NCBI RefSeq assembly: GCF_000820765.1
Contig: NZ_CCYH01000016.1
Location: 62,001 to 126,000, forward strand
Source: Candidatus Soleaferrea massiliensis AP7
Lineage (GTDB): Bacteria; Bacillota; Clostridia; Oscillospirales; Ruminococcaceae
Direction: 5' to 3'
Length of the DNA stretch: 64,000 nucleotides
The position numbers and the translations under genes were made by a program. The notes under the pieces are model-generated. The model worked only from the letters and a program-made list of their open reading frames with translations, did not search any database and was not told the DNA's origin. This document shows positions 1 to 64,000 of this stretch, piece by piece (the stretch's first letter is position 1; every line of letters begins with the position of its first letter).

Positions 1-1
1 C

Positions 2-1243
2 ACGCTGGCCCGTGCAATCCGTGATTTGGGCGTATACAGCGAGATCTATCCCCACGATATCACAGCAAAGGAGTTAGCGGCGCTCCCCAATGTAAAGGGC
101 GTCATCCTGAACGGGGGAGAAAACCGTGTTGTGGACGGCACGGCAGTGGACGTCTGCGATGAAATTTACACGGCGGGCTGTCCGGTCATCGCCGTCGACC
201 ATCCCGGCGCAAAATGTGAAGGAATCTTTGCATCGCTGCCGGATGAAGCGGCGCTCAAGGCATTTGTGTTCGACACCTGCGGCGCGCAGGCGAACTGGAA
301 TATGAAAAACTTTGTTGAAGACCAGGTCGAGCTGGTCCGCCGTCAGATCGGGGATAAAAAGGTTCTCCTGGCGCTGTCCGGCGGCGTGGATTCCTCTGTA
401 GTGGCCGCGTTGCTGCTCAAAGCGGTCGGCAGCCAGCTGGTCTGTGTCCATGTCAACCATGGACTGATGCGCAAGGATGAATCGGAAAACGTCGTCAAGG
501 TGTTTCAGGATGAGCTGAAGGCCAATCTGGTCTATGTGGACGCCACCGACCGGTTCCTTGGAAAACTGGCGGATGTGTCCGATCCGGAGGAGAAGCGGAA
601 GATCATCGGCAGTGAGTTTATCCGCGTGTTCGAGGAGGAGGCCAGAAAGCTCGACGGCATCGATTTCCTCGGACAGGGAACGATCTACCCGGATATCATC
701 GAGAGCGGCACCAAAACGGCCAAGGTCGTCAAATCGCATCACAATGTGGGAGGCCTGCCGGAAGATCTGCAGTTCGAGCTGGTGGAACCGCTGAAACAGC
801 TCTTCAAGGATGAGGTGCGCGCCTGCGGCGTGGAGCTGGGTCTGCCCGCGGAGATGGTCTACCGTCAACCGTTCCCGGGCCCGGGACTGGGTGTGCGCTG
901 CCTGGGCGCCATCACCAAGGAGCGCCTGGAAGCGGTGCGGGAATCCGATGCCATCCTGCGCGAGGAGTTCGAAAAAGCTGGCCTTGACAAAAAGGTCTGG
1001 CAGTACTTCACGGTTGTGCCCGACTTTAAATCGGTCGGCGTCAAAAACAATGCCAGATGCTTTGAATATCCGGTCATCATCCGTGCGGTCAACACCGTGG
1101 ACGCCATGACGGCCACCATTGAACAGATTGACTGGCCTGTCCTGCTGAAGATCACCGACAGGATCCTGCATGAGGTGGAGCATGTCAACCGTGTGTGCTA
1201 TGATCTCTCACCGAAGCCGACCGCCACAATTGAATGGGAATAA
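2..1243 (+). CDS. guaA: GMP synthase, 5'-truncated by window, degenerate glutaminase domain
   Basis: GMP synthase aminates XMP to GMP in purine synthesis. The frame is open from base 2, so the first 25 or so residues lie outside the window. The ATP-pyrophosphatase domain is intact (P-loop SGGVDSS near base 377, then GTIYPD, KSHHNVGGLP, FPGPGLGVR) and the protein ends with the usual KPTATIEWE dimerisation tail. The N-terminal class I glutamine amidotransferase part is odd. It keeps VKGVILNGG and PVIAVDH but lacks the nucleophile motif (normally GICYG) and the later His-x-Glu segment (FHPEV). From LGVYSEI to the P-loop it is about 90 residues shorter than the E. coli enzyme. It may therefore use free ammonia or a separate glutaminase subunit. 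Identity is secure; the loss of glutaminase activity is inferred. Confidence 0.93.
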   Translation, partial: TLARAIRDLGVYSEIYPHDITAKELAALPNVKGVILNGGENRVVDGTAVDVCDEIYTAGCPVIAVDHPGAKCEGIFASLPDEAALKAFVFDTCGAQANWNMKNFVEDQVELVRRQIGDKKVLLALSGGVDSSVVAALLLKAVGSQLVCVHVNHGLMRKDESENVVKVFQDELKANLVYVDATDRFLGKLADVSDPEEKRKIIGSEFIRVFEEEARKLDGIDFLGQGTIYPDIIESGTKTAKVVKSHHNVGGLPEDLQFELVEPLKQLFKDEVRACGVELGLPAEMVYRQPFPGPGLGVRCLGAITKERLEAVRESDAILREEFEKAGLDKKVWQYFTVVPDFKSVGVKNNARCFEYPVIIRAVNTVDAMTATIEQIDWPVLLKITDRILHEVEHVNRVCYDLSPKPTATIEWE

Positions 1244-1247
1244 AGAT

Positions 1248-1700
1248 ATGAATGGTACAACCTTGGCGCAGGGACAAGCGTTTGCAAGCAGAGCAGAGAT
1301 CAGCAAGCTGTTGGGAGGAAATGCTCAAAGCGGAATCACATTGGCAAGCAAAACGAAGGCAATCCTGTTGTTTAAAAATGAAAAGGAGCTGTATTCTGAT
1401 TATTTTTATCCAAAAGGTTCATATGACCATTGTATGTATACTGGGATTGGCAGGACCGGACATCAAGATAGCTTAGAGAATAAAATGTATGATCTAAATA
1501 CGGCGGTACTATCCCATAAGAAACAAGGGAGACCGTTGTTGTTATTTGATAAGAAGAACGGAAGTTATCATTTTATCGGAGAATATGAGTTGACCGAAAC
1601 GCATCAAAATATCCAGCCGGATGACAATCATTCACTTCGCAGAGTATTTGTTTTTCACCTAAAAAAAGTTTCAGACTTTATTGAACTGATTTTTGATTAA
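1248..1700 (+). CDS. Small SRA-like (ScoMcrA-type) domain protein
   Basis: A 150-residue protein starting 4 nt after guaA stops. The pattern SRAEISKLLGG, SGITLASKTKAILLF, YTGIGRTG, GRPLLLFDKK, YHFIGEYEL and RRVFVFHLKKV resembles the SRA-like domain of ScoMcrA-type modification-dependent restriction enzymes, which recognise modified DNA bases. In those enzymes an HNH nuclease domain follows; here the protein stops soon after the SRA-like fold, so it is either a solo reader domain or a truncated remnant. Base composition is clearly more AT-rich than the flanking genes, which suggests horizontal acquisition. No strong ribosome binding site is seen, so translation may be coupled to guaA. The family call is by motif resemblance only. 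Confidence 0.6.
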   Translation: MNGTTLAQGQAFASRAEISKLLGGNAQSGITLASKTKAILLFKNEKELYSDYFYPKGSYDHCMYTGIGRTGHQDSLENKMYDLNTAVLSHKKQGRPLLLFDKKNGSYHFIGEYELTETHQNIQPDDNHSLRRVFVFHLKKVSDFIELIFD

Positions 1701-1742
1701 CTGCATCACAACTGAGCGGTCTTGTGTCTGGAGGGAATTTCT

Positions 1743-2486
1743 ATGCATGGTTCTTATGTAAAACAACGGGACAGAAAAAGGGGATTTACTCTGACGGAGC
1801 TGCTCATTGTCATCGCGATCATCGCGATTCTGCTGGCCATTGCCATTCCATTCTTCAGCGATATGATCAAAAAAGCCCAGGATACTGCCTGTTCGGCCAA
1901 TCGAAGAAGCGCATACGGCGAATTGAATGCGGAGAGGATGCTCAATTCCAATGCGGATCTGAACGCGATTCTTGCAAAGTATCAGGGAACCTGCCCAAGC
2001 GGCGGGCGGTACAGCTTGGTTGAGGATGAGGACAAGGTCTGGATCTACTGCACCAAACACGGCGACGACATTGTGGAAACTTTGCTGTATCAGTTCAGCG
2101 ATCTGGCGGGCAACTATGCATCGGATGAGGACTACCAGAAATATTTGGAGAAGCATGGGCTTAAGTCCTATTTTAACAACGATCATTTCCGGCGGTATCT
2201 CTACGACCTGAACGGCGGATGGCCGACGCTGACCTACAAAGGCGTGACCTATTATATCCAGCCCTATGTGGAAGCTGGATGGAGCTCCGCCACGGTCTTT
2301 GCCAGAACAAACGGCACCTCGGCGGCGGGATGGTGGGCGCCGCTGGTATACTGCAACGGGACCTGGTATTTTGGCCCAAGTGCATCCATCAACGGCAAAC
2401 CTCCGGAGAAGTTGGAAGCCTGGGCGCAATCGAAGAACTGGACCGCCCTGGACCCTGGTGATTATGTCATTGAGCCGCCGCAGTAA
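1743..2486 (+). CDS. Type IV pilin-like prepilin (GFTLTELL protein)
   Basis: A 247-residue protein with a classic class III signal: a short basic leader (KQRDRKRG), then FTLTELLIVIAIIAILLAIAIP, in which prepilin peptidase should cut between G and F and Glu5 of the mature protein is present. The first hydrophobic helix would sit in the membrane and form the pilus core. The rest is a polar globular domain rich in Trp and Tyr with a few Cys. ATG 1743 is chosen over an upstream GTG because GGAGGG (1730-1734) lies 8 nt before it. No pilus assembly ATPase, prepilin peptidase or second pilin is nearby, so its partners are elsewhere. A perfect palindromic terminator follows. It could be a pseudopilin or a secreted-protein anchor rather than a major pilin. 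Confidence 0.8.
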   Translation: MHGSYVKQRDRKRGFTLTELLIVIAIIAILLAIAIPFFSDMIKKAQDTACSANRRSAYGELNAERMLNSNADLNAILAKYQGTCPSGGRYSLVEDEDKVWIYCTKHGDDIVETLLYQFSDLAGNYASDEDYQKYLEKHGLKSYFNNDHFRRYLYDLNGGWPTLTYKGVTYYIQPYVEAGWSSATVFARTNGTSAAGWWAPLVYCNGTWYFGPSASINGKPPEKLEAWAQSKNWTALDPGDYVIEPPQ

Positions 2487-2527
2487 AGCTCTGCACGGTT
2501 GAGCATAAAAATCCTATCAAGTAAATG

Positions 2528-2573
2528 ATGCCATAAAGCTTCCGCGGAAGCTTTATGGCATTTTGACTTTTTT
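2528..2573 (+). terminator. Intrinsic terminator after prepilin gene
   Basis: Perfect 34-nt palindrome (2528-2561, centred on TTCCGCGGAA) followed by TTTGACTTTTTT. It ends the prepilin transcript. Confidence 0.85.
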
Positions 2574-2717
2574 AAGCAGCGTTTCGTACCGCATTCCGCC
2601 TTTATTTGTCCGAATTGTGCTGGTGCAAGGATGATTGCTTTACTGCGGCTTGTTAGTCTGAATACAGAGCGATATCATGAAATTTTATAACAACCGCTTT
2701 TATTAGCCGGAATTACC

Positions 2718-2726
2718 TGTTATAAT
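2718..2726 (+). promoter_or_regulatory. Extended -10 promoter for the thioesterase gene
   Basis: TGTTATAAT gives a TGn extension plus a perfect TATAAT (2721-2726). The -35 region (TTTTAT) is poor, as expected for extended -10 promoters. The gene start is 56 nt downstream. Confidence 0.6.
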
Positions 2727-2781
2727 GGGTAACATAATCTTGAAAGAACCGCAGAGATGCGGAGAAAACAGGAGGGATTCC

Positions 2782-3264
2782 ATGGAACAGAGACTCAAAC
2801 CAAAGCATGTCCGGGATTCGCGGACACAGCAGATACAGATCATCATGCCGGCGCACAACAACGGTTATGACCGGTTGTTCGGCGGACAGCTTGTGCAGTG
2901 GATTGACGTCGTGGCGGCGGTGGTTGCACGGCGGCACTGCAACCGCAATGTGACGACGGTGTTTGTTGACAATCTTCATTTCAAGGCGGCCGCCTACGCA
3001 AACGACACGGTCGTGCTGGTCGGGCAGATCACCTATGTCGGCACCACCTCCATGGAGGTGCGGGTCGAGACCTTTGTGGAATCCCTCGACGGAACACAGA
3101 AACTGGTCAACCGCGCCTTTCTTGTCATGGTGGCGCTGGATGAAAATGAAAATCCAACCGAGGTCCCGAAGCTTCTGATAGAAACGGAAGAGGAGAAAAA
3201 GGAATGGGAAGCGGGGCTTCGGCGGTATGAGCTGCGCAAACAGCGCCGGATAGAGAAATTCTAG
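2782..3264 (+). CDS. Acyl-CoA thioesterase, hotdog fold (YciA/BACH-like)
   Basis: A 160-residue single hotdog-domain protein likely to hydrolyse acyl-CoA thioesters in the cytoplasm. Typical signatures are MPAHNNGYDRLFGGQLVQWID, the N-terminal active-site segment with the start of the long helix, then VDNLHFKAAAYANDTVVLVGQI, and TSMEVRVETFVE in the C-terminal sheet. ATG 2782 follows GGAGGG (2771-2776) with 5 nt spacing; an in-frame upstream ATG at 2725 overlaps the promoter and is rejected. The C-terminal 30 residues are a charged helix. It has its own promoter and stands alone. Substrate chain length cannot be read from the sequence. Confidence 0.85.
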   Translation: MEQRLKPKHVRDSRTQQIQIIMPAHNNGYDRLFGGQLVQWIDVVAAVVARRHCNRNVTTVFVDNLHFKAAAYANDTVVLVGQITYVGTTSMEVRVETFVESLDGTQKLVNRAFLVMVALDENENPTEVPKLLIETEEEKKEWEAGLRRYELRKQRRIEKF

Positions 3265-3458
3265 ATCAGGCGTACGCGTATCTTTATCGTTGGCAGAAAT
3301 AAGGCGGCAGTGCGCCGCCGGCTGATTGCGAATCCCCGGCAGAGATCAAAAGCAAAACCGGGATTTGAAATGAACGCGCAAGCTGCACGGATGAGCAATC
3401 GTTCCGGCGCGGCAGATGTTTTTTCCAATACTCAGAATGGAGACGGGAGGCGGTCATC

Positions 3459-4799
3459 ATGTCAATCGATCTGCCGGAGGAGGTCCGTACGGCACTCGGT
3501 TGTCTGCGTGGAAATCACCATCAGGCCTACGTGGTTGGCGGATGTGTGCGCGACCTGCTGCTTGGCAGGACGCCCGGGGACTGGGACATCACGACAAGCG
3601 CGCAGCCTCATGAGATGAAACGCTGTTTTGCGGATTATCCGGTGTCTGAGACCGGCCTGCGGCACGGCACGCTGACCGTGGTGATCGGTTCCATGCCGCT
3701 GGAGATCACCACCTTCCGCATCGACGGCAGCTATACCGACCATCGAAGGCCGGACAGCGTACGGTTTACCGCGAGCCTTCGGGAGGATCTGGGACGCCGG
3801 GACTTTACGGTCAATGCGATGGCTTACAGTGAGGAAACAGGCCTGCAGGATTTCTTCGGCGGAACAGAGGATTTAAAGCGCGGAATCCTGCGCTGTGTAG
3901 GGGAACCCCGGCTGCGCTTGTCGGAGGACGCACTGCGCATCCTGCGCGCGGTACGCTTCGCATCGGTGCTCGGCTTCAGGCTGCATCCTGAAACGGAAAC
4001 GGCCGTGCATCATTTGAAGAAACTGCTTGCCGGGATCGCCCCAGAACGCATTTCAAAGGAGCTGGACAAGCTGCTGCTGGGCGATGATGCACCGCAGGTC
4101 ATCGAAGCATATGCCGATGTGCTGAGCGTTTTCCTGCCGGAACTGCGGACGCTTGCCGGACTGGAACAGCATCATCCCTATCACGATCTCGACGCTTTGG
4201 TCCACACGGCCAAAAGTGTCGGCGCAGCCCCAAAAGATCGGGTCATCCGGTTGGTCATGCTGTTTCACGACATTGCGAAACCTGCCTGTTATACCGTGGA
4301 TGATCAGGGAACCGGGCATTTCTACAACCATGCGGCGCTGGGGGCTGAGATGGCCGCATCCATCCTGAAACGGCTGCGGTACGACCGAAAGACAAGTGAC
4401 CGGGTCGTCCGGCTGGTGCGGTACCATGATGTCCGGATCCCCTGTGATACCAGGGCGGTCCGGCGATGGCTGAACCGGCTGAGGGAGGAGGACTTCCGGG
4501 CGCTGCTGGCGGTCAGGCGTGCGGATATCCTTGCACAGGCGCCATCTTGCCAAAGGGAGCGTCTCGCAGCGCTCAGCAAGCTGGAGCTGCTGCTGCAGGA
4601 GGTGCTGGAGCGGCAGCTGTGTTTCAGCCTGCAGGATCTTAGCATCGGCGGCGGGGAGCTCATCGATGCCGGCATGAAGCCGGGGCCTGAGATTGGAAAG
4701 GTTCTGCAGGGGCTGCTGGCGCTTGTGCTGGCGGAACAGCTGCCCAACGAACCGGCTGCGCTGCTTGCGGCGGCAAAAGAGATGAGCAAAAAGGAATGA
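3459..4799 (+). CDS. cca: CCA-adding tRNA nucleotidyltransferase
   Basis: Adds or repairs the 3'-CCA end of tRNAs. The 446-residue class II enzyme starts with the nucleotidyltransferase head: VVGGCVRDLLLGR, then GDWDIT with metal-binding Asp41 and Asp43, and DLGRRDFTVNAMAY. The nucleotide-selecting and tRNA-binding segments follow (RLSEDALRILRAVRF). In the middle is an HD phosphohydrolase domain (LVMLFHDIAKP, FYNHAALGA, RLVRYHD), as in E. coli-type and many clostridial enzymes. GGGAGG (3445-3450) precedes ATG 3459. The stop codon lies inside the stem of its own terminator. Confidence 0.95.
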   Translation: MSIDLPEEVRTALGCLRGNHHQAYVVGGCVRDLLLGRTPGDWDITTSAQPHEMKRCFADYPVSETGLRHGTLTVVIGSMPLEITTFRIDGSYTDHRRPDSVRFTASLREDLGRRDFTVNAMAYSEETGLQDFFGGTEDLKRGILRCVGEPRLRLSEDALRILRAVRFASVLGFRLHPETETAVHHLKKLLAGIAPERISKELDKLLLGDDAPQVIEAYADVLSVFLPELRTLAGLEQHHPYHDLDALVHTAKSVGAAPKDRVIRLVMLFHDIAKPACYTVDDQGTGHFYNHAALGAEMAASILKRLRYDRKTSDRVVRLVRYHDVRIPCDTRAVRRWLNRLREEDFRALLAVRRADILAQAPSCQRERLAALSKLELLLQEVLERQLCFSLQDLSIGGGELIDAGMKPGPEIGKVLQGLLALVLAEQLPNEPAALLAAAKEMSKKE

Positions 4800-4834
4800 C
4801 CTTTCCCATGTGTATGGGAAAGGTCATTCCTTTT
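4789..4834 (+). terminator. Terminator overlapping the cca stop codon
   Basis: A perfect 21-bp stem (4789-4809 with 4814-4834) and a 4-nt GTGT loop. The left arm begins with AAAA inside the coding sequence and contains the TGA stop (4797-4799); the right arm ends with TTTT. Being symmetrical, it can terminate transcription from either side. Confidence 0.85.
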
Positions 4835-5088
4835 ATAAAGGATTCTTCGGCGGAATCATCCGCGCGGACAAAGATAGAGTTTTGCTTTTCAGATCATGTA
4901 AAAGCGCCGCTGAATCGGGCGAAAAACAGCCGTTATTTCCGCTTCATACCGCTGTACCGCATCGGCCCTTTTAAAAGATTGCCGGCAGCGAAACAGATGA
5001 AGCGGGAAAAGGCACGCAGCCATCTTTTCCGGGATGATCCTTTTGAGCTTTCTGTCTGCTTCCTGATGGAAACCATGTGTAACATGCG

Positions 5089-5508
5089 TTAAAACCGCAT
5101 CAGGTTCAGACCTGTTTCGGCGTCTTCAAAGCGGGAGATGTCGCCTTCTATGATTCTGATAAAGATTTCAGCCGTCGCGCTGACCACCGCTTCGTTCAGA
5201 TGCCCGCCGATTACCGCGCCCTGTTCATCGGCAAAGCTGCCGTGCAGATGCAGATAAACGGAACCGTCCTTCTGTGTGACATTGCCGCTGAGTCCGACAA
5301 TCTCCAATGCCTTGTCGTGGGAATGGGAGATATACCGCTTCTCATCCACCCGGTAAAGCCCAACCGCGACGCGGCTGACCGCACCGATGCCGCTCACGGT
5401 GCCCATCCGGATGCCGAGCTTCTCACAGGTTTCGCCGACCGATGCGATGATCTCTTCGGAAGGCTCCAGCCGCAGGACGGCCGTATCGCCGAAACGCTTG
5501 GCATGCAT
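5089..5508 (-). CDS. PPC/DUF296-domain protein
   Basis: A 139-residue protein with a PPC (DUF296) domain, the fold found in plant AT-hook nuclear-localised proteins and in many free-standing bacterial proteins of unknown role. Recognisable parts are AKRFGDTAVLRLEPSEEI, GIRMGTVSGIGAVSRV, the His pair in YLHLHGSFAD, GGHLNEAVVSATAEIFI and the C-terminal ETGLNLMRF. Bacterial members form trimers and may bind metal through the His cluster. No AT-hook is present, so DNA binding should not be assumed. GGAGGG lies 6 nt before ATG 5508; the nearer upstream ATG abuts the ribosome binding site. Confidence 0.85.
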   Translation of the reverse strand: MHAKRFGDTAVLRLEPSEEIIASVGETCEKLGIRMGTVSGIGAVSRVAVGLYRVDEKRYISHSHDKALEIVGLSGNVTQKDGSVYLHLHGSFADEQGAVIGGHLNEAVVSATAEIFIRIIEGDISRFEDAETGLNLMRF

Positions 5509-5529
5509 AAGCATCCCTCCTTTTTTAAC

Positions 5530-5558
5530 AGTATAAACGAAGACCGAGGAATTGACAA
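5530..5558 (-). promoter_or_regulatory. Promoter of the PPC-domain gene
   Basis: On the minus strand, TTGTCA (5553-5558) and TATACT (5530-5535) are separated by 17 bp. The ribosome binding site follows within 15 nt, so the leader is very short. Confidence 0.75.
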
Positions 5559-5672
5559 GCTTTTTGGACATCCTGTGTTATCATTCTGTTGTGGGATTGC
5601 ATGACAGCTTTTGACCGGCGGTCGGGGATTTTGCTCGATCACATAAAAACTTGAGAAATATCTGTGTTTCGC

Positions 5673-5701
5673 TTTACTTTCTCAACAAAATATGATACAA
5701 T
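5673..5701 (+). promoter_or_regulatory. Promoter of hpf
   Basis: TTTACT (5673-5678), 17 bp, TACAAT (5696-5701), with an overlapping alternative -10 TATGAT at 5691. It leaves a leader of about 130 nt before hpf. Confidence 0.6.
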
Positions 5702-5837
5702 AACATTACAAAATTTAGTTATAGTCGCCAGTCTTCAGGTGCGTCTGTAACGGGGCGGACAACGCCCTCCGGGTATCCGGCAGGTTTTGTGTACAAGCAC
5801 AAGAAACGCGGCAAACGCCGCGAAAGGGGTGTAATTT
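5702..5837 (+). promoter_or_regulatory. Structured 5' leader of hpf
   Basis: The leader holds at least three possible hairpins: GGGCG-GACAA-CGCCC (5753-5767), TTGTG-N6-CACAA near 5787-5802, and CGCGGC-AAAC-GCCGCG (5807-5822) directly before the ribosome binding site. Structured RNAs (raiA and raiA-hairpin motifs) are known upstream of this gene family in Firmicutes. Whether this leader belongs to them is unproven. Confidence 0.4.
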
Positions 5838-6380
5838 ATGAACATAACCTACACAGCAAGAAAAGTAACACTGAAAGATTCCTTTAAAGAAAGAGTCGAG
5901 AGAAAACTTAAAAAGCTGGACCGTTTTTTCTCGGACGACACGACAGCAGTGGTAATTGTATCCCTTGAAAAAGACCGGCAGACCGTCGAGATCACCATCA
6001 AGTCGCACGGCATGACCTTCCGTGCGGAGAAAACAACCCCGGATATGTTTGATTCCCTCGAAGCGGTTGTGGACATGCTTGTCAAACAGATTGTCAAGAA
6101 CAAGACGAAGCTCTCCAAACGCACACATGACAATGCCTTCATGAAAGAACTGGAGGATTACGATGTCGGCGAGGTTGAGGACAGCAAAGAGTACAAAATC
6201 GTCCGCAACAAAAAGTTCTACATCAAGCCGATGGATGAGGAAGAGGCCATTCTGCAGATGAATATCCTGGGACATTCCTTCTTCATGTTCCGCAATGTGC
6301 ATACCGAGGAGATCAATGTTGTATACAGAAGAAATGACGGCAACTACGGACTGTTGGAGCCGGATGGAGATATTGAATAA
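5838..6380 (+). CDS. hpf: Long-form ribosome hibernation promoting factor
   Basis: A 180-residue HPF of the long type, which alone dimerises 70S ribosomes into inactive 100S particles in stationary phase. The N-terminal S30AE/YfiA domain (residues 1-95) has KDSFKERVERKLKKLDRFF and the typical basic face. The C-terminal dimerisation domain (about 125-180) has IVRNKKFYIKPMDEEEAILQMNILGHSFFMFRN and ends in GNYGLLEP. The AAAGGGGTG ribosome binding site sits 8 nt before the ATG. It is monocistronic, with a clear promoter, a structured leader and its own terminator, so control at the RNA level is plausible. Confidence 0.95.
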   Translation: MNITYTARKVTLKDSFKERVERKLKKLDRFFSDDTTAVVIVSLEKDRQTVEITIKSHGMTFRAEKTTPDMFDSLEAVVDMLVKQIVKNKTKLSKRTHDNAFMKELEDYDVGEVEDSKEYKIVRNKKFYIKPMDEEEAILQMNILGHSFFMFRNVHTEEINVVYRRNDGNYGLLEPDGDIE

Positions 6381-6400
6381 TATTTGATGATATCATAGAG

Positions 6401-6431
6401 AAAGGCCTGCGGAAATTCCGCAGGCCTTTTG
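6401..6431 (+). terminator. Terminator after hpf
   Basis: A 13-bp stem AAAGGCCTGCGGA / TCCGCAGGCCTTT around AAT, ending in a T-run. It may also serve transcripts from the other strand. Confidence 0.85.
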
Positions 6432-6550
6432 TGCCGCTGCTGAGTCCGCCGGCAAATCGGCGGGCTTTTTTATATACAGGATATCGTCCAGCGGGGATGT
6501 TCGCCGGTTCTATCCACCGCTCAGATACCGAACACGGTCGCTGTCGGCAA

Positions 6551-7831
6551 TCACTGTCCGCTGAGCTTGTTGTAAAACTCGGAAAGGCTGTTGGCGATGA
6601 TGTCTGAGCCCTTCTTCACCAGGGAACGCCGCGGCTGTGAGTTGTTGTTCTCCTCGCTCTCCACAAGCGGCTCATAGATATCCAGCAGATGCCGGGCAAG
6701 CGCGTCCGGGCCTTTGCTCTGCACCGACTGGATGGTGGTTGAGCGGAACTGTTCAAATTCGTCCGGCGTCATCCCCTGCAGCAGCTTGATCCTTTCATAC
6801 AATTCGTCGGCGCTGCGGAAGAAATAGCCGTTGACGCCGTCGGTCACCTGGTCCTTGTTGATCTCGTCGTACAGATGCAGCACGGGAAGCCCCATCGCCA
6901 TGGCCTCGAGCATCGAGATCGAGTTGGTGTCGCTCAGTGAACAGGTGATGTAGGTATCGCAGGCGCTCAGGCAGGACGGAAGCTTCTCATTCGGCAGCAT
7001 GCCGGTGAAGGTCACCATCGGGCCGATGCCCAACTCCGCCGCGAGATATTCGAGCTCGTCCTTGACCGGGCCGTCGCCGAACAGCACCAGATGGAAGTTG
7101 TCCTGCGGCACGATCTTGTCGGCCAGCAGCTTGAGCATTGTGTCCACGCCCTTTTCGATGCCGAGCCTTCCGACAAAGCAGGCCACAAACGCATCCTTCG
7201 GGATGTTGTAATGCGCACGGAACGCTTCACGCGCTTCTTCGGATATTTTGGCGCGGTCGAAGCTTTCGAGATTGACCGGGTTCGGGATGACGGCCATCTC
7301 CTTTTCGAGACCGACCTCCCGCAGGAACTCGTGCGATTTTTCCGACGGGCCGGTGATCGCGTCGGCATGCTCGGCATAGCGCTTGATGACCTTGTACAGC
7401 ATGCTTTTGGACGGCTTGATCAGCAGCTTGGTCGGCAGATAGCAGTTTAAATAATCGTTGTTGTAGATCGTGTGGATGGTGTAGACGACCGGGATGTTGA
7501 GCCTTGCGGCGGCCATCCGTCCAAGCTCCCCGATGCCGAATTCGGTGTGGATGTGCACGATATCGGGAGCAAAATCCATAATATATTTCAGTTTGGTGTC
7601 GGTAAACAGAAACGGTTCAAAGATCGGGTAATTGTAAATGCCGCGCGCTTTGAGCCGGACAGGGCAGTACAGCACGCCGTCCCGGATGACGAAATCCTTC
7701 TCATCGTTGCTGGCGGTGACCACCAGAACCTCGTGGCCGAAGTGCTCGAGCCCCTGTTTCAGGTTTTTGACATGTTCCACCACGCCGTTGATATAGGGGA
7801 CGTAGGTGTCGGAAAATAAAGCGATGCGCAT
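6551..7831 (-). CDS. GT4 glycosyltransferase, diacylglycerol glucosyltransferase-like
   Basis: A 426-residue GT-B enzyme. The N-terminal domain has MRIALFSDTYVPYINGVVEHV, the start typical of lipid glycosyltransferases that add glucose or galactose to diacylglycerol, then DIVHIHTEFGIG. The C-terminal nucleotide-sugar half has FVGRLGIEKGV and the GT4 EX7E-type segment SISMLEAMAMGLPVL. The last 40 residues (QPRRSLVKKGSDIIANSL) are basic and could touch the membrane. GGAGG lies 7 nt before the ATG. It is monocistronic and divergent from hprK. Membrane glycolipid synthesis is the likeliest role, but other sugar acceptors are possible. Confidence 0.85.
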   Translation of the reverse strand: MRIALFSDTYVPYINGVVEHVKNLKQGLEHFGHEVLVVTASNDEKDFVIRDGVLYCPVRLKARGIYNYPIFEPFLFTDTKLKYIMDFAPDIVHIHTEFGIGELGRMAAARLNIPVVYTIHTIYNNDYLNCYLPTKLLIKPSKSMLYKVIKRYAEHADAITGPSEKSHEFLREVGLEKEMAVIPNPVNLESFDRAKISEEAREAFRAHYNIPKDAFVACFVGRLGIEKGVDTMLKLLADKIVPQDNFHLVLFGDGPVKDELEYLAAELGIGPMVTFTGMLPNEKLPSCLSACDTYITCSLSDTNSISMLEAMAMGLPVLHLYDEINKDQVTDGVNGYFFRSADELYERIKLLQGMTPDEFEQFRSTTIQSVQSKGPDALARHLLDIYEPLVESEENNNSQPRRSLVKKGSDIIANSLSEFYNKLSGQ

Positions 7832-8252
7832 GATAACCCTCCATTGCTGTAGGTTCGTTTTCTATCGGACAAGTCCGACGACAAGGGGAAATCACCCGTA
7901 TGGACGGGCTTTCCATGCCTTCTACCTTACAGGAAATGCGCGCCGAATTCAAGCGGCAGAATGTAAATTCTAACCTGCGTTTGCAGCGGGGTTTGTTCAT
8001 GAAGGAAAGTATGTGCATAAATAAAAAGCATACCGTTTTTTCATCCCGGACAATGACGATTTTTCGATCCCAGCTGATGGCGGAAGGCGGCTGAACCCTT
8101 TAACGGGCAGGCATGGATTCCAGCCTCTTAAAAGCGCCGGTTAAAACGCCGCGCGGCCCTTTCGGCGGGATTCCCTGGCCCTGCAGATGAAGCCCAAAAA
8201 GGAATGCTTTTGCCCCAGTCATGAAAAAATCGAAAAATATCGTAAGAATTAT
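7832..8252. other. Intergenic region between glycosyltransferase and hprK
   Basis: About 420 nt without a convincing gene. A short AGAATTTACATTCT inverted repeat lies near 7960. Reading frames here lack ribosome binding sites and known motifs. It must contain the minus-strand promoter for the glycosyltransferase, but I cannot place it with confidence. Confidence 0.5.
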
Positions 8253-8281
8253 TTGAAATATAAGCCTGCTTGGTGTATAAT
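8253..8281 (+). promoter_or_regulatory. Promoter of the hprK operon
   Basis: TTGAAA (8253-8258), 17 bp, TATAAT (8276-8281). The hprK start is 146 nt downstream. Confidence 0.75.
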
Positions 8282-8426
8282 AAAACATGATATACAACGA
8301 AATTGATAATCATGCGGCGGAGCGCGTTTTCTTGAAATTGAAAACCGTCCGCATGCGCGGTATGGCGGATATGTCATCGCAGGGCCTGTCTGGGTGTCCG
8401 GACCGGTCTGCCGAGGAGGGTGCAAC

Positions 8427-9389
8427 ATGAGCGTTATCTATACGGTATCACTGAAGAAACTGATTGATGCCTTTAAACTGGAGATTATCCATCTGCCCAA
8501 GGAGGCGGACGAGATCAAGATATCCAGCGCGGATATCAACCGGCCCGGACTCCATCTGGCGGGATTTTTTGAATTTTATGACAGGCAACGTATCCAGATC
8601 ATCGGCAAGGCCGAAACCGGATATCTTGAAAACCTGGACCCTCAGACAAGGCAGGACGCGATCCGCGGTTTTATGGCGCTGAAGCCGCCGGTGGTCATCG
8701 TTGCGAGAGGACTGCACATCTTCGACGAGATGATGAGCGACGCCAAGGAATTCGGCGTCGCGCTGCTTCGGACCAACGAGGGAACCTCGACCTTCTCGTC
8801 CTCGCTGATCTCCACGCTGAATGTGGAGCTTGCGCCGCGGGTGACCAGGCACGGCGTGCTTGTCGAGGTTTACGGTGAGGGCATCCTGCTGCTGGGCGAG
8901 AGCGGCGTCGGCAAGAGCGAAACAGCGATTGAGCTGATCAAACGCGGACACCGGCTGATTGCGGACGACGCGGTCGAAATCCGCAGGGTTTCCTCCAAAA
9001 CGCTGGTGGGTTCGTCCCCGGCAAACATCCGGCATTTTTTGGAGGTGCGCGGCATCGGCATCATCAACGCGCGCCGCATCTTCGGTATGGGCTCCATCAA
9101 GGTCACGGAGAAGATCGACATGGTCATCCAGCTTGAAAACTGGGACGCCACAAAGGTGTACGACCGGATGGGCATGGAGAACGAATATACCGAGATTCTG
9201 GGAATCGATGTGCCGAGCCTGACCATTCCGGTCAAGCCGGGACGAAACCTCGCGATCATTATCGAGGTGGCGGCGATGAACAACCGCCAGAAGAAGATGG
9301 GCTACAACGCGGCGTATGAGCTGCTTGAAAAGCTCGGCATGTCCGAGGGGATACCGAAGGTTACAACGGTGGACTGGGACGCCTATTGA
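8427..9389 (+). CDS. hprK: HPr kinase/phosphorylase
   Basis: Phosphorylates and dephosphorylates HPr on Ser46, the switch for CcpA-mediated carbon catabolite control in Firmicutes. The 320-residue protein has the N-terminal regulatory domain (1-130), then RHGVLVEV with the catalytic His, the Walker A GESGVGKS (157-164), and the family signature LEVRGIGIINARRIFG. Start ATG 8427 has GAGGAGGG 7 nt upstream; an in-frame start at 8394 has no such site. The PHP-domain gene and a ROK glucokinase follow closely in the same direction, so sensing and use of sugars are probably co-expressed. Confidence 0.96.
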   Translation: MSVIYTVSLKKLIDAFKLEIIHLPKEADEIKISSADINRPGLHLAGFFEFYDRQRIQIIGKAETGYLENLDPQTRQDAIRGFMALKPPVVIVARGLHIFDEMMSDAKEFGVALLRTNEGTSTFSSSLISTLNVELAPRVTRHGVLVEVYGEGILLLGESGVGKSETAIELIKRGHRLIADDAVEIRRVSSKTLVGSSPANIRHFLEVRGIGIINARRIFGMGSIKVTEKIDMVIQLENWDATKVYDRMGMENEYTEILGIDVPSLTIPVKPGRNLAIIIEVAAMNNRQKKMGYNAAYELLEKLGMSEGIPKVTTVDWDAY

Positions 9390-9438
9390 TGAAGCAGTAT
9401 GCCTGCCATCCTATCTGTAAACGGAGGTACCGACAGAC

Positions 9439-10161
9439 GTGAAGATTATCGCAGAGACACACTGTCACACCATTGCGTCGTCGCATGCGTACAGCACTGT
9501 GCTGGAAAACGCGCAGGCGGCCAAACAAAAAGGGCTTTCCTATCTGGCCATCACCGACCACGGCGTGGCCATGCCGGACGCCCCGCACATCTGGCATTTT
9601 TCGAACCTGAAGACCCTGCCCGCTGAGATTGACGGCGTCAAAATCCTGAAGGGCGTGGAGGCGAACATCCTGGATACCGGCGGAAAGCTCGACCTGCCGG
9701 ATTCGCTGCTCAGAAAGCTTGACTGGGTGATCGCATCGTTTCACGAGCCGACCTTCCCGCCGTCTACGGTGAAAGACCATACAGAAGCGTATCTGCGTAT
9801 CGCGGAGAACCCGTATGTCGACTGTATCGGACATGCCGGGGATGAACGCTTCCGGTTCGAGCTGGACCCGGTGATCAGGGCCTTTAAAGAGCATCATAAA
9901 ATCGTGGAAATCAATGCACATTCCTTTTCGGCAAGAAGGGGCGCGAAAGAAAACTGCAGACGGATTGCGGAAGCCTGTAAACGGTATGAAGTTCCAGTCG
10001 TCCTCAGTTCTGATGCGCACTTCGCATATGAAATCGGTTTTATAGAAAATTCTGTAAATTTACTGAAGGAAATTGATTTCCCGCAGGAGCTTATTTTAAA
10101 TGGTGATGAAGAGCAGTTTCAAGCTTTTTTGGCATACAAAAGAAGAGAAAAAATGAAATAG
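9439..10161 (+). CDS. PHP-domain phosphoesterase (YcdX-like)
   Basis: A 240-residue metal-dependent hydrolase of the PHP family. The metal-binding motifs are in order: ETHCHTIASSHAYST, AITDHGVAMP, KGVEANIL, ASFHEP, IGHAGDE, EINAHSF and LSSDAHF. This is the arrangement of stand-alone YcdX-type phosphatases and of histidinol-phosphatase-like enzymes; without his genes nearby, the histidine assignment is not favoured. The start is GTG 9439, 11 nt after ACGGAGG. The gene lies between hprK and glucokinase with a 15-nt gap to the latter, so it belongs to the same operon. The substrate is unknown. Confidence 0.85.
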   Translation: MKIIAETHCHTIASSHAYSTVLENAQAAKQKGLSYLAITDHGVAMPDAPHIWHFSNLKTLPAEIDGVKILKGVEANILDTGGKLDLPDSLLRKLDWVIASFHEPTFPPSTVKDHTEAYLRIAENPYVDCIGHAGDERFRFELDPVIRAFKEHHKIVEINAHSFSARRGAKENCRRIAEACKRYEVPVVLSSDAHFAYEIGFIENSVNLLKEIDFPQELILNGDEEQFQAFLAYKRREKMK

Positions 10162-10176
10162 CGTGGAGGAGTTACT

Positions 10177-11133
10177 ATGAAGTATTATGTTGGGATTGAC
10201 CTGGGAGGCACCAATATTGCAGTCGGCGTGGTGAATGAGGAATATGAGATTGTGGGCAGGGGAAAGCTCAAAACCAATGTGCCGCGTCCTGCCGAAGAGA
10301 TCGTTGACGATATGGTAAAGGCCACGCATCTGGCGTTGGAGAACGCCGGCGTGACGATGGATCAGATCGAATGGATTGGAATCGGCTCCCCCGGCATTGC
10401 CAATAAGGCGACCGGCGTGCTGGAGTTTTCCGGCAACCTCGACTTCTACAATGTGCCACTGGTCGGCATGATGGAGGATCGGGTTCATAAAAAGGTCTAT
10501 TTGGAAAACGATGCGAATGCGGCGGCCTATGCGGAGATCCTGGCTGGCAGCGCGAAGGGCTGCAGGGATGCGATCGTCATCACGCTGGGCACCGGCGTCG
10601 GAAGCGGCATCATCATCGACGGCAAGATCTACAGCGGCTTCAACTATGCCGGCGCGGAGCTGGGACACATGGGCATTGTGTACGGCGGACGCGACTGCAC
10701 CTGCGGACGCAAGGGATGCTTTGAAGCGTACTGCTCCGCGACGGGGCTCATCAACATCACGAAGGACCATATGAAGAAGAATCCGGATTCCAAGCTCTGG
10801 GAGCTGGCAGAAGGGGATATCGAAAAGGTCAACGGCAGGATCCCGTACGACGGCATGCGGCTCGGCGACAAGGCCGCGACCGAAGCGGTCGACGAGTATG
10901 TCAACTATATGGCGTACGGTCTCGCAAGCTGCATCAATATTTTTCAGCCGGAAATTCTCTGCATCGGCGGCGGAATCAGCAAGGAAGGGGAAACCCTCTT
11001 AGCGCCGCTGCGTGAAAAGATCGCGAAAGAAGACTTTAACAAGGACCCGAACAAGCGAACCAAGCTTGTCGCCGCGAAGCTCGGCAACGACGCCGGCATC
11101 ATCGGCTCCGCTTTTTTGGGAAACCTGGCATAA
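10177..11133 (+). CDS. glkA: ROK-family glucokinase
   Basis: Phosphorylates glucose to glucose-6-phosphate. The 318-residue protein has the ATP-binding DLGGTNIAVGVV at the start, ENDANAAAYAE with the catalytic Asp, LGTGVGSGIIIDG, AGAELGHMG, the zinc site GRDCTCGRKGCFEAYCS, and CIGGGISKEGE near the end. Length and motifs match Gram-positive ROK glucokinases, with no N-terminal DNA-binding domain. GGAGGAG precedes ATG 10177. A strong terminator follows, ending the hprK-PHP-glucokinase unit. Glucose is the likeliest substrate; a related hexose cannot be excluded. Confidence 0.92.
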   Translation: MKYYVGIDLGGTNIAVGVVNEEYEIVGRGKLKTNVPRPAEEIVDDMVKATHLALENAGVTMDQIEWIGIGSPGIANKATGVLEFSGNLDFYNVPLVGMMEDRVHKKVYLENDANAAAYAEILAGSAKGCRDAIVITLGTGVGSGIIIDGKIYSGFNYAGAELGHMGIVYGGRDCTCGRKGCFEAYCSATGLINITKDHMKKNPDSKLWELAEGDIEKVNGRIPYDGMRLGDKAATEAVDEYVNYMAYGLASCINIFQPEILCIGGGISKEGETLLAPLREKIAKEDFNKDPNKRTKLVAAKLGNDAGIIGSAFLGNLA

Positions 11134-11141
11134 ATACCGTC

Positions 11142-11180
11142 AAAAAAGTGTATCTTCTTAAGTGGAGATACACTTTTTCT
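11142..11180 (+). terminator. Terminator after glucokinase gene
   Basis: A 13-bp stem AAAAAGTGTATCT / AGATACACTTTTT (11143-11155 with 11166-11178) ending in T-rich sequence. Confidence 0.9.
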
Positions 11181-11281
11181 ATTTACATACCGTAAGGTGG
11201 ACGCCGGGTGCACAGGAGCAGAACGCCGGATATCGGAAGACTGTCGGGCGGAACATTGGCGCGGCAGCGCTGAATGGGGGC

Positions 11282-11416
11282 ATGATCATCGTGTATGCAA
11301 AGGCAGACCTGAATGCGCTGAGACAGCAGATAAAAGTTCTGCAGGATTATTGTGCACATACAAAGGCGGACGGTGTGATTGCATATGTCCGAGTCGGCAG
11401 GGACAGGGTTGTGTGA
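11282..11416 (+). pseudogene. Possible serine-recombinase N-terminal fragment
   Basis: A 44-codon frame from ATG 11282 reads IIVYAKADLNALRQQIKVLQDYC and later GVIAYVRVGRD. This resembles the start of the resolvase/invertase catalytic domain (VYARVS..., QIERL..YC) but lacks the rest of the protein and the usual catalytic Ser context. There is no convincing ribosome binding site. It may be a relic of a mobile element or chance similarity. It lies in the 516-nt gap between the glucokinase and murB genes, which otherwise holds only the flanking terminator and promoter. Confidence 0.25.
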
Positions 11417-11531
11417 AAAAAGATGCAAATGGAACTGGAAAGACAAAAACAGACTGATTGTATCAATATGGATGTCCGGTTATATGCCGGTGGAAAGCGG
11501 GAAAAATCCATGAAGCGGCGCAGGGTTCTTT

Positions 11532-11560
11532 TTGACAAACGGGCGGATATCTGTTATCAT
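11532..11560 (+). promoter_or_regulatory. Promoter of murB operon
   Basis: Perfect TTGACA (11532-11537), 17 bp, TATCAT (11555-11560) with a TGT extension. It is one of the best promoters in the window and drives murB-rapZ and perhaps beyond. Confidence 0.85.
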
Positions 11561-11649
11561 AATCATGGAAAAGTATCGGCCGGATAACGGCCTTGCATAG
11601 AATAGGAATATCGAACCGGGTTTGACGGAATGATCGATGAAAGGGTGTT

Positions 11650-12561
11650 GTGGATTTGGATTACAGTGCACTGTGCGAGGAATTTGAGGGGCGGAACTGC
11701 GCGGCGAAGCTCGACGCGCCGCTGAAAAACGCTACCACCTTCCGCATCGGCGGCAATGCGCAGCTTCTTGTGAGGCCGCGGGATGAAGAGGCGGTGCGGT
11801 ATGTCATCCGGCGCTGCTATGAGGAGGAGATTCCCTGCACCCTGCTCGGCAAGGGTTCCAATGTCCTGATTTCGGACGAAGGGGTCAAGGGGGTTGTCAT
11901 GATCCTGAGCGCCAATTTTTCGGGCGTCGAGGTGCGGGATGGAACGACGCTGGTCTGTCTGGCCGGCACGCCGCTGGCACGCGTCTGTTATGTGGCGTAT
12001 CAGCACGGCTTGACCGGGCTGGAATTCGCCTGGGGCATTCCCGGCACAGTCGGCGGCGCCGCCTATATGAACGCCGGCGCCTACGGCGGGGAGATGAAGG
12101 ATGTCATCCGCCGCTGTGAGCATGTCACGCCGGACGGTGAAGCGGGCAGCCTTGAAAAGGATGACCTGCAGCTTTCCTACCGGCACAGCGCCTACACCGA
12201 CAACGGATGCTGCATCACCAGGGTGGTCCTGCAGCTTGAGAAGGGCGGCCGGGATGCGATCCGTGCAAGGATGGACGATCTGATGCACCGCCGCAAAACC
12301 AAGCAGCCGCTGGAATATCCGAGTGCGGGCAGCACCTTCAAGCGGCCCGAGGGCGCCTATGCGTCGGCGCTGATCGACCAGTGCGGACTCAAAGGGTTCT
12401 CCCACAACGGCGCGCAGGTCAGCGAAAAGCACGCGGGCTTTGTGATCAATCAGAACGGCGCGACCGCAAAGGATGTGCTGGAGCTGATCCGCATCGTGCA
12501 GGAAGTGGTGCTTGCAAAGACCGGCTTCTCGCTCGAATGCGAGGTCAAGATCATCAAATAG
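11650..12561 (+). CDS. murB: UDP-N-acetylenolpyruvoylglucosamine reductase
   Basis: An FAD enzyme that makes UDP-N-acetylmuramate, the second step of the peptidoglycan precursor pathway. The 303-residue protein has the FAD-binding parts TTFRIGGNAQLLVRP, LLGKGSNVLISDEG and WGIPGTVGGAAYMNAGAYGGE. The substrate-binding part has the general-acid Ser in PSAGSTFKRP and GLKGFSHNGAQVSEKHAGF. The start is GTG 11650 with AAAGGG upstream. murB next to rapZ and whiA is the usual clostridial arrangement. Confidence 0.96.
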   Translation: MDLDYSALCEEFEGRNCAAKLDAPLKNATTFRIGGNAQLLVRPRDEEAVRYVIRRCYEEEIPCTLLGKGSNVLISDEGVKGVVMILSANFSGVEVRDGTTLVCLAGTPLARVCYVAYQHGLTGLEFAWGIPGTVGGAAYMNAGAYGGEMKDVIRRCEHVTPDGEAGSLEKDDLQLSYRHSAYTDNGCCITRVVLQLEKGGRDAIRARMDDLMHRRKTKQPLEYPSAGSTFKRPEGAYASALIDQCGLKGFSHNGAQVSEKHAGFVINQNGATAKDVLELIRIVQEVVLAKTGFSLECEVKIIK

Positions 12562-12673
12562 AGAAGAATCAGGCCGAACGGCCATGAAGATAAAGAGAGG
12601 GATCGGGCTTTAGGCCCGAAGAGATAAAACAGAGGAAGAATGGAGACCGATCCGATAGATTGGAAGTGAAGGT

Positions 12674-13534
12674 ATGCAGTTTTTGATTGTGACCGGCCTT
12701 TCGGGCGCCGGAAAGTCCCGCGCAGTGGTTGCGCTTGAGGATATCGGCTTTTACTGTGTGGACAATATGCCGCCGGAGCTGATCCCGAAATTTGCGGAGG
12801 TCTGTGTGCAGTCCCAGGGCAAGATGGATAAAATCGCGCTGGTGGCCGACGTGCGCAGCGGCGACATGTTCCACGCGCTGTTCGCCGGGCTGCAGGGGCT
12901 CAGGGAGAAGAACATCGACTATAAAATCCTGTTTCTGTCCGCCAGCGACACGGTGCTGATCCGCCGGTTCAAGGAGACACGCCGCAAGCATCCGCTGATG
13001 GACAGCATGTACTGTTCTTTGGAACAGGCGATCCAGCGGGAACGGGAGATGCTGAAGTCGGTCAACATGAACGCCGACTATGTCATAGACACCTCTCTGC
13101 TGTCGGTTTCCCAGCTCAAGGAGCGGATTGTCAGCCTGTTTCTGGAGAATACGAAGGACAGCCTGTACATCAACTGTATGTCGTTCGGCTTCAAATACGG
13201 CATCCCGCCCGATGCGGACCTGGTGTTCGATGTGCGGTGCCTGCCGAACCCGTTCTATATCCCGGAGCTGAAACACAAGACCGGTTTGGATGTGGAAGTG
13301 CGGGATTATGTGCTGAGCTTTGACCAGTCGAACGAGCTGCTGTCGCGGCTCATCGACCTGATCGATTTTCTGGTGCCGCTCTATGCCAAGGAGGGCAAGA
13401 GCCAACTGGTGGTCGCAATCGGATGCACCGGCGGCAAGCACCGTTCCATCCTGTTTGCGGAGATGATCAACGAGCATCTGTGCAAGATCGGCAACAATTC
13501 CCGCGCGACCCACCGCGATAAAGGCAAGGAGTAA
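12674..13534 (+). CDS. rapZ: RapZ-family nucleotide-binding protein (YvcJ)
   Basis: A 286-residue P-loop ATPase/GTPase. The Walker A motif is GLSGAGKS at residues 8-15. The C-terminal domain carries family signatures FGFKYGIPPDADLVFDVRCLPNPFY and AIGCTGGKHRSI. In E. coli RapZ controls glucosamine-6-phosphate synthase through small RNAs; in Bacillus the homologue YvcJ affects competence and its targets are unclear. It lies 112 nt after murB. Normally yvcK follows and then whiA; here yvcK is missing and tandem repeats take its place. Confidence 0.95.
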   Translation: MQFLIVTGLSGAGKSRAVVALEDIGFYCVDNMPPELIPKFAEVCVQSQGKMDKIALVADVRSGDMFHALFAGLQGLREKNIDYKILFLSASDTVLIRRFKETRRKHPLMDSMYCSLEQAIQREREMLKSVNMNADYVIDTSLLSVSQLKERIVSLFLENTKDSLYINCMSFGFKYGIPPDADLVFDVRCLPNPFYIPELKHKTGLDVEVRDYVLSFDQSNELLSRLIDLIDFLVPLYAKEGKSQLVVAIGCTGGKHRSILFAEMINEHLCKIGNNSRATHRDKGKE

Positions 13535-13582
13535 GCATCCGGCCTCGGCGGGCGTTATGGAATAAAAGCGGCGAGGACAGGG

Positions 13583-13917
13583 GCTTTTCAGCGGTTCCGT
13601 ATTGTGAAAAGTGGTATGGATGGAGCTTCTCAGTGGTCTCATATTGTGAAAAGCGGTGTGAATAGAAGCTTTTTTGGCGATCCCGTATTATAAGTAGCAG
13701 CGTGGATAGAGCTTTTACAGCAGTTCCGCATTATGAGAAGCGGCATAAATGGGCTTTTCAGTGGTTCTGCATCATGAAAAGCGGTGTGGACAGAACCTTT
13801 TCAGCGGTTCCACATCATGAAAGCGGGTGGAATAAGCCTTTTTCAGCGGCCTGGTATAATAAGTGGTTTGGATGAAGTCTTTTAGGCGGCCTTGTATAGA
13901 ACATTTCTTTACAAGAG
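13583..13917 (+). repeat. Degenerate 42-43-nt tandem repeat with internal hairpins, about 8 copies
   Basis: Unit starts fall near 13583, 13625, 13668, 13711, 13753, 13796, 13836 and 13878. The consensus unit starts GCTTTTCAGCGGTTCC, continues GCATTATGAAAAGC and ends GGTGTGGATAGA. GCTTTTCA pairs with TGAAAAGC within a unit, so the best-preserved units (1 and 5) each form an 8-bp stem; other units are weaker. The copies differ at many positions and no reading frame runs through. The block fills most of the 521-nt gap between rapZ and whiA. Confidence 0.75.
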
Positions 13918-14055
13918 CGTTTCAGAAACAGCAAGTCATATTTTAACAAAATAGACCGGGAGCATACAGGTTTGCCAAAGCGGGGCTTTCGCGAGAAGCT
14001 TCGGCGGCTTCTCACCTGTATCAGACAGTGGAAAACAAGCAGAAGGAAGATGACA

Positions 14056-14985
14056 ATGTCTTTTGGATATCAGCTCAAAAGGGAATTAAGCAGTATCAAG
14101 CTATGCCTGCCCGAACTCATCTTGGGGCAGGCATATGGCATATTATTGTTTGGTAAGAGCTTCAGCGCACAGAGCATCTCGATCCAGACTGAGAACGAGC
14201 ATGTCGCAGATGCCTATGCCCAGCTGCTGGAAGCTTCCACCGGCGTCAAAGCACGCATGGACGTTTCGGCGCGGGATGCGCAGAGAGCCTACACTGTATT
14301 TGTGGAGGATGCGGCCGACCGGCAGCGGGTGCTGGCGCGGTTCGGGCACGAAACCAAAGAGGTCACACTGCGCATCGGGCGCGCAAACCTCGAGGATGAG
14401 GAGAGCATGAAGGCGTTTCTGCGCGGCGCGTTTCTGGCCTGCGGCAACGTCACCGACCCCCAGAAGGGCTATCATATCGAGTATGTGCTGCCGCATTACA
14501 AGCTCAGCCGCGATTTGCAGTATCTGATTGGGGAGCTGCTGGACAAGCCCAAGGACACCGTCCGGCGCGGCCAGTATGTGCTGTACTACAAGGAGAGCGA
14601 GCATATCGAGGACCTCCTGACCATGCTCGGCGCCGTGAACGCGTCGCTGCAGCTCATGGAGGTCAAGGTGGTCAAGGACATGCGCAATCGCATCAACCGC
14701 ACGACCAACTGCGAAACCGCGAACATCTCAAAGACGGTCAACGCGGCCCAGCAGCACATCCGGGATATCCGGCTGATCATGAAGCACGGCGGCCTCGAGC
14801 AGCTCGACGAACCGCTCAGGGAGCTGGCGGAGCTTCGGCTGCGGGAGCCGGATTTATCACTGAAGGAACTCGGGGAAAGCCTGTCCGAGCCGATCTCGCG
14901 CTCGGGGGTAAACCACCGGTTACATAAATTAGGCAGGATTGCCGAGGAATACCGGGAGAGGGGAGGAGATGGAGAACATGCCTGA
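14056..14985 (+). CDS. whiA: WhiA, DNA-binding regulator
   Basis: A 309-residue WhiA protein. It combines an N-terminal LAGLIDADG-like homing-endonuclease fold without catalytic residues (residues about 20-190, with FLRGAFLACGNVTDP) and a C-terminal helix-turn-helix (LSLKELGESL, SRSGVNHRLHKLGRIAEEY). It controls sporulation genes in Streptomyces and influences cell division in Bacillus. ATG 14056 follows AAGGA; the frame is open further upstream but without family similarity. The stop overlaps the start of dnaE, so the two are probably translationally coupled. Confidence 0.95.
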   Translation: MSFGYQLKRELSSIKLCLPELILGQAYGILLFGKSFSAQSISIQTENEHVADAYAQLLEASTGVKARMDVSARDAQRAYTVFVEDAADRQRVLARFGHETKEVTLRIGRANLEDEESMKAFLRGAFLACGNVTDPQKGYHIEYVLPHYKLSRDLQYLIGELLDKPKDTVRRGQYVLYYKESEHIEDLLTMLGAVNASLQLMEVKVVKDMRNRINRTTNCETANISKTVNAAQQHIRDIRLIMKHGGLEQLDEPLRELAELRLREPDLSLKELGESLSEPISRSGVNHRLHKLGRIAEEYRERGGDGEHA

Positions 14986-17900
14986 AAACTTTGTACATCT
15001 GCATGTGCATACCGAATACAGCCTGCTCGACGGCGCGTGCCGGATCGAACGGCTGGTCGAGAAGGTCAAGGCGATGGGGCAGGAAGCCGTGGCGATCACC
15101 GACCACGGCGTGATGTACGGCGTCATCGATTTCTACAGGAAGGCAAAGGCCGCGGGCGTCAAGCCGATTATCGGCTGCGAGGTGTATGTGTCGCGCCGCA
15201 CGCGGTTCGACAAGGTGCATCAGCTCGACCGGCAGCCGTACCATCTGGTGCTGCTGTGCAAAAACAACACCGGCTACCAGAACCTGATCAAGATGGTGTC
15301 TGCCGGCTTCACCGAGGGATTTTACGCCAAGCCGCGCATCGACCGCGAGCTGCTCGAACAGCACCATGAAGGGCTGATTGCGCTCTCCGCGTGCCTGGCC
15401 GGGGAGATTCCGCAGCGGCTGATGGACGGGGACTACGAGGCGGCCAAGGAAACCGCGCTCTACTTCGAAAACCTGTTCGGCCACGGCAACTATTACATAG
15501 AACTGCAGGACCACGATATCAAGGAGCAGAAGGAGATTCTGCCCGACCTCATCCGCCTGTCCAGGGAGACCGGCATCCCGATGGTTGCGACCAACGACGC
15601 GCACTACATCGACAAGAAGGACAGCCGCATGCAGCATGTGCTGATCTGCATCCAGACCAACCACACGATCGATGAGGAGGGCGGCCTGGAATTTTCGACC
15701 GAGGAATTCTACATCAAGAGCCGCGAGGAGATGCTCGAACGGTTCTCGTTTGTCGAGGAAGCGCTGGACAACACCGCCAAGGTCGCCGAGATGTGCAACG
15801 TCGAATTCGAGTTCGGCGTGACCAAGCTGCCATATTTCGTCGCGCCGGACGGCCGGGAGAACAGGGAGTATTTCTACGATCTGTGCCGCAGGGGCCTTCA
15901 CCGCCATTACGGGGAGAATCCGGACAGGGAGATCGCCGAGCGTCTGGAATACGAACTGGACGTCATCACCAGGATGGGGTATGTCGACTACTTTTTGATT
16001 GTCTGGGATTTCATCAACTATGCCAAGAGCCACGACATCCCGGTCGGCCCCGGAAGGGGCTCCGGCGCGGGTTCGCTGGCGGCCTACTGCATCGGCATCA
16101 CCGACATCGACCCGCTGCGGTATAACCTGCTGTTCGAGCGCTTTTTAAACCCCGAACGGGTCAGCATGCCGGACTTCGACATCGATTTCTGCTATGAGAA
16201 GCGCCAGAAGGTCATCGACTATGTCGTGGACCGGTATGGGGCGGACCATGTCGCGCAGATCATCACCTTTGGAACGATGGCGGCGCGGGCGGCCATCCGC
16301 GACGTCGGACGCGCGCTGGGCATGTCCTACCAGGCGGTGGACAACGTCGCGAAAATGATCCCGATGGAGCTGCATATGACCATCGATCGGGCGATGAAGA
16401 CCTCGTCCGAGCTGCGCAGCGCCTATGAGGACGACACTGCCGTGCACGATCTGATCGACACGGCGCGGGAGCTGGAGGGCATGCCGCGGCACGCCTCGAC
16501 CCACGCGGCCGGCGTGGTCATCACGCGCGACCCGGTCGACAGCTATGTCCCGCTGGCGAAAAATGACGAATCGGTGGTCACGCAGTTCACGATGACCACA
16601 TTGGAGGAGCTGGGCCTTTTAAAGATGGACTTCCTGGGGCTTCGCACCCTCACGGTCATCGATTACGCGCAGAAAATGGTGCGGCGGCACACGCCGGACT
16701 TTGACCTGGAACAGATGACGCCCGACGACCCGGCGGTCTACGAGATGCTCTCGACCGGCGCGGCGCAGGGGGTGTTCCAGTTCGAGTCGGCGGGCATGCG
16801 AAACGTCCTGGTCGGGCTTAAACCGGAGGGCTTTGAGGACCTCATCGCGGTCATCTCGCTGTACCGCCCCGGCCCCATGGACTCGATTCCGAAATATATA
16901 GAAAACCGGCATCATCCGGAGAAGATCACCTACAAGCATCCGCTGCTGGAGCCGATTTTGAAGGTCACCTACGGCTGTACGGTCTATCAGGAACAGGTCA
17001 TGCAGATCTGCCGCGCGCTGGCCGGGTATTCCTATGGACAGGCCGACCTTGTGCGCCGCGCGATGAGCAAGAAGAAGATGGACGTCATGCAGAAGGAGCG
17101 GCACAACTTCATCTACGGCAAGGTGGATGAAGACGGAAACGAGGAATGCTGCGGCGCCATCAAGAACGGCGTGGATGAAAAGACAGCCAGCGAGCTGTTC
17201 GACGAGATGATCTCGTTCGCGTCCTATGCGTTCAACAAATCCCATGCGGCGGCCTACGCGATGGTGGCTTACCGCACGGCCTACCTGAAATGCCACTATC
17301 CGAAGGAATTCATGGCGGCGCTGCTGACCAGCGTGCTGGACAACACGAGCAAGGTCACCGAGTATATCGGCGAATGCGTCAAGCTGGGCATCAAGGTGCT
17401 GCCGCCGGACATCAACGAGAGCTTCGAGGGCTTCACCGTCACCGACGAGGGCATCCGGTTCGGGCTGCTGGCAGTCAAGAATGTCGGCCGCGCGGTCATC
17501 GAATCGATCATCCGGGAGCGGGAGGAGAACGGCCCGTTCGACAACTTCTTCACCCTGTGTGAACGGATGTACGACAAGGACCTCAACAAGCGCACGATGG
17601 AAAGCTTCATCAAATGCGGTGCGCTCGACCATCTGGGCGCGTCCCGCCGCCAGATGCTGATGACCTTTGAATCGGTGCTCTCCTCGATCGCCGAAACGCG
17701 GCGCAAGAACCTGGAAGGCCAGATGAACCTGTTCGACACGGGTTCGGACACCGCGCCGGCCGCTGGGGTCTACCATCTGCCGGATGTCGAGGAATTTTCG
17801 GTCAAGGAAAAGCTTGCGATGGAGAAGCAGACGACAGGGCTTTACCTGTCCGGCCATCCGATGATGGAGTATATGGATTTGATTGAAAAGTATAAGACCG

Positions 17901-18487
17901 CGCAGATTAATGAGATTGCCGTGTCGCTCAAGGAGCGCGACAACTTCTACCATGAGAATGACAGCGTCACAATCATCGGCGTCATTGAAACCCGCAAGCT
18001 AAAAACCACCAAAAACAACGATATGATGGCCTTCGCGACCCTCGAGGACGTCGCCGGCTCGATGGAGCTGGTCATCTTCCCGCGGGTGCTCGAGCAGTTC
18101 AGCACGGTCATCCAGGTGGGGGCCGCCGTGGCGGTTTCCGGGCGCATCAACCTGCGCGAGGAGGAGGAACCGAAGCTGATCTGTGAAAAGGTGCTGACCA
18201 TCGAGCAGTACAAGCAGATGAAGGACCCGTCCAGCGCACCGGCGGAAGGGGCTAAGACCAAGCGCAAGGGAGTCTATCTGCGGGTGAAGGACAAGGAGGA
18301 CCCGAAGCTGCTGAAAGCGGAAAAGGTGTTCCGGGTGTTTGAAGGCATCACACCGGTCTATGCGCTGTTCACCGATTCGAACAAGTTGGTCATGTTGCCC
18401 AAAAAACTCTGGATTGATGTGAATGATATCATGTTAAATGAATTGCGGGGTATACTTGGTGAAGAAAATATCAAATATATTCTATAA
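14978..18487 (+). CDS. dnaE: DNA polymerase III alpha subunit, DnaE type
   Basis: A replicative DNA polymerase subunit of 1169 residues. The N-terminal PHP domain starts FVHLHVHTEYSLLDGA. The catalytic palm has PDFDIDF with Asp401 and Asp403, then RYGADHVAQIITFGTM. A helix-hairpin-helix region and a C-terminal OB-fold (SVTIIGVIETRKLKTTKNN) follow. ATG 14978 is preferred because GGGGAGGAG lies about 10 nt upstream; an ATG at 14969 is too close to it. The start overlaps whiA by 8 nt. In Firmicutes DnaE works beside PolC, mostly at lagging-strand primers. No T-rich terminator follows before the pfkA promoter. Confidence 0.97.
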   Translation: MPENFVHLHVHTEYSLLDGACRIERLVEKVKAMGQEAVAITDHGVMYGVIDFYRKAKAAGVKPIIGCEVYVSRRTRFDKVHQLDRQPYHLVLLCKNNTGYQNLIKMVSAGFTEGFYAKPRIDRELLEQHHEGLIALSACLAGEIPQRLMDGDYEAAKETALYFENLFGHGNYYIELQDHDIKEQKEILPDLIRLSRETGIPMVATNDAHYIDKKDSRMQHVLICIQTNHTIDEEGGLEFSTEEFYIKSREEMLERFSFVEEALDNTAKVAEMCNVEFEFGVTKLPYFVAPDGRENREYFYDLCRRGLHRHYGENPDREIAERLEYELDVITRMGYVDYFLIVWDFINYAKSHDIPVGPGRGSGAGSLAAYCIGITDIDPLRYNLLFERFLNPERVSMPDFDIDFCYEKRQKVIDYVVDRYGADHVAQIITFGTMAARAAIRDVGRALGMSYQAVDNVAKMIPMELHMTIDRAMKTSSELRSAYEDDTAVHDLIDTARELEGMPRHASTHAAGVVITRDPVDSYVPLAKNDESVVTQFTMTTLEELGLLKMDFLGLRTLTVIDYAQKMVRRHTPDFDLEQMTPDDPAVYEMLSTGAAQGVFQFESAGMRNVLVGLKPEGFEDLIAVISLYRPGPMDSIPKYIENRHHPEKITYKHPLLEPILKVTYGCTVYQEQVMQICRALAGYSYGQADLVRRAMSKKKMDVMQKERHNFIYGKVDEDGNEECCGAIKNGVDEKTASELFDEMISFASYAFNKSHAAAYAMVAYRTAYLKCHYPKEFMAALLTSVLDNTSKVTEYIGECVKLGIKVLPPDINESFEGFTVTDEGIRFGLLAVKNVGRAVIESIIREREENGPFDNFFTLCERMYDKDLNKRTMESFIKCGALDHLGASRRQMLMTFESVLSSIAETRRKNLEGQMNLFDTGSDTAPAAGVYHLPDVEEFSVKEKLAMEKQTTGLYLSGHPMMEYMDLIEKYKTAQINEIAVSLKERDNFYHENDSVTIIGVIETRKLKTTKNNDMMAFATLEDVAGSMELVIFPRVLEQFSTVIQVGAAVAVSGRINLREEEEPKLICEKVLTIEQYKQMKDPSSAPAEGAKTKRKGVYLRVKDKEDPKLLKAEKVFRVFEGITPVYALFTDSNKLVMLPKKLWIDVNDIMLNELRGILGEENIKYIL

Positions 18488-18503
18488 TTTTGCCGGATTA
18501 GAC

Positions 18504-18533
18504 TTGAACTTTCAAGTGCGGATGTATTATAAT
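18504..18533 (+). promoter_or_regulatory. Promoter of pfkA
   Basis: TTGAAC (18504-18509), 18 bp, TATAAT (18528-18533), just after the dnaE stop. The leader is about 130 nt. Confidence 0.65.
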
Positions 18534-18668
18534 GTATTCTAGTTTCGAATTGCTATATATGGAAAGCAAGCTGTGTGAAATTACGCGATTTTGTCCGGAT
18601 GGCCCGGCCATCCTTTTGGTAATAGAGGATTCATGAACTGTATATTTGTGAAAGGAATGGTAAGTATT

Positions 18669-19640
18669 ATGAGTGACAAGGTGAAAACAATCGGCGTCTT
18701 AACCAGCGGAGGGGATGCCCCGGGCATGAACGCGGCTGTGAGAGCGGTTGTGCGCTCAGCAATCTATCATGGCATGAATGTCATCGGCATCAAAAAGGGC
18801 TACAACGGCCTAATTAACGGTGATATGGAGCAGATGAGCCTGCGCAGCGTTTCCGAAATCATCCATAAAGGCGGCACAGTCCTTTATACGGCCCGCTGTG
18901 AAGAATTCCGCTATGATGAAGGCATCGAAAAGGGCAAGCAGAGCTGTCTGGACAACGGCATTGACGGTATCGTGGTCATCGGCGGCGACGGTTCGTTCCG
19001 CGGCGCGAGAGACCTGTCCTTAAAGGGCATTCCGTGCGTCGGCATCCCGGGAACCATCGACAACGACATCTCTTCCACCGAATATACAGTCGGTTACGAT
19101 ACAGCGATGAACACCGCGATCGATATGATCGACAAGCTGCGCGACACCTCCCAATCCCACGACCGCTGCTCGGTGGTCGAGGTCATGGGCCGCCACGCGG
19201 GACACATTGCGCTGAACGCGGGCATCGCCTGCGGCGCAACGGCCATCCTGGTTGAAGAGGTTCCGTACAGCATGGAGGAGGTTGCTCAGCGCATCAACAA
19301 CACGATGAAGACCGGCAAGCATCATTTCATCGTCGTGGTATCCGAGGGCGTCGGCCATGTCGATGAGATTGCGAAGGAAATTGAAGAGCTGACCGGCGTC
19401 GAGTCCCGCGCAACGGTGCTGGGACACGTCCAGAGAGGCGGTTCCCCGACGGTCCGCGACAGAGTGGTCGCCAGCGAAATGGGTTGCTATGCGGTCGGCC
19501 TGCTCGAAAAGGGCATCGGCAACCGTGTTGTCGCCATGCAGAACGGCAGGATCACCGACTTCGATATCCTCGAAGCGTTGAATATGAAGAAGGAATTTGA
19601 CCACAATCTCTATAAGATGGCAATGGAAATCTCCATCTAA
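18669..19640 (+). CDS. pfkA: ATP-dependent 6-phosphofructokinase
   Basis: Phosphorylates fructose-6-phosphate in glycolysis. The 323-residue protein has the ATP site TSGGDAPGMNAAVRA, GGDGSFRGA, the catalytic GTIDNDI, EVMGRHAGHIAL for fructose-6-phosphate binding, and HVQRGGSPTVRDRV. The Gly in GGDGS indicates the ATP-dependent rather than the pyrophosphate type. ATG 18669 is 12 nt after AAAGGA; an alternative ATG 12 nt upstream adds four residues and overlaps that site. dnaE followed by pfkA is common in Clostridia. Confidence 0.95.
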   Translation: MSDKVKTIGVLTSGGDAPGMNAAVRAVVRSAIYHGMNVIGIKKGYNGLINGDMEQMSLRSVSEIIHKGGTVLYTARCEEFRYDEGIEKGKQSCLDNGIDGIVVIGGDGSFRGARDLSLKGIPCVGIPGTIDNDISSTEYTVGYDTAMNTAIDMIDKLRDTSQSHDRCSVVEVMGRHAGHIALNAGIACGATAILVEEVPYSMEEVAQRINNTMKTGKHHFIVVVSEGVGHVDEIAKEIEELTGVESRATVLGHVQRGGSPTVRDRVVASEMGCYAVGLLEKGIGNRVVAMQNGRITDFDILEALNMKKEFDHNLYKMAMEISI

Positions 19641-19685
19641 CCGAAAGAACAGGCGGGTACCCCGCCGTGCGATAAGCTCAGGGAA

Positions 19686-19727
19686 GAAACCTGTCCTACC
19701 GGCGAACAGCGGGACAGGTTTCCTTTC
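19686..19727 (+). terminator. Terminator after pfkA
   Basis: An 11-bp stem GAAACCTGTCC / GGACAGGTTTC (19686-19696 with 19712-19722) followed by CTTTCATT. Confidence 0.75.
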
Positions 19728-20426
19728 ATTCCATCGGGATGGCTTCGGGTATTTAGTTTTATACGTAACAGCGTGCATGGAATTCCAACATCGTGCCATG
19801 CAGGTTATGACAGCACGATAAAGCGGGGATATGCAGAAGATATAGATGCATAGACGCATTGCAGTAGTTAGGAACAATTCCCGCCATGGCGTGGAGAAAT
19901 CTATGAGGCTGGACGAGACAATACTACGGATGTGTGGGTGTTGCCTGCCGCGACAGCACATTGCTTCGGTAGAGCGGCGTGCTGCGCAGTGCCTCTGAAC
20001 CGAGCCATTGCGGGCATCCCCGCCGTCATCTAGAAGCAGAAACTGCCCAATTCCAGAATAGCTGCGTGATTGGGGGATTTTTAAGGGGGCGGCAGACCCC
20101 TTGAACGGCCTTTCTTGGCTACTTCTTTGGCCGGCAAAGAAGTAGCTGCCACCTTGCCGAGGTACCTTGGCAAAACAAAAGAAAACCGCCGCGTGCCGGC
20201 GCAAAAACACCCCGCGCAGAAACCCGCCATGGCCGGAAGCCATTCACAAAAGATAAAAATGAAGATCCGCCGCCACCGGCGGCCAAAACCGCTTTTCTTT
20301 GGTTCCTATCTCAAGCCAAAATAAAGAAGGAACCCCCATCGTCAAGAACCATTATCACAGGAAACAATTAAAAACCAGGGCAAAACAGAACATCCGTTTT
20401 TTGAATATTGTTGGAGGTGCAGCTTA
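19728..20426. other. Gene-free gap between pfkA and glutamine synthetase
   Basis: About 700 nt without a supportable gene. It contains one copy of the dispersed palindromic element (20083-20180), followed by CG-rich sequence with short inverted repeats (CCGCCGCGTGCCGGCG near 20190). A promoter for the glutamine synthetase gene should lie near 20330-20400 but no clear match is seen. Confidence 0.5.
20083..20180 (+). repeat. Dispersed palindromic element, copy 1
   Basis: Order of parts: short inverted repeat AAGGGGG...CCCCTT, core GAACGGCCTTTCTTGG, hairpin CTACTTCTTTG / CAAAGAAGTAG, then ACCTTGCCGAGG...CCTTGGCAAAACA. The same order is found near 27044 (same strand) and 26461-26588 (opposite strand). 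Confidence 0.75.
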
Positions 20427-22556
20427 GTGAGCAAGAACAAAAAGAAAATGCCGTCGGAGATATTCGGGATCAACGTCTTTGACGACCGCGTCATGAGACA
20501 GCGTCTTCCCAAGGAAAAATATAAGGAGCTCAAACAGGTCATCGATTACCGTCTGGATTTGAACCGCGACCTGGCCGAGGTGGTTGCAAACGCCATGAAG
20601 GATTGGGCGATCAGCAAGGGCGCCACCCATTATACCCACTGGTTCCAGCCGCTCAACGGCTTCACCGCCGAAAAGCACGAATCGTTCATCCGCCCGATGC
20701 ACGACGGCGGCGCGATCATGGAGTTCTCCGGCAAGATGCTCATCAAGGGCGAATCGGACGCATCCAGCTTCCCGTCCGGCGGTCTCAGACAGACCTTCGA
20801 GGCGCGCGGCTATACGATGTGGGACCCGACCTCCCCGGCCTTCCTCAAGGAGGATAAATCCGGCGTGACGCTCTGCATCCCGACCGCGTTCTGCTCCTGG
20901 GGCGGAACCGCGCTGGATGAGAAGACGCCGCTGCTGCGTTCGGTCAAGGCCATCAGCAACCAGTCGCTGCGCGTGCTGCGCCAGTTCGGCGAATACACCG
21001 TCAAAAATGTCAAAACCAACGTCGGCGCGGAGCAGGAGTACTTCCTGATCGACGCGGACATCTATAAACACCGCATGGACCTGGTCCTTTCCGGCCGCAC
21101 ACTGTTCGGCGCGAAGCCGCCGAAGGGACAGGAGATGGATGACTATTACTTCGGGCTCATCTCCGAGAAGATTTCCCCGTTCATGTCCGAGCTCGACGAG
21201 GAGCTTTGGAAGATGGGCGTATCGGCCAAAACGAAGCACAACGAGGTCGCGCCCTGCCAGCATGAGCTTGCGCCGATCTTCTCGGTGGAGAACATCGCGG
21301 CCGACCAGAACCAGCTGATCATGGAAACGCTCGATAAGCTCGCGGCCCGCCATGGGCTCAAATGCCTGCTGCACGAGAAGCCGTTCGCCTACATCAACGG
21401 CTCCGGCAAGCACAACAACTGGAACCTTGCAACCGACACCGGGCTCAACCTGATGAACCCGGGCGACAATCCGTACGACAACGCGAAGTTCCTGGTCTTC
21501 CTGTGCGCGGTCATCAAGGCAATCGATGTGCATGCGGGCCTGCTGCGGGTCTCAGCGGCCAGCGCCGGCAACGACCACCGTCTGGGCGCCTGTGAAGCGC
21601 CGCCGGCGATCATCTCGATCTGCCTGGGCGAGGAGCTGACCAACGTCCTGAAAAAAATCTCCGGTGACATCGGTGAAGATGATGTGGTTGTGGACGATAT
21701 GAAGCGTCTGGTCGATTTCGGCGTGCCGAGCCTGCCGATGCTGTATGCCGACGCGTCCGACCGGAACCGCACCTCGCCGTTTGCCTTTACCGGCAATAAA
21801 TTCGAGTTCCGCATGATCGGCTCGTCGATGACGATCTCCTGGGCGAACACCATCCTGAACACGATCGTCGCGTCGGTGCTGGATGAGTTCGCGACCCGGC
21901 TCGAGAACACGACTGATTTCGACAATGAGATCACCTCGATTATCGCGGACACCTACAACAACCACGGCAGGGTCATCTTCAACGGCAACGGCTATTCCGA
22001 CGAATGGGTGGAGGAAGCTGTCAGAAGGGGACTGCCGAACTATAAGGATACCGTCGAATGTGTCAAGGAGCTCATCAGCGACAAGACCATCGAGCTGTTC
22101 GAGAAGTATGAGATCTACACAGCCGAGGAGATGCACGCGCGCTATGAGATCACGCTGGAGGCGTACAACAAGCGCCGCATGATCGAGGCGAAGACGATGG
22201 TCATCATGGCCGAGGAACAGATCTATCCGGCGGTCAACCGCTATGTCATGGAGCTGGCCGATTCGGTCAAGGTGCTGGAAAAGGTGTTCGACTGTACCTG
22301 CGCGCAGAAAAAGAAGCTGAAGGAATATTGTTCGAACATCGACCGGTTCCAGCGTTCCACCGACGCGCTTAAAGAGAGCATCGCGAGAATCGAAGAGATC
22401 CACGATGAATACGAGAAGGCATTCAAAATCAAGGAAGAGATGCTGGTCATTATGGATCAGCTGCGGGAAGCAAGCGACGAGCTTGAGCAGAGTACCGACC
22501 TGAACCAGTGGCCGTTCCCGACATACTGTGAAATTTTGTACGACATCCAGGCATAG
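20427..22556 (+). CDS. glnN: Glutamine synthetase type III
   Basis: Makes glutamine from glutamate and ammonia. At 709 residues it fits the long GSIII family of anaerobes and cyanobacteria, not the usual 440-470-residue GSI. Recognisable motifs are SSFPSGGLRQTFEARGYT, VGAEQEYFLID, AKTKHNEVAPCQHELAPI, ASAGNDHRLGACEAPPAI and the ATP-site stretch TSPFAFTGNKFEFR. The C-terminal 150 residues form the helical GSIII extension. The start is GTG 20427 with TTGGAGGTG about 10 nt before. It stands alone, flanked by long gaps. No GlnR-type operator or nitrogen regulator is seen beside it. Confidence 0.95.
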   Translation: MSKNKKKMPSEIFGINVFDDRVMRQRLPKEKYKELKQVIDYRLDLNRDLAEVVANAMKDWAISKGATHYTHWFQPLNGFTAEKHESFIRPMHDGGAIMEFSGKMLIKGESDASSFPSGGLRQTFEARGYTMWDPTSPAFLKEDKSGVTLCIPTAFCSWGGTALDEKTPLLRSVKAISNQSLRVLRQFGEYTVKNVKTNVGAEQEYFLIDADIYKHRMDLVLSGRTLFGAKPPKGQEMDDYYFGLISEKISPFMSELDEELWKMGVSAKTKHNEVAPCQHELAPIFSVENIAADQNQLIMETLDKLAARHGLKCLLHEKPFAYINGSGKHNNWNLATDTGLNLMNPGDNPYDNAKFLVFLCAVIKAIDVHAGLLRVSAASAGNDHRLGACEAPPAIISICLGEELTNVLKKISGDIGEDDVVVDDMKRLVDFGVPSLPMLYADASDRNRTSPFAFTGNKFEFRMIGSSMTISWANTILNTIVASVLDEFATRLENTTDFDNEITSIIADTYNNHGRVIFNGNGYSDEWVEEAVRRGLPNYKDTVECVKELISDKTIELFEKYEIYTAEEMHARYEITLEAYNKRRMIEAKTMVIMAEEQIYPAVNRYVMELADSVKVLEKVFDCTCAQKKKLKEYCSNIDRFQRSTDALKESIARIEEIHDEYEKAFKIKEEMLVIMDQLREASDELEQSTDLNQWPFPTYCEILYDIQA

Positions 22557-22568
22557 ATCAAATGATGC

Positions 22569-22606
22569 GGCCGCCGCTTTGCATACGCAGAGCGGCGGCC
22601 TGTCCA
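22569..22606 (+). terminator. GC-rich hairpin after glutamine synthetase
   Basis: A 10-bp stem GGCCGCCGCT / AGCGGCGGCC. Only a short T-poor tail follows (TGTCCATTTC), so termination may be partial. Confidence 0.5.
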
Positions 22607-22752
22607 TTTCTATCAACTGCGTCATAAGTGCTCCCCGGCTCAGCAGGCCGGTATCTCAGGATGGATGTATCCCCGGACCTGTCCGGCCATGAAATCAAAG
22701 GCGGGATGTAACCGCCAAGGTTCCGGCAATGAGCGCGTGAAGGGGCAGAAGA

Positions 22753-22905
22753 ATGCACAGATACGGTTTGGATAGAGAATGTACAGATATTGTTTTAATA
22801 GGAGATCCATCAGTAAGATTCGGATATGGGAGGTACGGATGGGATCCGAGCGGATGCGCAGATGGCGTTCGGATAGAAGGATACAGGCGTATTGTACCGG
22901 AAACA
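22753..22905. repeat. Degenerate tandem repeat of about 26 nt
   Basis: About 5 imperfect units resembling AATGTACAGATACGGTTCGG followed by ATAGGA, clearest at 22753-22804 and decaying to the right. It lies in the 489-nt gap between the glutamine synthetase and spoVB-like genes. Short frames across it lack ribosome binding sites. Confidence 0.4.
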
Positions 22906-23045
22906 ATACCCGGCAGGTTTCCGGCAATAGGGAAACGCAGGGAATCCCGCAGACACGACATCCATTTGGGACACGTCTGCATGTTTCAAGAGTTTTCGTC
23001 ATATAATGGGGACATGAATCCATGAAAGATGGGGAAGTGTTGTGA

Positions 23046-24788
23046 TTGTCTAAACGAACGGGGCAGAGCTTTCTGCATGGCGCGCTGATTCTGGTGGCGG
23101 CTACGATTGTCGTCAAGCTGATCGGGGCGCTGTTCAAGATACCATTGACCAATCTGATCGGCGGCACCGGAATGGGCTATTTCATGACGGCGTACACCTT
23201 ATTCAATCCAATCTACGCGCTGTCGATCGCCGGGCTTCCGGTCGCGGTGTCCAAGCTGGTCGCCGAACATGCGGCCCGCCGGCAGTACCGGGATGTGCGC
23301 AGGATCATGAAGCTGTCCTGCACGCTGTTTTTCATTCTGGGCCTTGGCGGCTTCCTGCTTCTGTTTTTCGGCGCGCCGCTCTTTGCGAAGCTGGTCGGCA
23401 ACCAAGACGCGCTTCTGAGCATCCTGATGATCTCGCCGGCGGTTTTCTTCGGCTGCATGATGTCCTCCTACCGCGGCTACTATGAAGGGCTGCGCAACAT
23501 GTACCCGACGGCGGTGTCGCAGATTGTCGAGGCGGTGGCGAAGCTCGGCTTCGGCATCTTCGGCGCGGCCTACCTGATGCAGCTCGGCATGCAGCAGTAT
23601 GAGACCACCGGACTGGTGTTCGGCACCCTGGTAAACAGCCTGGACGACGCAAAGGCGCATATCCTGCCGTTTGCGGCGGCAGGCGCCATAGCGGGTGTCG
23701 CGCTCAGCACCATGATGGGCGCACTGTTCCTGATTCTGCGCCACAGGCTGAAGGGGGACGGCATCACAAAGGAACAGATGGCGGCGTCCCCGCCTGCCCA
23801 GCGCCGCCGCGTGCTGATGCGCAGTATCGTGAAGATCGCGCTGCCGGCCTGTCTGGGCGCCGTTGTGATCAACATCACTTCGCTGATCGATGTCGTCACG
23901 ATTATGAACCGTCTGCAAAGCGCCATCCAGGAGGCACCGGATGTGATTTTGTCGATGTACCGCGCGTTTCTGCCCGAAGGCATGAACCTGTCAGAGATTC
24001 CGAACTACCTGTACGGTTCCTATAACGGAACGGCGGTCACGATCTTCAACCTGGTGCCGGCCATCACGGTTTCATTCGGCATCAGCGCGCTGCCGGCCGT
24101 CGCGTCGGCCTGGGGGCTGCGCAATAAAAAGCAGATCCAGCACAGCATCCAGTCGGTGCTGCGCATCACGACGCTGATCGCCATCCCGGCCGGCGTCGGG
24201 CTGTCGGTGCTCGCGCAGCCGATTCTGGAGCTGCTTTATTCCGCGAGGCCGGATGAATGCATGATCGCGGCCCCGCTGCTGCAGATGATGGGCATCGGCG
24301 CCATCTTTGTCGCGATCACCACGCCGGTCAACAGCATCCTGCAGGCGGTGGGACGCGCGGGCATCCCGGTAAAGCTGATGATTCTGGGCGCGTCACTCAA
24401 GCTGGCGACCAATCTGGTGCTGATCTCCATCCCATCCGTCAACATCAAGGGCGCGCCGATCGGCACCATCCTGTGCTATGTGCTGATCGTCCTGCTGAGC
24501 CTGTGGATTCTCAAGCGATCCACAAACGTTTCGCTGAACGTCTCCGGCGTGTTTCTGAAGCCGGGATTTGCGGCGGCCATAATGGGTGTGACAGCGTTTG
24601 TCTCGCATGATATTCTGGCGAGAATCATCGATGGGAAGCTTGCAACCCTGTGCGCGATTGCGTTATCTGGAATAATCTATATTTTCGTCTTGTTCCTGAT
24701 CCGGGGAATCGTGAAAGATGACGTTATAATGTTACCAAAAGGCGAAAAAATTGCAAAAGCACTTGAAAAATATAAACTGATAGGGTAA
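23046..24788 (+). CDS. spoVB: SpoVB/MurJ-type polysaccharide flippase
   Basis: A 580-residue multi-pass membrane protein of the MOP exporter superfamily, related to stage V sporulation protein B. It begins GALILVAATIVVKLIGALFKIPLTNLIGG, the first helix typical of this family, and has about 14 hydrophobic segments. SpoVB-type proteins move lipid-linked wall precursors, in spore cortex synthesis for the namesake. The start is TTG 23046 with GGGGAAG upstream; the preceding in-frame codon is a stop. mazG, hup and rqcP follow, as in the Bacillus spoVB-yabN-yabO order, which supports the assignment. Several paralogues exist in clostridia, so a general flippase role is also possible. Confidence 0.85.
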   Translation: MSKRTGQSFLHGALILVAATIVVKLIGALFKIPLTNLIGGTGMGYFMTAYTLFNPIYALSIAGLPVAVSKLVAEHAARRQYRDVRRIMKLSCTLFFILGLGGFLLLFFGAPLFAKLVGNQDALLSILMISPAVFFGCMMSSYRGYYEGLRNMYPTAVSQIVEAVAKLGFGIFGAAYLMQLGMQQYETTGLVFGTLVNSLDDAKAHILPFAAAGAIAGVALSTMMGALFLILRHRLKGDGITKEQMAASPPAQRRRVLMRSIVKIALPACLGAVVINITSLIDVVTIMNRLQSAIQEAPDVILSMYRAFLPEGMNLSEIPNYLYGSYNGTAVTIFNLVPAITVSFGISALPAVASAWGLRNKKQIQHSIQSVLRITTLIAIPAGVGLSVLAQPILELLYSARPDECMIAAPLLQMMGIGAIFVAITTPVNSILQAVGRAGIPVKLMILGASLKLATNLVLISIPSVNIKGAPIGTILCYVLIVLLSLWILKRSTNVSLNVSGVFLKPGFAAAIMGVTAFVSHDILARIIDGKLATLCAIALSGIIYIFVLFLIRGIVKDDVIMLPKGEKIAKALEKYKLIG

Positions 24789-24909
24789 TATAAGTAGTGT
24801 TGCCGCTTGCGGGCCGAAAGCCCCATATATGGGGAAAAACTGCGGGCGGTTGGGATAATGAGGCCCCATTCCGGGAAGATTACTTTTTAAGGACTGTTGG
24901 TGAGGACGT

Positions 24910-25722
24910 ATGGCAGAAAACTTTACTTTTAAGGAACGGTACGGCATCGATGATCTCAGGACCATCATGGCGCTGCTGCGCAGCCCGGGAGGCTGTCCGT
25001 GGGACAAAAAGCAGGACCACCATACCATCCGCAACAATTTTCTGGAGGAAACCTACGAGGTTCTGGAAGCGATCGACCAAAACGACGCCGAACATCTCAA
25101 AGAAGAGCTTGGCGACGTGCTTTTACAGGTGGTCTTTCATGCACAGATGGAACAGGAGATCGGTTCCTTCAATTTTGACGATGTCTGTGACGGCATCTGC
25201 CAGAAGCTGATTCTGCGCCATCCGCACATCTTTGCGGATGTGAAGGCGGATGACAGCGAGACGGTGCTCAAAAACTGGGATGCGATCAAGAAGGTCGAGA
25301 AGGGCCAGGAATCCGCAACCGATACGCTGCTGAGCGTGCCGAAGGTGTTCCCGTCGCTGATGCGCAGTGAAAAGGTGCAGAAGCGTGCCGCAAGAACCGG
25401 GTTTGACTATCCGGGTGTCGGCGATGCGCTGTGCGATCTCAAGAGCGAGGTACGGGAACTGGAACAGGCCATTGAAACGGGAGACCGGGAGAACCAGAAA
25501 GAGGAGCTTGGCGACCTGTTGTTTGCCTGTGTCAACGTCAGCCGGTTTTTAAAGACCGACGCGGAGGAAGCGCTTGGATGCTCGTGTGATAAATTCATCA
25601 GGCGGTTTGCCGCGGTGGAGCGTTTGGCAGAAGAACAGGGCATCGATATGGAGCAGGCTTCGCTCGACAAGCTGAATGCATTGTGGGCGCAGGCCAAAAA
25701 GGAACTGAAAACGGAAAGATAA
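24910..25722 (+). CDS. mazG: Nucleoside triphosphate pyrophosphohydrolase MazG
   Basis: Hydrolyses NTPs and dNTPs to monophosphates, clearing damaged nucleotides. The 270-residue protein has two MazG domains. The first has LLRSPGGCPWDKKQDHHTIRN, EETYEVLEAI and EELGDVLLQVVFHA with the metal-binding EExxE/ExxD residues; the second has EVRELEQAIETG and KEELGDLLFACVNVSRF. In Bacillus this gene (yabN) follows spoVB, as here, though the Bacillus protein carries an extra methylase domain that is absent here. ATG 24910 follows GAGGA closely. Confidence 0.93.
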   Translation: MAENFTFKERYGIDDLRTIMALLRSPGGCPWDKKQDHHTIRNNFLEETYEVLEAIDQNDAEHLKEELGDVLLQVVFHAQMEQEIGSFNFDDVCDGICQKLILRHPHIFADVKADDSETVLKNWDAIKKVEKGQESATDTLLSVPKVFPSLMRSEKVQKRAARTGFDYPGVGDALCDLKSEVRELEQAIETGDRENQKEELGDLLFACVNVSRFLKTDAEEALGCSCDKFIRRFAAVERLAEEQGIDMEQASLDKLNALWAQAKKELKTER

Positions 25723-25783
25723 AGATGTGAATTCACAGGGTCCCAAATCCTGTTGAATATATAAAAAATGGAGGCGTTTTAAA

Positions 25784-26059
25784 ATGACAAAGGTAGATTT
25801 AGTCAATAAAATAGCGGAAAAACTGGACTATTCCAAAAAGGATTCTGAAAAGGCGCTGAATGCGGTCCTCGAATCCATCACCGATTCCCTGGCAGCCGGC
25901 GAAAAGGTCGCGCTGGTTGGATTCGGAACCTTCGAAGTAAAAGAACGTGCAGAGAGAACCTGCAAGAATCCGAGAACCCAGGAAGAAATGATCGTTCCGG
26001 CATGCAAGGTACCGGGCTTCAAAGCAGGCAAGGGACTCAAAGACGCAGTTGCGAAATAA
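25784..26059 (+). CDS. hup: HU-family DNA-binding protein
   Basis: A 91-residue histone-like protein that bends and compacts DNA as a dimer. It starts MTKVDLVNKIAEKLDYSKKD, then has GEKVALVGFGTFEVKERAERT, the flexible DNA-binding arm CKNPRTQEEMIVPA and the end GFKAGKGLKDAV. The usual arm motif is RNPQT; KNPRTQE keeps the key Pro that intercalates DNA. TGGAGG precedes the ATG. It lies between mazG and rqcP, a common clostridial insertion into the yab cluster. Confidence 0.95.
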   Translation: MTKVDLVNKIAEKLDYSKKDSEKALNAVLESITDSLAAGEKVALVGFGTFEVKERAERTCKNPRTQEEMIVPACKVPGFKAGKGLKDAVAK

Positions 26060-26074
26060 GATATTTCCTGATAG

Positions 26075-26112
26075 AACCGGATGTCTGCTAAAAGACGCCG
26101 GTTTTATTTTTT
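26075..26112 (+). terminator. Terminator after hup
   Basis: An imperfect hairpin AACCGGATGTCT / AGACGCCGGTT followed by TTATTTTTT. It lies in the 79-nt gap before rqcP, so rqcP expression may depend on readthrough. Confidence 0.65.
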
Positions 26113-26138
26113 GACCGGCTTGGAAAGGAAGGAATCCC

Positions 26139-26384
26139 ATGCGATTGGACAAATATCTGAAGGTGACCAGACTCATCAAGCGCCGGACCGTCGCAAACGA
26201 AGCCTGCGATGCGGGCAGGATCGCGGTAAACGGAAAGGCCGCCCGCGCCTCCTATGACGTCAAGGAGGGGGATATCATTGAAATCAACCTCGGGTCAAGG
26301 CCCATCAAGGTCAAGGTGCTGAAGGTCAGCGAATATGCGAATAAAGAGACAGCCTCCACGCATTATGAAGTCGTGGAGGGCTGA
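26139..26384 (+). CDS. rqcP: S4-domain protein RqcP (YabO)
   Basis: An 81-residue S4 RNA-binding protein. It begins MRLDKYLKVTRLIKRRTVANEAC, has GRIAVNGKAARASYDVKEGD and ends with a short sheet. In Bacillus RqcP works with RqcH to add poly-alanine tails to peptides stalled on 50S subunits. It sits in the conserved yab neighbourhood. The genes that usually come next (yabP, yabQ, divIC, yabR) are not here but 9-11 kb further on in opposite orientation. GGAAGGAA precedes the ATG. Confidence 0.9.
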   Translation: MRLDKYLKVTRLIKRRTVANEACDAGRIAVNGKAARASYDVKEGDIIEINLGSRPIKVKVLKVSEYANKETASTHYEVVEG

Positions 26385-26391
26385 GGATGAG

Positions 26392-26429
26392 AATCCCGCT
26401 GCAAGCGTCGGGTTTGCAGCGGGATTTTT
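26392..26429 (+). terminator. Terminator after rqcP
   Basis: A 12-bp stem AATCCCGCTGCA / TGCAGCGGGATT followed by TTTGTG. Confidence 0.8.
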
Positions 26430-26460
26430 GTGTTTTGATTGCTGCAGCGCAGCGGTCTTC

Positions 26461-26588
26461 TTTTGTTTACCAAGTACCACTTGGCAGGGTGGAAGTTCTT
26501 CTTTGCGCGGCCAAAGAAGAACCAAGAAAGGCCGCCAAAGGGGGAATGCCGCTTCGGTACAGTCAGTATGGACGTCATTCCCCCTTTG
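26461..26588 (-). repeat. Dispersed palindromic element, copy 2 (inverted)
   Basis: Same parts as the copy at 20083 read on the minus strand: inverted repeat CCAAAGGGGGAATG / CATTCCCCCTTTGG (26535-26548 with 26575-26588), GGCGGCCTTTCTTGG core, a hairpin with CTTCTTTG / CAAAGAAG arms, then CCTGCCAAGTGG...CTTGGTAAACA. It lies directly beyond the rqcP terminator, at one breakpoint of the proposed inversion. Confidence 0.75.
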
Positions 26589-27043
26589 GAAACCCCCTCT
26601 GCCCGTCCGTATCATATTTAGGGCAAGGAAGCACAGCGTTCGCTGGGTTCGGACGTCCATTGCATTGACAAGTATATCTATATCTCTGCTCGCTCTGGAT
26701 TCCAAATCCATCAGCAGAGCAATCAATACTATGCTGTGCGAGAAAGGTTTTGTTTTGTGCTCTAAATAAACAGGGTGGTTGCCCGACGTGCCTGTCGGAG
26801 AAAGTTGAGTCCCTGTAGATTTCCTGTAAGATGCTTGATCGAAGATTTGTGGTGTTATTCATGTCCGACGAAATCCACAAAAATCGATGTCAGTTAACGA
26901 ACCAGCTAAAGTATTGGGGTACTATGAGAGTAACCTGTAAGCGGGAAAGCGTCCGCTGCTAGCTACGCCCAACCACCCAGCCAAAAACAAAACGCCGCCC
27001 GCAGGCGGCCGAAGCGGAAAGCGGGATATCATAGGGGATTTTC
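26589..27043. other. Gene-free gap near the rearrangement point
   Basis: About 455 nt with no supportable gene, RNA or terminator. Small frames exist but show no motif or ribosome binding site. It lies between two opposite-facing copies of the dispersed element. Confidence 0.45.
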
Positions 27044-27131
27044 AAGGGGGCCATCTGGCCCTAAGCGGCACAGTGCATGGCCCCCTTGAACGGCCTTTCT
27101 TGGTTACTTCTTTGGCCGCGCAAAGAAGTAA
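27044..27131 (+). repeat. Dispersed palindromic element, copy 3
   Basis: Inverted repeat AAGGGGGCCAT / ATGGCCCCCTT (27044-27054 with 27077-27087), core GAACGGCCTTTCTTGG, then an 11-bp hairpin TTACTTCTTTG / CAAAGAAGTAA around GCCGCG. It runs straight into the 61-nt tandem array. Confidence 0.8.
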
Positions 27132-27350
27132 CGACCACCTTGCCAAGTGGTTCTTGGCAAACAGCGTGAAGCCGCTACGCAACAGCGGAGTAACGACCAG
27201 ATTGCCAAGGTGCCTTGGCAAACAAAGTGATACCGCTGTGCCACAGCGGAGTAACGACCAGATTGCCAAGGTGCCTTGGCAAACAAAGCGAGACCGCTGT
27301 GCCACAGCGGTACAGCAGCCACCTTGCCAAGTGTCACTTGGCAAACAAAA
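27132..27350 (+). repeat. 61-62-nt tandem array of double hairpins, 3.5 units
   Basis: Units start at 27132, 27194, 27255 and 27316 (partial). Each full unit begins CGACCA and holds a TTGCCAAG...CTTGGCAA hairpin, then ACAAAG, then a hairpin with CCGCT and AGCGG arms. Units 2 and 3 are nearly identical. The first hairpin is the right-hand part of the dispersed element, so the array looks like local expansion of that part. Confidence 0.8.
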
Positions 27351-27430
27351 TTTAACGAAGTGTTACACAACACCAGTTTCGTGTTAAACGAAATTCTCTT
27401 CTGAGTGCTGGAACAGCTTCAAAGGTAAAT

Positions 27431-27712
27431 TCACGATAAGGTGGATTGCTTTTTCTGAGAAGACAGCAAATAATCTATAAAATCCAAAAGCAATTTACGT
27501 TTTTCTGGGTCTGTCAATAGCATAACATGACAGGAGCTGGATTGGTATGTCCTCAGAGTCTGCAAAAAATGACTCTTATTCTGCATTGGAATTTTGATGA
27601 TGGGAAACAGATAGTCCGCCTGAAAAACATTTTCTGTCAGAAAGTTAAAACACGCGCGTTTCGGACGTTTGATCACGATTTTGGGACAATCGCATCCGCA
27701 ATGTTTCCTCAC
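27431..27712 (-). CDS. Small hypothetical protein, doubtful
   Basis: A 93-codon frame on the minus strand in AT-rich sequence, ending HVMLLTDPEKRKLLLDFIDYLLSSQKKQ, a plausible amphipathic helix. An internal ATG would give about 51 residues. I see no family, no clear ribosome binding site and no conserved neighbour. It could be the remnant of a larger gene disturbed by the adjacent repeats, or not a gene. Confidence 0.25.
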   Translation of the reverse strand: MRKHCGCDCPKIVIKRPKRACFNFLTENVFQADYLFPIIKIPMQNKSHFLQTLRTYQSSSCHVMLLTDPEKRKLLLDFIDYLLSSQKKQSTLS

Positions 27713-27757
27713 ACCAACTCTCTGCTTTTCATATAGTAGGGAGAGGTGAAAGCTGTC

Positions 27758-28360
27758 ATGAGTGATTTTTTGTACTGTATTGTGTTTGCTTTGGTGAATA
27801 ATCTGGATAATATCGGCGTAAGAATAGCGTATAGTTTAAAAGGCATCCGAATCAGCATCGGAAAAAATCTGTGGATTTCGGTCATTACCTTTGCCATCTC
27901 ATTCCTGTTTGCTGAATGCGGCGGCTTTATCGGCAATTACATGAATGCGACCATCGCCAATATCATCAGCATGGTGTTCCTGTGCGCCATCGGCATCTGG
28001 ATGATCCTGTCGGAGTACCTTCCAAAGCGGGAAAAGAAGAATAAAAAGCACACCAATCCGCTGCATATTGCGCAGGAGTGCGAGCTTGCGGACGCGGACC
28101 ATTCAAATCACATCGATTTTAAAGAGGCGACGCTGCTGGGTGTTGCACTTTCCTTAAATAACGTAGGCGGAAGCCTTGGCGGAGGGCTTGCGGGACTCAA
28201 TGCGTTTCTGATCGGCATCCTGTCCGCTGTCATCAGCTTTTTGGCGCTGCTGGCCGGCAACTATCTGTCCGGCGTGTTTTCACGCTTCAATCTTGGCCGG
28301 AAGGCGTCGGTTATCGCGGGGCTGGCGCTGGTGGCAATCGGCGTCAAGCAGCTTTTCTAG
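27758..28360 (+). CDS. ytaF: YtaF/MntP-family membrane protein
   Basis: A roughly 200-residue protein with six predicted membrane helices in two homologous halves: FLYCIVFALVNNLDNIGVRIAYSLKG first and EATLLGVALSLNNVGGSLGGGLAG second. Paired short acidic and Asn motifs (NNLDN, LNNVGG) replace the ALDAF-type sites of MntP manganese exporters, as in the sporulation membrane protein YtaF. The central loop is polar and rich in His and Asp. A GTG at 27746 is an alternative start; ATG 27758 has GGGAGAGG about 11 nt upstream. Transport of a divalent ion is likely but the substrate is not known. Confidence 0.75.
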   Translation: MSDFLYCIVFALVNNLDNIGVRIAYSLKGIRISIGKNLWISVITFAISFLFAECGGFIGNYMNATIANIISMVFLCAIGIWMILSEYLPKREKKNKKHTNPLHIAQECELADADHSNHIDFKEATLLGVALSLNNVGGSLGGGLAGLNAFLIGILSAVISFLALLAGNYLSGVFSRFNLGRKASVIAGLALVAIGVKQLF

Positions 28361-28615
28361 ATGCAAAGGCCAATGGGAATCATGGATGCGTTCTGCTGAA
28401 AACCGCTGCCGAAGCCCATTTCACCAGAACGGGAGCGCCAATCCCATCAGATTGCAGGAGTCAACAGAAAACAACAGCGAATATCCCTGAAAACTGACAA
28501 CGCGTTTCGATCGAAAAATACAGTTCCATCATTTATAATAAGAGCAGACACAAAATACACCTGTGCTTGACATTAATTTTTACACAGAATCCGTAAAAGT
28601 TGGAGCTTTGCCGAA

Positions 28616-29338
28616 ATGAAACGAACCATCAAACAGATCCTGATCCGTACGCTCTGCGCGGCAGTTTTGCTGGCGGCAATCCTGCTTATCCTGTATCTTC
28701 TCATTGCGCCGACCTTTTCCGTCATTGCCGAACTCATAAAAACCGGGGATCAGGCTGCGGCACAGGTCTACATACGATCCTTTGGATGGCGCGGCATCCT
28801 GGCGACCATTCTGCTGCAGGTGCTGGCCATCCTCAGCATTGTGATCCCGGCTCCGACCGTCCCGCTTCTCGCCGGCGTCACCTATGGATGGCTGGGCGGC
28901 CTTCTGGTCTGCATGGTCGGCACCTTTCTTGGAAACAGCATCGTTTTCAAGCTTGCGCAGCGGTATGGGCAGCGGATTGTACCGATGCTGTTCAGCGAGA
29001 AGCGCATCGACCGGGTCAGATTTCTGCAGAACGAACGGCATTTGACCCTGATCCTGTTTATCGTGTATCTGATTCCAATCGTCCCAAACGGCATCATCCC
29101 TTACCTGTGCGCGCGCACCAAAATCACTTATGAACGGTTTATCGGTGTGATCGTATGCGCCAGCGTACCGTCCATCCTGTCCAGCACCTTTATCGGCAAC
29201 AATCTGGCAGGCGGCAATATCGAACTGGCGGTGATTGTCGCCGCTGTGCTGCTGGTGCTGTTTCTGATCGTGATGAAATTTTCCGGCCGCATTGTTTCGC
29301 TGCTGGAACGACTGTCCGCATCGGGCAGAAGATCATAA
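28616..29338 (+). CDS. TVP38/TMEM64 (DedA-related) membrane protein
   Basis: A 240-residue membrane protein with an N-terminal helix, then the SNARE-associated (VTT) core: ILQVLAILSIVIPAPTVPLLAG, YGWLGGLLVCMVGTFLGNSIVF and LIPIVPNGIIPYLCARTKI. These proteins belong to the DedA/TMEM41/VTT group, some of which are lipid scramblases. A weak promoter (TCGAAA, 17 bp, TATAAT at 28534-28539) lies upstream. A hairpin terminator follows. Nothing nearby narrows its function. Confidence 0.85.
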   Translation: MKRTIKQILIRTLCAAVLLAAILLILYLLIAPTFSVIAELIKTGDQAAAQVYIRSFGWRGILATILLQVLAILSIVIPAPTVPLLAGVTYGWLGGLLVCMVGTFLGNSIVFKLAQRYGQRIVPMLFSEKRIDRVRFLQNERHLTLILFIVYLIPIVPNGIIPYLCARTKITYERFIGVIVCASVPSILSSTFIGNNLAGGNIELAVIVAAVLLVLFLIVMKFSGRIVSLLERLSASGRRS

Positions 29339-29357
29339 CGCCGGTTCTATGTCCCAA

Positions 29358-29393
29358 CAGCAGGGCCTCCGAATTTCGGCGGCCCTGCTTTCC
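29358..29393 (+). terminator. Terminator after TVP38-family gene
   Basis: A stem AGCAGGGCC / GGCCCTGCT with a TCCGAATTTCGGC loop that can pair further, then TTTCCTG. Confidence 0.65.
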
Positions 29394-29451
29394 TGTATCT
29401 GATCATAGAAATGCGGGATACGGAAAACCCGGTGGACGGCATTTCAATGGA

Positions 29452-29480
29452 TTGTAATTTGCGGCAAACTCTGATACAAT
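29452..29480 (+). promoter_or_regulatory. Promoter of the Gfo/Idh/MocA gene
   Basis: TTGTAA (29452-29457), 17 bp, TGATACAAT with extended -10 (TACAAT 29475-29480). The gene starts 40 nt further on. Confidence 0.75.
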
Positions 29481-29519
29481 AGAGAAAATAAATGTACAGC
29501 ATAAAGGAGGTACAAAACA

Positions 29520-30506
29520 ATGGCAAAAACGATAAATTGGGGCATCATCGGCACCGGATGGATTGCCGATAAGATGGCCACGGCGCTCAATTTTTTAGAG
29601 GATGCAAATCTGGCTGCCGTCGGTTCCAGAACCCTGGAAAAAGCACAGCGGTTCGCACAGCAGTTTCAGATTCCGCGCGCCTACGGTTCCTATGAGGAAC
29701 TGGCCGCGGATCCCGATATCGACATCATCTACATTGCGACGCCGCATTCCGAACATTACGCAAATGTCAAGCTCTGCCTGGAGAACGGCAAGCATGTGCT
29801 GAATGAAAAGGCGTTCTGTGTGAACAAAAAGCAGGCCGAGGAGGTCATAGAGCTTGCACGCGAAAAGAAGCTGTTTTTGATGGAAGCGCTCTGGACGCGG
29901 TTCCAGCCGGCGGCGAACGCATTGGTGAAGACCATCCGGGACGGCGTGATCGGGGATGTGCATATGCTCAAGGCGGAGCTGTGTTTCCTGCTGAACCGCG
30001 ATAAGGAATTCCGGCTTCTCAACCCGAACCTGGCCGGCGGCGCGCTGCTGGATGTCGGTATCTATCCGATTACGATGGCAAGCCTTGTATTCGGCAGCCG
30101 TCCGCAGAAGGTTGTCACCCATGCGGTGATGGGGGAGACCGGCGTGGATGAGCGCGACTGCATCAACCTGTTTTATGAAGACGGCAAATTTGCTTCGCTG
30201 GTTGCGGCGATCGACACTGAGGGTTCAAATACCGCATACATTTACGGTACCAAGGGACAGATCATGGTACCGCAGGACTGGTGCCCGGAAAGCTTTACGG
30301 TCAAGACCTATGCGGATAACAAAGAGACGACCTATAAGCTGCCATTTTCCTGCAACGGATATGAATATGAGGCGGCCTGCGCGATGGACTGCATCCGGGA
30401 GGGCAAACTCGAAAGCGAAATCATGCCGCACAGCACAACCCTGGAAATCATGGAACTGCTTGATTCGATCCGGGATCAGTGGGGGCTGCGGTACCCGTTT
30501 GAATAA
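29520..30506 (+). CDS. Gfo/Idh/MocA-family NAD(P)-dependent oxidoreductase
   Basis: A 328-residue sugar or inositol dehydrogenase-like enzyme. The Rossmann fold starts WGIIGTGWIADKMATAL and continues IDIIYIATPHSEHY and GKHVLNEKAFCVNKKQAEE. The EKP-type motif is EKA here, a variation at a cofactor-site residue seen in some dihydrodiol or xylose dehydrogenase-like members. The C-terminal sheet domain has GGALLDVGIYPITMASLVFG. AAAGGAGG precedes the ATG. It is monocistronic, so the substrate cannot be inferred. Confidence 0.85.
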   Translation: MAKTINWGIIGTGWIADKMATALNFLEDANLAAVGSRTLEKAQRFAQQFQIPRAYGSYEELAADPDIDIIYIATPHSEHYANVKLCLENGKHVLNEKAFCVNKKQAEEVIELAREKKLFLMEALWTRFQPAANALVKTIRDGVIGDVHMLKAELCFLLNRDKEFRLLNPNLAGGALLDVGIYPITMASLVFGSRPQKVVTHAVMGETGVDERDCINLFYEDGKFASLVAAIDTEGSNTAYIYGTKGQIMVPQDWCPESFTVKTYADNKETTYKLPFSCNGYEYEAACAMDCIREGKLESEIMPHSTTLEIMELLDSIRDQWGLRYPFE

Positions 30507-30531
30507 AAAGGCGGTTTTTTCGGCAGAACCA

Positions 30532-30560
30532 TTGACAAAACATCAAAAAAGGTGTATTCT
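30532..30560 (+). promoter_or_regulatory. Strong orphan promoter
   Basis: TTGACA (30532-30537), 17 bp, TATTCT (30555-30560). No gene follows; a stable hairpin begins within 15 nt of the predicted start. Confidence 0.65.
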
Positions 30561-30564
30561 GTAG

Positions 30565-30720
30565 GAGAAGCAAAGGCGCCGTCAGTTCCAGACTGGTGGT
30601 GCCTTTTCGCTCCCTGCATCGACTTCTTCTTACTTATTGATATGATGATACACTCCCCTTTGACGAATCGGTCAAACAAAGGTGGAACGGCGGGCAGTTT
30701 GATCCTACTGCTCGCCGTTC
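30565..30720 (+). ncRNA. Candidate small RNA with two hairpins
   Basis: Starts just after the orphan promoter. Hairpin 1 (about 30566-30615) pairs GGAGAAGCAAAGGCGCC with GGTGCCTTTTCGCTCC imperfectly. Hairpin 2 (30685-30720) pairs GAACGGCGGGCAG with CTGCTCGCCGTTC apart from one G-T pair and could terminate transcription, though its T-run is weak. It matches no RNA family I recognise. A 65-codon frame crosses it but has no ribosome binding site. Confidence 0.35.
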
Positions 30721-30835
30721 TATCTATTTATATGGAGTCTGCCTGGTGAGGATGTCTGCGGCCGGGCGGCATCGGACAATTTGTATGAAAAATACCTGGG
30801 AAACAAGCTCCGCGCGCCAGAAATCACAGCCAGGA

Positions 30836-30990
30836 AGCCGTCTTGTATGCCGCATCTTTTTAGCATACCATGTGTCTGGACGCCGAATCTTTTCAAAATG
30901 CAATCCCTTTCGAAGGCATATCTTTTTGAAATAAATGCTGGCAGGACGTCGTACCTTTTCAGAAAACAAACTGCCCGGCTGCGGTTAATC
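30836..30990 (-). repeat. 33-nt tandem repeat that could encode 11-residue repeats
   Basis: On the minus strand about 4 units of 32-33 nt carry TTTTGAAAAGATTCGGCGTC-like sequence. In one frame they read CFLKRYDVLPA, FISKRYAFERD, CILKRFGVQTH and GMLKRCGIQDG, an 11-residue period with a conserved LKR. No strong ribosome binding site is seen. It lies in the 642-nt gap between the oxidoreductase and rpsF genes. Confidence 0.55.
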
Positions 30991-31037
30991 ATAATACCGT
31001 GAAGCCATGGGTTTTGGCTTATATGAGGAGATTTTTC

Positions 31038-31065
31038 TTGACTTTATGTGGATTTATGGTATAAT
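31038..31065 (+). promoter_or_regulatory. Promoter of rpsF-ssb-rpsR
   Basis: TTGACT (31038-31043), 16 bp, TATAAT (31060-31065), leaving a leader of about 75 nt. Confidence 0.8.
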
Positions 31066-31091
31066 TAATCTGTTGTTTTAAGCTCAGACAA

Positions 31092-31140
31092 CATTCCTTA
31101 CCCTGCACAATGATGCAGGGTCTAAAGTCCATAAGGAGGT
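31092..31140 (+). promoter_or_regulatory. Ribosomal-protein leader hairpin upstream of rpsF
   Basis: An inner stem CCCTGCA / TGCAGGG (31101-31107 with 31114-31120). An outer stem pairs CCTTA with TAAGG, and that TAAGG is part of the rpsF ribosome binding site. This fits autoregulation by S6 or the S6:S18 complex, known for rpsF leaders. The conserved CCG of the published motif is not obvious, so membership is uncertain. Confidence 0.45.
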
Positions 31141-31148
31141 GTTTAAAA

Positions 31149-31442
31149 ATGGCTAAAATTCTTGAAAGCTATGAGACTGTTATGATCATCAATACCCAGC
31201 TTGGCGAAGAGGGTATTGCAGCTCTGATTGAAAAATTCAAAAACCTGATCACCAGACATGAGGGTACCGTAGACAATGTCGATGAATGGGGCAAGAGAAG
31301 ACTTGCTTATGAGATCAACGACGAGACCGAGGGTTACTATGTCCTGATCGATTTTACCTGCACACCGGAATTTCCGGCGGAGCTTGACCGCAGGTATAAG
31401 ATCAACGACAACATCCTGCGTTCTCTGATCGTCAAAAAGTAA
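31149..31442 (+). CDS. rpsF: 30S ribosomal protein S6
   Basis: A 97-residue S6 protein, which binds S18 on the platform of the small subunit. It has YETVMIINTQLGEEGIAALIEKF, the conserved WGKRRLAYEINDETEGYYVLIDF and the basic end. AAGGAGGTG precedes ATG 31149; the frame is open further upstream across the leader hairpin, but the family start is here. It is the first gene of the conserved rpsF-ssb-rpsR operon, with 16 nt to ssb. Expression is probably adjusted through the leader hairpin that overlaps its ribosome binding site. Confidence 0.96.
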   Translation: MAKILESYETVMIINTQLGEEGIAALIEKFKNLITRHEGTVDNVDEWGKRRLAYEINDETEGYYVLIDFTCTPEFPAELDRRYKINDNILRSLIVKK

Positions 31443-31458
31443 GTTTGGGGGAGATAGC

Positions 31459-31932
31459 ATGATTAACAGAGCAGTTATCGTCGGCCGGCTGGTCGCCGAA
31501 CCCGAATTGCGTTACACCCCGAGCAACACTGCTGTCCTGTCGTTTACCGTCGCCTGCAACCGTTCCTACGTTTCGAAGGACGGACAGCGGCCGACCGATT
31601 TTATCGACTGCGTCGCATGGCGCAATCAGGCCGAATTTGTTTCCCGTTATTTCCATAAGGGAAACGCGATCGGCATTGAGGGCCGGATTGAAACCCGCAT
31701 GTATCAGGATAAGAACGGAAACAATCGCAAAGCGGTTGAAGTGGTTGTGGACAATGTGTCCTTTGTCGAGAGCAAAAGCGCTTCGGCAGGCAATTCTTCT
31801 TCCATTCCGTTCCCGACCGAGCCGCCTGCATCCGCTGGAGCACAGCCTGCAGCCAGCGCGCCGGTCACCTATGCGAACGGTGATGTGGACGATTTCAAGG
31901 AAATCGACATGGATGACGATCTTCCGTTCTAA
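31459..31932 (+). CDS. ssb: Single-stranded DNA-binding protein
   Basis: A 157-residue SSB needed for replication, repair and recombination. The N-terminal OB-fold (1-110) has MINRAVIVGRLVAEPELRYTPS, FIDCVAWRNQAEFVSRYF and GRIETRMYQDKNGNNRKAVEVVVD. A Pro/Ala/Ser-rich linker leads to the acidic tip DMDDDLPF, the docking site for partner proteins. Its place between rpsF and rpsR is the normal one. Confidence 0.97.
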   Translation: MINRAVIVGRLVAEPELRYTPSNTAVLSFTVACNRSYVSKDGQRPTDFIDCVAWRNQAEFVSRYFHKGNAIGIEGRIETRMYQDKNGNNRKAVEVVVDNVSFVESKSASAGNSSSIPFPTEPPASAGAQPAASAPVTYANGDVDDFKEIDMDDDLPF

Positions 31933-31974
31933 TCCATCAAGTTTTGAATTTTTGAATGAAGGAGGTTTCTCATA

Positions 31975-32211
31975 ATGGATAGACCAAACCGTGGTAACAG
32001 AAAAGGCCGTAAAAAGGTCTGTGCGTTCTGTGTTGACAAGGTAGAGGAGATCAACTACAAGGACGTGCCGAAGCTCAGAAGGTATTTATCTGAAAGGGCT
32101 AAGATTGTACCGCGCAGAGTGACCGGCACCTGTGCCCGTCATCAGCGTCAGCTGACTGTCGCGATCAAGAGAGCAAGACATCTGGCTCTTCTTCCGTATA
32201 TCAGCGACTAA
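31975..32211 (+). CDS. rpsR: 30S ribosomal protein S18
   Basis: A 78-residue S18 with [50 protein letters not shown] and the C-terminal [13 protein letters not shown]. Two Cys near the N-terminus and one in GTCARH suggest a zinc-type (C+) form. GGAGG precedes the ATG. The gene ends with a strong terminator. Confidence 0.97.
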
Positions 32212-32234
32212 TCGGAGATTTCCGATAAAAATAG

Positions 32235-32275
32235 ACGGCTGTCAACTGTTTTTCAGTTGGCAGCCGTTATTTTTT
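32235..32275 (+). terminator. Terminator after rpsR
   Basis: A 14-bp stem ACGGCTGTCAACTG / CAGTTGGCAGCCGT with one G-T pair, then TATTTTTT. Confidence 0.9.
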
Positions 32276-32475
32276 GCTGGAGACTCGGCTCTGCGGTGGG
32301 AGATACCCCAACCGATTTTCTCTTTGTGCACTGAGTGAAACGAGCCGGCGATAAAGAAGCTCAGCCATCCATAAAACGGACGGCAAACAAATATACTGGA
32401 TCGTGCGCTGTAAAGCATATGCTGAATTTTTCGCTGCATACCTGATGAAGCCGTTTAAACCGGAGACGACAGGAT

Positions 32476-33270
32476 TCATCTTTTTACTTTTAATTCTGCC
32501 AATGCCGCATAGTGCCGCACCTCAAAACTGTCCGGCGCGGTTTCTTCCAGCAGTTTTGTGTGCTCCGTTTCCCAGCTTGCGAGCTTTTCCGCCGGCAAAG
32601 ATGCGCCCACACCTCTGCAGGCTTTCATGCGTCCGTGCCAAGTTTCTCTGGTGAACTCAATCATGATATCATACTCTTCATGGAATACCGGATCAAAGTA
32701 TTCATACACGCAGTCCGGAATATGAATGGGATGTTTGGTTTCACCTGCGCCGCTCCACGCCGGGTTATATTTTAACACCAGTTCTTCACTTGACCGGGCA
32801 ATTTCATCCTGGAAGGGAAGCCATGCCATGTACAGAATCAGAAGACGGCCGTCTTTTTTCAGCATACCGGCAAGCATCGGCGCCACCTTTTGATGATCGA
32901 AGTACCAGAAGCATTGGCAGGCGGTGATGACATCAAATGTCGCAGGTGGGAAATGAATGTCCTCTGTCGGTGAAGCCATATATTTGATATGCATCCCATG
33001 CTCTTTGGACAGCCTTTCGGCCTCCGCAATCTGATTTTCAGAGATATCCGCGCCGGTCCATTCCGCGCCGTACCGATACATATTTCGTGGAAGAACGCCG
33101 GTTCCGGTTCCCAAATCCAGTACCTTCTGCCCCTTTACGCAAAGATTTCTTGCTAGAATCCGTTCGTAGAACGCATCGGGATAGATGTCCCTGTACTTGG
33201 CATATTCCTTAGAGGTACGGCCCCAGTCGAATGTGTTCCCGCCGTCGATATTTTTATTCGTTATTTCCAT
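32476..33270 (-). CDS. SAM-dependent methyltransferase, class I
   Basis: A 264-residue small-molecule methyltransferase type protein. The SAM-binding motif I is VLDLGTGTGVLPRNM, followed by AEWTGADISENQIAEAERLS and the post-I region FDVITACQCFWYFD. It resembles UbiE/Methyltransf_11 proteins, often annotated only generically. GGGAGGG precedes ATG 33270; an upstream ATG adds six residues containing that site. It is monocistronic, with its own promoter. The substrate is unknown. Confidence 0.85.
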   Translation of the reverse strand: MEITNKNIDGGNTFDWGRTSKEYAKYRDIYPDAFYERILARNLCVKGQKVLDLGTGTGVLPRNMYRYGAEWTGADISENQIAEAERLSKEHGMHIKYMASPTEDIHFPPATFDVITACQCFWYFDHQKVAPMLAGMLKKDGRLLILYMAWLPFQDEIARSSEELVLKYNPAWSGAGETKHPIHIPDCVYEYFDPVFHEEYDIMIEFTRETWHGRMKACRGVGASLPAEKLASWETEHTKLLEETAPDSFEVRHYAALAELKVKR

Positions 33271-33350
33271 ATGTCCCTCCCATGACATCCATCTTTCTGT
33301 ATGGTTTGTGATGGATGGTTATTTTTTTCTAAGAAAAGCATACCTCTTAT

Positions 33351-33379
33351 ACTCTAACGCCATATGCTGCAGTTGTCAA
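33351..33379 (-). promoter_or_regulatory. Promoter of the methyltransferase gene
   Basis: On the minus strand TTGACA (33374-33379), 17 bp, TAGAGT (33351-33356); TATAAG overlaps just downstream. Confidence 0.6.
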
Positions 33380-33562
33380 GGCACACCGTGCCGCATCGGA
33401 TGTAATATTTTAAAATATTTCCTGATGTATGCAGTTTTTACGATTGCCAGAAAAAAAGTAGTATGATAGGTGAAGAAACCTGTGTAAAATGGAAAAAGAT
33501 GCACAAATGAACAATTATGAATGTTTCATAGATATTTTTTTTATTTTATTTGGTTGTATATA

Positions 33563-33592
33563 TTGAAAACTGTAGATTTGTTGTGCTATAGT
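33563..33592 (+). promoter_or_regulatory. Promoter of the ROK repressor gene
   Basis: TTGAAA (33563-33568), 18 bp, TATAGT with a TGC extension; a perfect TATAAT overlaps at 33592-33597. The surrounding 470-nt gap is strongly AT-rich and otherwise empty. Confidence 0.6.
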
Positions 33593-33740
33593 ATAATAAA
33601 AGTTAGGGATTATAACAACATTTCCGGATATGTCTATGAATAATCATACAAAATATTCCGGATTTTTCTACCAAGAAGAAAGAAGGTAAATGAAACAGAA
33701 ATCCTACCTTGCAGTTTTAGGCAATTTTAAAGAATGAAGA

Positions 33741-34973
33741 ATGGGGACGTTACGATTGAACAGTCAAATACCTGGCATCAGTATTTTGGACATCAAAAAA
33801 AGGAACCGACAAAAGATATTGGAGCTGCTCAAGCACAATGGGCCGATGTCCCGCAAGGATATCGCAGAGAGGCTGATGCTTACGCCCGCCGCTGTGACCA
33901 TCATTGTGACAAATCTGATCGAGGAAGGCATTGTGTATGAGCGCGGCAACGAAGTGAACACAACAAAGATTACCCGGGGCCGCAAAAAGGTACTGATCGA
34001 CATTGCGTACGACTACCGGTATGTATTCGGCCTGTACCTTGATCGAAAGGTTGCCAACATTGGACTCTGCAACCTCAAAGGGGATGTGGTCGGGGAGGTC
34101 AGCATCGCGAACCCATATAACAGCAACATCATTCAGAAAGCGCAGGAAATAAAAGATGCGGCTTTCAGCCTGTTGGACCACACATCGGTGCGGCTGGATC
34201 AGGTTATCGGCGTCGGCGTGGCGATGGAATCCTCCATTCCGGAACAATATCTGGTGGAACCACTTGTTGAGAAGATTTTTGGTCTGCCGGCGGTTGCTGA
34301 AAACAGCATGACGGCATTGATCAACGCCGAAATCGATCTGTTTCGGGAACGGTATCAGGACTGCGGCAATGCCTTTTTCCTGAGTTATATGGAGGGTATC
34401 CAGGGGATCAGCTTGATCAACAACACCGTATATCAGGCCGATCCCACCAGATACGGACACTTTATCGTTGATCCGAACGGGATGCAATGCGTCTGCGGAA
34501 GGACAGGATGCATCAATACCTTCGCACAGGGCTCCAATATTGTGGCAGCTGCCAGTTTGATTTATTCCAGGGAGAAAACGCCGGCATTGTATGAAATCAC
34601 CGACGGTTATATCGAACGGATCACCATCGATAAAATTATGGAGGCCTCCCATTATGGGGACGACGCGGTTTCACAGCTCCTGCTGGAGGTCTGCCGGAAA
34701 ATCAGCCTGCTGATTGCCAACATCATTGTCGTCAACAATCCGCAGAGAGTCATTCTGTATGGAACCTACCTGCAGACCGAGCTGCATCTGCATTACATCG
34801 TCAGCATGGTTTCGAACTATCTGCAGACAGATGCGACCGATTTGATCATGGCAAGCTCGATCCGCGAAAATACGCGGTTTGTGGCCGGCGCGAACATTGC
34901 GATCAGGAAGCTGTTCTACGACTTTGGCGGTGCCCTGTCCCGGGAGGAAACAGAAGACCCAGAATTATCATGA
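33741..34973 (+). CDS. ROK-family transcriptional regulator (NagC/XylR type)
   Basis: A 410-residue regulator. The N-terminal winged helix (about 20-80) has RNRQKILELLKHNGPMSRKDIAERLMLTPAAVT. The ROK domain keeps the zinc site CVCGRTGCINTFAQG. The kinase motif ENDANAAA of sugar kinases has become ENSMTALINAE, losing the catalytic Asp, so it should bind but not phosphorylate a sugar. ATG 33741 has a poor ribosome binding site; a TTG at 33756 (NSQIPGISILD) is possible. No sugar operon adjoins it, so its regulon lies elsewhere or includes itself. Confidence 0.88.
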   Translation: MGTLRLNSQIPGISILDIKKRNRQKILELLKHNGPMSRKDIAERLMLTPAAVTIIVTNLIEEGIVYERGNEVNTTKITRGRKKVLIDIAYDYRYVFGLYLDRKVANIGLCNLKGDVVGEVSIANPYNSNIIQKAQEIKDAAFSLLDHTSVRLDQVIGVGVAMESSIPEQYLVEPLVEKIFGLPAVAENSMTALINAEIDLFRERYQDCGNAFFLSYMEGIQGISLINNTVYQADPTRYGHFIVDPNGMQCVCGRTGCINTFAQGSNIVAAASLIYSREKTPALYEITDGYIERITIDKIMEASHYGDDAVSQLLLEVCRKISLLIANIIVVNNPQRVILYGTYLQTELHLHYIVSMVSNYLQTDATDLIMASSIRENTRFVAGANIAIRKLFYDFGGALSREETEDPELS

Positions 34974-35009
34974 GAAAATCCGGCCCAACAATCAGGCCGG
35001 ATTTTCTCA
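34971..35009 (+). terminator. Terminator of the ROK gene, overlapping its stop
   Basis: A perfect 15-bp stem TGAGAAAATCCGGCC / GGCCGGATTTTCTCA. The stem starts at the stop codon TGA, and the right arm carries TTTT. As at cca, stop codon and terminator are merged. Confidence 0.85.
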
Positions 35010-35010
35010 T

Positions 35011-35044
35011 ATAAAAAAGGGATAAGCCGCCTGCTTATCCCTTT
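35011..35044 (-). terminator. Terminator of the yabR transcript
   Basis: A 12-bp stem AAAGGGATAAGC / GCTTATCCCTTT; on the minus strand it is followed by a T-run (complement of AAAAAA). Confidence 0.8.
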
Positions 35045-35067
35045 CGGTTATGTTGTATGACAGGATA

Positions 35068-35511
35068 TTATTTGGAGCCTGAACGTCGGCCGCCGTTCCC
35101 GCCGCGGCGGGAATCCATCGAGCGTTTTAAATCACCCATCTTTTCGTCGCTGGTCTGCTTAAACTTGGAAAGCATATCTTCAAACGTCAATGGTTCGTTG
35201 CTGCGCCGGTTGCCGCGGCCAAAATTGCCGCCGTTTCTCGGCGGTGCGCCGCGCCGCTTCATCGGCGGACGCTGATCATCGAGCGCCCGTTTAATCGACA
35301 AACTCACCTTGCCGTCGTCGGATACGCTCAGAATTTTGACCTTGACCATCTGGTTTTCCTGCAGATGATCCTTGATCTCTTTAACGTATTCGTTTGAAAC
35401 CTCAGAAATATGTACCATACCGGTCACGCCGTCTCCCAACTCCACAAACGCACCGAATTTTGTGATACCTGTGACTTTACCTTCTACGATCTTTCCAACT
35501 TCAAGCTGCAT
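35068..35511 (-). CDS. yabR: S1-domain RNA-binding protein (YabR)
   Basis: A 147-residue protein. The N-terminal S1 domain (1-75) has VGKIVEGKVTGITKFGAFVELGDGVTGMVHISEVS and KVKILSVSDDGKVSLSIKRA. A low-complexity Arg/Gly-rich tail follows (RRGAPPRNGGNFGRGNRR, ending SRRGGNGGRRSGSK), likely to bind RNA loosely. In Bacillus yabR follows divIC, the order seen here. It probably contacts ribosomes or mRNA; its cellular role is undefined. Confidence 0.9.
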   Translation of the reverse strand: MQLEVGKIVEGKVTGITKFGAFVELGDGVTGMVHISEVSNEYVKEIKDHLQENQMVKVKILSVSDDGKVSLSIKRALDDQRPPMKRRGAPPRNGGNFGRGNRRSNEPLTFEDMLSKFKQTSDEKMGDLKRSMDSRRGGNGGRRSGSK

Positions 35512-35623
35512 ACTTTAAAAAAGTCCTCCTTAAAATAATACCGGCATTGACCGATTTAGACATAAAAATGGGAACCGATAAATGGGGAACGCCGTTTCTT
35601 CCTGTTGTCCTTCGTGAAAACCA

Positions 35624-35914
35624 TCAGCTTCCCGCCATATCGATGTAAACACGTTCATCCGGATAGGCAAAACCCAGCCGGTCGCGCGCAAACCGCTCGA
35701 TATAGGCCTTATCATTGCCCAGGGCAAGAAGGCTTTTCAGTTCCTTGTTCTGCTGATCCTGGTCGCTGATCTTTTTGTCGATCTCCGTTAATTCCTGTTT
35801 TCGGGCGCTGATCTCAATCTGCAGTTGTATCAAAGTAATGACCATGGACAGCGAAAGTATACACATAACAATCTTGAAGATGGGAATTCTTCGTTTTGTT
35901 TTTCTTCTATTCAT
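35624..35914 (-). CDS. divIC: Septum formation initiator DivIC/FtsB family
   Basis: A 96-residue bitopic membrane protein: a basic start (MNRRKTKRRIP), one transmembrane helix (IFKIVMCILSLSMVITLIQL), then a coiled coil (ARKQELTEIDKKISDQDQQNKELKSLL) outside the cell and the C-terminal AYIERFARDRLGFAYPDERVY. It belongs to the FtsL-DivIC-DivIB group that activates septal wall synthesis. Position between yabQ and yabR confirms the assignment. Confidence 0.92.
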   Translation of the reverse strand: MNRRKTKRRIPIFKIVMCILSLSMVITLIQLQIEISARKQELTEIDKKISDQDQQNKELKSLLALGNDKAYIERFARDRLGFAYPDERVYIDMAGS

Positions 35915-35984
35915 TGTTTTTTAGACGGCCTCTCTTTTTAATTGGCAATGTTAAGCCCCTAAAGAACCGATAAATAACCGCTTC

Positions 35985-36545
35985 TTACACTTCACTGTCA
36001 GCATGGGAAGCGTCATCAGGCGCATCTCCCCGCTTTTTCTTTCTGTTGATTAGATTATACAACACAATGCGCCGCTCTTTCAAGCTAAATTTCGCTTTCT
36101 TCTCAATTTTTTTGCAGTTTCCTGATATTTTTTTAAATACGGGAGATATTTTTCGAAACAGGAATCGAAAGAAGATCACAAACGGGCGAATAAATATTTT
36201 GTATAACAGCAGAAACAGGCGGCGGATAAAGTTGATGATCAGTTTCGAGATCTTCATGACCAGAGCGCCGATGGTAAAGTAGTAGAGGATAAATCCGATC
36301 ACTTCACCGAGCAGGATGAAGAAACGAATCTGCCCGTCGTTGCTCATCAGCATGAAGCAGAAGGTCAGCACCGCGCAGATGATGAAAAAAAGCGCATCCT
36401 CCAGAAAAATCAGGATGCTGCCGTTTTTAAAGCTGATCCGCAGGATGCGGAACACATCGTAAATGACACCCAAAACGGCGCCCAGAAGACATGATTGTAA
36501 AAACAACAGCGTTTGAGCCGATACCTGCAGTTCCAATGTGTTCAT
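35985..36545 (-). CDS. yabQ: Spore cortex biosynthesis protein YabQ
   Basis: A 186-residue membrane protein with four hydrophobic segments: SAQTLLFLQSCLLGAVLGVIYDVFRILR at the start, then ILIFLEDALFFIICAVLTFCFML and FILLGEVIGFILYYFTIGALV. The C-terminal half is basic and cytoplasmic. In Bacillus YabQ is needed for the spore cortex. ATG 36545 follows AAGGATGG; the longer upstream frame has no family match. Confidence 0.88.
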   Translation of the reverse strand: MNTLELQVSAQTLLFLQSCLLGAVLGVIYDVFRILRISFKNGSILIFLEDALFFIICAVLTFCFMLMSNDGQIRFFILLGEVIGFILYYFTIGALVMKISKLIINFIRRLFLLLYKIFIRPFVIFFRFLFRKISPVFKKISGNCKKIEKKAKFSLKERRIVLYNLINRKKKRGDAPDDASHADSEV

Positions 36546-36704
36546 CCCATCCTTTTTTACCGGCTTTATAGGGGCAGAGGAAAACCTTCCAGCCGGATCG
36601 TTGAGGTTTTGCATGGCTTCAGAAGACCGGAAGATAAAAGCCGTCTTCATAATACTGCTATTACGAAGACAGCTTTTAAGCGCGTATCTTCCGCCGGTCC
36701 GCGG

Positions 36705-36986
36705 TTATTTAAACAGTTTGGACAGGAATCCGCCTTTGGACGGCTGTTCATCGGCATAGACCAGAGAATAGATTTCTCCTTCCACTGAAAGCTCGCCGGT
36801 ATCAACATTCAGTTTGTTGATATGCAGATTGTATCCTTTGATCGTCAGTTCTCCCATATCGGTATAGAGGATGACGGTCTGTTCATCAAAGCTGTCGATA
36901 TCCGCCACGCCGGATACGGTGACAATCTTGCGGTCCTCCATAATGACATTATGCGGCTGTTTAATCACTTTTCTTTCTTCCTGCAC
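36705..36986 (-). CDS. yabP: Sporulation protein YabP
   Basis: A 93-residue soluble protein of the YabP/YqfC family: KQPHNVIMEDRKIVTVSGVADIDSFDEQTVILYTDMGELTIKGYNLHINKLNVDTGELSVEGEI in short blocks. It is expressed in the mother cell during sporulation of Bacillus. The start is GTG 36986, with AAAGGTG about 9 nt upstream; codons further upstream are not family-like. In Bacillus it lies directly after yabO (rqcP); here rqcP is 10.3 kb away on the other strand. Confidence 0.88.
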   Translation of the reverse strand: MQEERKVIKQPHNVIMEDRKIVTVSGVADIDSFDEQTVILYTDMGELTIKGYNLHINKLNVDTGELSVEGEIYSLVYADEQPSKGGFLSKLFK

Positions 36987-37194
36987 AAAGCTCACACCTT
37001 TCCGTTTCTTTGTACATGTGTATGTCCCTGTGAAAAGGTTTATGCCAGATTTTCGGACACATCGATGCCGAAAAGCATCAAACATGCGGTCATCGAAATG
37101 CTGTAAGAGGATGGGGCACGATCTATTGTGTATCATAGGTCTCCGTGTAAGCGGCCTTCTGTCTACAGATAAATACAACGATGCCCCAGCAAAG

Positions 37195-37233
37195 GAAAAA
37201 ATAAACCGCCGGGATCAAAGAATCCCGGCGGTT
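37195..37233 (-). terminator. Terminator after aroK
   Basis: A 12-bp stem AACCGCCGGGAT / ATCCCGGCGGTT (37204-37215 with 37222-37233); on the minus strand TTATTTTTTCC follows. Confidence 0.85.
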
Positions 37234-37237
37234 CACT

Positions 37238-37738
37238 TTATAGATGCAGTTTTCCTGTGATACGCTGTACAATCTGAGAGATATCGCCGGAGCTGTCCAC
37301 CTCGATGTCACAGCAGCTTCGATAGTTTTTCATCCGTTCCCGGTAGATCTGCAGAAGCTGTTCTTTGGAGTTCCGCGCAACCAGCGGCCGCGCCGAATGC
37401 TTGATGCGTTCAAAGCAGACCATAAACGGACAGTTCAGAAAGATGATGGTGTTGTTCCGTTCTTTCAAGGCCTGTACGTTCCGGTTGTAGTTCATAGCGC
37501 CTCCGCCGGTTGCGATGACACAGTCCCGGAGGCCGCTGAGCTCCCGGCAGACCTGATGTTCGATATCCCGGAATCCGCCCTCTCCCAAACGGTCAAAGAT
37601 GACCGGGATGGACAGCGCGGATTTGTGTTCGATGTAGTGATCCATATCGATGAAGGTGACCTGCAGTTTCTTCGCCAGCGCCCTGCCGACCGCGGACTTT
37701 CCACAGCCCATGAAGCCGCAGAGAATCAGATTGTTCAT
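37238..37738 (-). CDS. aroK: Shikimate kinase
   Basis: A 166-residue kinase that phosphorylates shikimate in aromatic amino acid synthesis. The Walker A motif is GFMGCGKSAVGRALA, followed by the metal and substrate site FIDMDHYIE, the shikimate-binding GEGGFRDIE and ATGGGAM, and the lid RPLVARN. ATG 37738 is preferred; an ATG 12 nt upstream abuts the AGGA ribosome binding site. It lies downstream of aroE in the same direction with an 84-nt gap. Confidence 0.94.
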   Translation of the reverse strand: MNNLILCGFMGCGKSAVGRALAKKLQVTFIDMDHYIEHKSALSIPVIFDRLGEGGFRDIEHQVCRELSGLRDCVIATGGGAMNYNRNVQALKERNNTIIFLNCPFMVCFERIKHSARPLVARNSKEQLLQIYRERMKNYRSCCDIEVDSSGDISQIVQRITGKLHL

Positions 37739-37822
37739 AGTTATCGCCATTCCTGTTCTGTTATTTATTCGTTTTATGTATCTTCGTTTTAACGCCGTCA
37801 CGGCAGAGGATTCGCCGATGCG

Positions 37823-38668
37823 TCACGCATACCGTGCGTGCAGCTCTTTTATCATCTCTTCAATCAAGCTGTTGATATCCCCGGTCCGATACCGCACGCC
37901 GTCCCAGATTTCATGCGCGGCGACTGCCTGCCAGACCAGCATGCTCATGCCGCCGATCACCTTGCAGCCGGCTTCCTGCGCCTGCCGCATCAGCAGGGTG
38001 ACGGACGGGTTGTAAACGATGTCGAAGACCGCGCCGCAGTTTTTTAGGATGGACGCGTCCACAGGGGAAGCGTCGACCTTCGGATACATGCCGACCGGCG
38101 TCGTGTTAACCAGCAGGTCGTACACGCCGTCGATGCCGCCGAGCGTGGTCACGCGCACGGACGCATCCGGCTTGAGGGAAAGGATGTAGCCTTTGAGCTT
38201 ATCAGCTTCCTGTATGCTGGATTCCCGGTCGCGCACCGCTATCGTGAGGCCGGCTCCCTGCAGCGCAAGCTCGATGCAGGCCATGCGACCCGCGCCGCCC
38301 GCGCCCATCACGCAGATGCGTGAATCGAGCGGAATGCCGTTTTCCACAATGCTGCGCGTAAAGCCGTCCACATCGGTGTTGTAGCCGGTCCATCCCTGCG
38401 CGTCGTGGTGGACGACATTGACCGCGCCGTAGAGCTTTGCTTTTTCGTCCAAACGGCTCAAATGGGGAATAATCGCGCACTTATGTGGAATTGTAACATT
38501 AAATCCGCACAAGGCCTTGAGCTGCGCGATGCGCTGGTCAAGCTCCCCGGATGGAATTTCGAGAACCTGATAAACGCCCTTCCTGCCGGACAGCGCAAAC
38601 AGCCGTTCATGTATCGGCGCGGACATGCTGTGAACCAGCGGATATCCGGTAATTGCAAATTGTCTCAT
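37823..38668 (-). CDS. aroE: Shikimate dehydrogenase
   Basis: A 281-residue NADPH enzyme reducing 3-dehydroshikimate. The shikimate-binding part begins FAITGYPLVHSMSAPIHERLF and has GFNVTIPHKCAIIP with the catalytic Lys. GYNTDVDGF and the Rossmann loop GAGGAGRMACIELAL follow, then LLVNTTPVGMYP and GGMSMLVWQAV near the end. aroE and aroK form a two-gene aromatic unit between yabP and fabD. Confidence 0.95.
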   Translation of the reverse strand: MRQFAITGYPLVHSMSAPIHERLFALSGRKGVYQVLEIPSGELDQRIAQLKALCGFNVTIPHKCAIIPHLSRLDEKAKLYGAVNVVHHDAQGWTGYNTDVDGFTRSIVENGIPLDSRICVMGAGGAGRMACIELALQGAGLTIAVRDRESSIQEADKLKGYILSLKPDASVRVTTLGGIDGVYDLLVNTTPVGMYPKVDASPVDASILKNCGAVFDIVYNPSVTLLMRQAQEAGCKVIGGMSMLVWQAVAAHEIWDGVRYRTGDINSLIEEMIKELHARYA

Positions 38669-38779
38669 GTAACCGCCTTCCTTATCATAAAGGTGTTGAT
38701 CGCTCCGCCGTCAAGCTGCAGGTATACATCAGGCCGATCATGAATTCCTGCGTTTTGATGCGGCACACCTTTTGCTTCC

Positions 38780-39706
38780 CTATTCGCTGAGCGCCTCTGC
38801 CGCTTTTTCGAGCGTCTTTTGGTTCTCGATGTTCAGCGCTTTGACACCCTTGAGCGTCTTTTTGACCAGGCCGGTCAGCACCTTGTTCGGCCCAAGCTCG
38901 ATGAAGGTGTCGATGCCGTCGGCCGCCATCCGCTGCAGCTCGTCGGTAAAGCGGACCGGCGAAACAATGTGGCGTGTCAGATATTCCTTCGGTTTTTCAA
39001 TCTCCGCTTCCCGTTTGCCGGAGATGTTCGAATAGAACGGAAGCTCCAGGCTGCCGAACCGGATGCCGTCAAGCTTCTGATAGAACGTATCCGCTGCCGG
39101 CTGCATCAGTGCGGAGTGGAAGGCCGCGCTGACCGCAAGCTGGATGACCTTTGCGCCCTGCTCCTTCAGCTGTCCTGCGGCATTCGCTGCGGCTTCAGCC
39201 TCACCGGCAATGACCGTCTGCGCCAGGCTGTTGTAGTTGACCGGCTGCACATAGCCCTCCTGCGCGTCACAGACCGATTGAATCGTATCGGCATCCGCGC
39301 CGATGACCGCGTACATGGCCCCCGGATGCGCTTCGGCGCAGGCCTGCATGCAGGCGGCGCGTTCCTTGATGGCCTTCATGCCGTTCTCATGGTCGAAGAG
39401 ACCGGCGGCGGTCAGCGCCGCGTATTCGCCCAGCGAATGGCCGGCGACGGCAGCGGGCGCGGGTAGGATGCTTTTCGCGGCCTCCAGGCAGCAGAGAGAG
39501 GTAGTGTAGATCAGCGGCTGTGAGATTTTCGTCTGCGCAAGCTCTTCGGCCGGCGCTTCAAACGCGGTTTTGGCCACATCGAAGCCCAGCACATCGCTTG
39601 CCAGCTCATAGATTTCCCGGCAGCTTTCGAAAGCGTCGTAGAATTCCCTGCCCATGCCGGTATACTGGGAACCCTGTCCGCTGAATAAAAAGGCGATCTT
39701 TTTCAT
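38780..39706 (-). CDS. fabD: Malonyl-CoA:ACP transacylase
   Basis: A 308-residue enzyme that loads malonate onto acyl carrier protein. It has FLFSGQGSQYTGMGREFYD, the nucleophile elbow GHSLGEYAAL with Ser91, the substrate residue Arg in ERAACMQ, the catalytic His in AAFHSALM, and ELGPNKVLTGLVKK. GGAGG precedes ATG 39706. fabD normally lies inside the fab operon between fabK and fabG; here it is divergent from fabH and faces aroE. Confidence 0.95.
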   Translation of the reverse strand: MKKIAFLFSGQGSQYTGMGREFYDAFESCREIYELASDVLGFDVAKTAFEAPAEELAQTKISQPLIYTTSLCCLEAAKSILPAPAAVAGHSLGEYAALTAAGLFDHENGMKAIKERAACMQACAEAHPGAMYAVIGADADTIQSVCDAQEGYVQPVNYNSLAQTVIAGEAEAAANAAGQLKEQGAKVIQLAVSAAFHSALMQPAADTFYQKLDGIRFGSLELPFYSNISGKREAEIEKPKEYLTRHIVSPVRFTDELQRMAADGIDTFIELGPNKVLTGLVKKTLKGVKALNIENQKTLEKAAEALSE

Positions 39707-39739
39707 AGACTGTCCTCCAAATTGTTCACAAAAAATTAA

Positions 39740-39783
39740 TTGACAAAAAAATGTACAACCCATATCATATACTTTATATGGGT
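39740..39783 (+). promoter_or_regulatory. Promoter and putative operator in the fabD-fabH divergent region
   Basis: On the plus strand perfect TTGACA (39740-39745), 17 bp, TATCAT (39763-39768). The -10 lies inside an inverted repeat ACCCATAT-N10-ATATGGGT (39758-39783), a likely repressor site. The sequence does not match the FapR or FabT operators I know. A second TATAAT at 39995-40000, just before fabH, lacks a good -35. Confidence 0.6.
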
Positions 39784-40029
39784 ATGCTGATAGGACCCGT
39801 TTTGGATCACTGGTGGTTACGCGGCCGGTGTGTTATTTTTTTGACGAGTGTGTCGGCCGGACATGCTCTAGTATACGCCCATTTTCTTAGGAAACCATGA
39901 AATAACCGAAAAATTAATTCCTATTTTACCGAATGTAACATAGTTTCGTCACTTCTTTCGTATAACATTGGAAAGATATCTGATTTAGGGACGATATAAT
40001 CTGGAAAGAACAGAGGAGGGGACAGGTTT

Positions 40030-41025
40030 ATGGAGGGTATCTGCATCAGGGGAACCGGAAGCTATTTGCCGCCGAAGCTTGCAACGAATGAGGATTTTAT
40101 GAAGATCGTGGACACGTCGGATGAGTGGATTGTCTCCCGCACCGGCATCAAACAGCGGCACATCGCCTGCGAGCCGGTCTGGCAGATGGGCGTCAAGGCG
40201 GCGAAGGCGGCTTTGGAGGACGCCAGGATTCCGGCTTCGGAGCTTGATCTGGTGCTGAGCACCTCCGTGACGTCGGACTTTTCAACACCGGGAGCCTCCT
40301 GTATGATCGCGCAGCACATCGAAGCGGTCAACGCGGTCTGCATCGACATCAACGCCGCCTGCACCGGCTTTGTCTACGCACTGGACATGGCGCGGATGTA
40401 CCTTACAAGCGGCGAATACCGAAACGTGCTGATCGTGAGTCCGGAAAAGCTTTCGCGCATCACCGACTACACCGACCGTTCGACCTGCGTACTGTTCGGC
40501 GACGGCGCGGGCGCGGCGGTGATTTCCGCATCCGAGGAGAAGAAACGGTTCGCCTCCTATCTGCGGACCGACGCGACCGGCACGAAGGTGCTGTTCGCCC
40601 GCCATGTGGATAAAGGAAACCCATTCCAGGAAAAGCAGAAGGCCAACGAATTCGACGGGTTTGAAGAGCACGACAACGAATATCTCTACATGAACGGCAA
40701 AGAGGTCTACAAGTTTGCCACCCGTGTCCTGCCGCTGGCCGTCGAAGAGGCGTGCAAAAAATGCGGCGTCGCGGTGGAGGAGCTCAAATACATCATCCCG
40801 CATCAGGCCAATATCCGCATTGTCAAGACGGCCTGCGAGCGGCTCGGCGTACCGATGGATAAGATGTACCTGAACGTCGAGCGGTTCGGCAACACCTCCA
40901 GCGCAAGCATCCCGATCTGTGTGGATGAGGTCAACCGCAGGGGGCTTCTGCAGCGCGGCGACCTGGTCGCGGTGGTCGGCTTCGGAGCGGGACTCACCTA
41001 CGGTGCGGCGGTGTTTGAGTGGTAA
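40030..41025 (+). CDS. fabH: Beta-ketoacyl-ACP synthase III
   Basis: Starts fatty-acid chains by condensing acetyl-CoA with malonyl-ACP. The 331-residue protein has the catalytic Cys111 in INAACTGFVYAL, the His in IIPHQANIRI and the Asn in ERFGNTSSASI. It begins GICIRGTGSYLPPK and has the typical TSDEWIVSRTGIKQRHIA. GAGGAGGGGAC precedes ATG 40030. It is the first gene of the fab-acc operon, but a 242-nt repeat region separates it from fabG. Confidence 0.96.
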   Translation: MEGICIRGTGSYLPPKLATNEDFMKIVDTSDEWIVSRTGIKQRHIACEPVWQMGVKAAKAALEDARIPASELDLVLSTSVTSDFSTPGASCMIAQHIEAVNAVCIDINAACTGFVYALDMARMYLTSGEYRNVLIVSPEKLSRITDYTDRSTCVLFGDGAGAAVISASEEKKRFASYLRTDATGTKVLFARHVDKGNPFQEKQKANEFDGFEEHDNEYLYMNGKEVYKFATRVLPLAVEEACKKCGVAVEELKYIIPHQANIRIVKTACERLGVPMDKMYLNVERFGNTSSASIPICVDEVNRRGLLQRGDLVAVVGFGAGLTYGAAVFEW

Positions 41026-41255
41026 ACAATCTTACATATGGGGAAATGACAGTCAGTCATTTATATGGCGATTGAGTGGCAATCGGTCCAGCATGCGGCA
41101 TTTGCTTGGCAACCGGTTTTACATACGGTGTTTGGGTGATATTCGTTCCCGTATGCGACATTTGCCTGACAATCGGGCTTAATATATGATGATCAAACGG
41201 TAATGGGACTTACATATGGTGTTTGTTTGATAAACAATCTGCCATAACATAAAAG
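41026..41255 (+). repeat. 30-nt tandem repeat between fabH and fabG, about 7-8 degenerate units
   Basis: The unit approximates CAATCGGTCTTACATATGGT followed by GTTTGGTTG. Clear units begin near 41082, 41112, 41142 and 41172, with weaker ones on both sides, and the last runs up to the fabG ribosome binding site. In one frame it reads 10-residue repeats (SGNRSSMRHL, LGNRFYIRCL, GDIRSRMRHL) but has no start signal. Confidence 0.7.
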
Positions 41256-41267
41256 GAGTTGTTCATT

Positions 41268-42014
41268 TTGGCGAAAACAGCATTGATTACAGGTTCCTCA
41301 CAGGGCATCGGCGCATCCATTGCGCTGCGGCTTGCAAAGGATGGATTCAATATTGCGGTCAACTGCCGTTCCGAAGCGGAACTGGAAAACGGCGGCAAAC
41401 AGATCGCGGCGCAGTGCCGGGAGTTCGGCGTGGACGCCGACTGCTTCGTCTGTGATGTCACGGATTTCGAGGCCTGTGGAGAGATGGTTAAAAAGATTGC
41501 CGCACGGTTCGAAAGTCTCGATGTGCTGGTCAACAATGCGGGCATCACGAAGGACGGTCTGCTCGCCAGAATGAGCGAGGAGCAGTTCGGTATGGTCATC
41601 GACGTCAATTTGAAGGGCGTGTTCAACATCACTCGCCATGTGAGCGCGCTGCTCATCCGCCAGAAGAAGGGCGGACGGATTATCAACATCTCCTCGGTAG
41701 CCGGCCTTTACGGCAACGCGGGACAGTTCAACTATTCGGCTTCGAAGGCGGGCGTCATCGGCATGACCAAGACCGCCGCGAAGGAGCTTGGAGCGAGAAA
41801 CATCACGGTCAACGCGGTTGCGCCGGGCTTTATCGAAACCCCGATGACCGATGTGCTCCCGGAGAAGGTCAAGGAGCAGATCAAGGGCCAGATTTCTCTG
41901 GGCCGCTACGGCAGGCCGGAGGAGGTCGCGTCGGTCGTGTCGTTCTTAGCTTCGCAGGACGCTTCCTATGTGTCCGGACAGGTCATCGCAATCGACGGCG
42001 CGCTGAGAATGTAA
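41268..42014 (+). CDS. fabG: 3-oxoacyl-ACP reductase
   Basis: A 248-residue NADPH-dependent short-chain dehydrogenase, the first reduction of fatty-acid elongation. It has the cofactor motif GSSQGIGASIALRL, NNAGITKDG, the catalytic Ser in NISSVAGLYGN and the Tyr/Lys pair in FNYSASKAGVIGMTK. The start is TTG 41268, 9 nt after AAAAGGAG; an upstream TTG at 41259 overlaps that site. fabF follows after 208 nt. Confidence 0.95.
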   Translation: MAKTALITGSSQGIGASIALRLAKDGFNIAVNCRSEAELENGGKQIAAQCREFGVDADCFVCDVTDFEACGEMVKKIAARFESLDVLVNNAGITKDGLLARMSEEQFGMVIDVNLKGVFNITRHVSALLIRQKKGGRIINISSVAGLYGNAGQFNYSASKAGVIGMTKTAAKELGARNITVNAVAPGFIETPMTDVLPEKVKEQIKGQISLGRYGRPEEVASVVSFLASQDASYVSGQVIAIDGALRM

Positions 42015-42222
42015 CGGCGGAAACAGCATCTAAGATAAGGCGTCCTGTTTGCGGGGATTGTTAGCCCGTATGGGACGCATGATTCATTGGATGCGCGGTT
42101 GAATACATGGTCATTCCCGGTTCATCAAATTAGAAATAGAAGAAACCGCATCAAAAGAGCGGATGCTTGGTTGGTGCGGCCAGGAATATGGAGAAGAAAC
42201 AGGATAGCGGAAGGAGCGTTTT

Positions 42223-43458
42223 ATGAGAAGGGTTGTCATCACCGGAATGGGGCTTGTCACACCGGTCGGTTCGACGGTGGAGAAGTTTTGGAGCAACATC
42301 CAGGAAGGAAAACATGGCATTCGTGAAATCGAAGCGTTTGATACATCGGAGTTCGATGTGAAGCTGGCGGCGGAGGTCAAAGATTTTGACCCGGTTGACC
42401 GTCTGGGCAAGCGGGAAGCGAGAAGAATGGACCGTTACTGCCAGTTCGCGGTGGCTGCGGCACAGGACGCGATGGCGGACTGCGGCACCGACTTTAAGGA
42501 CTTGGATCCGTACCGGGTCGGCGTCATCACCGGAAGCGGCATCGGCGGACTCACAACCATCGAGAACGAGCACACCAAATATATGGAAAAGGGCTGGAAG
42601 CGCCTGAGCGCGCTGTTCATCCCGATGATGATCTCGAATATGGGCGCCGGCAACATCTCGATCCAGTACGGCTTCAAGGGCACGAACTTCACGGCAGTCA
42701 CGGCCTGCGCATCGAGCGCGCATGCGATCGGCGAAGCCTACCGCCAGATCAAATATGATTATCTGGACGCATGTGTGTCCGGCGGCTCCGAAGCGACCAT
42801 CACCAAGTTTGCGCTGGCCGGATTTGTCAACATGGGGGCGCTGTGCAAGTCGACCGACCCGGACCGCGCATCCATCCCGTTTGACAAGGAACGCTGCGGC
42901 TTCGTCATGGGTGAGGGCGGCGCGATGCTGGTCCTCGAGGAGCTTGAGCACGCAAAGGCGCGCGGCGCGAAGATCTATGCCGAAATCGTCGGCTGCGGCG
43001 AAACCGGCGACGCCTACCACATCACCAGCCCGGACCCAACCGGAGAAGGCCCGCGCAAGGCGATGGAATTCGCGCTGCGGGAAGCGGGCGTTTCCACCGG
43101 CGAGGTCGACTACATCAACGCGCACGGCACCTCGACCGGCCCGAACGACAGGACCGAGACGATGGCGGTCAAGGAGCTTTTCGGCGACGCGGCGAATAAG
43201 ATCGCCATGAGCTCGACCAAATCGATGACCGGCCATCTGCTGGGCGCGGCGGGCGCGGTGGAATCGATCATCTGCGCGCTTGCGGTGCGCGACGACATCG
43301 TTCCGCCGACCGCAAACTTCCGTGTCAGGGACGAGGAATGTGACCTCGACTATGTGACCGAAGGCGCAAGAAAACAGACCGTGGATGTCGCGCTCTCCAA
43401 CTCGCTTGGCTTCGGCGGACACAACGCGGCGCTGTGCTTTAAGAAATATCAGGATTAG
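42223..43458 (+). CDS. fabF: Beta-ketoacyl-ACP synthase II
   Basis: The 411-residue elongating condensing enzyme. The nucleophile is Cys162 in TACASSAHAIG, with catalytic His in INAHGTSTGPNDRTE and GHLLGAAGAVESI. The loop FNMG-type region reads LSNSLGFGGHNAAL near the end. AAGGAGC precedes the ATG. The 208 nt before it hold no gene. Confidence 0.96.
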   Translation: MRRVVITGMGLVTPVGSTVEKFWSNIQEGKHGIREIEAFDTSEFDVKLAAEVKDFDPVDRLGKREARRMDRYCQFAVAAAQDAMADCGTDFKDLDPYRVGVITGSGIGGLTTIENEHTKYMEKGWKRLSALFIPMMISNMGAGNISIQYGFKGTNFTAVTACASSAHAIGEAYRQIKYDYLDACVSGGSEATITKFALAGFVNMGALCKSTDPDRASIPFDKERCGFVMGEGGAMLVLEELEHAKARGAKIYAEIVGCGETGDAYHITSPDPTGEGPRKAMEFALREAGVSTGEVDYINAHGTSTGPNDRTETMAVKELFGDAANKIAMSSTKSMTGHLLGAAGAVESIICALAVRDDIVPPTANFRVRDEECDLDYVTEGARKQTVDVALSNSLGFGGHNAALCFKKYQD

Positions 43459-43505
43459 GGACAGAAAAAGGGAACCATACAGTTTTGAAGAGAGGTGTGT
43501 ACCCG

Positions 43506-43946
43506 ATGTATAGTGTGGAAGAAATCATGACGCTGATGGATAAGCTCGCACAGACAGAACTGGACAGCGTGCAGATCAAGGATCAGGATATGAGCCTGAC
43601 CATCAAAGCGAAGCGGCCGCGGGTCGTCGAAATCGGCGCTGTGCAGACCGTCGCCGCAGCTCCCTGCGAGCCGGCCGCGGAAACCCAGCCGAAGCAGGAG
43701 AAGGAGGAATCCGGAAAGCCGGTCAAATCCCCGATTGTCGGAACCTTCTATGAGGCGCCGAGCCCGGATAAGCCGCCGTTTGTCAAGGTTGGCCAGCAGG
43801 TCAGGAAGGGCGACGTGCTGTTCATCATCGAATCGATGAAGCTGATGAACGAGGTCATCAGCGAAGCGGACGGCGTGATCAGCAAAATCTGTGTTGAAAA
43901 CAATTCCCCGGTCGAATACGGCCAGGTCATCATGTATATGGAATAA
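43506..43946 (+). CDS. accB: Biotin carboxyl carrier protein of acetyl-CoA carboxylase
   Basis: A 146-residue carrier subunit. The N-terminal helix region (1-35) is followed by an Ala/Pro/Glu-rich linker and the biotinyl domain (about 72-146), whose biotin-accepting Lys112 lies in FIIESMKLMNEV, a variant of the common AMKM. The thumb SPDKPPFVKVG is present. ATG 43506 is 9 nt after AGAGGTG. It ends one codon before the fabZ leader. Confidence 0.94.
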   Translation: MYSVEEIMTLMDKLAQTELDSVQIKDQDMSLTIKAKRPRVVEIGAVQTVAAAPCEPAAETQPKQEKEESGKPVKSPIVGTFYEAPSPDKPPFVKVGQQVRKGDVLFIIESMKLMNEVISEADGVISKICVENNSPVEYGQVIMYME

Positions 43947-43966
43947 TGGGTGAGGAGTTGGGAACG

Positions 43967-44407
43967 ATGGCAATTATGAATAAGCAGCAGATCGAGGAGA
44001 TCATCCCGCACCGCGACCCGTTTATGCTGATCGATGAGGTCATCGAGCTGGAGCCGGGCGTGCGCGCGGTCGCGAACAAGCATCTGAAAGAGGATGAATT
44101 CTGGTTTAAAGGTCATTTTCCGGGCATGCCGGTGCAGCCGGGCGTGCTGACGCTCGAGATGCTCGCGCAGACCGGCGCGGTGTGCGCGCTCTGCCTGCCG
44201 GAGAACAAGGGCAAGATCGGCATGTTCGCGGGCATTGAAAAGGCGAAATTCCGCCGCCAGATCCTGCCGGGCGAAACCATCCGGCTGGAGATCGAGATGG
44301 TCAAGCAGAGAGGCCCGATCAGCGTCGCGAAGGCGACGGCGAGTGTGGACGGCAAAAAGGCCGTGACAGCGGAGCTTTCGTTTGTCGTTGCCGAACGCAC
44401 CGAATAG
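43967..44407 (+). CDS. fabZ: 3-hydroxyacyl-ACP dehydratase
   Basis: A 146-residue hotdog enzyme that dehydrates the hydroxyacyl intermediate. It has IIPHRDPFMLIDEVIEL, the catalytic His in KGHFPGMPVQPGVLTLEMLAQTG with the active Glu, and GIEKAKFRRQILPGET. GAGGAG lies upstream of ATG 43967; the in-frame ATG at 43946 overlaps the accB stop and has no site. No FabA or FabN-like isomerase is seen. Confidence 0.95.
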   Translation: MAIMNKQQIEEIIPHRDPFMLIDEVIELEPGVRAVANKHLKEDEFWFKGHFPGMPVQPGVLTLEMLAQTGAVCALCLPENKGKIGMFAGIEKAKFRRQILPGETIRLEIEMVKQRGPISVAKATASVDGKKAVTAELSFVVAERTE

Positions 44408-44482
44408 GCGAATACTGTCGCTGTGCGTGGAGGAATATCCGGCGTGCGGCGAATCATCCATCGAGCCATCATATCAGAGAGG

Positions 44483-45835
44483 GTGATACTTATCTTTAAC
44501 AAGGTATTGATAGCGAACCGCGGCGAGATCGCCGTGCGCATCATCCGGGCCTGCCGGGAGCTGGGCGTGCGCACCGTCGCCGTCTGCTCCGAAGCGGACC
44601 GTGACGCGCTGCACGCGCAGATCGCGGATGAGACCATCTGCATCGGCCCGGCTTCTTCGCGCGAAAGCTATCTCAATATGCGTGCCATCCTGGCTGCCTG
44701 CCAGACCAGCGGCGCGGACGCGGTCCATCCGGGCTTCGGCTTCCTGTCGGAGAACTCACAATTTGCGCGGATGTGCGAACGCTGCGGCGTCAAATTCATC
44801 GGCCCGGACCCGAAATCCATCGACCTGATGGGGGACAAGGCCAACGCGAAGTCGACGATGAAGAACGCCGGCGTCCCGGTTGTGCCGGGCTCGGACGGCG
44901 TCATCACCAGCACGGCCGAAGCCGTGCGCATTGCGGACGAGCTCGGCTATCCGGTGCTGGTCAAGGCGAGCGCCGGCGGCGGCGGACGCGGTATCCGGCT
45001 GGTCCGGGAAGCGGGTGAGCTTGAAGGCGCGGTCATCGCGGCTCAGCAGGAGGCGCTGTCCTTCTTCGGCAACGACGGCGTGTATCTCGAAAAGTTCATC
45101 GAAGGCCCGCGCCACGTTGAAATTCAGATTCTGGCAGACCAGTACGGCAACACGATCCACCTTGGCGAGAGGGACTGCTCCATCCAGCGCAGGAACCAGA
45201 AGATGATGGAGGAATCCCCGTCACCAAGCCCCATCATGACGCCGGAGCTTCGCCGCAAGATGGGCGAGGCCGCGGTCAACGCGGCGAAGGCCGTCGGTTA
45301 CTACAACGCCGGCACCATCGAATTCCTGCTGGACAAGTACGGAAACTTCTACTTCATGGAGATGAATACCCGCGTGCAGGTCGAGCATCCGATCACCGAG
45401 CTGGTGACCGGCGTGGACATTGTCAAGCATCAGATCCTGATCGCGGCGGGCGAGCGGCTGACGCTCTCACAGCAGGATATCCAGATGACCGGACACGCGA
45501 TCGAGTGCCGCATCAACGCGGAGAACCCGGCCTGCGGCTTCAGGCCGTCGCCGGGCACCATCAAGGCGCTACATATGCCGGGCGGACCGGGTGTGCGCAT
45601 CGATGCCGCGGTCTACGCGGGCTACACGATCCCGCCGTACTACGATTCGATGATCGCGAAGCTGATCGTCTATGCGCCGACCAGGGCGGAGGCCATCATG
45701 AAGATGCGCTGGGCGCTGGCGGAGTTCATCGTGGACGGCGTCGATACGAACATCGACTTCCAGCTGGACCTGCTCAAAAACCCGGATATCGAGGCCGGAA
45801 ACTACGACATTGCGTTTTTATCCCACCTGAAATAG
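44483..45835 (+). CDS. accC: Biotin carboxylase subunit of acetyl-CoA carboxylase
   Basis: Carboxylates biotin on AccB using ATP and bicarbonate. The 450-residue ATP-grasp enzyme has [19 protein letters not shown], the Gly-rich loop [40 protein letters not shown] and [15 protein letters not shown]. The start is uncertain. Family members begin [11 protein letters not shown], but the codon before Phe here is ATC (44492), which lies 8 nt after AGAGAGGG. The GTG at 44483 overlaps that site. It may start at a non-standard ATC. Confidence 0.93.
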
Positions 45836-45895
45836 GCGCGGTGCGCCGGTCAGGCACAGCATTCGAAAAAAATTGCAGATAAGTCTTGTATATAG

Positions 45896-46777
45896 ATGGG
45901 TGGTATGATAAAATTGCTAGAGGATTTGTTTAAAAAGGTAAAGACCCGGCTTGAGGATTCCTCCGAGGACGAGCATAAGAACCATGTGCATATCCCGGAC
46001 GATCTGCTGTATAAGTGCCCGCGCTGCCAGAAGGTCACCTTCATGGACGCGTTTGTGGATAACAGCAAGGTCTGCCCGGAATGCGGCTACCACGCGCGCA
46101 TCTCCTGCCGCGAGCGGCTGGAAATGCTTGCGGACAACGGCAGCTTCATCGAGTACGACAAGCACATGAAGTCTCAGAATCCGCTGCAGTTTCCGCAGTA
46201 TGCGGAGAAGGTCGCGCAGCTGAAGCAGCTGACCGGCCTCAACGACGCGGTCATCACCGGGGAATGTGAGATCATGGGGCGGAAAACCGTCGTCGGCATC
46301 ATGGATTCGCGGTTCATGATGGCGTCGATGGGATCGGTGGTCGGCGAAAAGATTACCCGCGCGTTTGAGCGGGCGACCCGGCAGAACCTGCCGATCATCC
46401 TGTTCACCGCTTCGGGCGGCGCCAGAATGCAGGAGGGCATCCTGTCCCTGATGCAGATGGCCAAAACCTCCGGCGCGGCCTCGCTGCACAGCGAGAAGGG
46501 GCTTCTGTACATCACGGTGCTGACCGACCCCACCACCGGCGGCGTCACGGCGTCCTTCGCGTCGCTCGGCGATATCATCATCGCGGAGCCGAAGGTGCTG
46601 GTGGGCTTTGCGGGCAGGCGGGTCATCGAGGGCACGATCAAGCAGCGTCTGCCGGACGACTTCCAGTCGGCGGAATTTCTGCTGGAGCACGGCTTCGCGG
46701 ATATGATCGTCGAGCGTAAAGAGATGCGCAGGACGCTCGCCGAGCTTCTGAAGCTGCACGCAAGGGAGGTGGTCTGA
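45896..46777 (+). CDS. accD: Acetyl-CoA carboxylase carboxyltransferase beta subunit
   Basis: The 293-residue subunit that with AccA transfers the carboxyl group to acetyl-CoA. The N-terminal zinc ribbon has two CxxC pairs (KCPRCQK, VCPECGY). The carboxyltransferase core has FTASGGARMQEGILSLMQM and TDPTTGGVTASFASLGD. An ATG at 45905 would give the more usual MIKLLEDLFKK start with a weak GGGTGG site. The stop overlaps accA by one base (TGATG). Confidence 0.94.
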   Translation: MGGMIKLLEDLFKKVKTRLEDSSEDEHKNHVHIPDDLLYKCPRCQKVTFMDAFVDNSKVCPECGYHARISCRERLEMLADNGSFIEYDKHMKSQNPLQFPQYAEKVAQLKQLTGLNDAVITGECEIMGRKTVVGIMDSRFMMASMGSVVGEKITRAFERATRQNLPIILFTASGGARMQEGILSLMQMAKTSGAASLHSEKGLLYITVLTDPTTGGVTASFASLGDIIIAEPKVLVGFAGRRVIEGTIKQRLPDDFQSAEFLLEHGFADMIVERKEMRRTLAELLKLHAREVV

Positions 46778-47577
46778 TGGCATTGACCGCATGGAACCGC
46801 ATGGAGATTGTGCGGGAAAAGAACCGTCCGACCATCCGGGACTACATCCCGATGATCTTCGACGCGTTCTACGAGATGCACGGCGACCGGTATTACCACG
46901 ACGACAAGGCGATTGTCGGCGGCATCGCCGTCTTTAAGGGCCGGCCCGTCACGGTGGTCGGCCAGGTCAAGGGAAAGAACCTCGACGAGAACAAGGAGAG
47001 CAACTTTGCGATGGCGCATCCGGAAGGCTACCGCAAGGCGCTCAGGCTCATGAAACAGGCCGAAAAATTCCACCGCCCGGTCATCTGCTTCATCGATACG
47101 CCGGGCGCGTTCTGCGGCGTTGAGGCCGAGGAACGCGGGCAGGGCGAGGCGATTGCCAAAAACCTGTTCGAGCTGATGCGCCTGAAAACGCCGATCCTCT
47201 CGGTCGTGCTGGGAGAAGGCGGCAGCGGCGGCGCGCTGGCGCTCGGCGTCTGCGATGAGCTTGCCATGCTCGAAAACGCGACCTATTCGGTCATCTCGCC
47301 GCGCGGATGCGCGAACATCCTGTGGAAGGATTCCGCCAAGGAGAAGGAAGCCGCGCAGCTTTTGAAGATCACGGCGCAGGATCTCGTGAGCTTCGGCGTC
47401 GCCGAGGAGATCATCGCGGAGCCGGCCGGCGGCGCGCACGAAAACCCGCATCTGGCCGCGGAGAATATTTCAAGCTATCTTGCATATGCTTTAACAAAGC
47501 TTAACAAAAAAGACATTGATATCTTACTGGAGGACCGATATAATAAGTTCAGAAAAATCGGCGTATTTTCCGAGTAA
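46777..47577 (+). CDS. accA: Acetyl-CoA carboxylase carboxyltransferase alpha subunit
   Basis: A 266-residue partner of AccD. It has DYIPMIFDAFYEMHGDRYYHDD, VVGQVKGKN, CFIDTPGAFCGVEAEERGQ, GEGGSGGALALGVCDEL and NATYSVISPRGCANILWKD. GGGAGGTGG, within the end of accD, precedes its ATG, so the two subunits are translationally coupled and made in equal amounts. It is shorter at the N-terminus than the E. coli protein, as usual in Firmicutes. Confidence 0.95.
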   Translation: MALTAWNRMEIVREKNRPTIRDYIPMIFDAFYEMHGDRYYHDDKAIVGGIAVFKGRPVTVVGQVKGKNLDENKESNFAMAHPEGYRKALRLMKQAEKFHRPVICFIDTPGAFCGVEAEERGQGEAIAKNLFELMRLKTPILSVVLGEGGSGGALALGVCDELAMLENATYSVISPRGCANILWKDSAKEKEAAQLLKITAQDLVSFGVAEEIIAEPAGGAHENPHLAAENISSYLAYALTKLNKKDIDILLEDRYNKFRKIGVFSE

Positions 47578-47696
47578 GATCGGCAAAGCCTATGATGTGT
47601 TGCATCATGGCCCGACGCGGCGGCGGGACCGCCGGGACGGCTGGAGGGACATATTCAGATAAGATTATTCAACAATGATAAAGGAGGCCATTTATT

Positions 47697-47924
47697 ATGG
47701 TATTTGAAAAGGTAAAAGAAGTTTTATGCGACCAGCTGGATGTAGAAGAGGATAAGGTTACCATGGACGCGGAGATCATCGAGGACCTCGGCGCCGACTC
47801 GCTGGATTTTGTGGACCTTGTCATGTCTCTCGAAGAGGAATTCGACAAAGAAATTCCGGATGAAGAGGTTGAGAACCTCAAAACGGTCGGGGATATCGTA
47901 AAGTATATTGAGTCTTTGATGTAA
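47697..47924 (+). CDS. acpP: Acyl carrier protein
   Basis: A 75-residue carrier with the phosphopantetheine Ser35 in [19 protein letters not shown] and the usual acidic composition. AAGGAGG precedes the ATG. In many clostridia acpP follows fabH; here it closes the operon after accA with a 119-nt gap. A strong terminator follows. Confidence 0.96.
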
Positions 47925-47941
47925 TTTGGGACTTCAAGATA

Positions 47942-47980
47942 AAAAAGACGGCGTGAACACGGGGTTCACGCCGTCTTTTT
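47942..47980 (+). terminator. Terminator of the fab-acc operon
   Basis: Stem GACGGCGTGAAC / GTTCACGCCGTC flanked by A-run and T-run. A second hairpin ATCCGGACTTT / AAAGTCCGGAT follows at about 48010-48040. Confidence 0.9.
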
Positions 47981-48224
47981 CATTGTCAGCATAGAAAATC
48001 GGACAGAAAAATCCGGACTTTTAAGGGATAAAAGTCCGGATCAGCTTATAAATCTGAGGTGTGTTTTTTTGAGGAGGGTAGAGTACATCAAAATCGTTGC
48101 GGCGACGCTTTTGAGTACATCCTTATTATACACCAAACGGTTGGTTTGTTGTTACTCTCCTGTTAATAAGAGTTAAAAAAACATGGGGACATACGTGAAG
48201 ATTTTTGTGTGTTTTATATAAAAA

Positions 48225-48731
48225 TCACGAAGACTGCCCGTTGTATACCAAACGGACTTGATAGGTGTTCAGCACCCGCTGGTCCTCGTAGCAGGTTACG
48301 GAAAGAAAGAGCTCCTGCTCCATCAGCCGGTCGACAAAATCCGACACGATTCTTGGATCGGAGCAGGATACCTGCATCGTGATGATCGGTGCGTCCTTGC
48401 CGATGTCGTCGATCTCCATGTCCTTGGGCAGGCAGTCGAGCAGCGTCAGGAAAACCTGCGCGTCCTGCAGCGGGATGCCTTTGAGGTCCGCGATTTCCTG
48501 GCCGATCGCGTTCGCGTAGAGGGTCAGGAGCTGGTACGCGTTCTTCTGAAACACGAACTTTGTGAGATCCTCGAAGCGGATCTGGCCGAAGGAGGTGCTC
48601 AGCAGCTTTGCCTGCGCGGTCTTGCCCAGTTCAATGATCCTGCCGCGCACCATCCAGCCGGCGGCGAAGCCCGCAGCCAGGACCGAAAGGGAGACAAGCA
48701 GCGCGAGAATGGTGTTTGAGAGTCTTTTCAT
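48225..48731 (-). CDS. Membrane-anchored protein of unknown function
   Basis: A 168-residue protein with one N-terminal hydrophobic segment (TILALLVSLSVLAAGFAAGWMV), probably an uncleaved anchor, and an extracytoplasmic domain of about 140 residues containing LDCLPKDMEIDDIG and a few Cys. I recognise no family. It lies 24 nt after the VanY-like gene on the same strand and is probably co-transcribed, which hints at a cell-wall role. The 300 nt between it and acpP hold terminators only. Confidence 0.65.
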   Translation of the reverse strand: MKRLSNTILALLVSLSVLAAGFAAGWMVRGRIIELGKTAQAKLLSTSFGQIRFEDLTKFVFQKNAYQLLTLYANAIGQEIADLKGIPLQDAQVFLTLLDCLPKDMEIDDIGKDAPIITMQVSCSDPRIVSDFVDRLMEQELFLSVTCYEDQRVLNTYQVRLVYNGQSS

Positions 48732-48755
48732 AACGTCCTACCGCAGTTTCCGTCT

Positions 48756-49535
48756 TTATTTTTGATCCAGGAATTCTTCCAGGCACAGGCCGCTCTGCTG
48801 AATCTCAGCGGCATAATCCCTGCCGACATAACGGTAATGCCAGGGCTCGAAGATGATCTTGGTGATATCCTCTTTGTCCTTGGGGTAGCGCAGGATGAAG
48901 CCGTATTTGTACGCGTTGTTTTTGAGCCATTTTCCAGCGGCCGTGTCGGCGTAGCCGTCGTCCAGCGTTTGATAATCCGGCGTCACGATGTCAAGGGCAA
49001 GGCCGGTGTTGTGCTCGCTGCGGCCGGGAATCGCATAGGACTGCCCCGTGATGCGCCTGGCTTCGCTTTCTGAATAGCCTTCCTCCATCAGTTCCTGTAC
49101 ATTTCCTTCAAACAGGCTGGTCTGTTTTTCGATGCTGCGGTAGGCCGAGCAGACCAGCAGGTCCACGCCGTCGGCTTCCGCCGCGCTTTCCATCTGCTGG
49201 AACGCGTCGTAGATGCGCGCGTCGATCTCATAGCCGCCCTGTATCTGGGCGAGCTCCGGCACGGTGAAGCCGTCCGGAAGCGGATGATCGGCGTTTGCCA
49301 GAATGAGTCTCCAGTCGTCATCCTGAAAATCCTCTCCGCCGGTCGGCTTTGCGTCTTCCGAGCTGGTTTGCCCGGAGCTTTCGGACCCTTGAGCGTTGGA
49401 AGAAGCCTGTGAACTTACAGTGCTGTTGTCGGATGCATCCTGGGAGGATGCCTGATGATTCTGATTCATAGAACACCCCGTCATTGATATGATTGTCATG
49501 ATGGTCATAAGACACAACAATAAGGTTTTTTTCAT
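48756..49535 (-). CDS. VanY-like D-Ala-D-Ala carboxypeptidase lipoprotein (M15B)
   Basis: A 259-residue lipoprotein. A signal peptide ends in a lipobox with Cys21 (ISMTGC), and a Ser/Gln/Asp-rich linker (30-70) spaces the enzyme from the membrane. The M15B domain has the zinc ligands His175 and Asp182 in SEHNTGLALDIV and His233 in FEPWHYRYVG. It should trim D-Ala from peptidoglycan peptides outside the cell. No vancomycin-resistance genes are nearby, so a housekeeping wall role is more likely than resistance. Confidence 0.9.
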   Translation of the reverse strand: MKKTLLLCLMTIMTIISMTGCSMNQNHQASSQDASDNSTVSSQASSNAQGSESSGQTSSEDAKPTGGEDFQDDDWRLILANADHPLPDGFTVPELAQIQGGYEIDARIYDAFQQMESAAEADGVDLLVCSAYRSIEKQTSLFEGNVQELMEEGYSESEARRITGQSYAIPGRSEHNTGLALDIVTPDYQTLDDGYADTAAGKWLKNNAYKYGFILRYPKDKEDITKIIFEPWHYRYVGRDYAAEIQQSGLCLEEFLDQK

Positions 49536-50037
49536 ATATATGCGGACTCCTTTTATTTTATTTCCTTAAGGCTCCCAACTAGAGCCGGATATTATACTTC
49601 CATTGCTTTTTGACGGCATATGGCGCGCAAAAATAAGTGCTATCAAAAGTATAGCAGGAATTTGAAGCATTGAAACCGTTAAATAGAAAAATTTCTAATA
49701 ATTTTTGGATGCACGCGCTGCACCACGCAGGATAAACGCTGGCGGCGGCCCTGCCTGAATGTCCAGATTAAGATTGCAGAATGCTGCTGCCGGGGTAAAA
49801 GATGCTTTCTGTTTCAGAATTCTGCGCTTATAGGATTGAGCGGCAGGATGAAAACAGTTGATGCACACAGCGTTCATATTCCAGGTTAAACATGGAAGTA
49901 AAGGATGAAATATAAAATCAGTACAGGATATAGATGACAGATGGAAAGAAAACTGTTTAAGAACGCAGAAAAATAGATAAAGAGGCGGCTAAAAATTTGT
50001 GAATCCCTACAAAGTTGGTGGGATATAAAAATAAAGA
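49536..50037. other. AT-rich gap before the riboswitch
   Basis: About 500 nt without a gene. On the minus strand a TATAAT near 49588-49593 could be the -10 for the VanY-like gene; its -35 is unclear. Confidence 0.45.
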
Positions 50038-50065
50038 TTGACCTGGAAAAATTTTATGCTATAAT
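50038..50065 (+). promoter_or_regulatory. Promoter of the riboswitch-controlled gene
   Basis: TTGACC (50038-50043), 16 bp, TATAAT (50060-50065). The aptamer begins about 45 nt downstream. Confidence 0.8.
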
Positions 50066-50109
50066 GGGTATAAACCATACGGAATTACTCGAGTTTAATT
50101 CGTGGTTCC

Positions 50110-50200
50110 CCCAATTGAATAATGGGCAAACTTACTGAAAGGTAAGGACGCAAAGCCATAGGGTCTACAGCCGTAAGGGTATGACAGCCGGTTGCAATTG
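50110..50200 (+). ncRNA. Cyclic di-GMP-I (GEMM-I) riboswitch
   Basis: The conserved core is present: GGGCAAA, a GAAA tetraloop in P2, GGACGCAAAGCC, then P3 with GGGTCTA and the tetraloop receptor side, and GACAGCCGGTTGC. The outer stem P1 pairs CAATTG (50112-50117) with CAATTG (50194-50199). Class I switches bind c-di-GMP. An intrinsic terminator lies 45 nt downstream, so control is probably at transcription termination. Whether it switches on or off cannot be read directly. Confidence 0.93.
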
Positions 50201-50244
50201 AAGCCACAGAGCCGAAAGGGGAGTCTGTGCGTTTGGATTACCTG

Positions 50245-50288
50245 CCGTCCGCCCGCATTCTATGCGTTATGGGGACGGTTTTTATTTT
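50245..50288 (+). terminator. Riboswitch expression-platform terminator
   Basis: Stem CCGTCC / GGACGG (50245-50250 with 50273-50278) with an inner GCAT/ATGC pairing, then TTTTTATTTT. It lies before the ribosome binding site of the M60 gene, so it regulates that gene. Confidence 0.85.
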
Positions 50289-50361
50289 GCAGAAAACCAG
50301 CTAAAGGGAGTGCCCCTCATCTTTGCATTCCTTCCATCAGGATCATGAAAGGAAGAGGAAC

Positions 50362-53300
50362 ATGAACAAAAAGAGATTTTATCAGAAGTCGGCAGCGGCC
50401 CTGCTCACCGTGGGCGTTCTGCTGACCCAGCTGCCGGCCGCCGCGCTGGGAGCGACTCCTCAGACGGAAAACACTACCACAACAGTAGGCGAAACCGCAC
50501 AGCCGGTTACGTATGACTCGGTTTTCAAAATTCCAAGAGAGGCGATCACCTCTATCACGAACAACGCCGGCCACTACGGCGGCAGCGTCATCGCCAACGC
50601 GATTGACGGCAGCAGGTCCACCCATTGGGAGACCAATAAACCGAATAACGCATCTTTCAACAATGCCGTGACCGTGACGTTCGACGGCCTGTATGAAATT
50701 GCCACGCTGAAATACCTGGTGCGTCAGGACGGCGGCCGTCCAAAGGGCTTCCCGCTTGAATACAACATCTATTACAGCACCAGTGAGAGCGGCGAGAATT
50801 TCAAACTGCTCAGGCACGGTACCTATGCTTCCGCCTCGGGCAGTGAGGTTTCGATTCAGGTGGAGCCGACCGAGGTGCGCAGGGTGCGCTTCGAATTTGT
50901 GCGCGCCCAAGGCAACTGGGCAAGCATGGCGGAGCTTTCCTTCTACCGGTATGACGAGCTGGCCGAGCGCATCGACGATGTGTTCACCGACAAGACCTAT
51001 TCCGCCCTTTCGGAGGAGTACAGAGATGCCGCAAAGCTTGACAGGCTGGCGCAGCTTGCTAAGGTCCATCCGGACAAGGCAAAGTATGAGCGGTTCTTAA
51101 ACGCCGCGTACGAGCTGCTGGAAAACCCCGGTGCGTTTGACAGCCGGGTGTTCACCGCATCTCAGCGCGGCAACTTCGACAAGGAGAAGAACCGGTCGAA
51201 GATCTCCTGGACGATGTATTCCTACGATTCCACCGGCTACTACGTCACGCCGGGCGAAACCATCTATGTCTATGTCGATGCCGACCAGAACAGCGTGATG
51301 CCGAAGCTGCTGTTCGGACAGATTGCGAAGGACAAGAACGACTGGCGCCGCTGGTTTACGCTGAAGCCGGGGCTCAATGTCATCACGGCGCAGACCATAG
51401 ACAAGATGAACCCTGCGGCCATCTATATCTACAACCCGGCGCTTCCGGAGGATCAGGCGTACGCACCCCGTGTCCGGATCGAAGGCGGCACCAAGTTCCC
51501 GCTGTATGTGCACGGCAAGACCGACCCGCAGGACTTTGAAAATGAACTGCGTGAATACCTGAAAAATGTCAGCTACAACGACAACGACTTCGCCGACGGC
51601 AACCCGAACGGCTACTATTACAACATCGCCGAGGTGGCGTCGGAGAACTGCACCATCACGACAAGCGCGGCGGGCTGCCTGAACGGCATCACCAACAGGC
51701 CGGGCAAGACCATCGCGGATACGATGGACATCTGGGAAGACATGTACTACAGCTATGCGAAGTATTCCGGCTTCGACACCGAGGATCCCACATCGGATGA
51801 CTATATGCCGCGCATCAAGTTCAACTGCCGCGTCTTCTGCCAGGGTCCGTTCGGCTGGGCGGATACCGGCTATAACGGCTTCAACGGCGGAAACAGCCAG
51901 AAGCGCGACAACAATTTCTTCTCCAGCATCGTTTCCTACAACACCATCACCTCCGGCGGATGGGCACTGTTCCATGAAATCGGACATTCCTATGACTCCG
52001 CGCCGCTGGGCGTCAGCGAATCCACCAACAACCTGTATTCCCTGATGATGCAGGATAAATACATCCCGAACAACCGTCTGGTAACCGGACAGCTCTGGAA
52101 GAACAATATTGAGCCGTTCCACAATATCGCGGACCGTTCCACCAGGGATGCAAAGAACATCTGGACCTACCTTGCCGTTGTCAACCAGCTCGAGCTGGTC
52201 TACGGACGCGAAACCCTCTACGGACAGGCGCAGAAGATCGCGCGCCGCGATACGACAGGCATGCTGGGCGGCCTCAACAAATATGAGAGAATGGCAGTCA
52301 CCATGAGCAAGGCGGCGGGCTATGACCTGACCGGACATTTTGAGTATTACTGCCTGCCGATCGGCGAAAAGGCTAAAAGCCTGGTTGCCGATCTGCCGAA
52401 GGACGGCAAGAAGACCTACTATGTCAACAATAAATACATAGCAGACGATGCTGCGGCCTTCTCCAACCCGGATGCAAAGCCGGTTGTCACGACTGCCGGA
52501 AGCGGCGAAATCCGGCTGAACCTCTCGATTGACGAGCCGGACAACGCGGTCCTGTGCTACGAAATCTACCGGAACGGCGAGAAGATCGGCGTGACCTATT
52601 CCGACACCTATGTGGACAAAAATACCGAGGCGAACACCGTATACACCTATGCGGCCATCGCCTATGACCGCAAGCTCGGCGCGTCCCAAATGAGCGAAGG
52701 TGTACAGAAGAATTCCAGCGAACCGGCGCTGATGACCACAGGAGACCCGGTTGTCTCGCTGCGCGCGGACTTTGACCCGATGCGCTTCATCACGGCTAAA
52801 GATGCGGCGGGCGTGAGCATCACCGACCGTGTCGTGGTGGAAGCGGACAATGTCAACACAAGCGAAAAGGGAACCTATGAGGTTGCCTACCGCGTAGCCG
52901 ACACATTCGGAAACGAGAGCACGCTCAAGCTGCCGGTCCGGGTTGTGAGCGACAGCACCTATCTCAGCGATATGAACTGGAAATCCGCGCAGACCGGCTG
53001 GGGATCGATCCGCAAGGACAAGAGCGTAACCCAGAAGGCCATCTCGCTGCTCAGCGAAAAAGGGGAGCAGACCTTTACCAAGGGCATCGGCACACACGCG
53101 AATTCCACGATTGTGTACGACATCTCGAAGTCAGGCGCGCAGACCTTTGAGGCCTATGTCGGCGTTGACGGCGCGATGCGTTCGGCAAATGCGTCCTCGC
53201 TGACCTTCGAAGTCTATGTCGACGGCGTCAAGCAGTATGAAAGCGGCGTCATGAAGAAGGACACGCCGGCCAAATTTGTCAGCATGAACGTCAAGGACGC

Positions 53301-54522
53301 GAAAGAACTCAAACTGGTCGTCACCGACGGCGGCAACGGCAATGGAAGCGACCATGCCGACTGGGCCGACGCAAAGCTGATCAACGACGACGCGCGCCCG
53401 ACCATCAGCGGACTGTCCTATCAGAGCTGCAGGGTCGGCGGATCGGTCGACCTGATGTCCGGCGTCACTGCGTATGACATCGAGGACGGCGACCTGACCG
53501 GTTCGGTTGAGATGAGCACCGATTTCACATCCGAGCAGCCCGGCGTCTATGACGTGCGTTACAGCGTCACCGATTCGGACGGCAACACCACGGTGGAAAC
53601 CAGAACGGTTGCGGTCACCAACGCGGCGGTGTATGCAAGCGACGTCAGCTGGCAGCAGGCCTCCATCGGCTGGGGCTCGATCGGAAAGGACAAAGCGGTT
53701 TCCGGAAACGCCCTGCGCCTGAATGCGGGCGACGGCAGCTGGAAGACCTACGAAAAGGGCATCGGCACCCACGCGTATTCCCAGATCACCTATGATTTGA
53801 CCGGCAAGGGCTTCTATGCGTTCGAAAGCTACATCGGCGTCGACGGCGCGATGAAAAACTCGGGCGTTTCCTCGATCACCTTCGAGGTCTATGTCGACGG
53901 TGTCAAACGGTATGACAGCGGGCTGATGAAATCCAACACCCCGCAGAAGTTCGTTTCGGTCAACCTGAACGGCGCGTCCACGCTCAAGCTGGTGGTGACC
54001 GCCGCGGGCAACGGCAACGGAAGCGATCATGGCGACTGGGCCGATGCGAAGTTCCTGACCGTTCTGGACAAATCCGAATTGGAGCAGGTTCTTCTGGAAG
54101 CGGAGAGCAAACGGGAATCCGATTATACAGAGGAGAGCCTTGCGGCGTTTACCCAAAGCAGGCAGCAGGCCCGCGAGGTGCTGGAAAACGAGACGGCTAC
54201 CGCGCAACAGGCAGCAGAGGCCGTCCAGGCCCTGCGCAGCGCGATGGACGGACTGGTCCCGGCGATTGACCGGCAGGCGCTCCAGGACATTGTGGACTAT
54301 GCCAGCCGGATTGACAGTGTATCCTATGTTGATCCCACTTGGAAGCACAGGGATATCCGGTATGAAAACTTTGTAGCCGTCATGGCTGACTATGCTTGGG
54401 TGCTGGAATCTCCCGATGCAACCCAGCAGAAGGTAGACGACACCGTTAAAGTCCTGCAATATTTTGTTGAAGAGCTGGGCCAGACCTACCAGGCTGGCGG
54501 AACTCCGGTTAAATTTCAATAG
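50362..54522 (+). CDS. Secreted M60-family (mucinase-like) metallopeptidase with carbohydrate-binding modules
   Basis: A 1386-residue secreted protein. Domains in order: signal peptide (1 to about 30); CBM32/F5-8C domain (about 55-205); peptidase M60 region (about 290-650) with zinc motif HEIGH at 538-542 and Glu553; FN3-like domain (about 710-780); two Ig-like domains (about 795-865 and 1013-1088), each followed by an NPCBM/CBM51 domain (about 868-1005 and 1090-1235); FIVAR-like helical module (about 1240-1310). M60 enzymes of gut bacteria cleave mucin-type O-glycoproteins. No sorting signal is present, so it is released or held by its sugar-binding domains. GGAAGAGGAA precedes ATG 50362. 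Expression is under the c-di-GMP riboswitch. Confidence 0.9.
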   Translation: MNKKRFYQKSAAALLTVGVLLTQLPAAALGATPQTENTTTTVGETAQPVTYDSVFKIPREAITSITNNAGHYGGSVIANAIDGSRSTHWETNKPNNASFNNAVTVTFDGLYEIATLKYLVRQDGGRPKGFPLEYNIYYSTSESGENFKLLRHGTYASASGSEVSIQVEPTEVRRVRFEFVRAQGNWASMAELSFYRYDELAERIDDVFTDKTYSALSEEYRDAAKLDRLAQLAKVHPDKAKYERFLNAAYELLENPGAFDSRVFTASQRGNFDKEKNRSKISWTMYSYDSTGYYVTPGETIYVYVDADQNSVMPKLLFGQIAKDKNDWRRWFTLKPGLNVITAQTIDKMNPAAIYIYNPALPEDQAYAPRVRIEGGTKFPLYVHGKTDPQDFENELREYLKNVSYNDNDFADGNPNGYYYNIAEVASENCTITTSAAGCLNGITNRPGKTIADTMDIWEDMYYSYAKYSGFDTEDPTSDDYMPRIKFNCRVFCQGPFGWADTGYNGFNGGNSQKRDNNFFSSIVSYNTITSGGWALFHEIGHSYDSAPLGVSESTNNLYSLMMQDKYIPNNRLVTGQLWKNNIEPFHNIADRSTRDAKNIWTYLAVVNQLELVYGRETLYGQAQKIARRDTTGMLGGLNKYERMAVTMSKAAGYDLTGHFEYYCLPIGEKAKSLVADLPKDGKKTYYVNNKYIADDAAAFSNPDAKPVVTTAGSGEIRLNLSIDEPDNAVLCYEIYRNGEKIGVTYSDTYVDKNTEANTVYTYAAIAYDRKLGASQMSEGVQKNSSEPALMTTGDPVVSLRADFDPMRFITAKDAAGVSITDRVVVEADNVNTSEKGTYEVAYRVADTFGNESTLKLPVRVVSDSTYLSDMNWKSAQTGWGSIRKDKSVTQKAISLLSEKGEQTFTKGIGTHANSTIVYDISKSGAQTFEAYVGVDGAMRSANASSLTFEVYVDGVKQYESGVMKKDTPAKFVSMNVKDAKELKLVVTDGGNGNGSDHADWADAKLINDDARPTISGLSYQSCRVGGSVDLMSGVTAYDIEDGDLTGSVEMSTDFTSEQPGVYDVRYSVTDSDGNTTVETRTVAVTNAAVYASDVSWQQASIGWGSIGKDKAVSGNALRLNAGDGSWKTYEKGIGTHAYSQITYDLTGKGFYAFESYIGVDGAMKNSGVSSITFEVYVDGVKRYDSGLMKSNTPQKFVSVNLNGASTLKLVVTAAGNGNGSDHGDWADAKFLTVLDKSELEQVLLEAESKRESDYTEESLAAFTQSRQQAREVLENETATAQQAAEAVQALRSAMDGLVPAIDRQALQDIVDYASRIDSVSYVDPTWKHRDIRYENFVAVMADYAWVLESPDATQQKVDDTVKVLQYFVEELGQTYQAGGTPVKFQ

Positions 54523-54536
54523 TCTTATTCTCTAAA

Positions 54537-54574
54537 ACAGACCGGCGCACCAACAGGTGCGCCGGTCTGTTTTT
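54537..54574 (+). terminator. Terminator after the M60 gene
   Basis: A perfect 15-bp stem ACAGACCGGCGCACC / GGTGCGCCGGTCTGT with AACA loop, then TTTTAT. Confidence 0.92.
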
Positions 54575-54696
54575 ATATGTCTGCTCAGTCGATCTGCTGA
54601 AATCTGGGCTGGATGGTTTTGGCCGCAGATACGCTGTCAACCAGCATGCCCTACGTCGGTTTTCCCCGTTCGAAAATGCCCGGGTACGATTTATCG

Positions 54697-54718
54697 ATTG
54701 GACACAGTGGTGTCCAAT
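54697..54718. repeat. Short perfect inverted repeat
   Basis: ATTGGACAC-AGTG-GTGTCCAAT, just beyond the 3' end of the histidine kinase gene. The minus-strand T-run is weak, so it may be a terminator of limited strength or a protein site. Confidence 0.4.
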
Positions 54719-54739
54719 ATAAAAACAACCGTCCCAATA

Positions 54740-56050
54740 TCAGGCTTTGGTGTGCGTATTGGCTGTGACGGGGTTCATGCGGTTGTTGATCAGCACATTG
54801 ACATGGAAGCGGCCTTCCTCAGCCGTGAAACTGATGCTGCCGTCATACTGCTTTACAATGTTCTGGATGATCGAGATGCCCAGTCCATGACTGTCCTTAT
54901 CTAATTTGGTTGTTTCCAGCTTGGGATTGTTCTGCAGGACGTCCTGAGCCGCTTCGTTGGACACGGCTATCTGCAGGCACTGCTGAAACGATGCGATTTT
55001 AACCTTGATATTCGGTTCCTTTATGTTAGCCGACGCTTCAATTGCGTTGTCCAGAAGATTGGAAAGAATCGCGCATAGATCCAGATTGCGGACATGGATC
55101 TCAGGCAGTGCGGAAAGCTGCAGCTGCATCGGGATTTTCTTCGCATGCGCCAGAGCGCTTTTGTTGTTGAGCACCGCGTCGATCGCCGGGTTGCCGGTCC
55201 GTATCTGCGTGAGGAACGGCGACGCTTCGCCGGCCAGATCATCGAAGTAGTTGCGCAGCTCGTCATACTGTTCCTTTTCAAGCAGGACACGCATACAGAG
55301 AAGCTGGTTTTTAAAATCATGCCGGATGGATTTCAGCGTGTCAAAGGACCGCTTGCTTTCCTTGTAATCCTGCATTTGAAGCTGCAGATATTGCGTATTC
55401 AGATAAAAACGGATCTTGTCCTCATAATCATTTACAATTTTTGCAAAGATCACATACAATAGCAGGTTGATGACCAGAGTGCTTGCAAAAAACATCAGCA
55501 GGATTTTTTCCGGTACGGATACACGCAGAAACAGGAAGACGGAAGAAAAGTTCAGCACCGGAACGATGATCAGGATGCTCAGGTAAGAAAACGGCAGGTC
55601 ATAACAGCTCTTCATCCGGTATTTTGACATCAGGTAAGCGCACAGCACCAGCAGGGATTTGGACAGGATGAAGGTGGCCGAGCTGTTGCTTTCGATGCCA
55701 AGGGAATCGGTGATCAGGTTCAGGGAGGTTTCGGTGATGCGCTGGATGGAGACCAGCGAGCACAGGTAGACGGTGATGGCGGTCAGCTTGTAGGGGAGCC
55801 GGTCCTGCAGGAACAGGACGCTCAGCAGGACGGTCGAAACAAAGAGGATGCCAAGATATCCCCAAAAGCTGTTCCAGGTGTTGAATCGATGGTTGATCAT
55901 GAGCAGAACCGATTCGGCCAGGCAGAAAACGGACATCCAGACACGAACAAAACGGATCTGTTCCCTGGGCTGGTAAAGCTTCTGCAGGATGTATGCGGCC
56001 GCGCCGGTTTCGGCGATGAAGGACAGGAACACAATGATATCGGAAAACAT
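54740..56050 (-). CDS. AgrC-like sensor histidine kinase (GHKL type)
   Basis: A 436-residue kinase. The N-terminal half (1-205) holds about six membrane helices forming the sensor. The dimerisation helix carries the phospho-acceptor His244 in SIRHDFKNQLL, as in peptide-sensing HPK10 kinases. The GHKL ATPase has NLLDNAIEAS and HGLGISIIQNIV. It starts 3 nt after the response-regulator stop. No agrB or agrD (signal peptide and processing) is nearby, so the ligand is unknown. Confidence 0.9.
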   Translation of the reverse strand: MFSDIIVFLSFIAETGAAAYILQKLYQPREQIRFVRVWMSVFCLAESVLLMINHRFNTWNSFWGYLGILFVSTVLLSVLFLQDRLPYKLTAITVYLCSLVSIQRITETSLNLITDSLGIESNSSATFILSKSLLVLCAYLMSKYRMKSCYDLPFSYLSILIIVPVLNFSSVFLFLRVSVPEKILLMFFASTLVINLLLYVIFAKIVNDYEDKIRFYLNTQYLQLQMQDYKESKRSFDTLKSIRHDFKNQLLCMRVLLEKEQYDELRNYFDDLAGEASPFLTQIRTGNPAIDAVLNNKSALAHAKKIPMQLQLSALPEIHVRNLDLCAILSNLLDNAIEASANIKEPNIKVKIASFQQCLQIAVSNEAAQDVLQNNPKLETTKLDKDSHGLGISIIQNIVKQYDGSISFTAEEGRFHVNVLINNRMNPVTANTHTKA

Positions 56051-56052
56051 AT

Positions 56053-56760
56053 TCAGATCAGCCTCCCAAACTCCTCAAATACCTGAGCCGCCCGTTTCCG
56101 GCTGACCGGCAGGCATTCTCCGGATTCCAATACGATCTCGTAGTTGTTGCCGATGTTTTTGATGCGGTTGATATACCGGTAGTTTACAAGATACCCCTTG
56201 TGAATTCGGATAAATCCGTAGCCCTGCAGCTTTTCCTCGATGTCCATCATGCGGTAGCGCAGCTCGGTGGTATCCGTTGGGGATACGATTTTCAGCGTCT
56301 TGTTGTTGCATTCGATGTATTTAATCCGGCTTGGCGCGATGCGCAGCTGATAATTTCCATTGGAGAGCACGATATGATCCTTCGAGCTGCACAGCTCGGT
56401 CGCCAAAGCCCGAACCGTTTCATCGATTTCCTGTTCGAAGCAGCTTTTGCGAATGAAGCGGAACGGCTGGAACTGGAACGATTCGTAGACGGTGTCCTCC
56501 TTATTCGAGACAAAGATGATGAGGCATTCATGTGTGGAACGGCAAAGGTACCGGCTGATGTCGAAGCCGCTGACCTGCGGCATATCGATGTCGAGAAAGA
56601 CAGCGTCATAAAAATCGGTCTCCAGCTTTGTGACAAATTCGGCGCTGTTCCCGAACGTGTCGATGGTCACCGCCATCTTCTGCTGGTCGAAGGATTCTTT
56701 GACCCTGTCGGCAATGTAGGCAAGAATTCTCTTTTCATCATCGCAGACTGCTATCTTCAT
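56053..56760 (-). CDS. LytTR-family response regulator (AgrA-like)
   Basis: A 235-residue regulator. The receiver has the acidic pair at residues 7-8 (CDDEK), phospho-acceptor Asp57 in AVFLDIDMP and Lys in FVSNKED. The C-terminal LytTR DNA-binding domain has SRIKYIECNNKTLKI, the typical RIHKGYLVNYRYINRI and the end. ATG 56760 has GGGAGCGG upstream. It precedes the kinase gene in the same operon. The target genes are not evident; nearby surface genes are candidates. Confidence 0.92.
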   Translation of the reverse strand: MKIAVCDDEKRILAYIADRVKESFDQQKMAVTIDTFGNSAEFVTKLETDFYDAVFLDIDMPQVSGFDISRYLCRSTHECLIIFVSNKEDTVYESFQFQPFRFIRKSCFEQEIDETVRALATELCSSKDHIVLSNGNYQLRIAPSRIKYIECNNKTLKIVSPTDTTELRYRMMDIEEKLQGYGFIRIHKGYLVNYRYINRIKNIGNNYEIVLESGECLPVSRKRAAQVFEEFGRLI

Positions 56761-56789
56761 ACTAACCGCTCCCAAAATTCATTAAGCTT

Positions 56790-56819
56790 ATCTTACTATA
56801 TAAAGGAAACAGTTGTCAA
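56790..56819 (-). promoter_or_regulatory. Promoter of the two-component operon
   Basis: On the minus strand TTGACA (56814-56819), 18 bp, TAAGAT (56790-56795). LytTR regulators often autoregulate, but no clear paired 9-bp LytTR repeat is seen. Confidence 0.6.
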
Positions 56820-57078
56820 GTTAAGACCGAATGTGACAGGAAAATTTTATAGCCGCGATGCTCTCAGTAGAGTATCCAGGACTTTTTTTATCATTGTGTT
56901 AGGAAAAAAGTGTTTTTCCGCGGTATTAAAGCAGGTGCATATCCAGTTACAGCAGAGATCAGTGTTTTTTATAAAAGTAAGAAACAGCGGTTTCGATTTG
57001 AAATGTTCAGCTCTCTGTATATGGTCTGAGCAGAAGAATTATAAAGTCGAGCGACCAAAGGAATGAATTTTCCGCGTC

Positions 57079-57328
57079 CTTTTGCCGCGGTTTTGTAAGG
57101 TTGGTTTTTTTATTTGCAGAGAATCCCTGTGCCGCATGGTGCAGAAAGAGCCGGCCGCAGAATGCGGACCGGCTCTTTTTATGAAAGGGTTCTAAAAAGA
57201 AAAAGAGGGAACAAATGTTAGTCTATCGTTTTTTCAGTGTTTGTTTGTGAGAATCGCTGTGAGACTGCCGACTGCGGCAGGCGACAGAACAACCGCGGTC
57301 GACATCATGTCCCCGGTGCCGGCGTTGT
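57079..57328 (-). pseudogene. Relic of a duplicated GH3 gene end plus terminator
   Basis: A diverged copy, offset by about 248 bp, of the sequence at 57327-57575, which contains the 3' end and terminator of the GH3 gene. On the minus strand 57328-57234 reads NAGTGDMMSTAVVLSPAAVG and on to a stop, matching the sorting-signal tail NVNTGDTTPIAAVLSLIAVG of the live gene. Then comes the same terminator hairpin. It looks like what is left of a tandem paralogue after deletion. The AT-rich 260 nt to its left (56820-57078) hold no gene. Confidence 0.7.
57145..57179 (-). terminator. Terminator, relic copy
   Basis: Hairpin AGAGCCGGCCGCA / TGCGGACCGGCTCT with GAA loop and flanking A and T runs, essentially identical to the copy at 57393. 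Confidence 0.75.
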
Positions 57329-57392
57329 CCTTTGCCGCTATTATGTGAGGTTGTTTTTTTATTTGAAAGAATCCCCATGCCGCATGACGCAG

Positions 57393-57427
57393 AAAGAGCC
57401 GGCCGCAGAATGCGGACCGGCTCTTTT
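57393..57427 (-). terminator. Terminator of the GH3 gene
   Basis: Same hairpin as at 57145. On the minus strand it follows the GH3 stop codon by about 45 nt and ends CTCTTTCTGC. Confidence 0.8.
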
Positions 57428-57471
57428 TATGAAAGGATTCTAAAAAAGAGAAAGAGGAAACAAATCAAAGT

Positions 57472-60400
57472 TTACTGTTCTTTTCTGCGTTTCTTCGCGA
57501 GAACTGCCGTGAGGCCGCCGACTGCGATAAGCGACAGAACGGCTGCGATCGGCGTTGTGTCGCCGGTGTTGACGTTCTTTTTCTTGTTGCCTGCCGCGGT
57601 GCTGCCGGTAGAGACATCGCCGGTGCCGGCCACGTTGCTGGACGGTTTCTTGCTGGAGTTGTCTGTCTGATTGTCGTCCGGCTTGCTGTCGTCCGGATTT
57701 ACCGGATCCTTGCTCGTGTTAGAATCGTCGCCGCCGTTGTCGGAGATCAATTCCAGATTGTTCAGCGCCTTCTGCAGTTCGATTTCCTGTACGGCGACCT
57801 TGCTCTGATCGTCCACGCTCAGGTCTGCGGCCATTACATCTTCCGCATCTGCGATGGCGGTCCGCAGCATCTGTACGCTGGCTGCGGTGTAGAGACTCAG
57901 ATCCTTGGATTTCGCCTGTTTGAGCAGTGCATCCAGGTTGGATTTGTTGGCCTTGAGCCGCAGCTCCAGGATGGCGTTCATCAGACGATCGGTAGCGTCG
58001 TCGATCTCGGTCTGCGTTGCGAAGTCCTCTTCATAGAGTTCCTGCGCGGCGGACAGAGCATCTTTGAATTCCTGTTTGCCGTTTTCCACATAGTTGTCGA
58101 GGTTGTAGGTGCCCGCTGCCGTGATGGCATCCAGAAGGAGGGTCTTGTCCCCGCTCTGCAGGCCCAGTCCATGAATCCATTTGACCAGATCGGTCCAGGC
58201 GTCGAAGACTTCTTCCTTGGTGGCGTTCTTGTCTGCATATACCGTCTCAGCGGCTGCCAGGGAGGCTTCGAAGCCCTTTCTGACATCTTCGATCACATAC
58301 TTGTAATCAGCGTCTTTCTGGCGGTCCTTTGCATAGTTGATGGCGCTTTCGAGAAGCTTTTTGTTGACCTGTGTATCCGGATCAGGCTCTTCGCCGCCCT
58401 CTTTGCTGACGTTGACAACCTTGGTCTCAACGAAATTATCGGAGGATTTGCCGACGTAGAAATTGCGGTCGCCTTCGATGACGGTGTATTTGTCTTTGGT
58501 TCCGTCGGAACGGACATAGTATTCGTCCAGATCGACATTCCAGTAGGACAGCGCGCGCTGGCTGACATGAATGGTGACGGTTTCGCTCTCGCCAGCATCC
58601 AGGATGCCGGTGCGCTCATAGCCTACCAGCTGGTATTTCGCCTGCTGTACGCCGTCGATCAGCGGGAAGTAATCCGCCTCGAGGACATTGGTTTCGTCTG
58701 CGCCGTCGCTGAAGGAATATCTCCAGCTGTCGCTGACATCGTATGGGCTGTATACGCCGTTTTCAAGATCTGCCGCGCCGATATAGATCTGCGGAGCGTC
58801 GGAGCCGCTGGCTGTGCCGTTGTTGGTGACCTTGACCTTGAAGTCGTAGCCGTATTCATCCACGCCTGTGGTGGACGGTTCTACGCCGACCAGCTCATAG
58901 TCGAAGTCGGTGTAGGAGAGACCGTAGCCGAAGTCGTACAGGACTTTATCCTGCTTGTCCGCTGCGTCGTACCATTTGTAGCCGTTGAAGATACCTTCCT
59001 TGATTTCGCTCTTGGTGACGAACGGGCCGGTGGATGCGCCGACATTTCCTCTGCCGTTGGTGGCGATTTCGCTCTGGTCCGCGCTGAAGTCGTTCGGCCA
59101 GGTGACGGAGAGCTTACCGGACGGATTGGTTTTGCCGGAGAGCAGGTTTGCGACTGCAGTGCCGCCGCCCTGACCCGGGAGCCACATTTCCAGGATTGCG
59201 TCAACGTCGTCCACCCATGCGGAGATGTCAACCGGAAGCGCGGTGTTCAGCACGAGGGTGACCTTGTTGCCGGCTGCCTTTGCTGCCGCGATGGATTCGT
59301 TCAGAAGCTGGGTCTGGTCGCTGTCCAGTGTCAGCGATTCGGTGGAATGTGCGAACAGTACAACAGAGGTGCCTTCGGCGCCTGCTGCCGCGATGGCGTC
59401 ATTGTAGTTGTTTTCTTTCTGGGACGGGGTGATCCAGGCGAGACGGACCTGCATGTCCTTGATGCCTGCCTGATAGCTGTAGTTCTCTGCATAATTGCCG
59501 TTTGCACTGACTGTGATTTTATAGGTTTTACCTGCTTCCAGTGTAAAGGAATTGCTTGCAGAAGGTTTGCTGGAGCCGCCTGGGAAGCCGCCGCCACCGC
59601 CGCCGGCTTTCGGGATGTCAAGTCCGGTATCGGTGGAAACGATGTTGGTGCTGGCGTAGGTGCCGATTTCCAAAGAACCGCCTGCGCTGCTGACGTTCTT
59701 TTCTTCGCCGTCGATTTCAATGGTTGCGCTGATGCTCGGCGCCGCGATTGCCTGCACATCCAGCGTGTAGGTGCCGGATTCCGGAGCCTTCAGGTAGGTG
59801 GTCCAGGTGTAGTTCGCACCCTGTTCACCATACGGGAATGCATTGCCGTCCTCGGCGTTGACATAGTCTAAGGAGTTGGTGACAAAGTTGATGTTTGCGT
59901 CCACGCCGTTGTTTTCAGCGCCGTAGCCGTCTGTTCCGGTGCGGATTACGCCCTGTTCGGTCGTGTCGGCATCCTGATAGAGGACATCGGACGGTACCGC
60001 TTCGCCGACGATATCCTGTGCGACGTAGGATTTGACGTTTGCATCCGAGAAGATTTCGCTGAGCGCGTCATACGGGCTGACCGAGAGTCCTCTCAGGGAG
60101 CCGAAGGAGCACTCATGCATATGGCCGGCAACCAGATGGGTGGAGCCGAGACCGATCATTGCGATGTTTTCATTCGAAGAGAGCGGGAGAGTCTCGTTTT
60201 CGTTCTTGACGAGGACGGCGCCCTTCTCAGCGAGCTCGATCGCTTTTTCATTGTTCTTGTTGAGCAGTGCCTCTCTGGCCTCACCGACCAGAACGTCCGG
60301 CAGCTCGATGGTGTCCGGCGGGTTTACATCCGCTGCTGCGGTGCCGTCGCGGCTGACCTGAACCATGTACAGATAGCCGACTTCACCCAGTGCGCGCAGA

Positions 60401-61428
60401 TTTGCGCGGACGGCTGTGTTGACGTCGTCCATCGTAATGGTGCCGTCTTCGAGGTTCTTTTTGATGGCGTCCGCATTGTTGTGCGTGCCGTTCGGGGTTT
60501 CCATGGTGACGCCGTTGTCGACCGTGAATTCATAGTTGCCGCCCCAGTCGGTCATGACCAGGCCGTCATAGCCCCACAGCTCCCGCAGAACGGTGCGCAG
60601 CAGGTAGGTGTCGGCGCAGGCGCTGACGCCGTTGACGTTGCCGTAGTTGGTCATAATGGCGGAAGCGCCGCCTTCTTTGATGGCCATCTCGGTGCTGGAG
60701 AGGTAGTTTTCATACAGTGTCTGCTCATCGACGTTGCCGATGCCGCCGAAGTGCTTCAGGGTCGCCATGGTGTTTTCAGACTGCATGCCCTGCGTCACAG
60801 CTGAGGAGATTTTGCCGGACAGGTACCAGTCCTCGCCGAACATATCCCTTGCGCGGCTGGTGGACAGCTGGCGGACGATGTCGTTCTGGTCGCCGAGCTG
60901 GTTGTTGCCGGAGTTCGCCTTGTTTTCCGCGCCGTACAGGACGCCGTATTCATAGGCGAGTTCATTGTCGAACGAGCTTGCGACGGAGATTTCGCTCGAA
61001 GGACGGGTCGTCTCGTAGCCGGCGTTTCCTTTGACGCCCATCGGGCCGTCGTACATGCGGATAACCGGAATGCCGAGTCTTGCAACGCCTTTCCAGTAGC
61101 CGGTTCCGTATGGCCGCTCAATATCCATGGCCGAGGTGTCCCAGCCCATGATGCCGTCTGCGCTGAGCATTTCGAACTTCTCTTCGTCGGTCAGTGTCTT
61201 CATCAGCGCGTCGATCTTCTGCTCGATCACGGTGTCCGATTCAATGACCAGAAAGTCCGAGGGATATTCCTCCGGGAAATCCGCCGTCAGGTTTCCGTAG
61301 CCGTCGTTGTGGATGTAGTCGCTCAGTTCCGAAGCGGAGGCCGGCAGACAGGTGAACATCGAAAATACCATAGCCGAAGCCATCACCGCGCAGAGAATCC
61401 TTTTTGAAAGTTTCTTCTTTGCATTCAT
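57472..61428 (-). CDS. Secreted, wall-anchored GH3 glycosidase
   Basis: A 1318-residue surface enzyme. Signal peptide (1 to about 33), GH3 N-terminal domain (about 65-365) with KHFG at 225-228 and the nucleophile Asp294 in VMTDWGG, and a GH3 C-terminal domain (about 395-860) interrupted by a PA14-like or lectin-like insert (about 530-660) and ending SYTDFDYELVGVEP. An FN3-like domain, three FIVAR-type helical repeats (about 1050-1240), a Ser/Asp/Lys-rich linker and a C-terminal NVNTGD plus hydrophobic helix and KKRRKEQ tail follow. The tail resembles variant sortase signals. Beta-glucosidase or xylosidase activity is likely; the sugar is not known. RBS GGAGCG precedes the ATG. Confidence 0.9.
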   Translation of the reverse strand: MNAKKKLSKRILCAVMASAMVFSMFTCLPASASELSDYIHNDGYGNLTADFPEEYPSDFLVIESDTVIEQKIDALMKTLTDEEKFEMLSADGIMGWDTSAMDIERPYGTGYWKGVARLGIPVIRMYDGPMGVKGNAGYETTRPSSEISVASSFDNELAYEYGVLYGAENKANSGNNQLGDQNDIVRQLSTSRARDMFGEDWYLSGKISSAVTQGMQSENTMATLKHFGGIGNVDEQTLYENYLSSTEMAIKEGGASAIMTNYGNVNGVSACADTYLLRTVLRELWGYDGLVMTDWGGNYEFTVDNGVTMETPNGTHNNADAIKKNLEDGTITMDDVNTAVRANLRALGEVGYLYMVQVSRDGTAAADVNPPDTIELPDVLVGEAREALLNKNNEKAIELAEKGAVLVKNENETLPLSSNENIAMIGLGSTHLVAGHMHECSFGSLRGLSVSPYDALSEIFSDANVKSYVAQDIVGEAVPSDVLYQDADTTEQGVIRTGTDGYGAENNGVDANINFVTNSLDYVNAEDGNAFPYGEQGANYTWTTYLKAPESGTYTLDVQAIAAPSISATIEIDGEEKNVSSAGGSLEIGTYASTNIVSTDTGLDIPKAGGGGGGFPGGSSKPSASNSFTLEAGKTYKITVSANGNYAENYSYQAGIKDMQVRLAWITPSQKENNYNDAIAAAGAEGTSVVLFAHSTESLTLDSDQTQLLNESIAAAKAAGNKVTLVLNTALPVDISAWVDDVDAILEMWLPGQGGGTAVANLLSGKTNPSGKLSVTWPNDFSADQSEIATNGRGNVGASTGPFVTKSEIKEGIFNGYKWYDAADKQDKVLYDFGYGLSYTDFDYELVGVEPSTTGVDEYGYDFKVKVTNNGTASGSDAPQIYIGAADLENGVYSPYDVSDSWRYSFSDGADETNVLEADYFPLIDGVQQAKYQLVGYERTGILDAGESETVTIHVSQRALSYWNVDLDEYYVRSDGTKDKYTVIEGDRNFYVGKSSDNFVETKVVNVSKEGGEEPDPDTQVNKKLLESAINYAKDRQKDADYKYVIEDVRKGFEASLAAAETVYADKNATKEEVFDAWTDLVKWIHGLGLQSGDKTLLLDAITAAGTYNLDNYVENGKQEFKDALSAAQELYEEDFATQTEIDDATDRLMNAILELRLKANKSNLDALLKQAKSKDLSLYTAASVQMLRTAIADAEDVMAADLSVDDQSKVAVQEIELQKALNNLELISDNGGDDSNTSKDPVNPDDSKPDDNQTDNSSKKPSSNVAGTGDVSTGSTAAGNKKKNVNTGDTTPIAAVLSLIAVGGLTAVLAKKRRKEQ

Positions 61429-61582
61429 TTTTTCATACGCTCCTTTACAAGATGGTTGTTGGTTTACAGATCAATATGTAAGCCCGGCCCCCTTTCGGTC
61501 AAAAGTTATAGCAAATCTCATCTCAAAATGAATAAATGTGGGCCCGCAGCGACCACGGCGCCCTTCGAGAGATGACGGCCCA

Positions 61583-61611
61583 ATTATAGCATGTGCATTT
61601 TTTCAAAACAA
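61583..61611 (-). promoter_or_regulatory. Promoter of the GH3 gene at 57472
   Basis: On the minus strand TTGTTT (61606-61611), 17 bp, TGCTATAAT with extended -10 (TATAAT 61583-61588). A TTGCGCAA palindrome lies just upstream (about 61617-61624) and could be a LacI-type half-site. The leader is about 150 nt. Confidence 0.7.
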
Positions 61612-61945
61612 CCGGTTTGCGCAACGTGTCGCACAGCGGAGTCAAGAGAAAGGGGGTGACAAAAAAACAAAAGAGTTTTTGTTGATTTTGACCAAATAGT
61701 TTGTGAATAAATGAACAAACCTATGAAACTATCCGATGAACGGCTGTGAAAAAGTACATATCAGCTCAGAAAAAAGATGCTTTTTTACAAAAATCCATAG
61801 AATCACATAAAAAATGCACATGCGGTCAGATGTAATATTTCACCATGATATTGATATTGCAACATTGAAAGCATAAAATTGGAAATTCATTTTGAAATAA
61901 TACATTTTATGGTGAAATGGTTCAACTTGCTGGGATTTCGTTTCG

Positions 61946-61974
61946 TTGTTTATTTGTGAAGAAATTGATATAAT
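61946..61974 (+). promoter_or_regulatory. Promoter of the GH3 gene at 62218
   Basis: TTGTTT (61946-61951), 17 bp, TGATATAAT with extended -10 (TATAAT 61969-61974). This has the same -35 and spacing as the divergent GH3 promoter. The leader is about 240 nt. The 330 nt between the two promoters are AT-rich and otherwise featureless. Confidence 0.7.
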
Positions 61975-62217
61975 CATTTTGTCGATTACTTCTGAAATAT
62001 AAAATGATCACAAAATATTTTTATTTTGCCTCTGCTTGATTTTTCAAGCCTTCATCCTGTGAAAATTTTATGATGGAAGAAAGAATCGTAACGGAAGTAC
62101 ACCTGAAAACCATGGAAAGAGAAAAGGAAGTGGTAACGAAATCTTGGAAAACAAAAAAATCGGTTACCAAAACTCTCAAGCGTATCGTTTATCTTATTAA
62201 GGAGGGAACTTAGGAAA

Positions 62218-64000
62218 ATGAGTAAAAAAATGTCAAGAGCAATGAAATCGGTACTGGCTTGTGCTTTAAGTGCAGCACTCGTACTGCCAACACTCCCTGT
62301 TTTTGCAGGAAACCTGCATCCGGACGGAAACGCGAAAGCTGTAGCCATTGAAGCTGCGGCCGAAGGCATCACGCTGATCAAAAATGAGGACAATGTCCTC
62401 CCGCTCAGCAAGGATCCGACCTATCCGGTATTCGGACAGGGCTGTATCACCCATGTTCCGGGCGGCGGCGGCTCCGGCGATATGAACATCGCGTCGACGA
62501 GCGTCCATGAGAGCGTCCTCGAGGGTATGAGGGATGCAGGCCTTAAATACGACGACACAACGCTCCGTATTTATAAAGAAGACGGAGACCCGGACTGGTA
62601 CAACGGCGGCAGCAGCAGAAACTTCGCGAATGAGGTTGCGTTAACGGCCGAGCAGGTGGCTGCGTCGAAGGAAAGCTCCAAATCGGACACCGCGCTTTAT
62701 GTTCTGCGCAGGGGCTCTTCGGAAGGCTCCGACCGCAACGCGACCAATAAGGAAGCGACAGCCGGCGGTTCCAGCGCCAATACCACCAGAGCCGCTACGA
62801 ACTACGAGCTCACCACAGTGGAACAGAACAACTTCGATCTGATCTGCGAAGAGTTTGACAACGTCGTTGTCATCATGAACGTTGTCGGCGTTACAGATTT
62901 GAGCTGGACGGAAAATTATCCGCAGATCAAAGGCATCATCTGCCCGTATACACCGGGAAGCTACGGCATGATCGCGCTGGGCCAGATTCTGGCAGGCGAC
63001 GTGAATCCGTCCGGTAAACTGGTTGACACCTGGGCGAAATCGCTCTCCGATTATCCGGCAAGGGCAATCGAAGGCTCCACCTTCGGCACAGGCGTCCAGA
63101 ACCCGGTCTATGCCGAGGACATCTATGTCGGATACCGTTACTTTGAAACCTTCGCACCGGACAGAGTCCTGTATGAGTTTGGTTTCGGCCTGTCCTACAC
63201 TTCTTTTGACATTCAGACGCTCGAAACCAAAGCGGACGCGGACAATGTCACCGTTACCGTAAAGGTTACCAACACCGGTAAAACCTATTCCGGTAAAGAA
63301 GTTGTGCAGGTTTACTACTCCGCACCGCAGGGCGTTCTTGGAAAAGCTGCCAAAGTGATGGGCGCTTACGCCAAAACGAAGGATCTCGCACCTGGTGAAA
63401 GCCAGAGACTCGAGATTTCCTTTAAGACAAACAACATGGCTTCTTATGACGACGCTGGTTTGACCGGCAATAAGAGCTGCTATGTCCTGGAAGCTGGAAA
63501 CTATGACATCTATGTCGGCAATTCTGTCAAGAATGTCGATAAGGTAACCACATACAATGTGCCGGAACTGAAAGTAACCGAGGAATGCACCGAAGCCATG
63601 ACACCGGTTGCCAACAATCAGGGCACTCCGTTCAACAGACTGACCCCTGACCAGAACGAAGACGGCACCTTCACAGCAAACATTGACCAGCAGGCTCCGT
63701 ATATCGAAGGCGACGAAGCGCGTGAAGCCCGCGTACAGGAAAGACGCGACACCGATCTGCCGTGGGTGGAGCTTACCGGCGAAGACAAGGGAGTCCAGTA
63801 TGTGGATGTCCTGAAGGAAGGTAAGGATCCTGAAACAGGCGCTTACAATTGGGGCGATTATATGGCCCAGATCCCGATGTCTGAACTGGTACAGATCGTT
63901 GGAAACAGCACCACCATGGGTACCAACAAGACTTTGGAAGATTTGACTGACGAACAGCGCGAAACGCTGCTTGCGAAATATCCGAACCCGACCCCTGCAC
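62218..64000 (+). CDS. Secreted GH3 glycosidase with permuted domain order, cut by window end
   Basis: The frame is open from ATG 62218 to the last base (594 codons). GGAGGGA lies about 10 nt upstream. A signal peptide (SVLACALSAALVLPTLPVFA) is followed directly by the GH3 C-terminal domain (about 40-330): AVAIEAAAEGITLIKNEDNVLPLS, VPGGGGSGDM, GDVNPSGKLVDTWAKSLSDYP, DIYVGYRYFETF, YEFGFGLSYTSF. Next is the FN3-like domain (about 335-440). The catalytic GH3 N-terminal domain seems to begin near residue 545 (YMAQIPMSELVQIV) and continues outside the window. This C-before-N order is known from some Ruminococcus beta-glucosidases. The nucleophile is not visible here. Confidence 0.88.
   Translation, partial: MSKKMSRAMKSVLACALSAALVLPTLPVFAGNLHPDGNAKAVAIEAAAEGITLIKNEDNVLPLSKDPTYPVFGQGCITHVPGGGGSGDMNIASTSVHESVLEGMRDAGLKYDDTTLRIYKEDGDPDWYNGGSSRNFANEVALTAEQVAASKESSKSDTALYVLRRGSSEGSDRNATNKEATAGGSSANTTRAATNYELTTVEQNNFDLICEEFDNVVVIMNVVGVTDLSWTENYPQIKGIICPYTPGSYGMIALGQILAGDVNPSGKLVDTWAKSLSDYPARAIEGSTFGTGVQNPVYAEDIYVGYRYFETFAPDRVLYEFGFGLSYTSFDIQTLETKADADNVTVTVKVTNTGKTYSGKEVVQVYYSAPQGVLGKAAKVMGAYAKTKDLAPGESQRLEISFKTNNMASYDDAGLTGNKSCYVLEAGNYDIYVGNSVKNVDKVTTYNVPELKVTEECTEAMTPVANNQGTPFNRLTPDQNEDGTFTANIDQQAPYIEGDEAREARVQERRDTDLPWVELTGEDKGVQYVDVLKEGKDPETGAYNWGDYMAQIPMSELVQIVGNSTTMGTNKTLEDLTDEQRETLLAKYPNPTPA

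What the first reader, a model, noticed from the sequence alone, without database searches (positions are those of the whole stretch)
50038..54522. c-di-GMP riboswitch controlling a mucinase-like M60 protein
A complete class I aptamer, a terminator platform and a 1386-residue M60 protein with CBM32 and two CBM51 domains are arranged in one unit. In Clostridioides difficile a class I switch controls the secreted protease PPEP-1 (Zmp1). Here an O-glycoprotein-degrading protein is linked to the same signal, tying attachment or motility decisions to host mucus use.
Basis: partly seen in the sequence, partly recalled or inferred. Interest (0 to 1): 0.6.

Follow-up and report, generated by a model that had tools for sequence, protein, structure and literature searches.

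The report
c-di-GMP switch on a mucinase gene
A bacterium carries an RNA switch for the signal molecule c-di-GMP in front of a secreted enzyme built like known mucus-protein-cutting enzymes, and the same pairing recurs in distant relatives, which suggests that cutting of host glycoproteins is often tied to the attach-or-leave signal.

Summary
Confirmed: a complete class I c-di-GMP aptamer (RF01051, 71.3 bits) lies at 50115-50199, behind a near-consensus promoter (50038-50065) and 162 bases before a 1386-residue M60 protein (50362-54522) with HEIGH...E, one CBM32-like and two CBM51 domains. Solved relatives include ZmpB of Clostridium perfringens. The genome has 22 GGDEF and 7 EAL matches, so the ligand is plausible.

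New here: the pairing recurs. Of 72 M60 genes examined, 13 (12 over Rfam's cut-off) have a class I aptamer 73-386 bases upstream, in seven family codes plus a named Clostridium MAG; 7 of 11 in the tree branch with the window protein. In 15 sampled genomes holding both parts, 8 pairings were seen against about 0.02 expected.

Folding predicts an OFF switch: without ligand, 50183-50192 pairs with 50240-50249 and masks the terminator's 5' arm; the folded aptamer forbids this. Eight of 11 such leaders tested show similar pairing, three do not.

Not supported: a tie to swimming (no flagellin match). Untested: ligand binding, switching, mucin cleavage. My paper searches found nothing joining M60 or mucinase with a c-di-GMP riboswitch. 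New target of a known switch; moderately interesting.

The parts
50038..50065 (+). sigma-70-type promoter TTGACC-N16-TATAAT with TG before the -10
   Evidence: consensus match only
50081..50109 (+). hairpin near the 5' end of the predicted transcript, before the aptamer; role unknown
   Evidence: folding; position checked
50112..50200 (+). aptamer with closing helix P1 (50112-50117 with 50195-50200)
   Evidence: (helix by sequence)
50115..50199 (+). c-di-GMP-I (RF01051) aptamer
   Evidence: 71.3 bits
50183..50192 (+). aptamer bases that form the 5' strand of the predicted antiterminator
50240..50249 (+). 3' strand of the predicted antiterminator, overlapping the terminator's 5' arm
50244..50288 (+). 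intrinsic terminator and U-tract
   Evidence: not listed by the simple scan
50350..50358 (+). probable ribosome-binding site AGGAAGAGG
   Evidence: by eye, position
50362..54522 (+). gene of the secreted ZmpB-like M60 protein, 1386 aa
50545..50937 (+). F5/8 type C (CBM32-like) domain, residues 62-192
51625..52347 (+). M60 peptidase domain, residues 422-662; HEIGH 538-542, E553
52954..53379 (+). first CBM51 (NPCBM), residues 865-1006
53608..54054 (+). second CBM51, about residues 1083-1231
   Evidence: second stretch; limits from the PDB match 2vmg
54537..54575 (.). hairpin with T-run after the stop codon, likely two-way terminator
   Evidence: by eye, arms located

Best explanation
A class I c-di-GMP riboswitch turns off transcription of a secreted ZmpB-like M60 O-glycopeptidase when c-di-GMP is high. 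Shown by sequence: aptamer, protein and their order, and recurrence of the pairing elsewhere. Predicted by folding: when c-di-GMP is low, aptamer bases 50183-50192 pair with 50240-50249 while the transcript ends at about 50251-50277; this hides the terminator's 5' arm and lets transcription pass. When c-di-GMP binds, the aptamer keeps these bases, the terminator forms and the gene stays off. Inferred: the enzyme binds host-type glycans through CBM32/CBM51 and cuts O-glycosylated protein, so it is made in the low-c-di-GMP (leaving or foraging) state, as PPEP-1 is in C. difficile.
For: RF01051 71.3 bits. Own genome: 22 GGDEF and 7 EAL matches. Class I aptamer 73-386 nt before 13 of 72 M60 genes; in 69 sources (1.0 Mb) the 12 matches with E below 0.001 are all in an M60 leader (the model was built with three of them). 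In 15 genomes with both parts 8 pairings against 0.017 expected. OFF logic: expected antiterminator pairs 5.7-7.8 without ligand at transcript ends 50251-50274, 0 with the aptamer helices enforced, and the terminator then forms; similar pairing in 8 of 11 M60 leaders tested. Cd1 of C. difficile has this layout (PMC9262584, passages). Protein: PDB 7js4 E 4.3e-167 over residues 260-1233; 5kdn/5kdu E 5.2e-46; PMC9325726 names 5KDU as ZmpB (passages).
Against: No binding or expression data. In the shuffle test the window's own antiterminator is moderate (14 of 200 shuffles as good); 3 of 11 leaders (L198, L226, L229) show none; three of the eight positive ones (two in L208, and L211) are near copies; terminator arms were picked by eye. 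At full length the terminator wins even without ligand, so the OFF model needs kinetic control; by secondary-structure energies alone the enforced aptamer costs 6.9-12.5 kcal/mol, tertiary contacts and ligand not modelled. The leader is not more stable than shuffles. 59 of 72 M60 genes show no aptamer, although in one of them (L205) the contig ends 28 bases before the gene.
Confidence: 0.6

Rival explanations
1. ON switch: c-di-GMP binding prevents the terminator, so the enzyme is made in the attached state.
For: Class I ON switches exist, for example Bc2 of Bacillus thuringiensis (PMC6366702, passages). The other aptamer at L005 in this genome looks ON by eye, its terminator arm overlapping the aptamer.
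Against: Here the terminator starts about 43 bases after the aptamer and coexists with it; the enforced aptamer favours it.
Confidence: 0.2
2. The switch is as described, but the enzyme's main job is not host mucus: it trims O-glycoproteins of the cell's own or neighbours' surface, as PPEP-1 sheds the cell's adhesins.
For: PPEP-1 precedent (PMC11477304, passages). Switch-linked M60 proteins vary in accessory domains: fn3 and dockerin in L198 and L226, fn3 in L152.
Against: CBM32 and CBM51 with M60 are typical of microbes of vertebrate mucosa (PMC3267712, passages), and solved kin include ZmpA, ZmpB and ZmpC.
Confidence: 0.25
3. The aptamer senses another cyclic dinucleotide such as cGAMP.
For: GEMM-Ib aptamers are close kin, and base 20 sets the choice (PMC6456294, passages). 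L005, L007 and L198 have A at that place (mapping recalled).
Against: The window has G there.
Confidence: 0.05
4. Chance neighbourhood or a dead switch without effect on the gene.
For: In C. difficile only 11 of 16 predicted c-di-GMP riboswitches are functional (PMC6366702, passages). Most M60 genes lack an aptamer.
Against: Recurrence far above chance at leader distances in distant M60 branches; no other gene start lies between promoter and M60 on that strand.
Confidence: 0.05

Closest known systems
Class I c-di-GMP OFF riboswitch of C. difficile ppep-1 (zmp1, CD2830)
   Same: class I switch before a secreted zinc metalloprotease; predicted same OFF polarity
   Different: PPEP-1 is a Pro-Pro endopeptidase that releases the cell's own adhesins (PMC11477304, passages); here a large M60 protein with glycan-binding modules
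Cd1 riboswitch (flgB operon, C. difficile)
   Same: aptamer and terminator coexist and compete with an antiterminator that uses the aptamer's 3' strand (PMC9262584, passages)
   Different: controls flagella there; no flagellin match in this genome
ZmpB of Clostridium perfringens (M60 mucinase; PDB 5kdn/5kdu)
   Same: M60 domain and sequence kinship (5kdn E 5.2e-46; 7js4, which I recall to be ZmpB too, E 4.3e-167)
   Different: c-di-GMP occurs in none of the 10 papers listed for ZmpB/O-glycopeptidase; whether zmpB itself has an aptamer was not tested
M60-like/PF13402 proteins of host-associated microbes (Nakjang 2012, PMC3267712)
   Same: HExxHX(8,28)E motif, CBM32 and CBM51 partners
   Different: the word riboswitch does not occur in that paper's main text

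Membership tests
c-di-GMP-I riboswitch (RF01051, GEMM-I) | covariance-model score over the gathering cut-off, full length | tested here: met
   71.3 against 35 bits, model 1-87
c-di-GMP-I riboswitch (RF01051, GEMM-I) | ligand-contacting bases G20, A47, C92 (Vc2 numbering) | tested here: inconclusive
   G 50125, A 50152, C 50195 at the aligned places; which model positions these numbers mean is recalled, not from a call
c-di-GMP-I riboswitch (RF01051, GEMM-I) | binds c-di-GMP | not testable with these tools
   needs in-line probing
c-di-GMP-I riboswitch (RF01051, GEMM-I) | expression platform that changes with the aptamer | tested here: inconclusive
   met as a folding prediction; shuffle control moderate for the window (14 of 200)
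GEMM-Ib (cGAMP) riboswitch | A at position 20 | tested here: not met
   G at model position 11 (position mapping recalled; role of base 20 from PMC6456294, passages)
Peptidase M60 / PF13402 | profile match over cut-off | tested here: met
   68.6 against 25.8 bits
Peptidase M60 / PF13402 | HExxHX(8,28)E | tested here: met
   HEIGH 538-542, E553; motif from PMC3267712, passages
ZmpB-like O-glycopeptidase | M60 with CBM32 and CBM51 modules, sequence kin of solved ZmpB | tested here: met
ZmpB-like O-glycopeptidase | cuts O-glycosylated peptide | not testable with these tools
   needs purified protein
PPEP-1-type Pro-Pro endopeptidase | belongs to the PPEP-1 protein family | tested here: not met
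   the seven Pfam families matched include M60 and no other peptidase domain

The most novel reading that the evidence does not exclude
Class I c-di-GMP switches are a standing control of ZmpB-type mucinases across Bacillota: old or repeatedly acquired in that branch (7 of 11 members here) and recruited several more times in the sister branch (6 of 49). If so, many gut Clostridia shut off glycoprotein cutting when c-di-GMP rises, a general rule linking c-di-GMP to mucus.
Probability: 0.5. Interest if true: 0.65.

Novelty: new member of a known kind. Interest (0 to 1): 0.5.

Why it matters
c-di-GMP switches are known to control flagella, pili, adhesins and, in C. difficile, one adhesin-shedding protease. 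A repeated link to ZmpB-like M60 enzymes would extend this to the cutting of host O-glycoproteins in non-model Clostridia, and it gives simple tests: does c-di-GMP silence these genes, and does that change contact with mucus?

Tried and rejected
Chance pairing: rejected by recurrence. A single change on the M60 tree: not supported; the careful tree of 60 M60 domains needs 6 changes of the label (5-95% range of 200 bootstrap trees 6-6), but gain and loss cannot be told apart. The first, quick tree of 70 rows needed 8 changes, 6 forced by starred branches. For the second tree I took out 11 rows, none with an aptamer: seven flagged as long branches and four (L210, L213, L233, L236) that form the far group with one of them; and I added L239. 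Two flagged rows stayed in (L208_4112, L230_10607), and warns that long branches meet, also at the split between the two main branches. L212, a broken M60 gene without HExxH, is in neither tree.

Of the 80 loci I scanned six for the aptamer: L007 (positive) and L008, L009, L017, L064, L066 (no credible match, one at E 0.33). The other 74 were not scanned. Phage records: one weak match to residues 1090-1231. All-Rfam scans (which would show class II switches too) covered 26 of the 70 M60 sources; the other 44 were scanned with my class I model alone. The word-start search for 'enhancin' was useless because it matched 'enhancing'; as a whole word, 0 papers.

A first attempt to enforce the aptamer in folding had no effect because of a wrong option; corrected. 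Only the corrected numbers are used for the enforced aptamer.

M60 rows dropped before counting: seven below Pfam's cut-off (in G840, G869, G609, G601, G766, G744, G751) and the second piece of the broken gene in G418. Loci that appeared in several searches were counted once.
Full report
What is there. A class I c-di-GMP aptamer (RF01051) covers 50115-50199 at 71.3 bits, twice the gathering score, over the whole model; no other Rfam match passes in the window. A promoter with 11 of 12 consensus letters lies at 50038-50065, though shuffles of the region give 2.2 promoter-like sites on average. An intrinsic terminator (dG -18.0, U-tract) follows at 50244-50288; the simple scan did not list it. 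The gene runs 50362-54522 and is followed by a hairpin with a T-run (by eye). Neighbours are on the other strand: a VanY-type carboxypeptidase at 48756-49535 and a GHKL kinase with a LytTR regulator at 54740-56775. So the leader appears to serve one gene.

The protein. A signal-like N-terminus (by eye), a CBM32-like domain, M60-like_N, M60 (422-662), two Ig-like and two CBM51 stretches and a sub-cut-off FIVAR match; no wall-anchor family was matched. The zinc motif is HEIGH (538-542) with E553, the pattern given for PF13402 in PMC3267712 (passages). The best solved relative is 7js4 (E 4.3e-167, residues 260-1233); 5kdn with 5kdu (5.2e-46), ZmpA (1.3e-43) and ZmpC (1.2e-38) follow further down; PMC9325726 names 5KDU as ZmpB (passages). 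Mucin cleavage is inferred from this kinship.

The signal. The genome (3.10 Mb, 51 contigs, 98.91% complete) has three class I aptamers, 22 GGDEF and 7 EAL matches, and no flagellin match. It has one M60 match. Another 43 places match parts of the protein, mostly its CBM51 and C-terminal regions; by the coordinates none lies within 10 kb of an aptamer. So among these related secreted proteins the switch stands only before the M60 gene.

Recurrence. M60 genes came from samples of the family (197 genomes, 16 with a match), order (394, 29), class (391, 33, of which 27 over cut-off) and phylum (398, 4), plus L007, the best relative. After merging and dropping sub-cut-off rows, 72 M60 rows were examined (71, L239). 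Thirteen have a class I aptamer on the same strand 73-386 bases before the start codon. Twelve pass Rfam's cut-off: window, L007, L152, L198, L208 (two genes), L211, L225, L226, L227, L229, L239. The thirteenth, L209, has 31.1 bits with my own model and is not in Rfam's list. My model was built from 29 aptamers that include those of the window, L007 and L152. Family codes with a pairing: f1, f13, f24, f65, f79, f81, f129. Without the window and L007, which were not drawn as samples, it is 11 of 70. In L205 the contig ends 28 bases before the gene, so its leader could not be read. In the class sample 166 of 391 genomes have a class I aptamer, 467 matches in all (a lower bound because few candidates per genome were scored; sum). 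Fifteen of these genomes also have an M60 gene over cut-off: 8 pairings seen, 0.017 expected if aptamers stood before random genes (assuming 900 genes per Mb); without the window's genome 7 against 0.016. Class I aptamers of the family also precede other kinds of gene: among the first open frames behind 31 of them I recognised, by eye, CheW-like, chemotaxis-receptor-like, pilin-like and several secreted proteins, so M60 is one target among many.

Tree. On the careful tree of 60 M60 domains the label needs 6 changes (bootstrap range 6-6) against 12.0 for shuffled labels. The branch with the window protein has 7 of 11 with aptamer; of these, window, L007 and L211 were checked and carry CBM51. 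The other branch has 6 of 49; of these, L152, L198 and L226 were checked and carry fn3, and L198 and L226 dockerin. So the pairing is old or repeatedly made in the ZmpB-like branch and sporadic in the other; the tree is unrooted and cannot tell gain from loss. The window protein is 37% identical to L211 (531 of 1445 columns) and 34% to L239 (416 of 1216), so sharing the switch is not due to near copies.

How it may work. In folds of growing transcripts without ligand, 50183-50192 (aptamer) pairs with 50240-50249 (expected pairs 5.7-7.8 for ends 50251-50274), until the terminator's 3' arm is out at about 50279. With the aptamer helices enforced this pairing is 0 and the terminator forms. That is an OFF switch of the Cd1 type, in which aptamer and terminator coexist and the antiterminator is only transiently stable (PMC9262584, passages). 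The same test on 11 M60 leaders (window included; L209 and L239 not tested) gives 2.9-12.1 expected pairs in 8 (shuffles as good: 0 to 17 of 200) and 0.0-0.35 in L198, L226 and L229. Three of the eight (both of L208, and L211) are near copies. The window alone is moderate, 14 of 200. The genome's two other switches give 1.5 (L004) and 0.06 (L005). In C. [quoted passage not shown]

What is known. Class I control of the secreted protease PPEP-1 is published (PMC11477304, passages). For M60 or mucinase with this riboswitch I found nothing: c-di-GMP + riboswitch + M60 + mucin gave one paper, on Vibrio GbpA (listing); 'peptidase M60' + riboswitch 0; enhancin + riboswitch as whole words 0; riboswitch + mucinase + c-di-GMP 0; c-di-GMP + riboswitch + M60 as whole words 0. 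The library holds open-licence papers only, so this is no proof of absence.

Verdict. Observation correct; interpretation mostly sound except for motility; the point of interest is the recurrence. New target of a known switch class.

Noticed in passing
L004:12671-12760 (-) = own genome C29:192670-192759: A class I c-di-GMP aptamer (80.5 bits) stands before a 133-aa sigma-70 region 4-like protein beside phage- or ICE-like replication genes (primase, polymerase and helicase by eye). The first frame behind the aptamer of L108, in another genome of the family, is a relative (39% over 133, E 4e-27). A mobile element may be reading the host's c-di-GMP.
   Followed up: partly
L005:6242-6324 (+) = own genome C32:26241-26323: The genome's third class I aptamer has A at the position-20 place and a terminator that overlaps the aptamer's 3' end (ON layout, by eye). 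The next large gene, about 800 bases on, is an 843-aa fusion of a TIM barrel and an AMP-binding ligase.
   Followed up: partly
L198:7096-7186, L007:3348-3434: M60-linked aptamers with A at the position-20 place; in L198 a neighbouring C-G pair appears as U-A, a compensatory change by eye. Their ligand could differ.
   Followed up: no
L208:6299-6383 and 11288-11372 (-): Two M60 genes side by side, each with its own, very similar class I switch and terminator, although the two M60 domains are far apart on the tree.
   Followed up: partly
window 57472-61428 (-): 1318-aa GH3 enzyme with PA14, Fn3-like and FIVAR domains and an NTGD-like C-terminal sortase signal (by eye), near the M60 gene.
   Followed up: no
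window 54740-56775 (-): GHKL histidine kinase and LytTR response regulator pair converging on the M60 gene.
   Followed up: no
window 50081-50109: Hairpin near the 5' end of the predicted transcript, before the aptamer; could protect the RNA.
   Followed up: no
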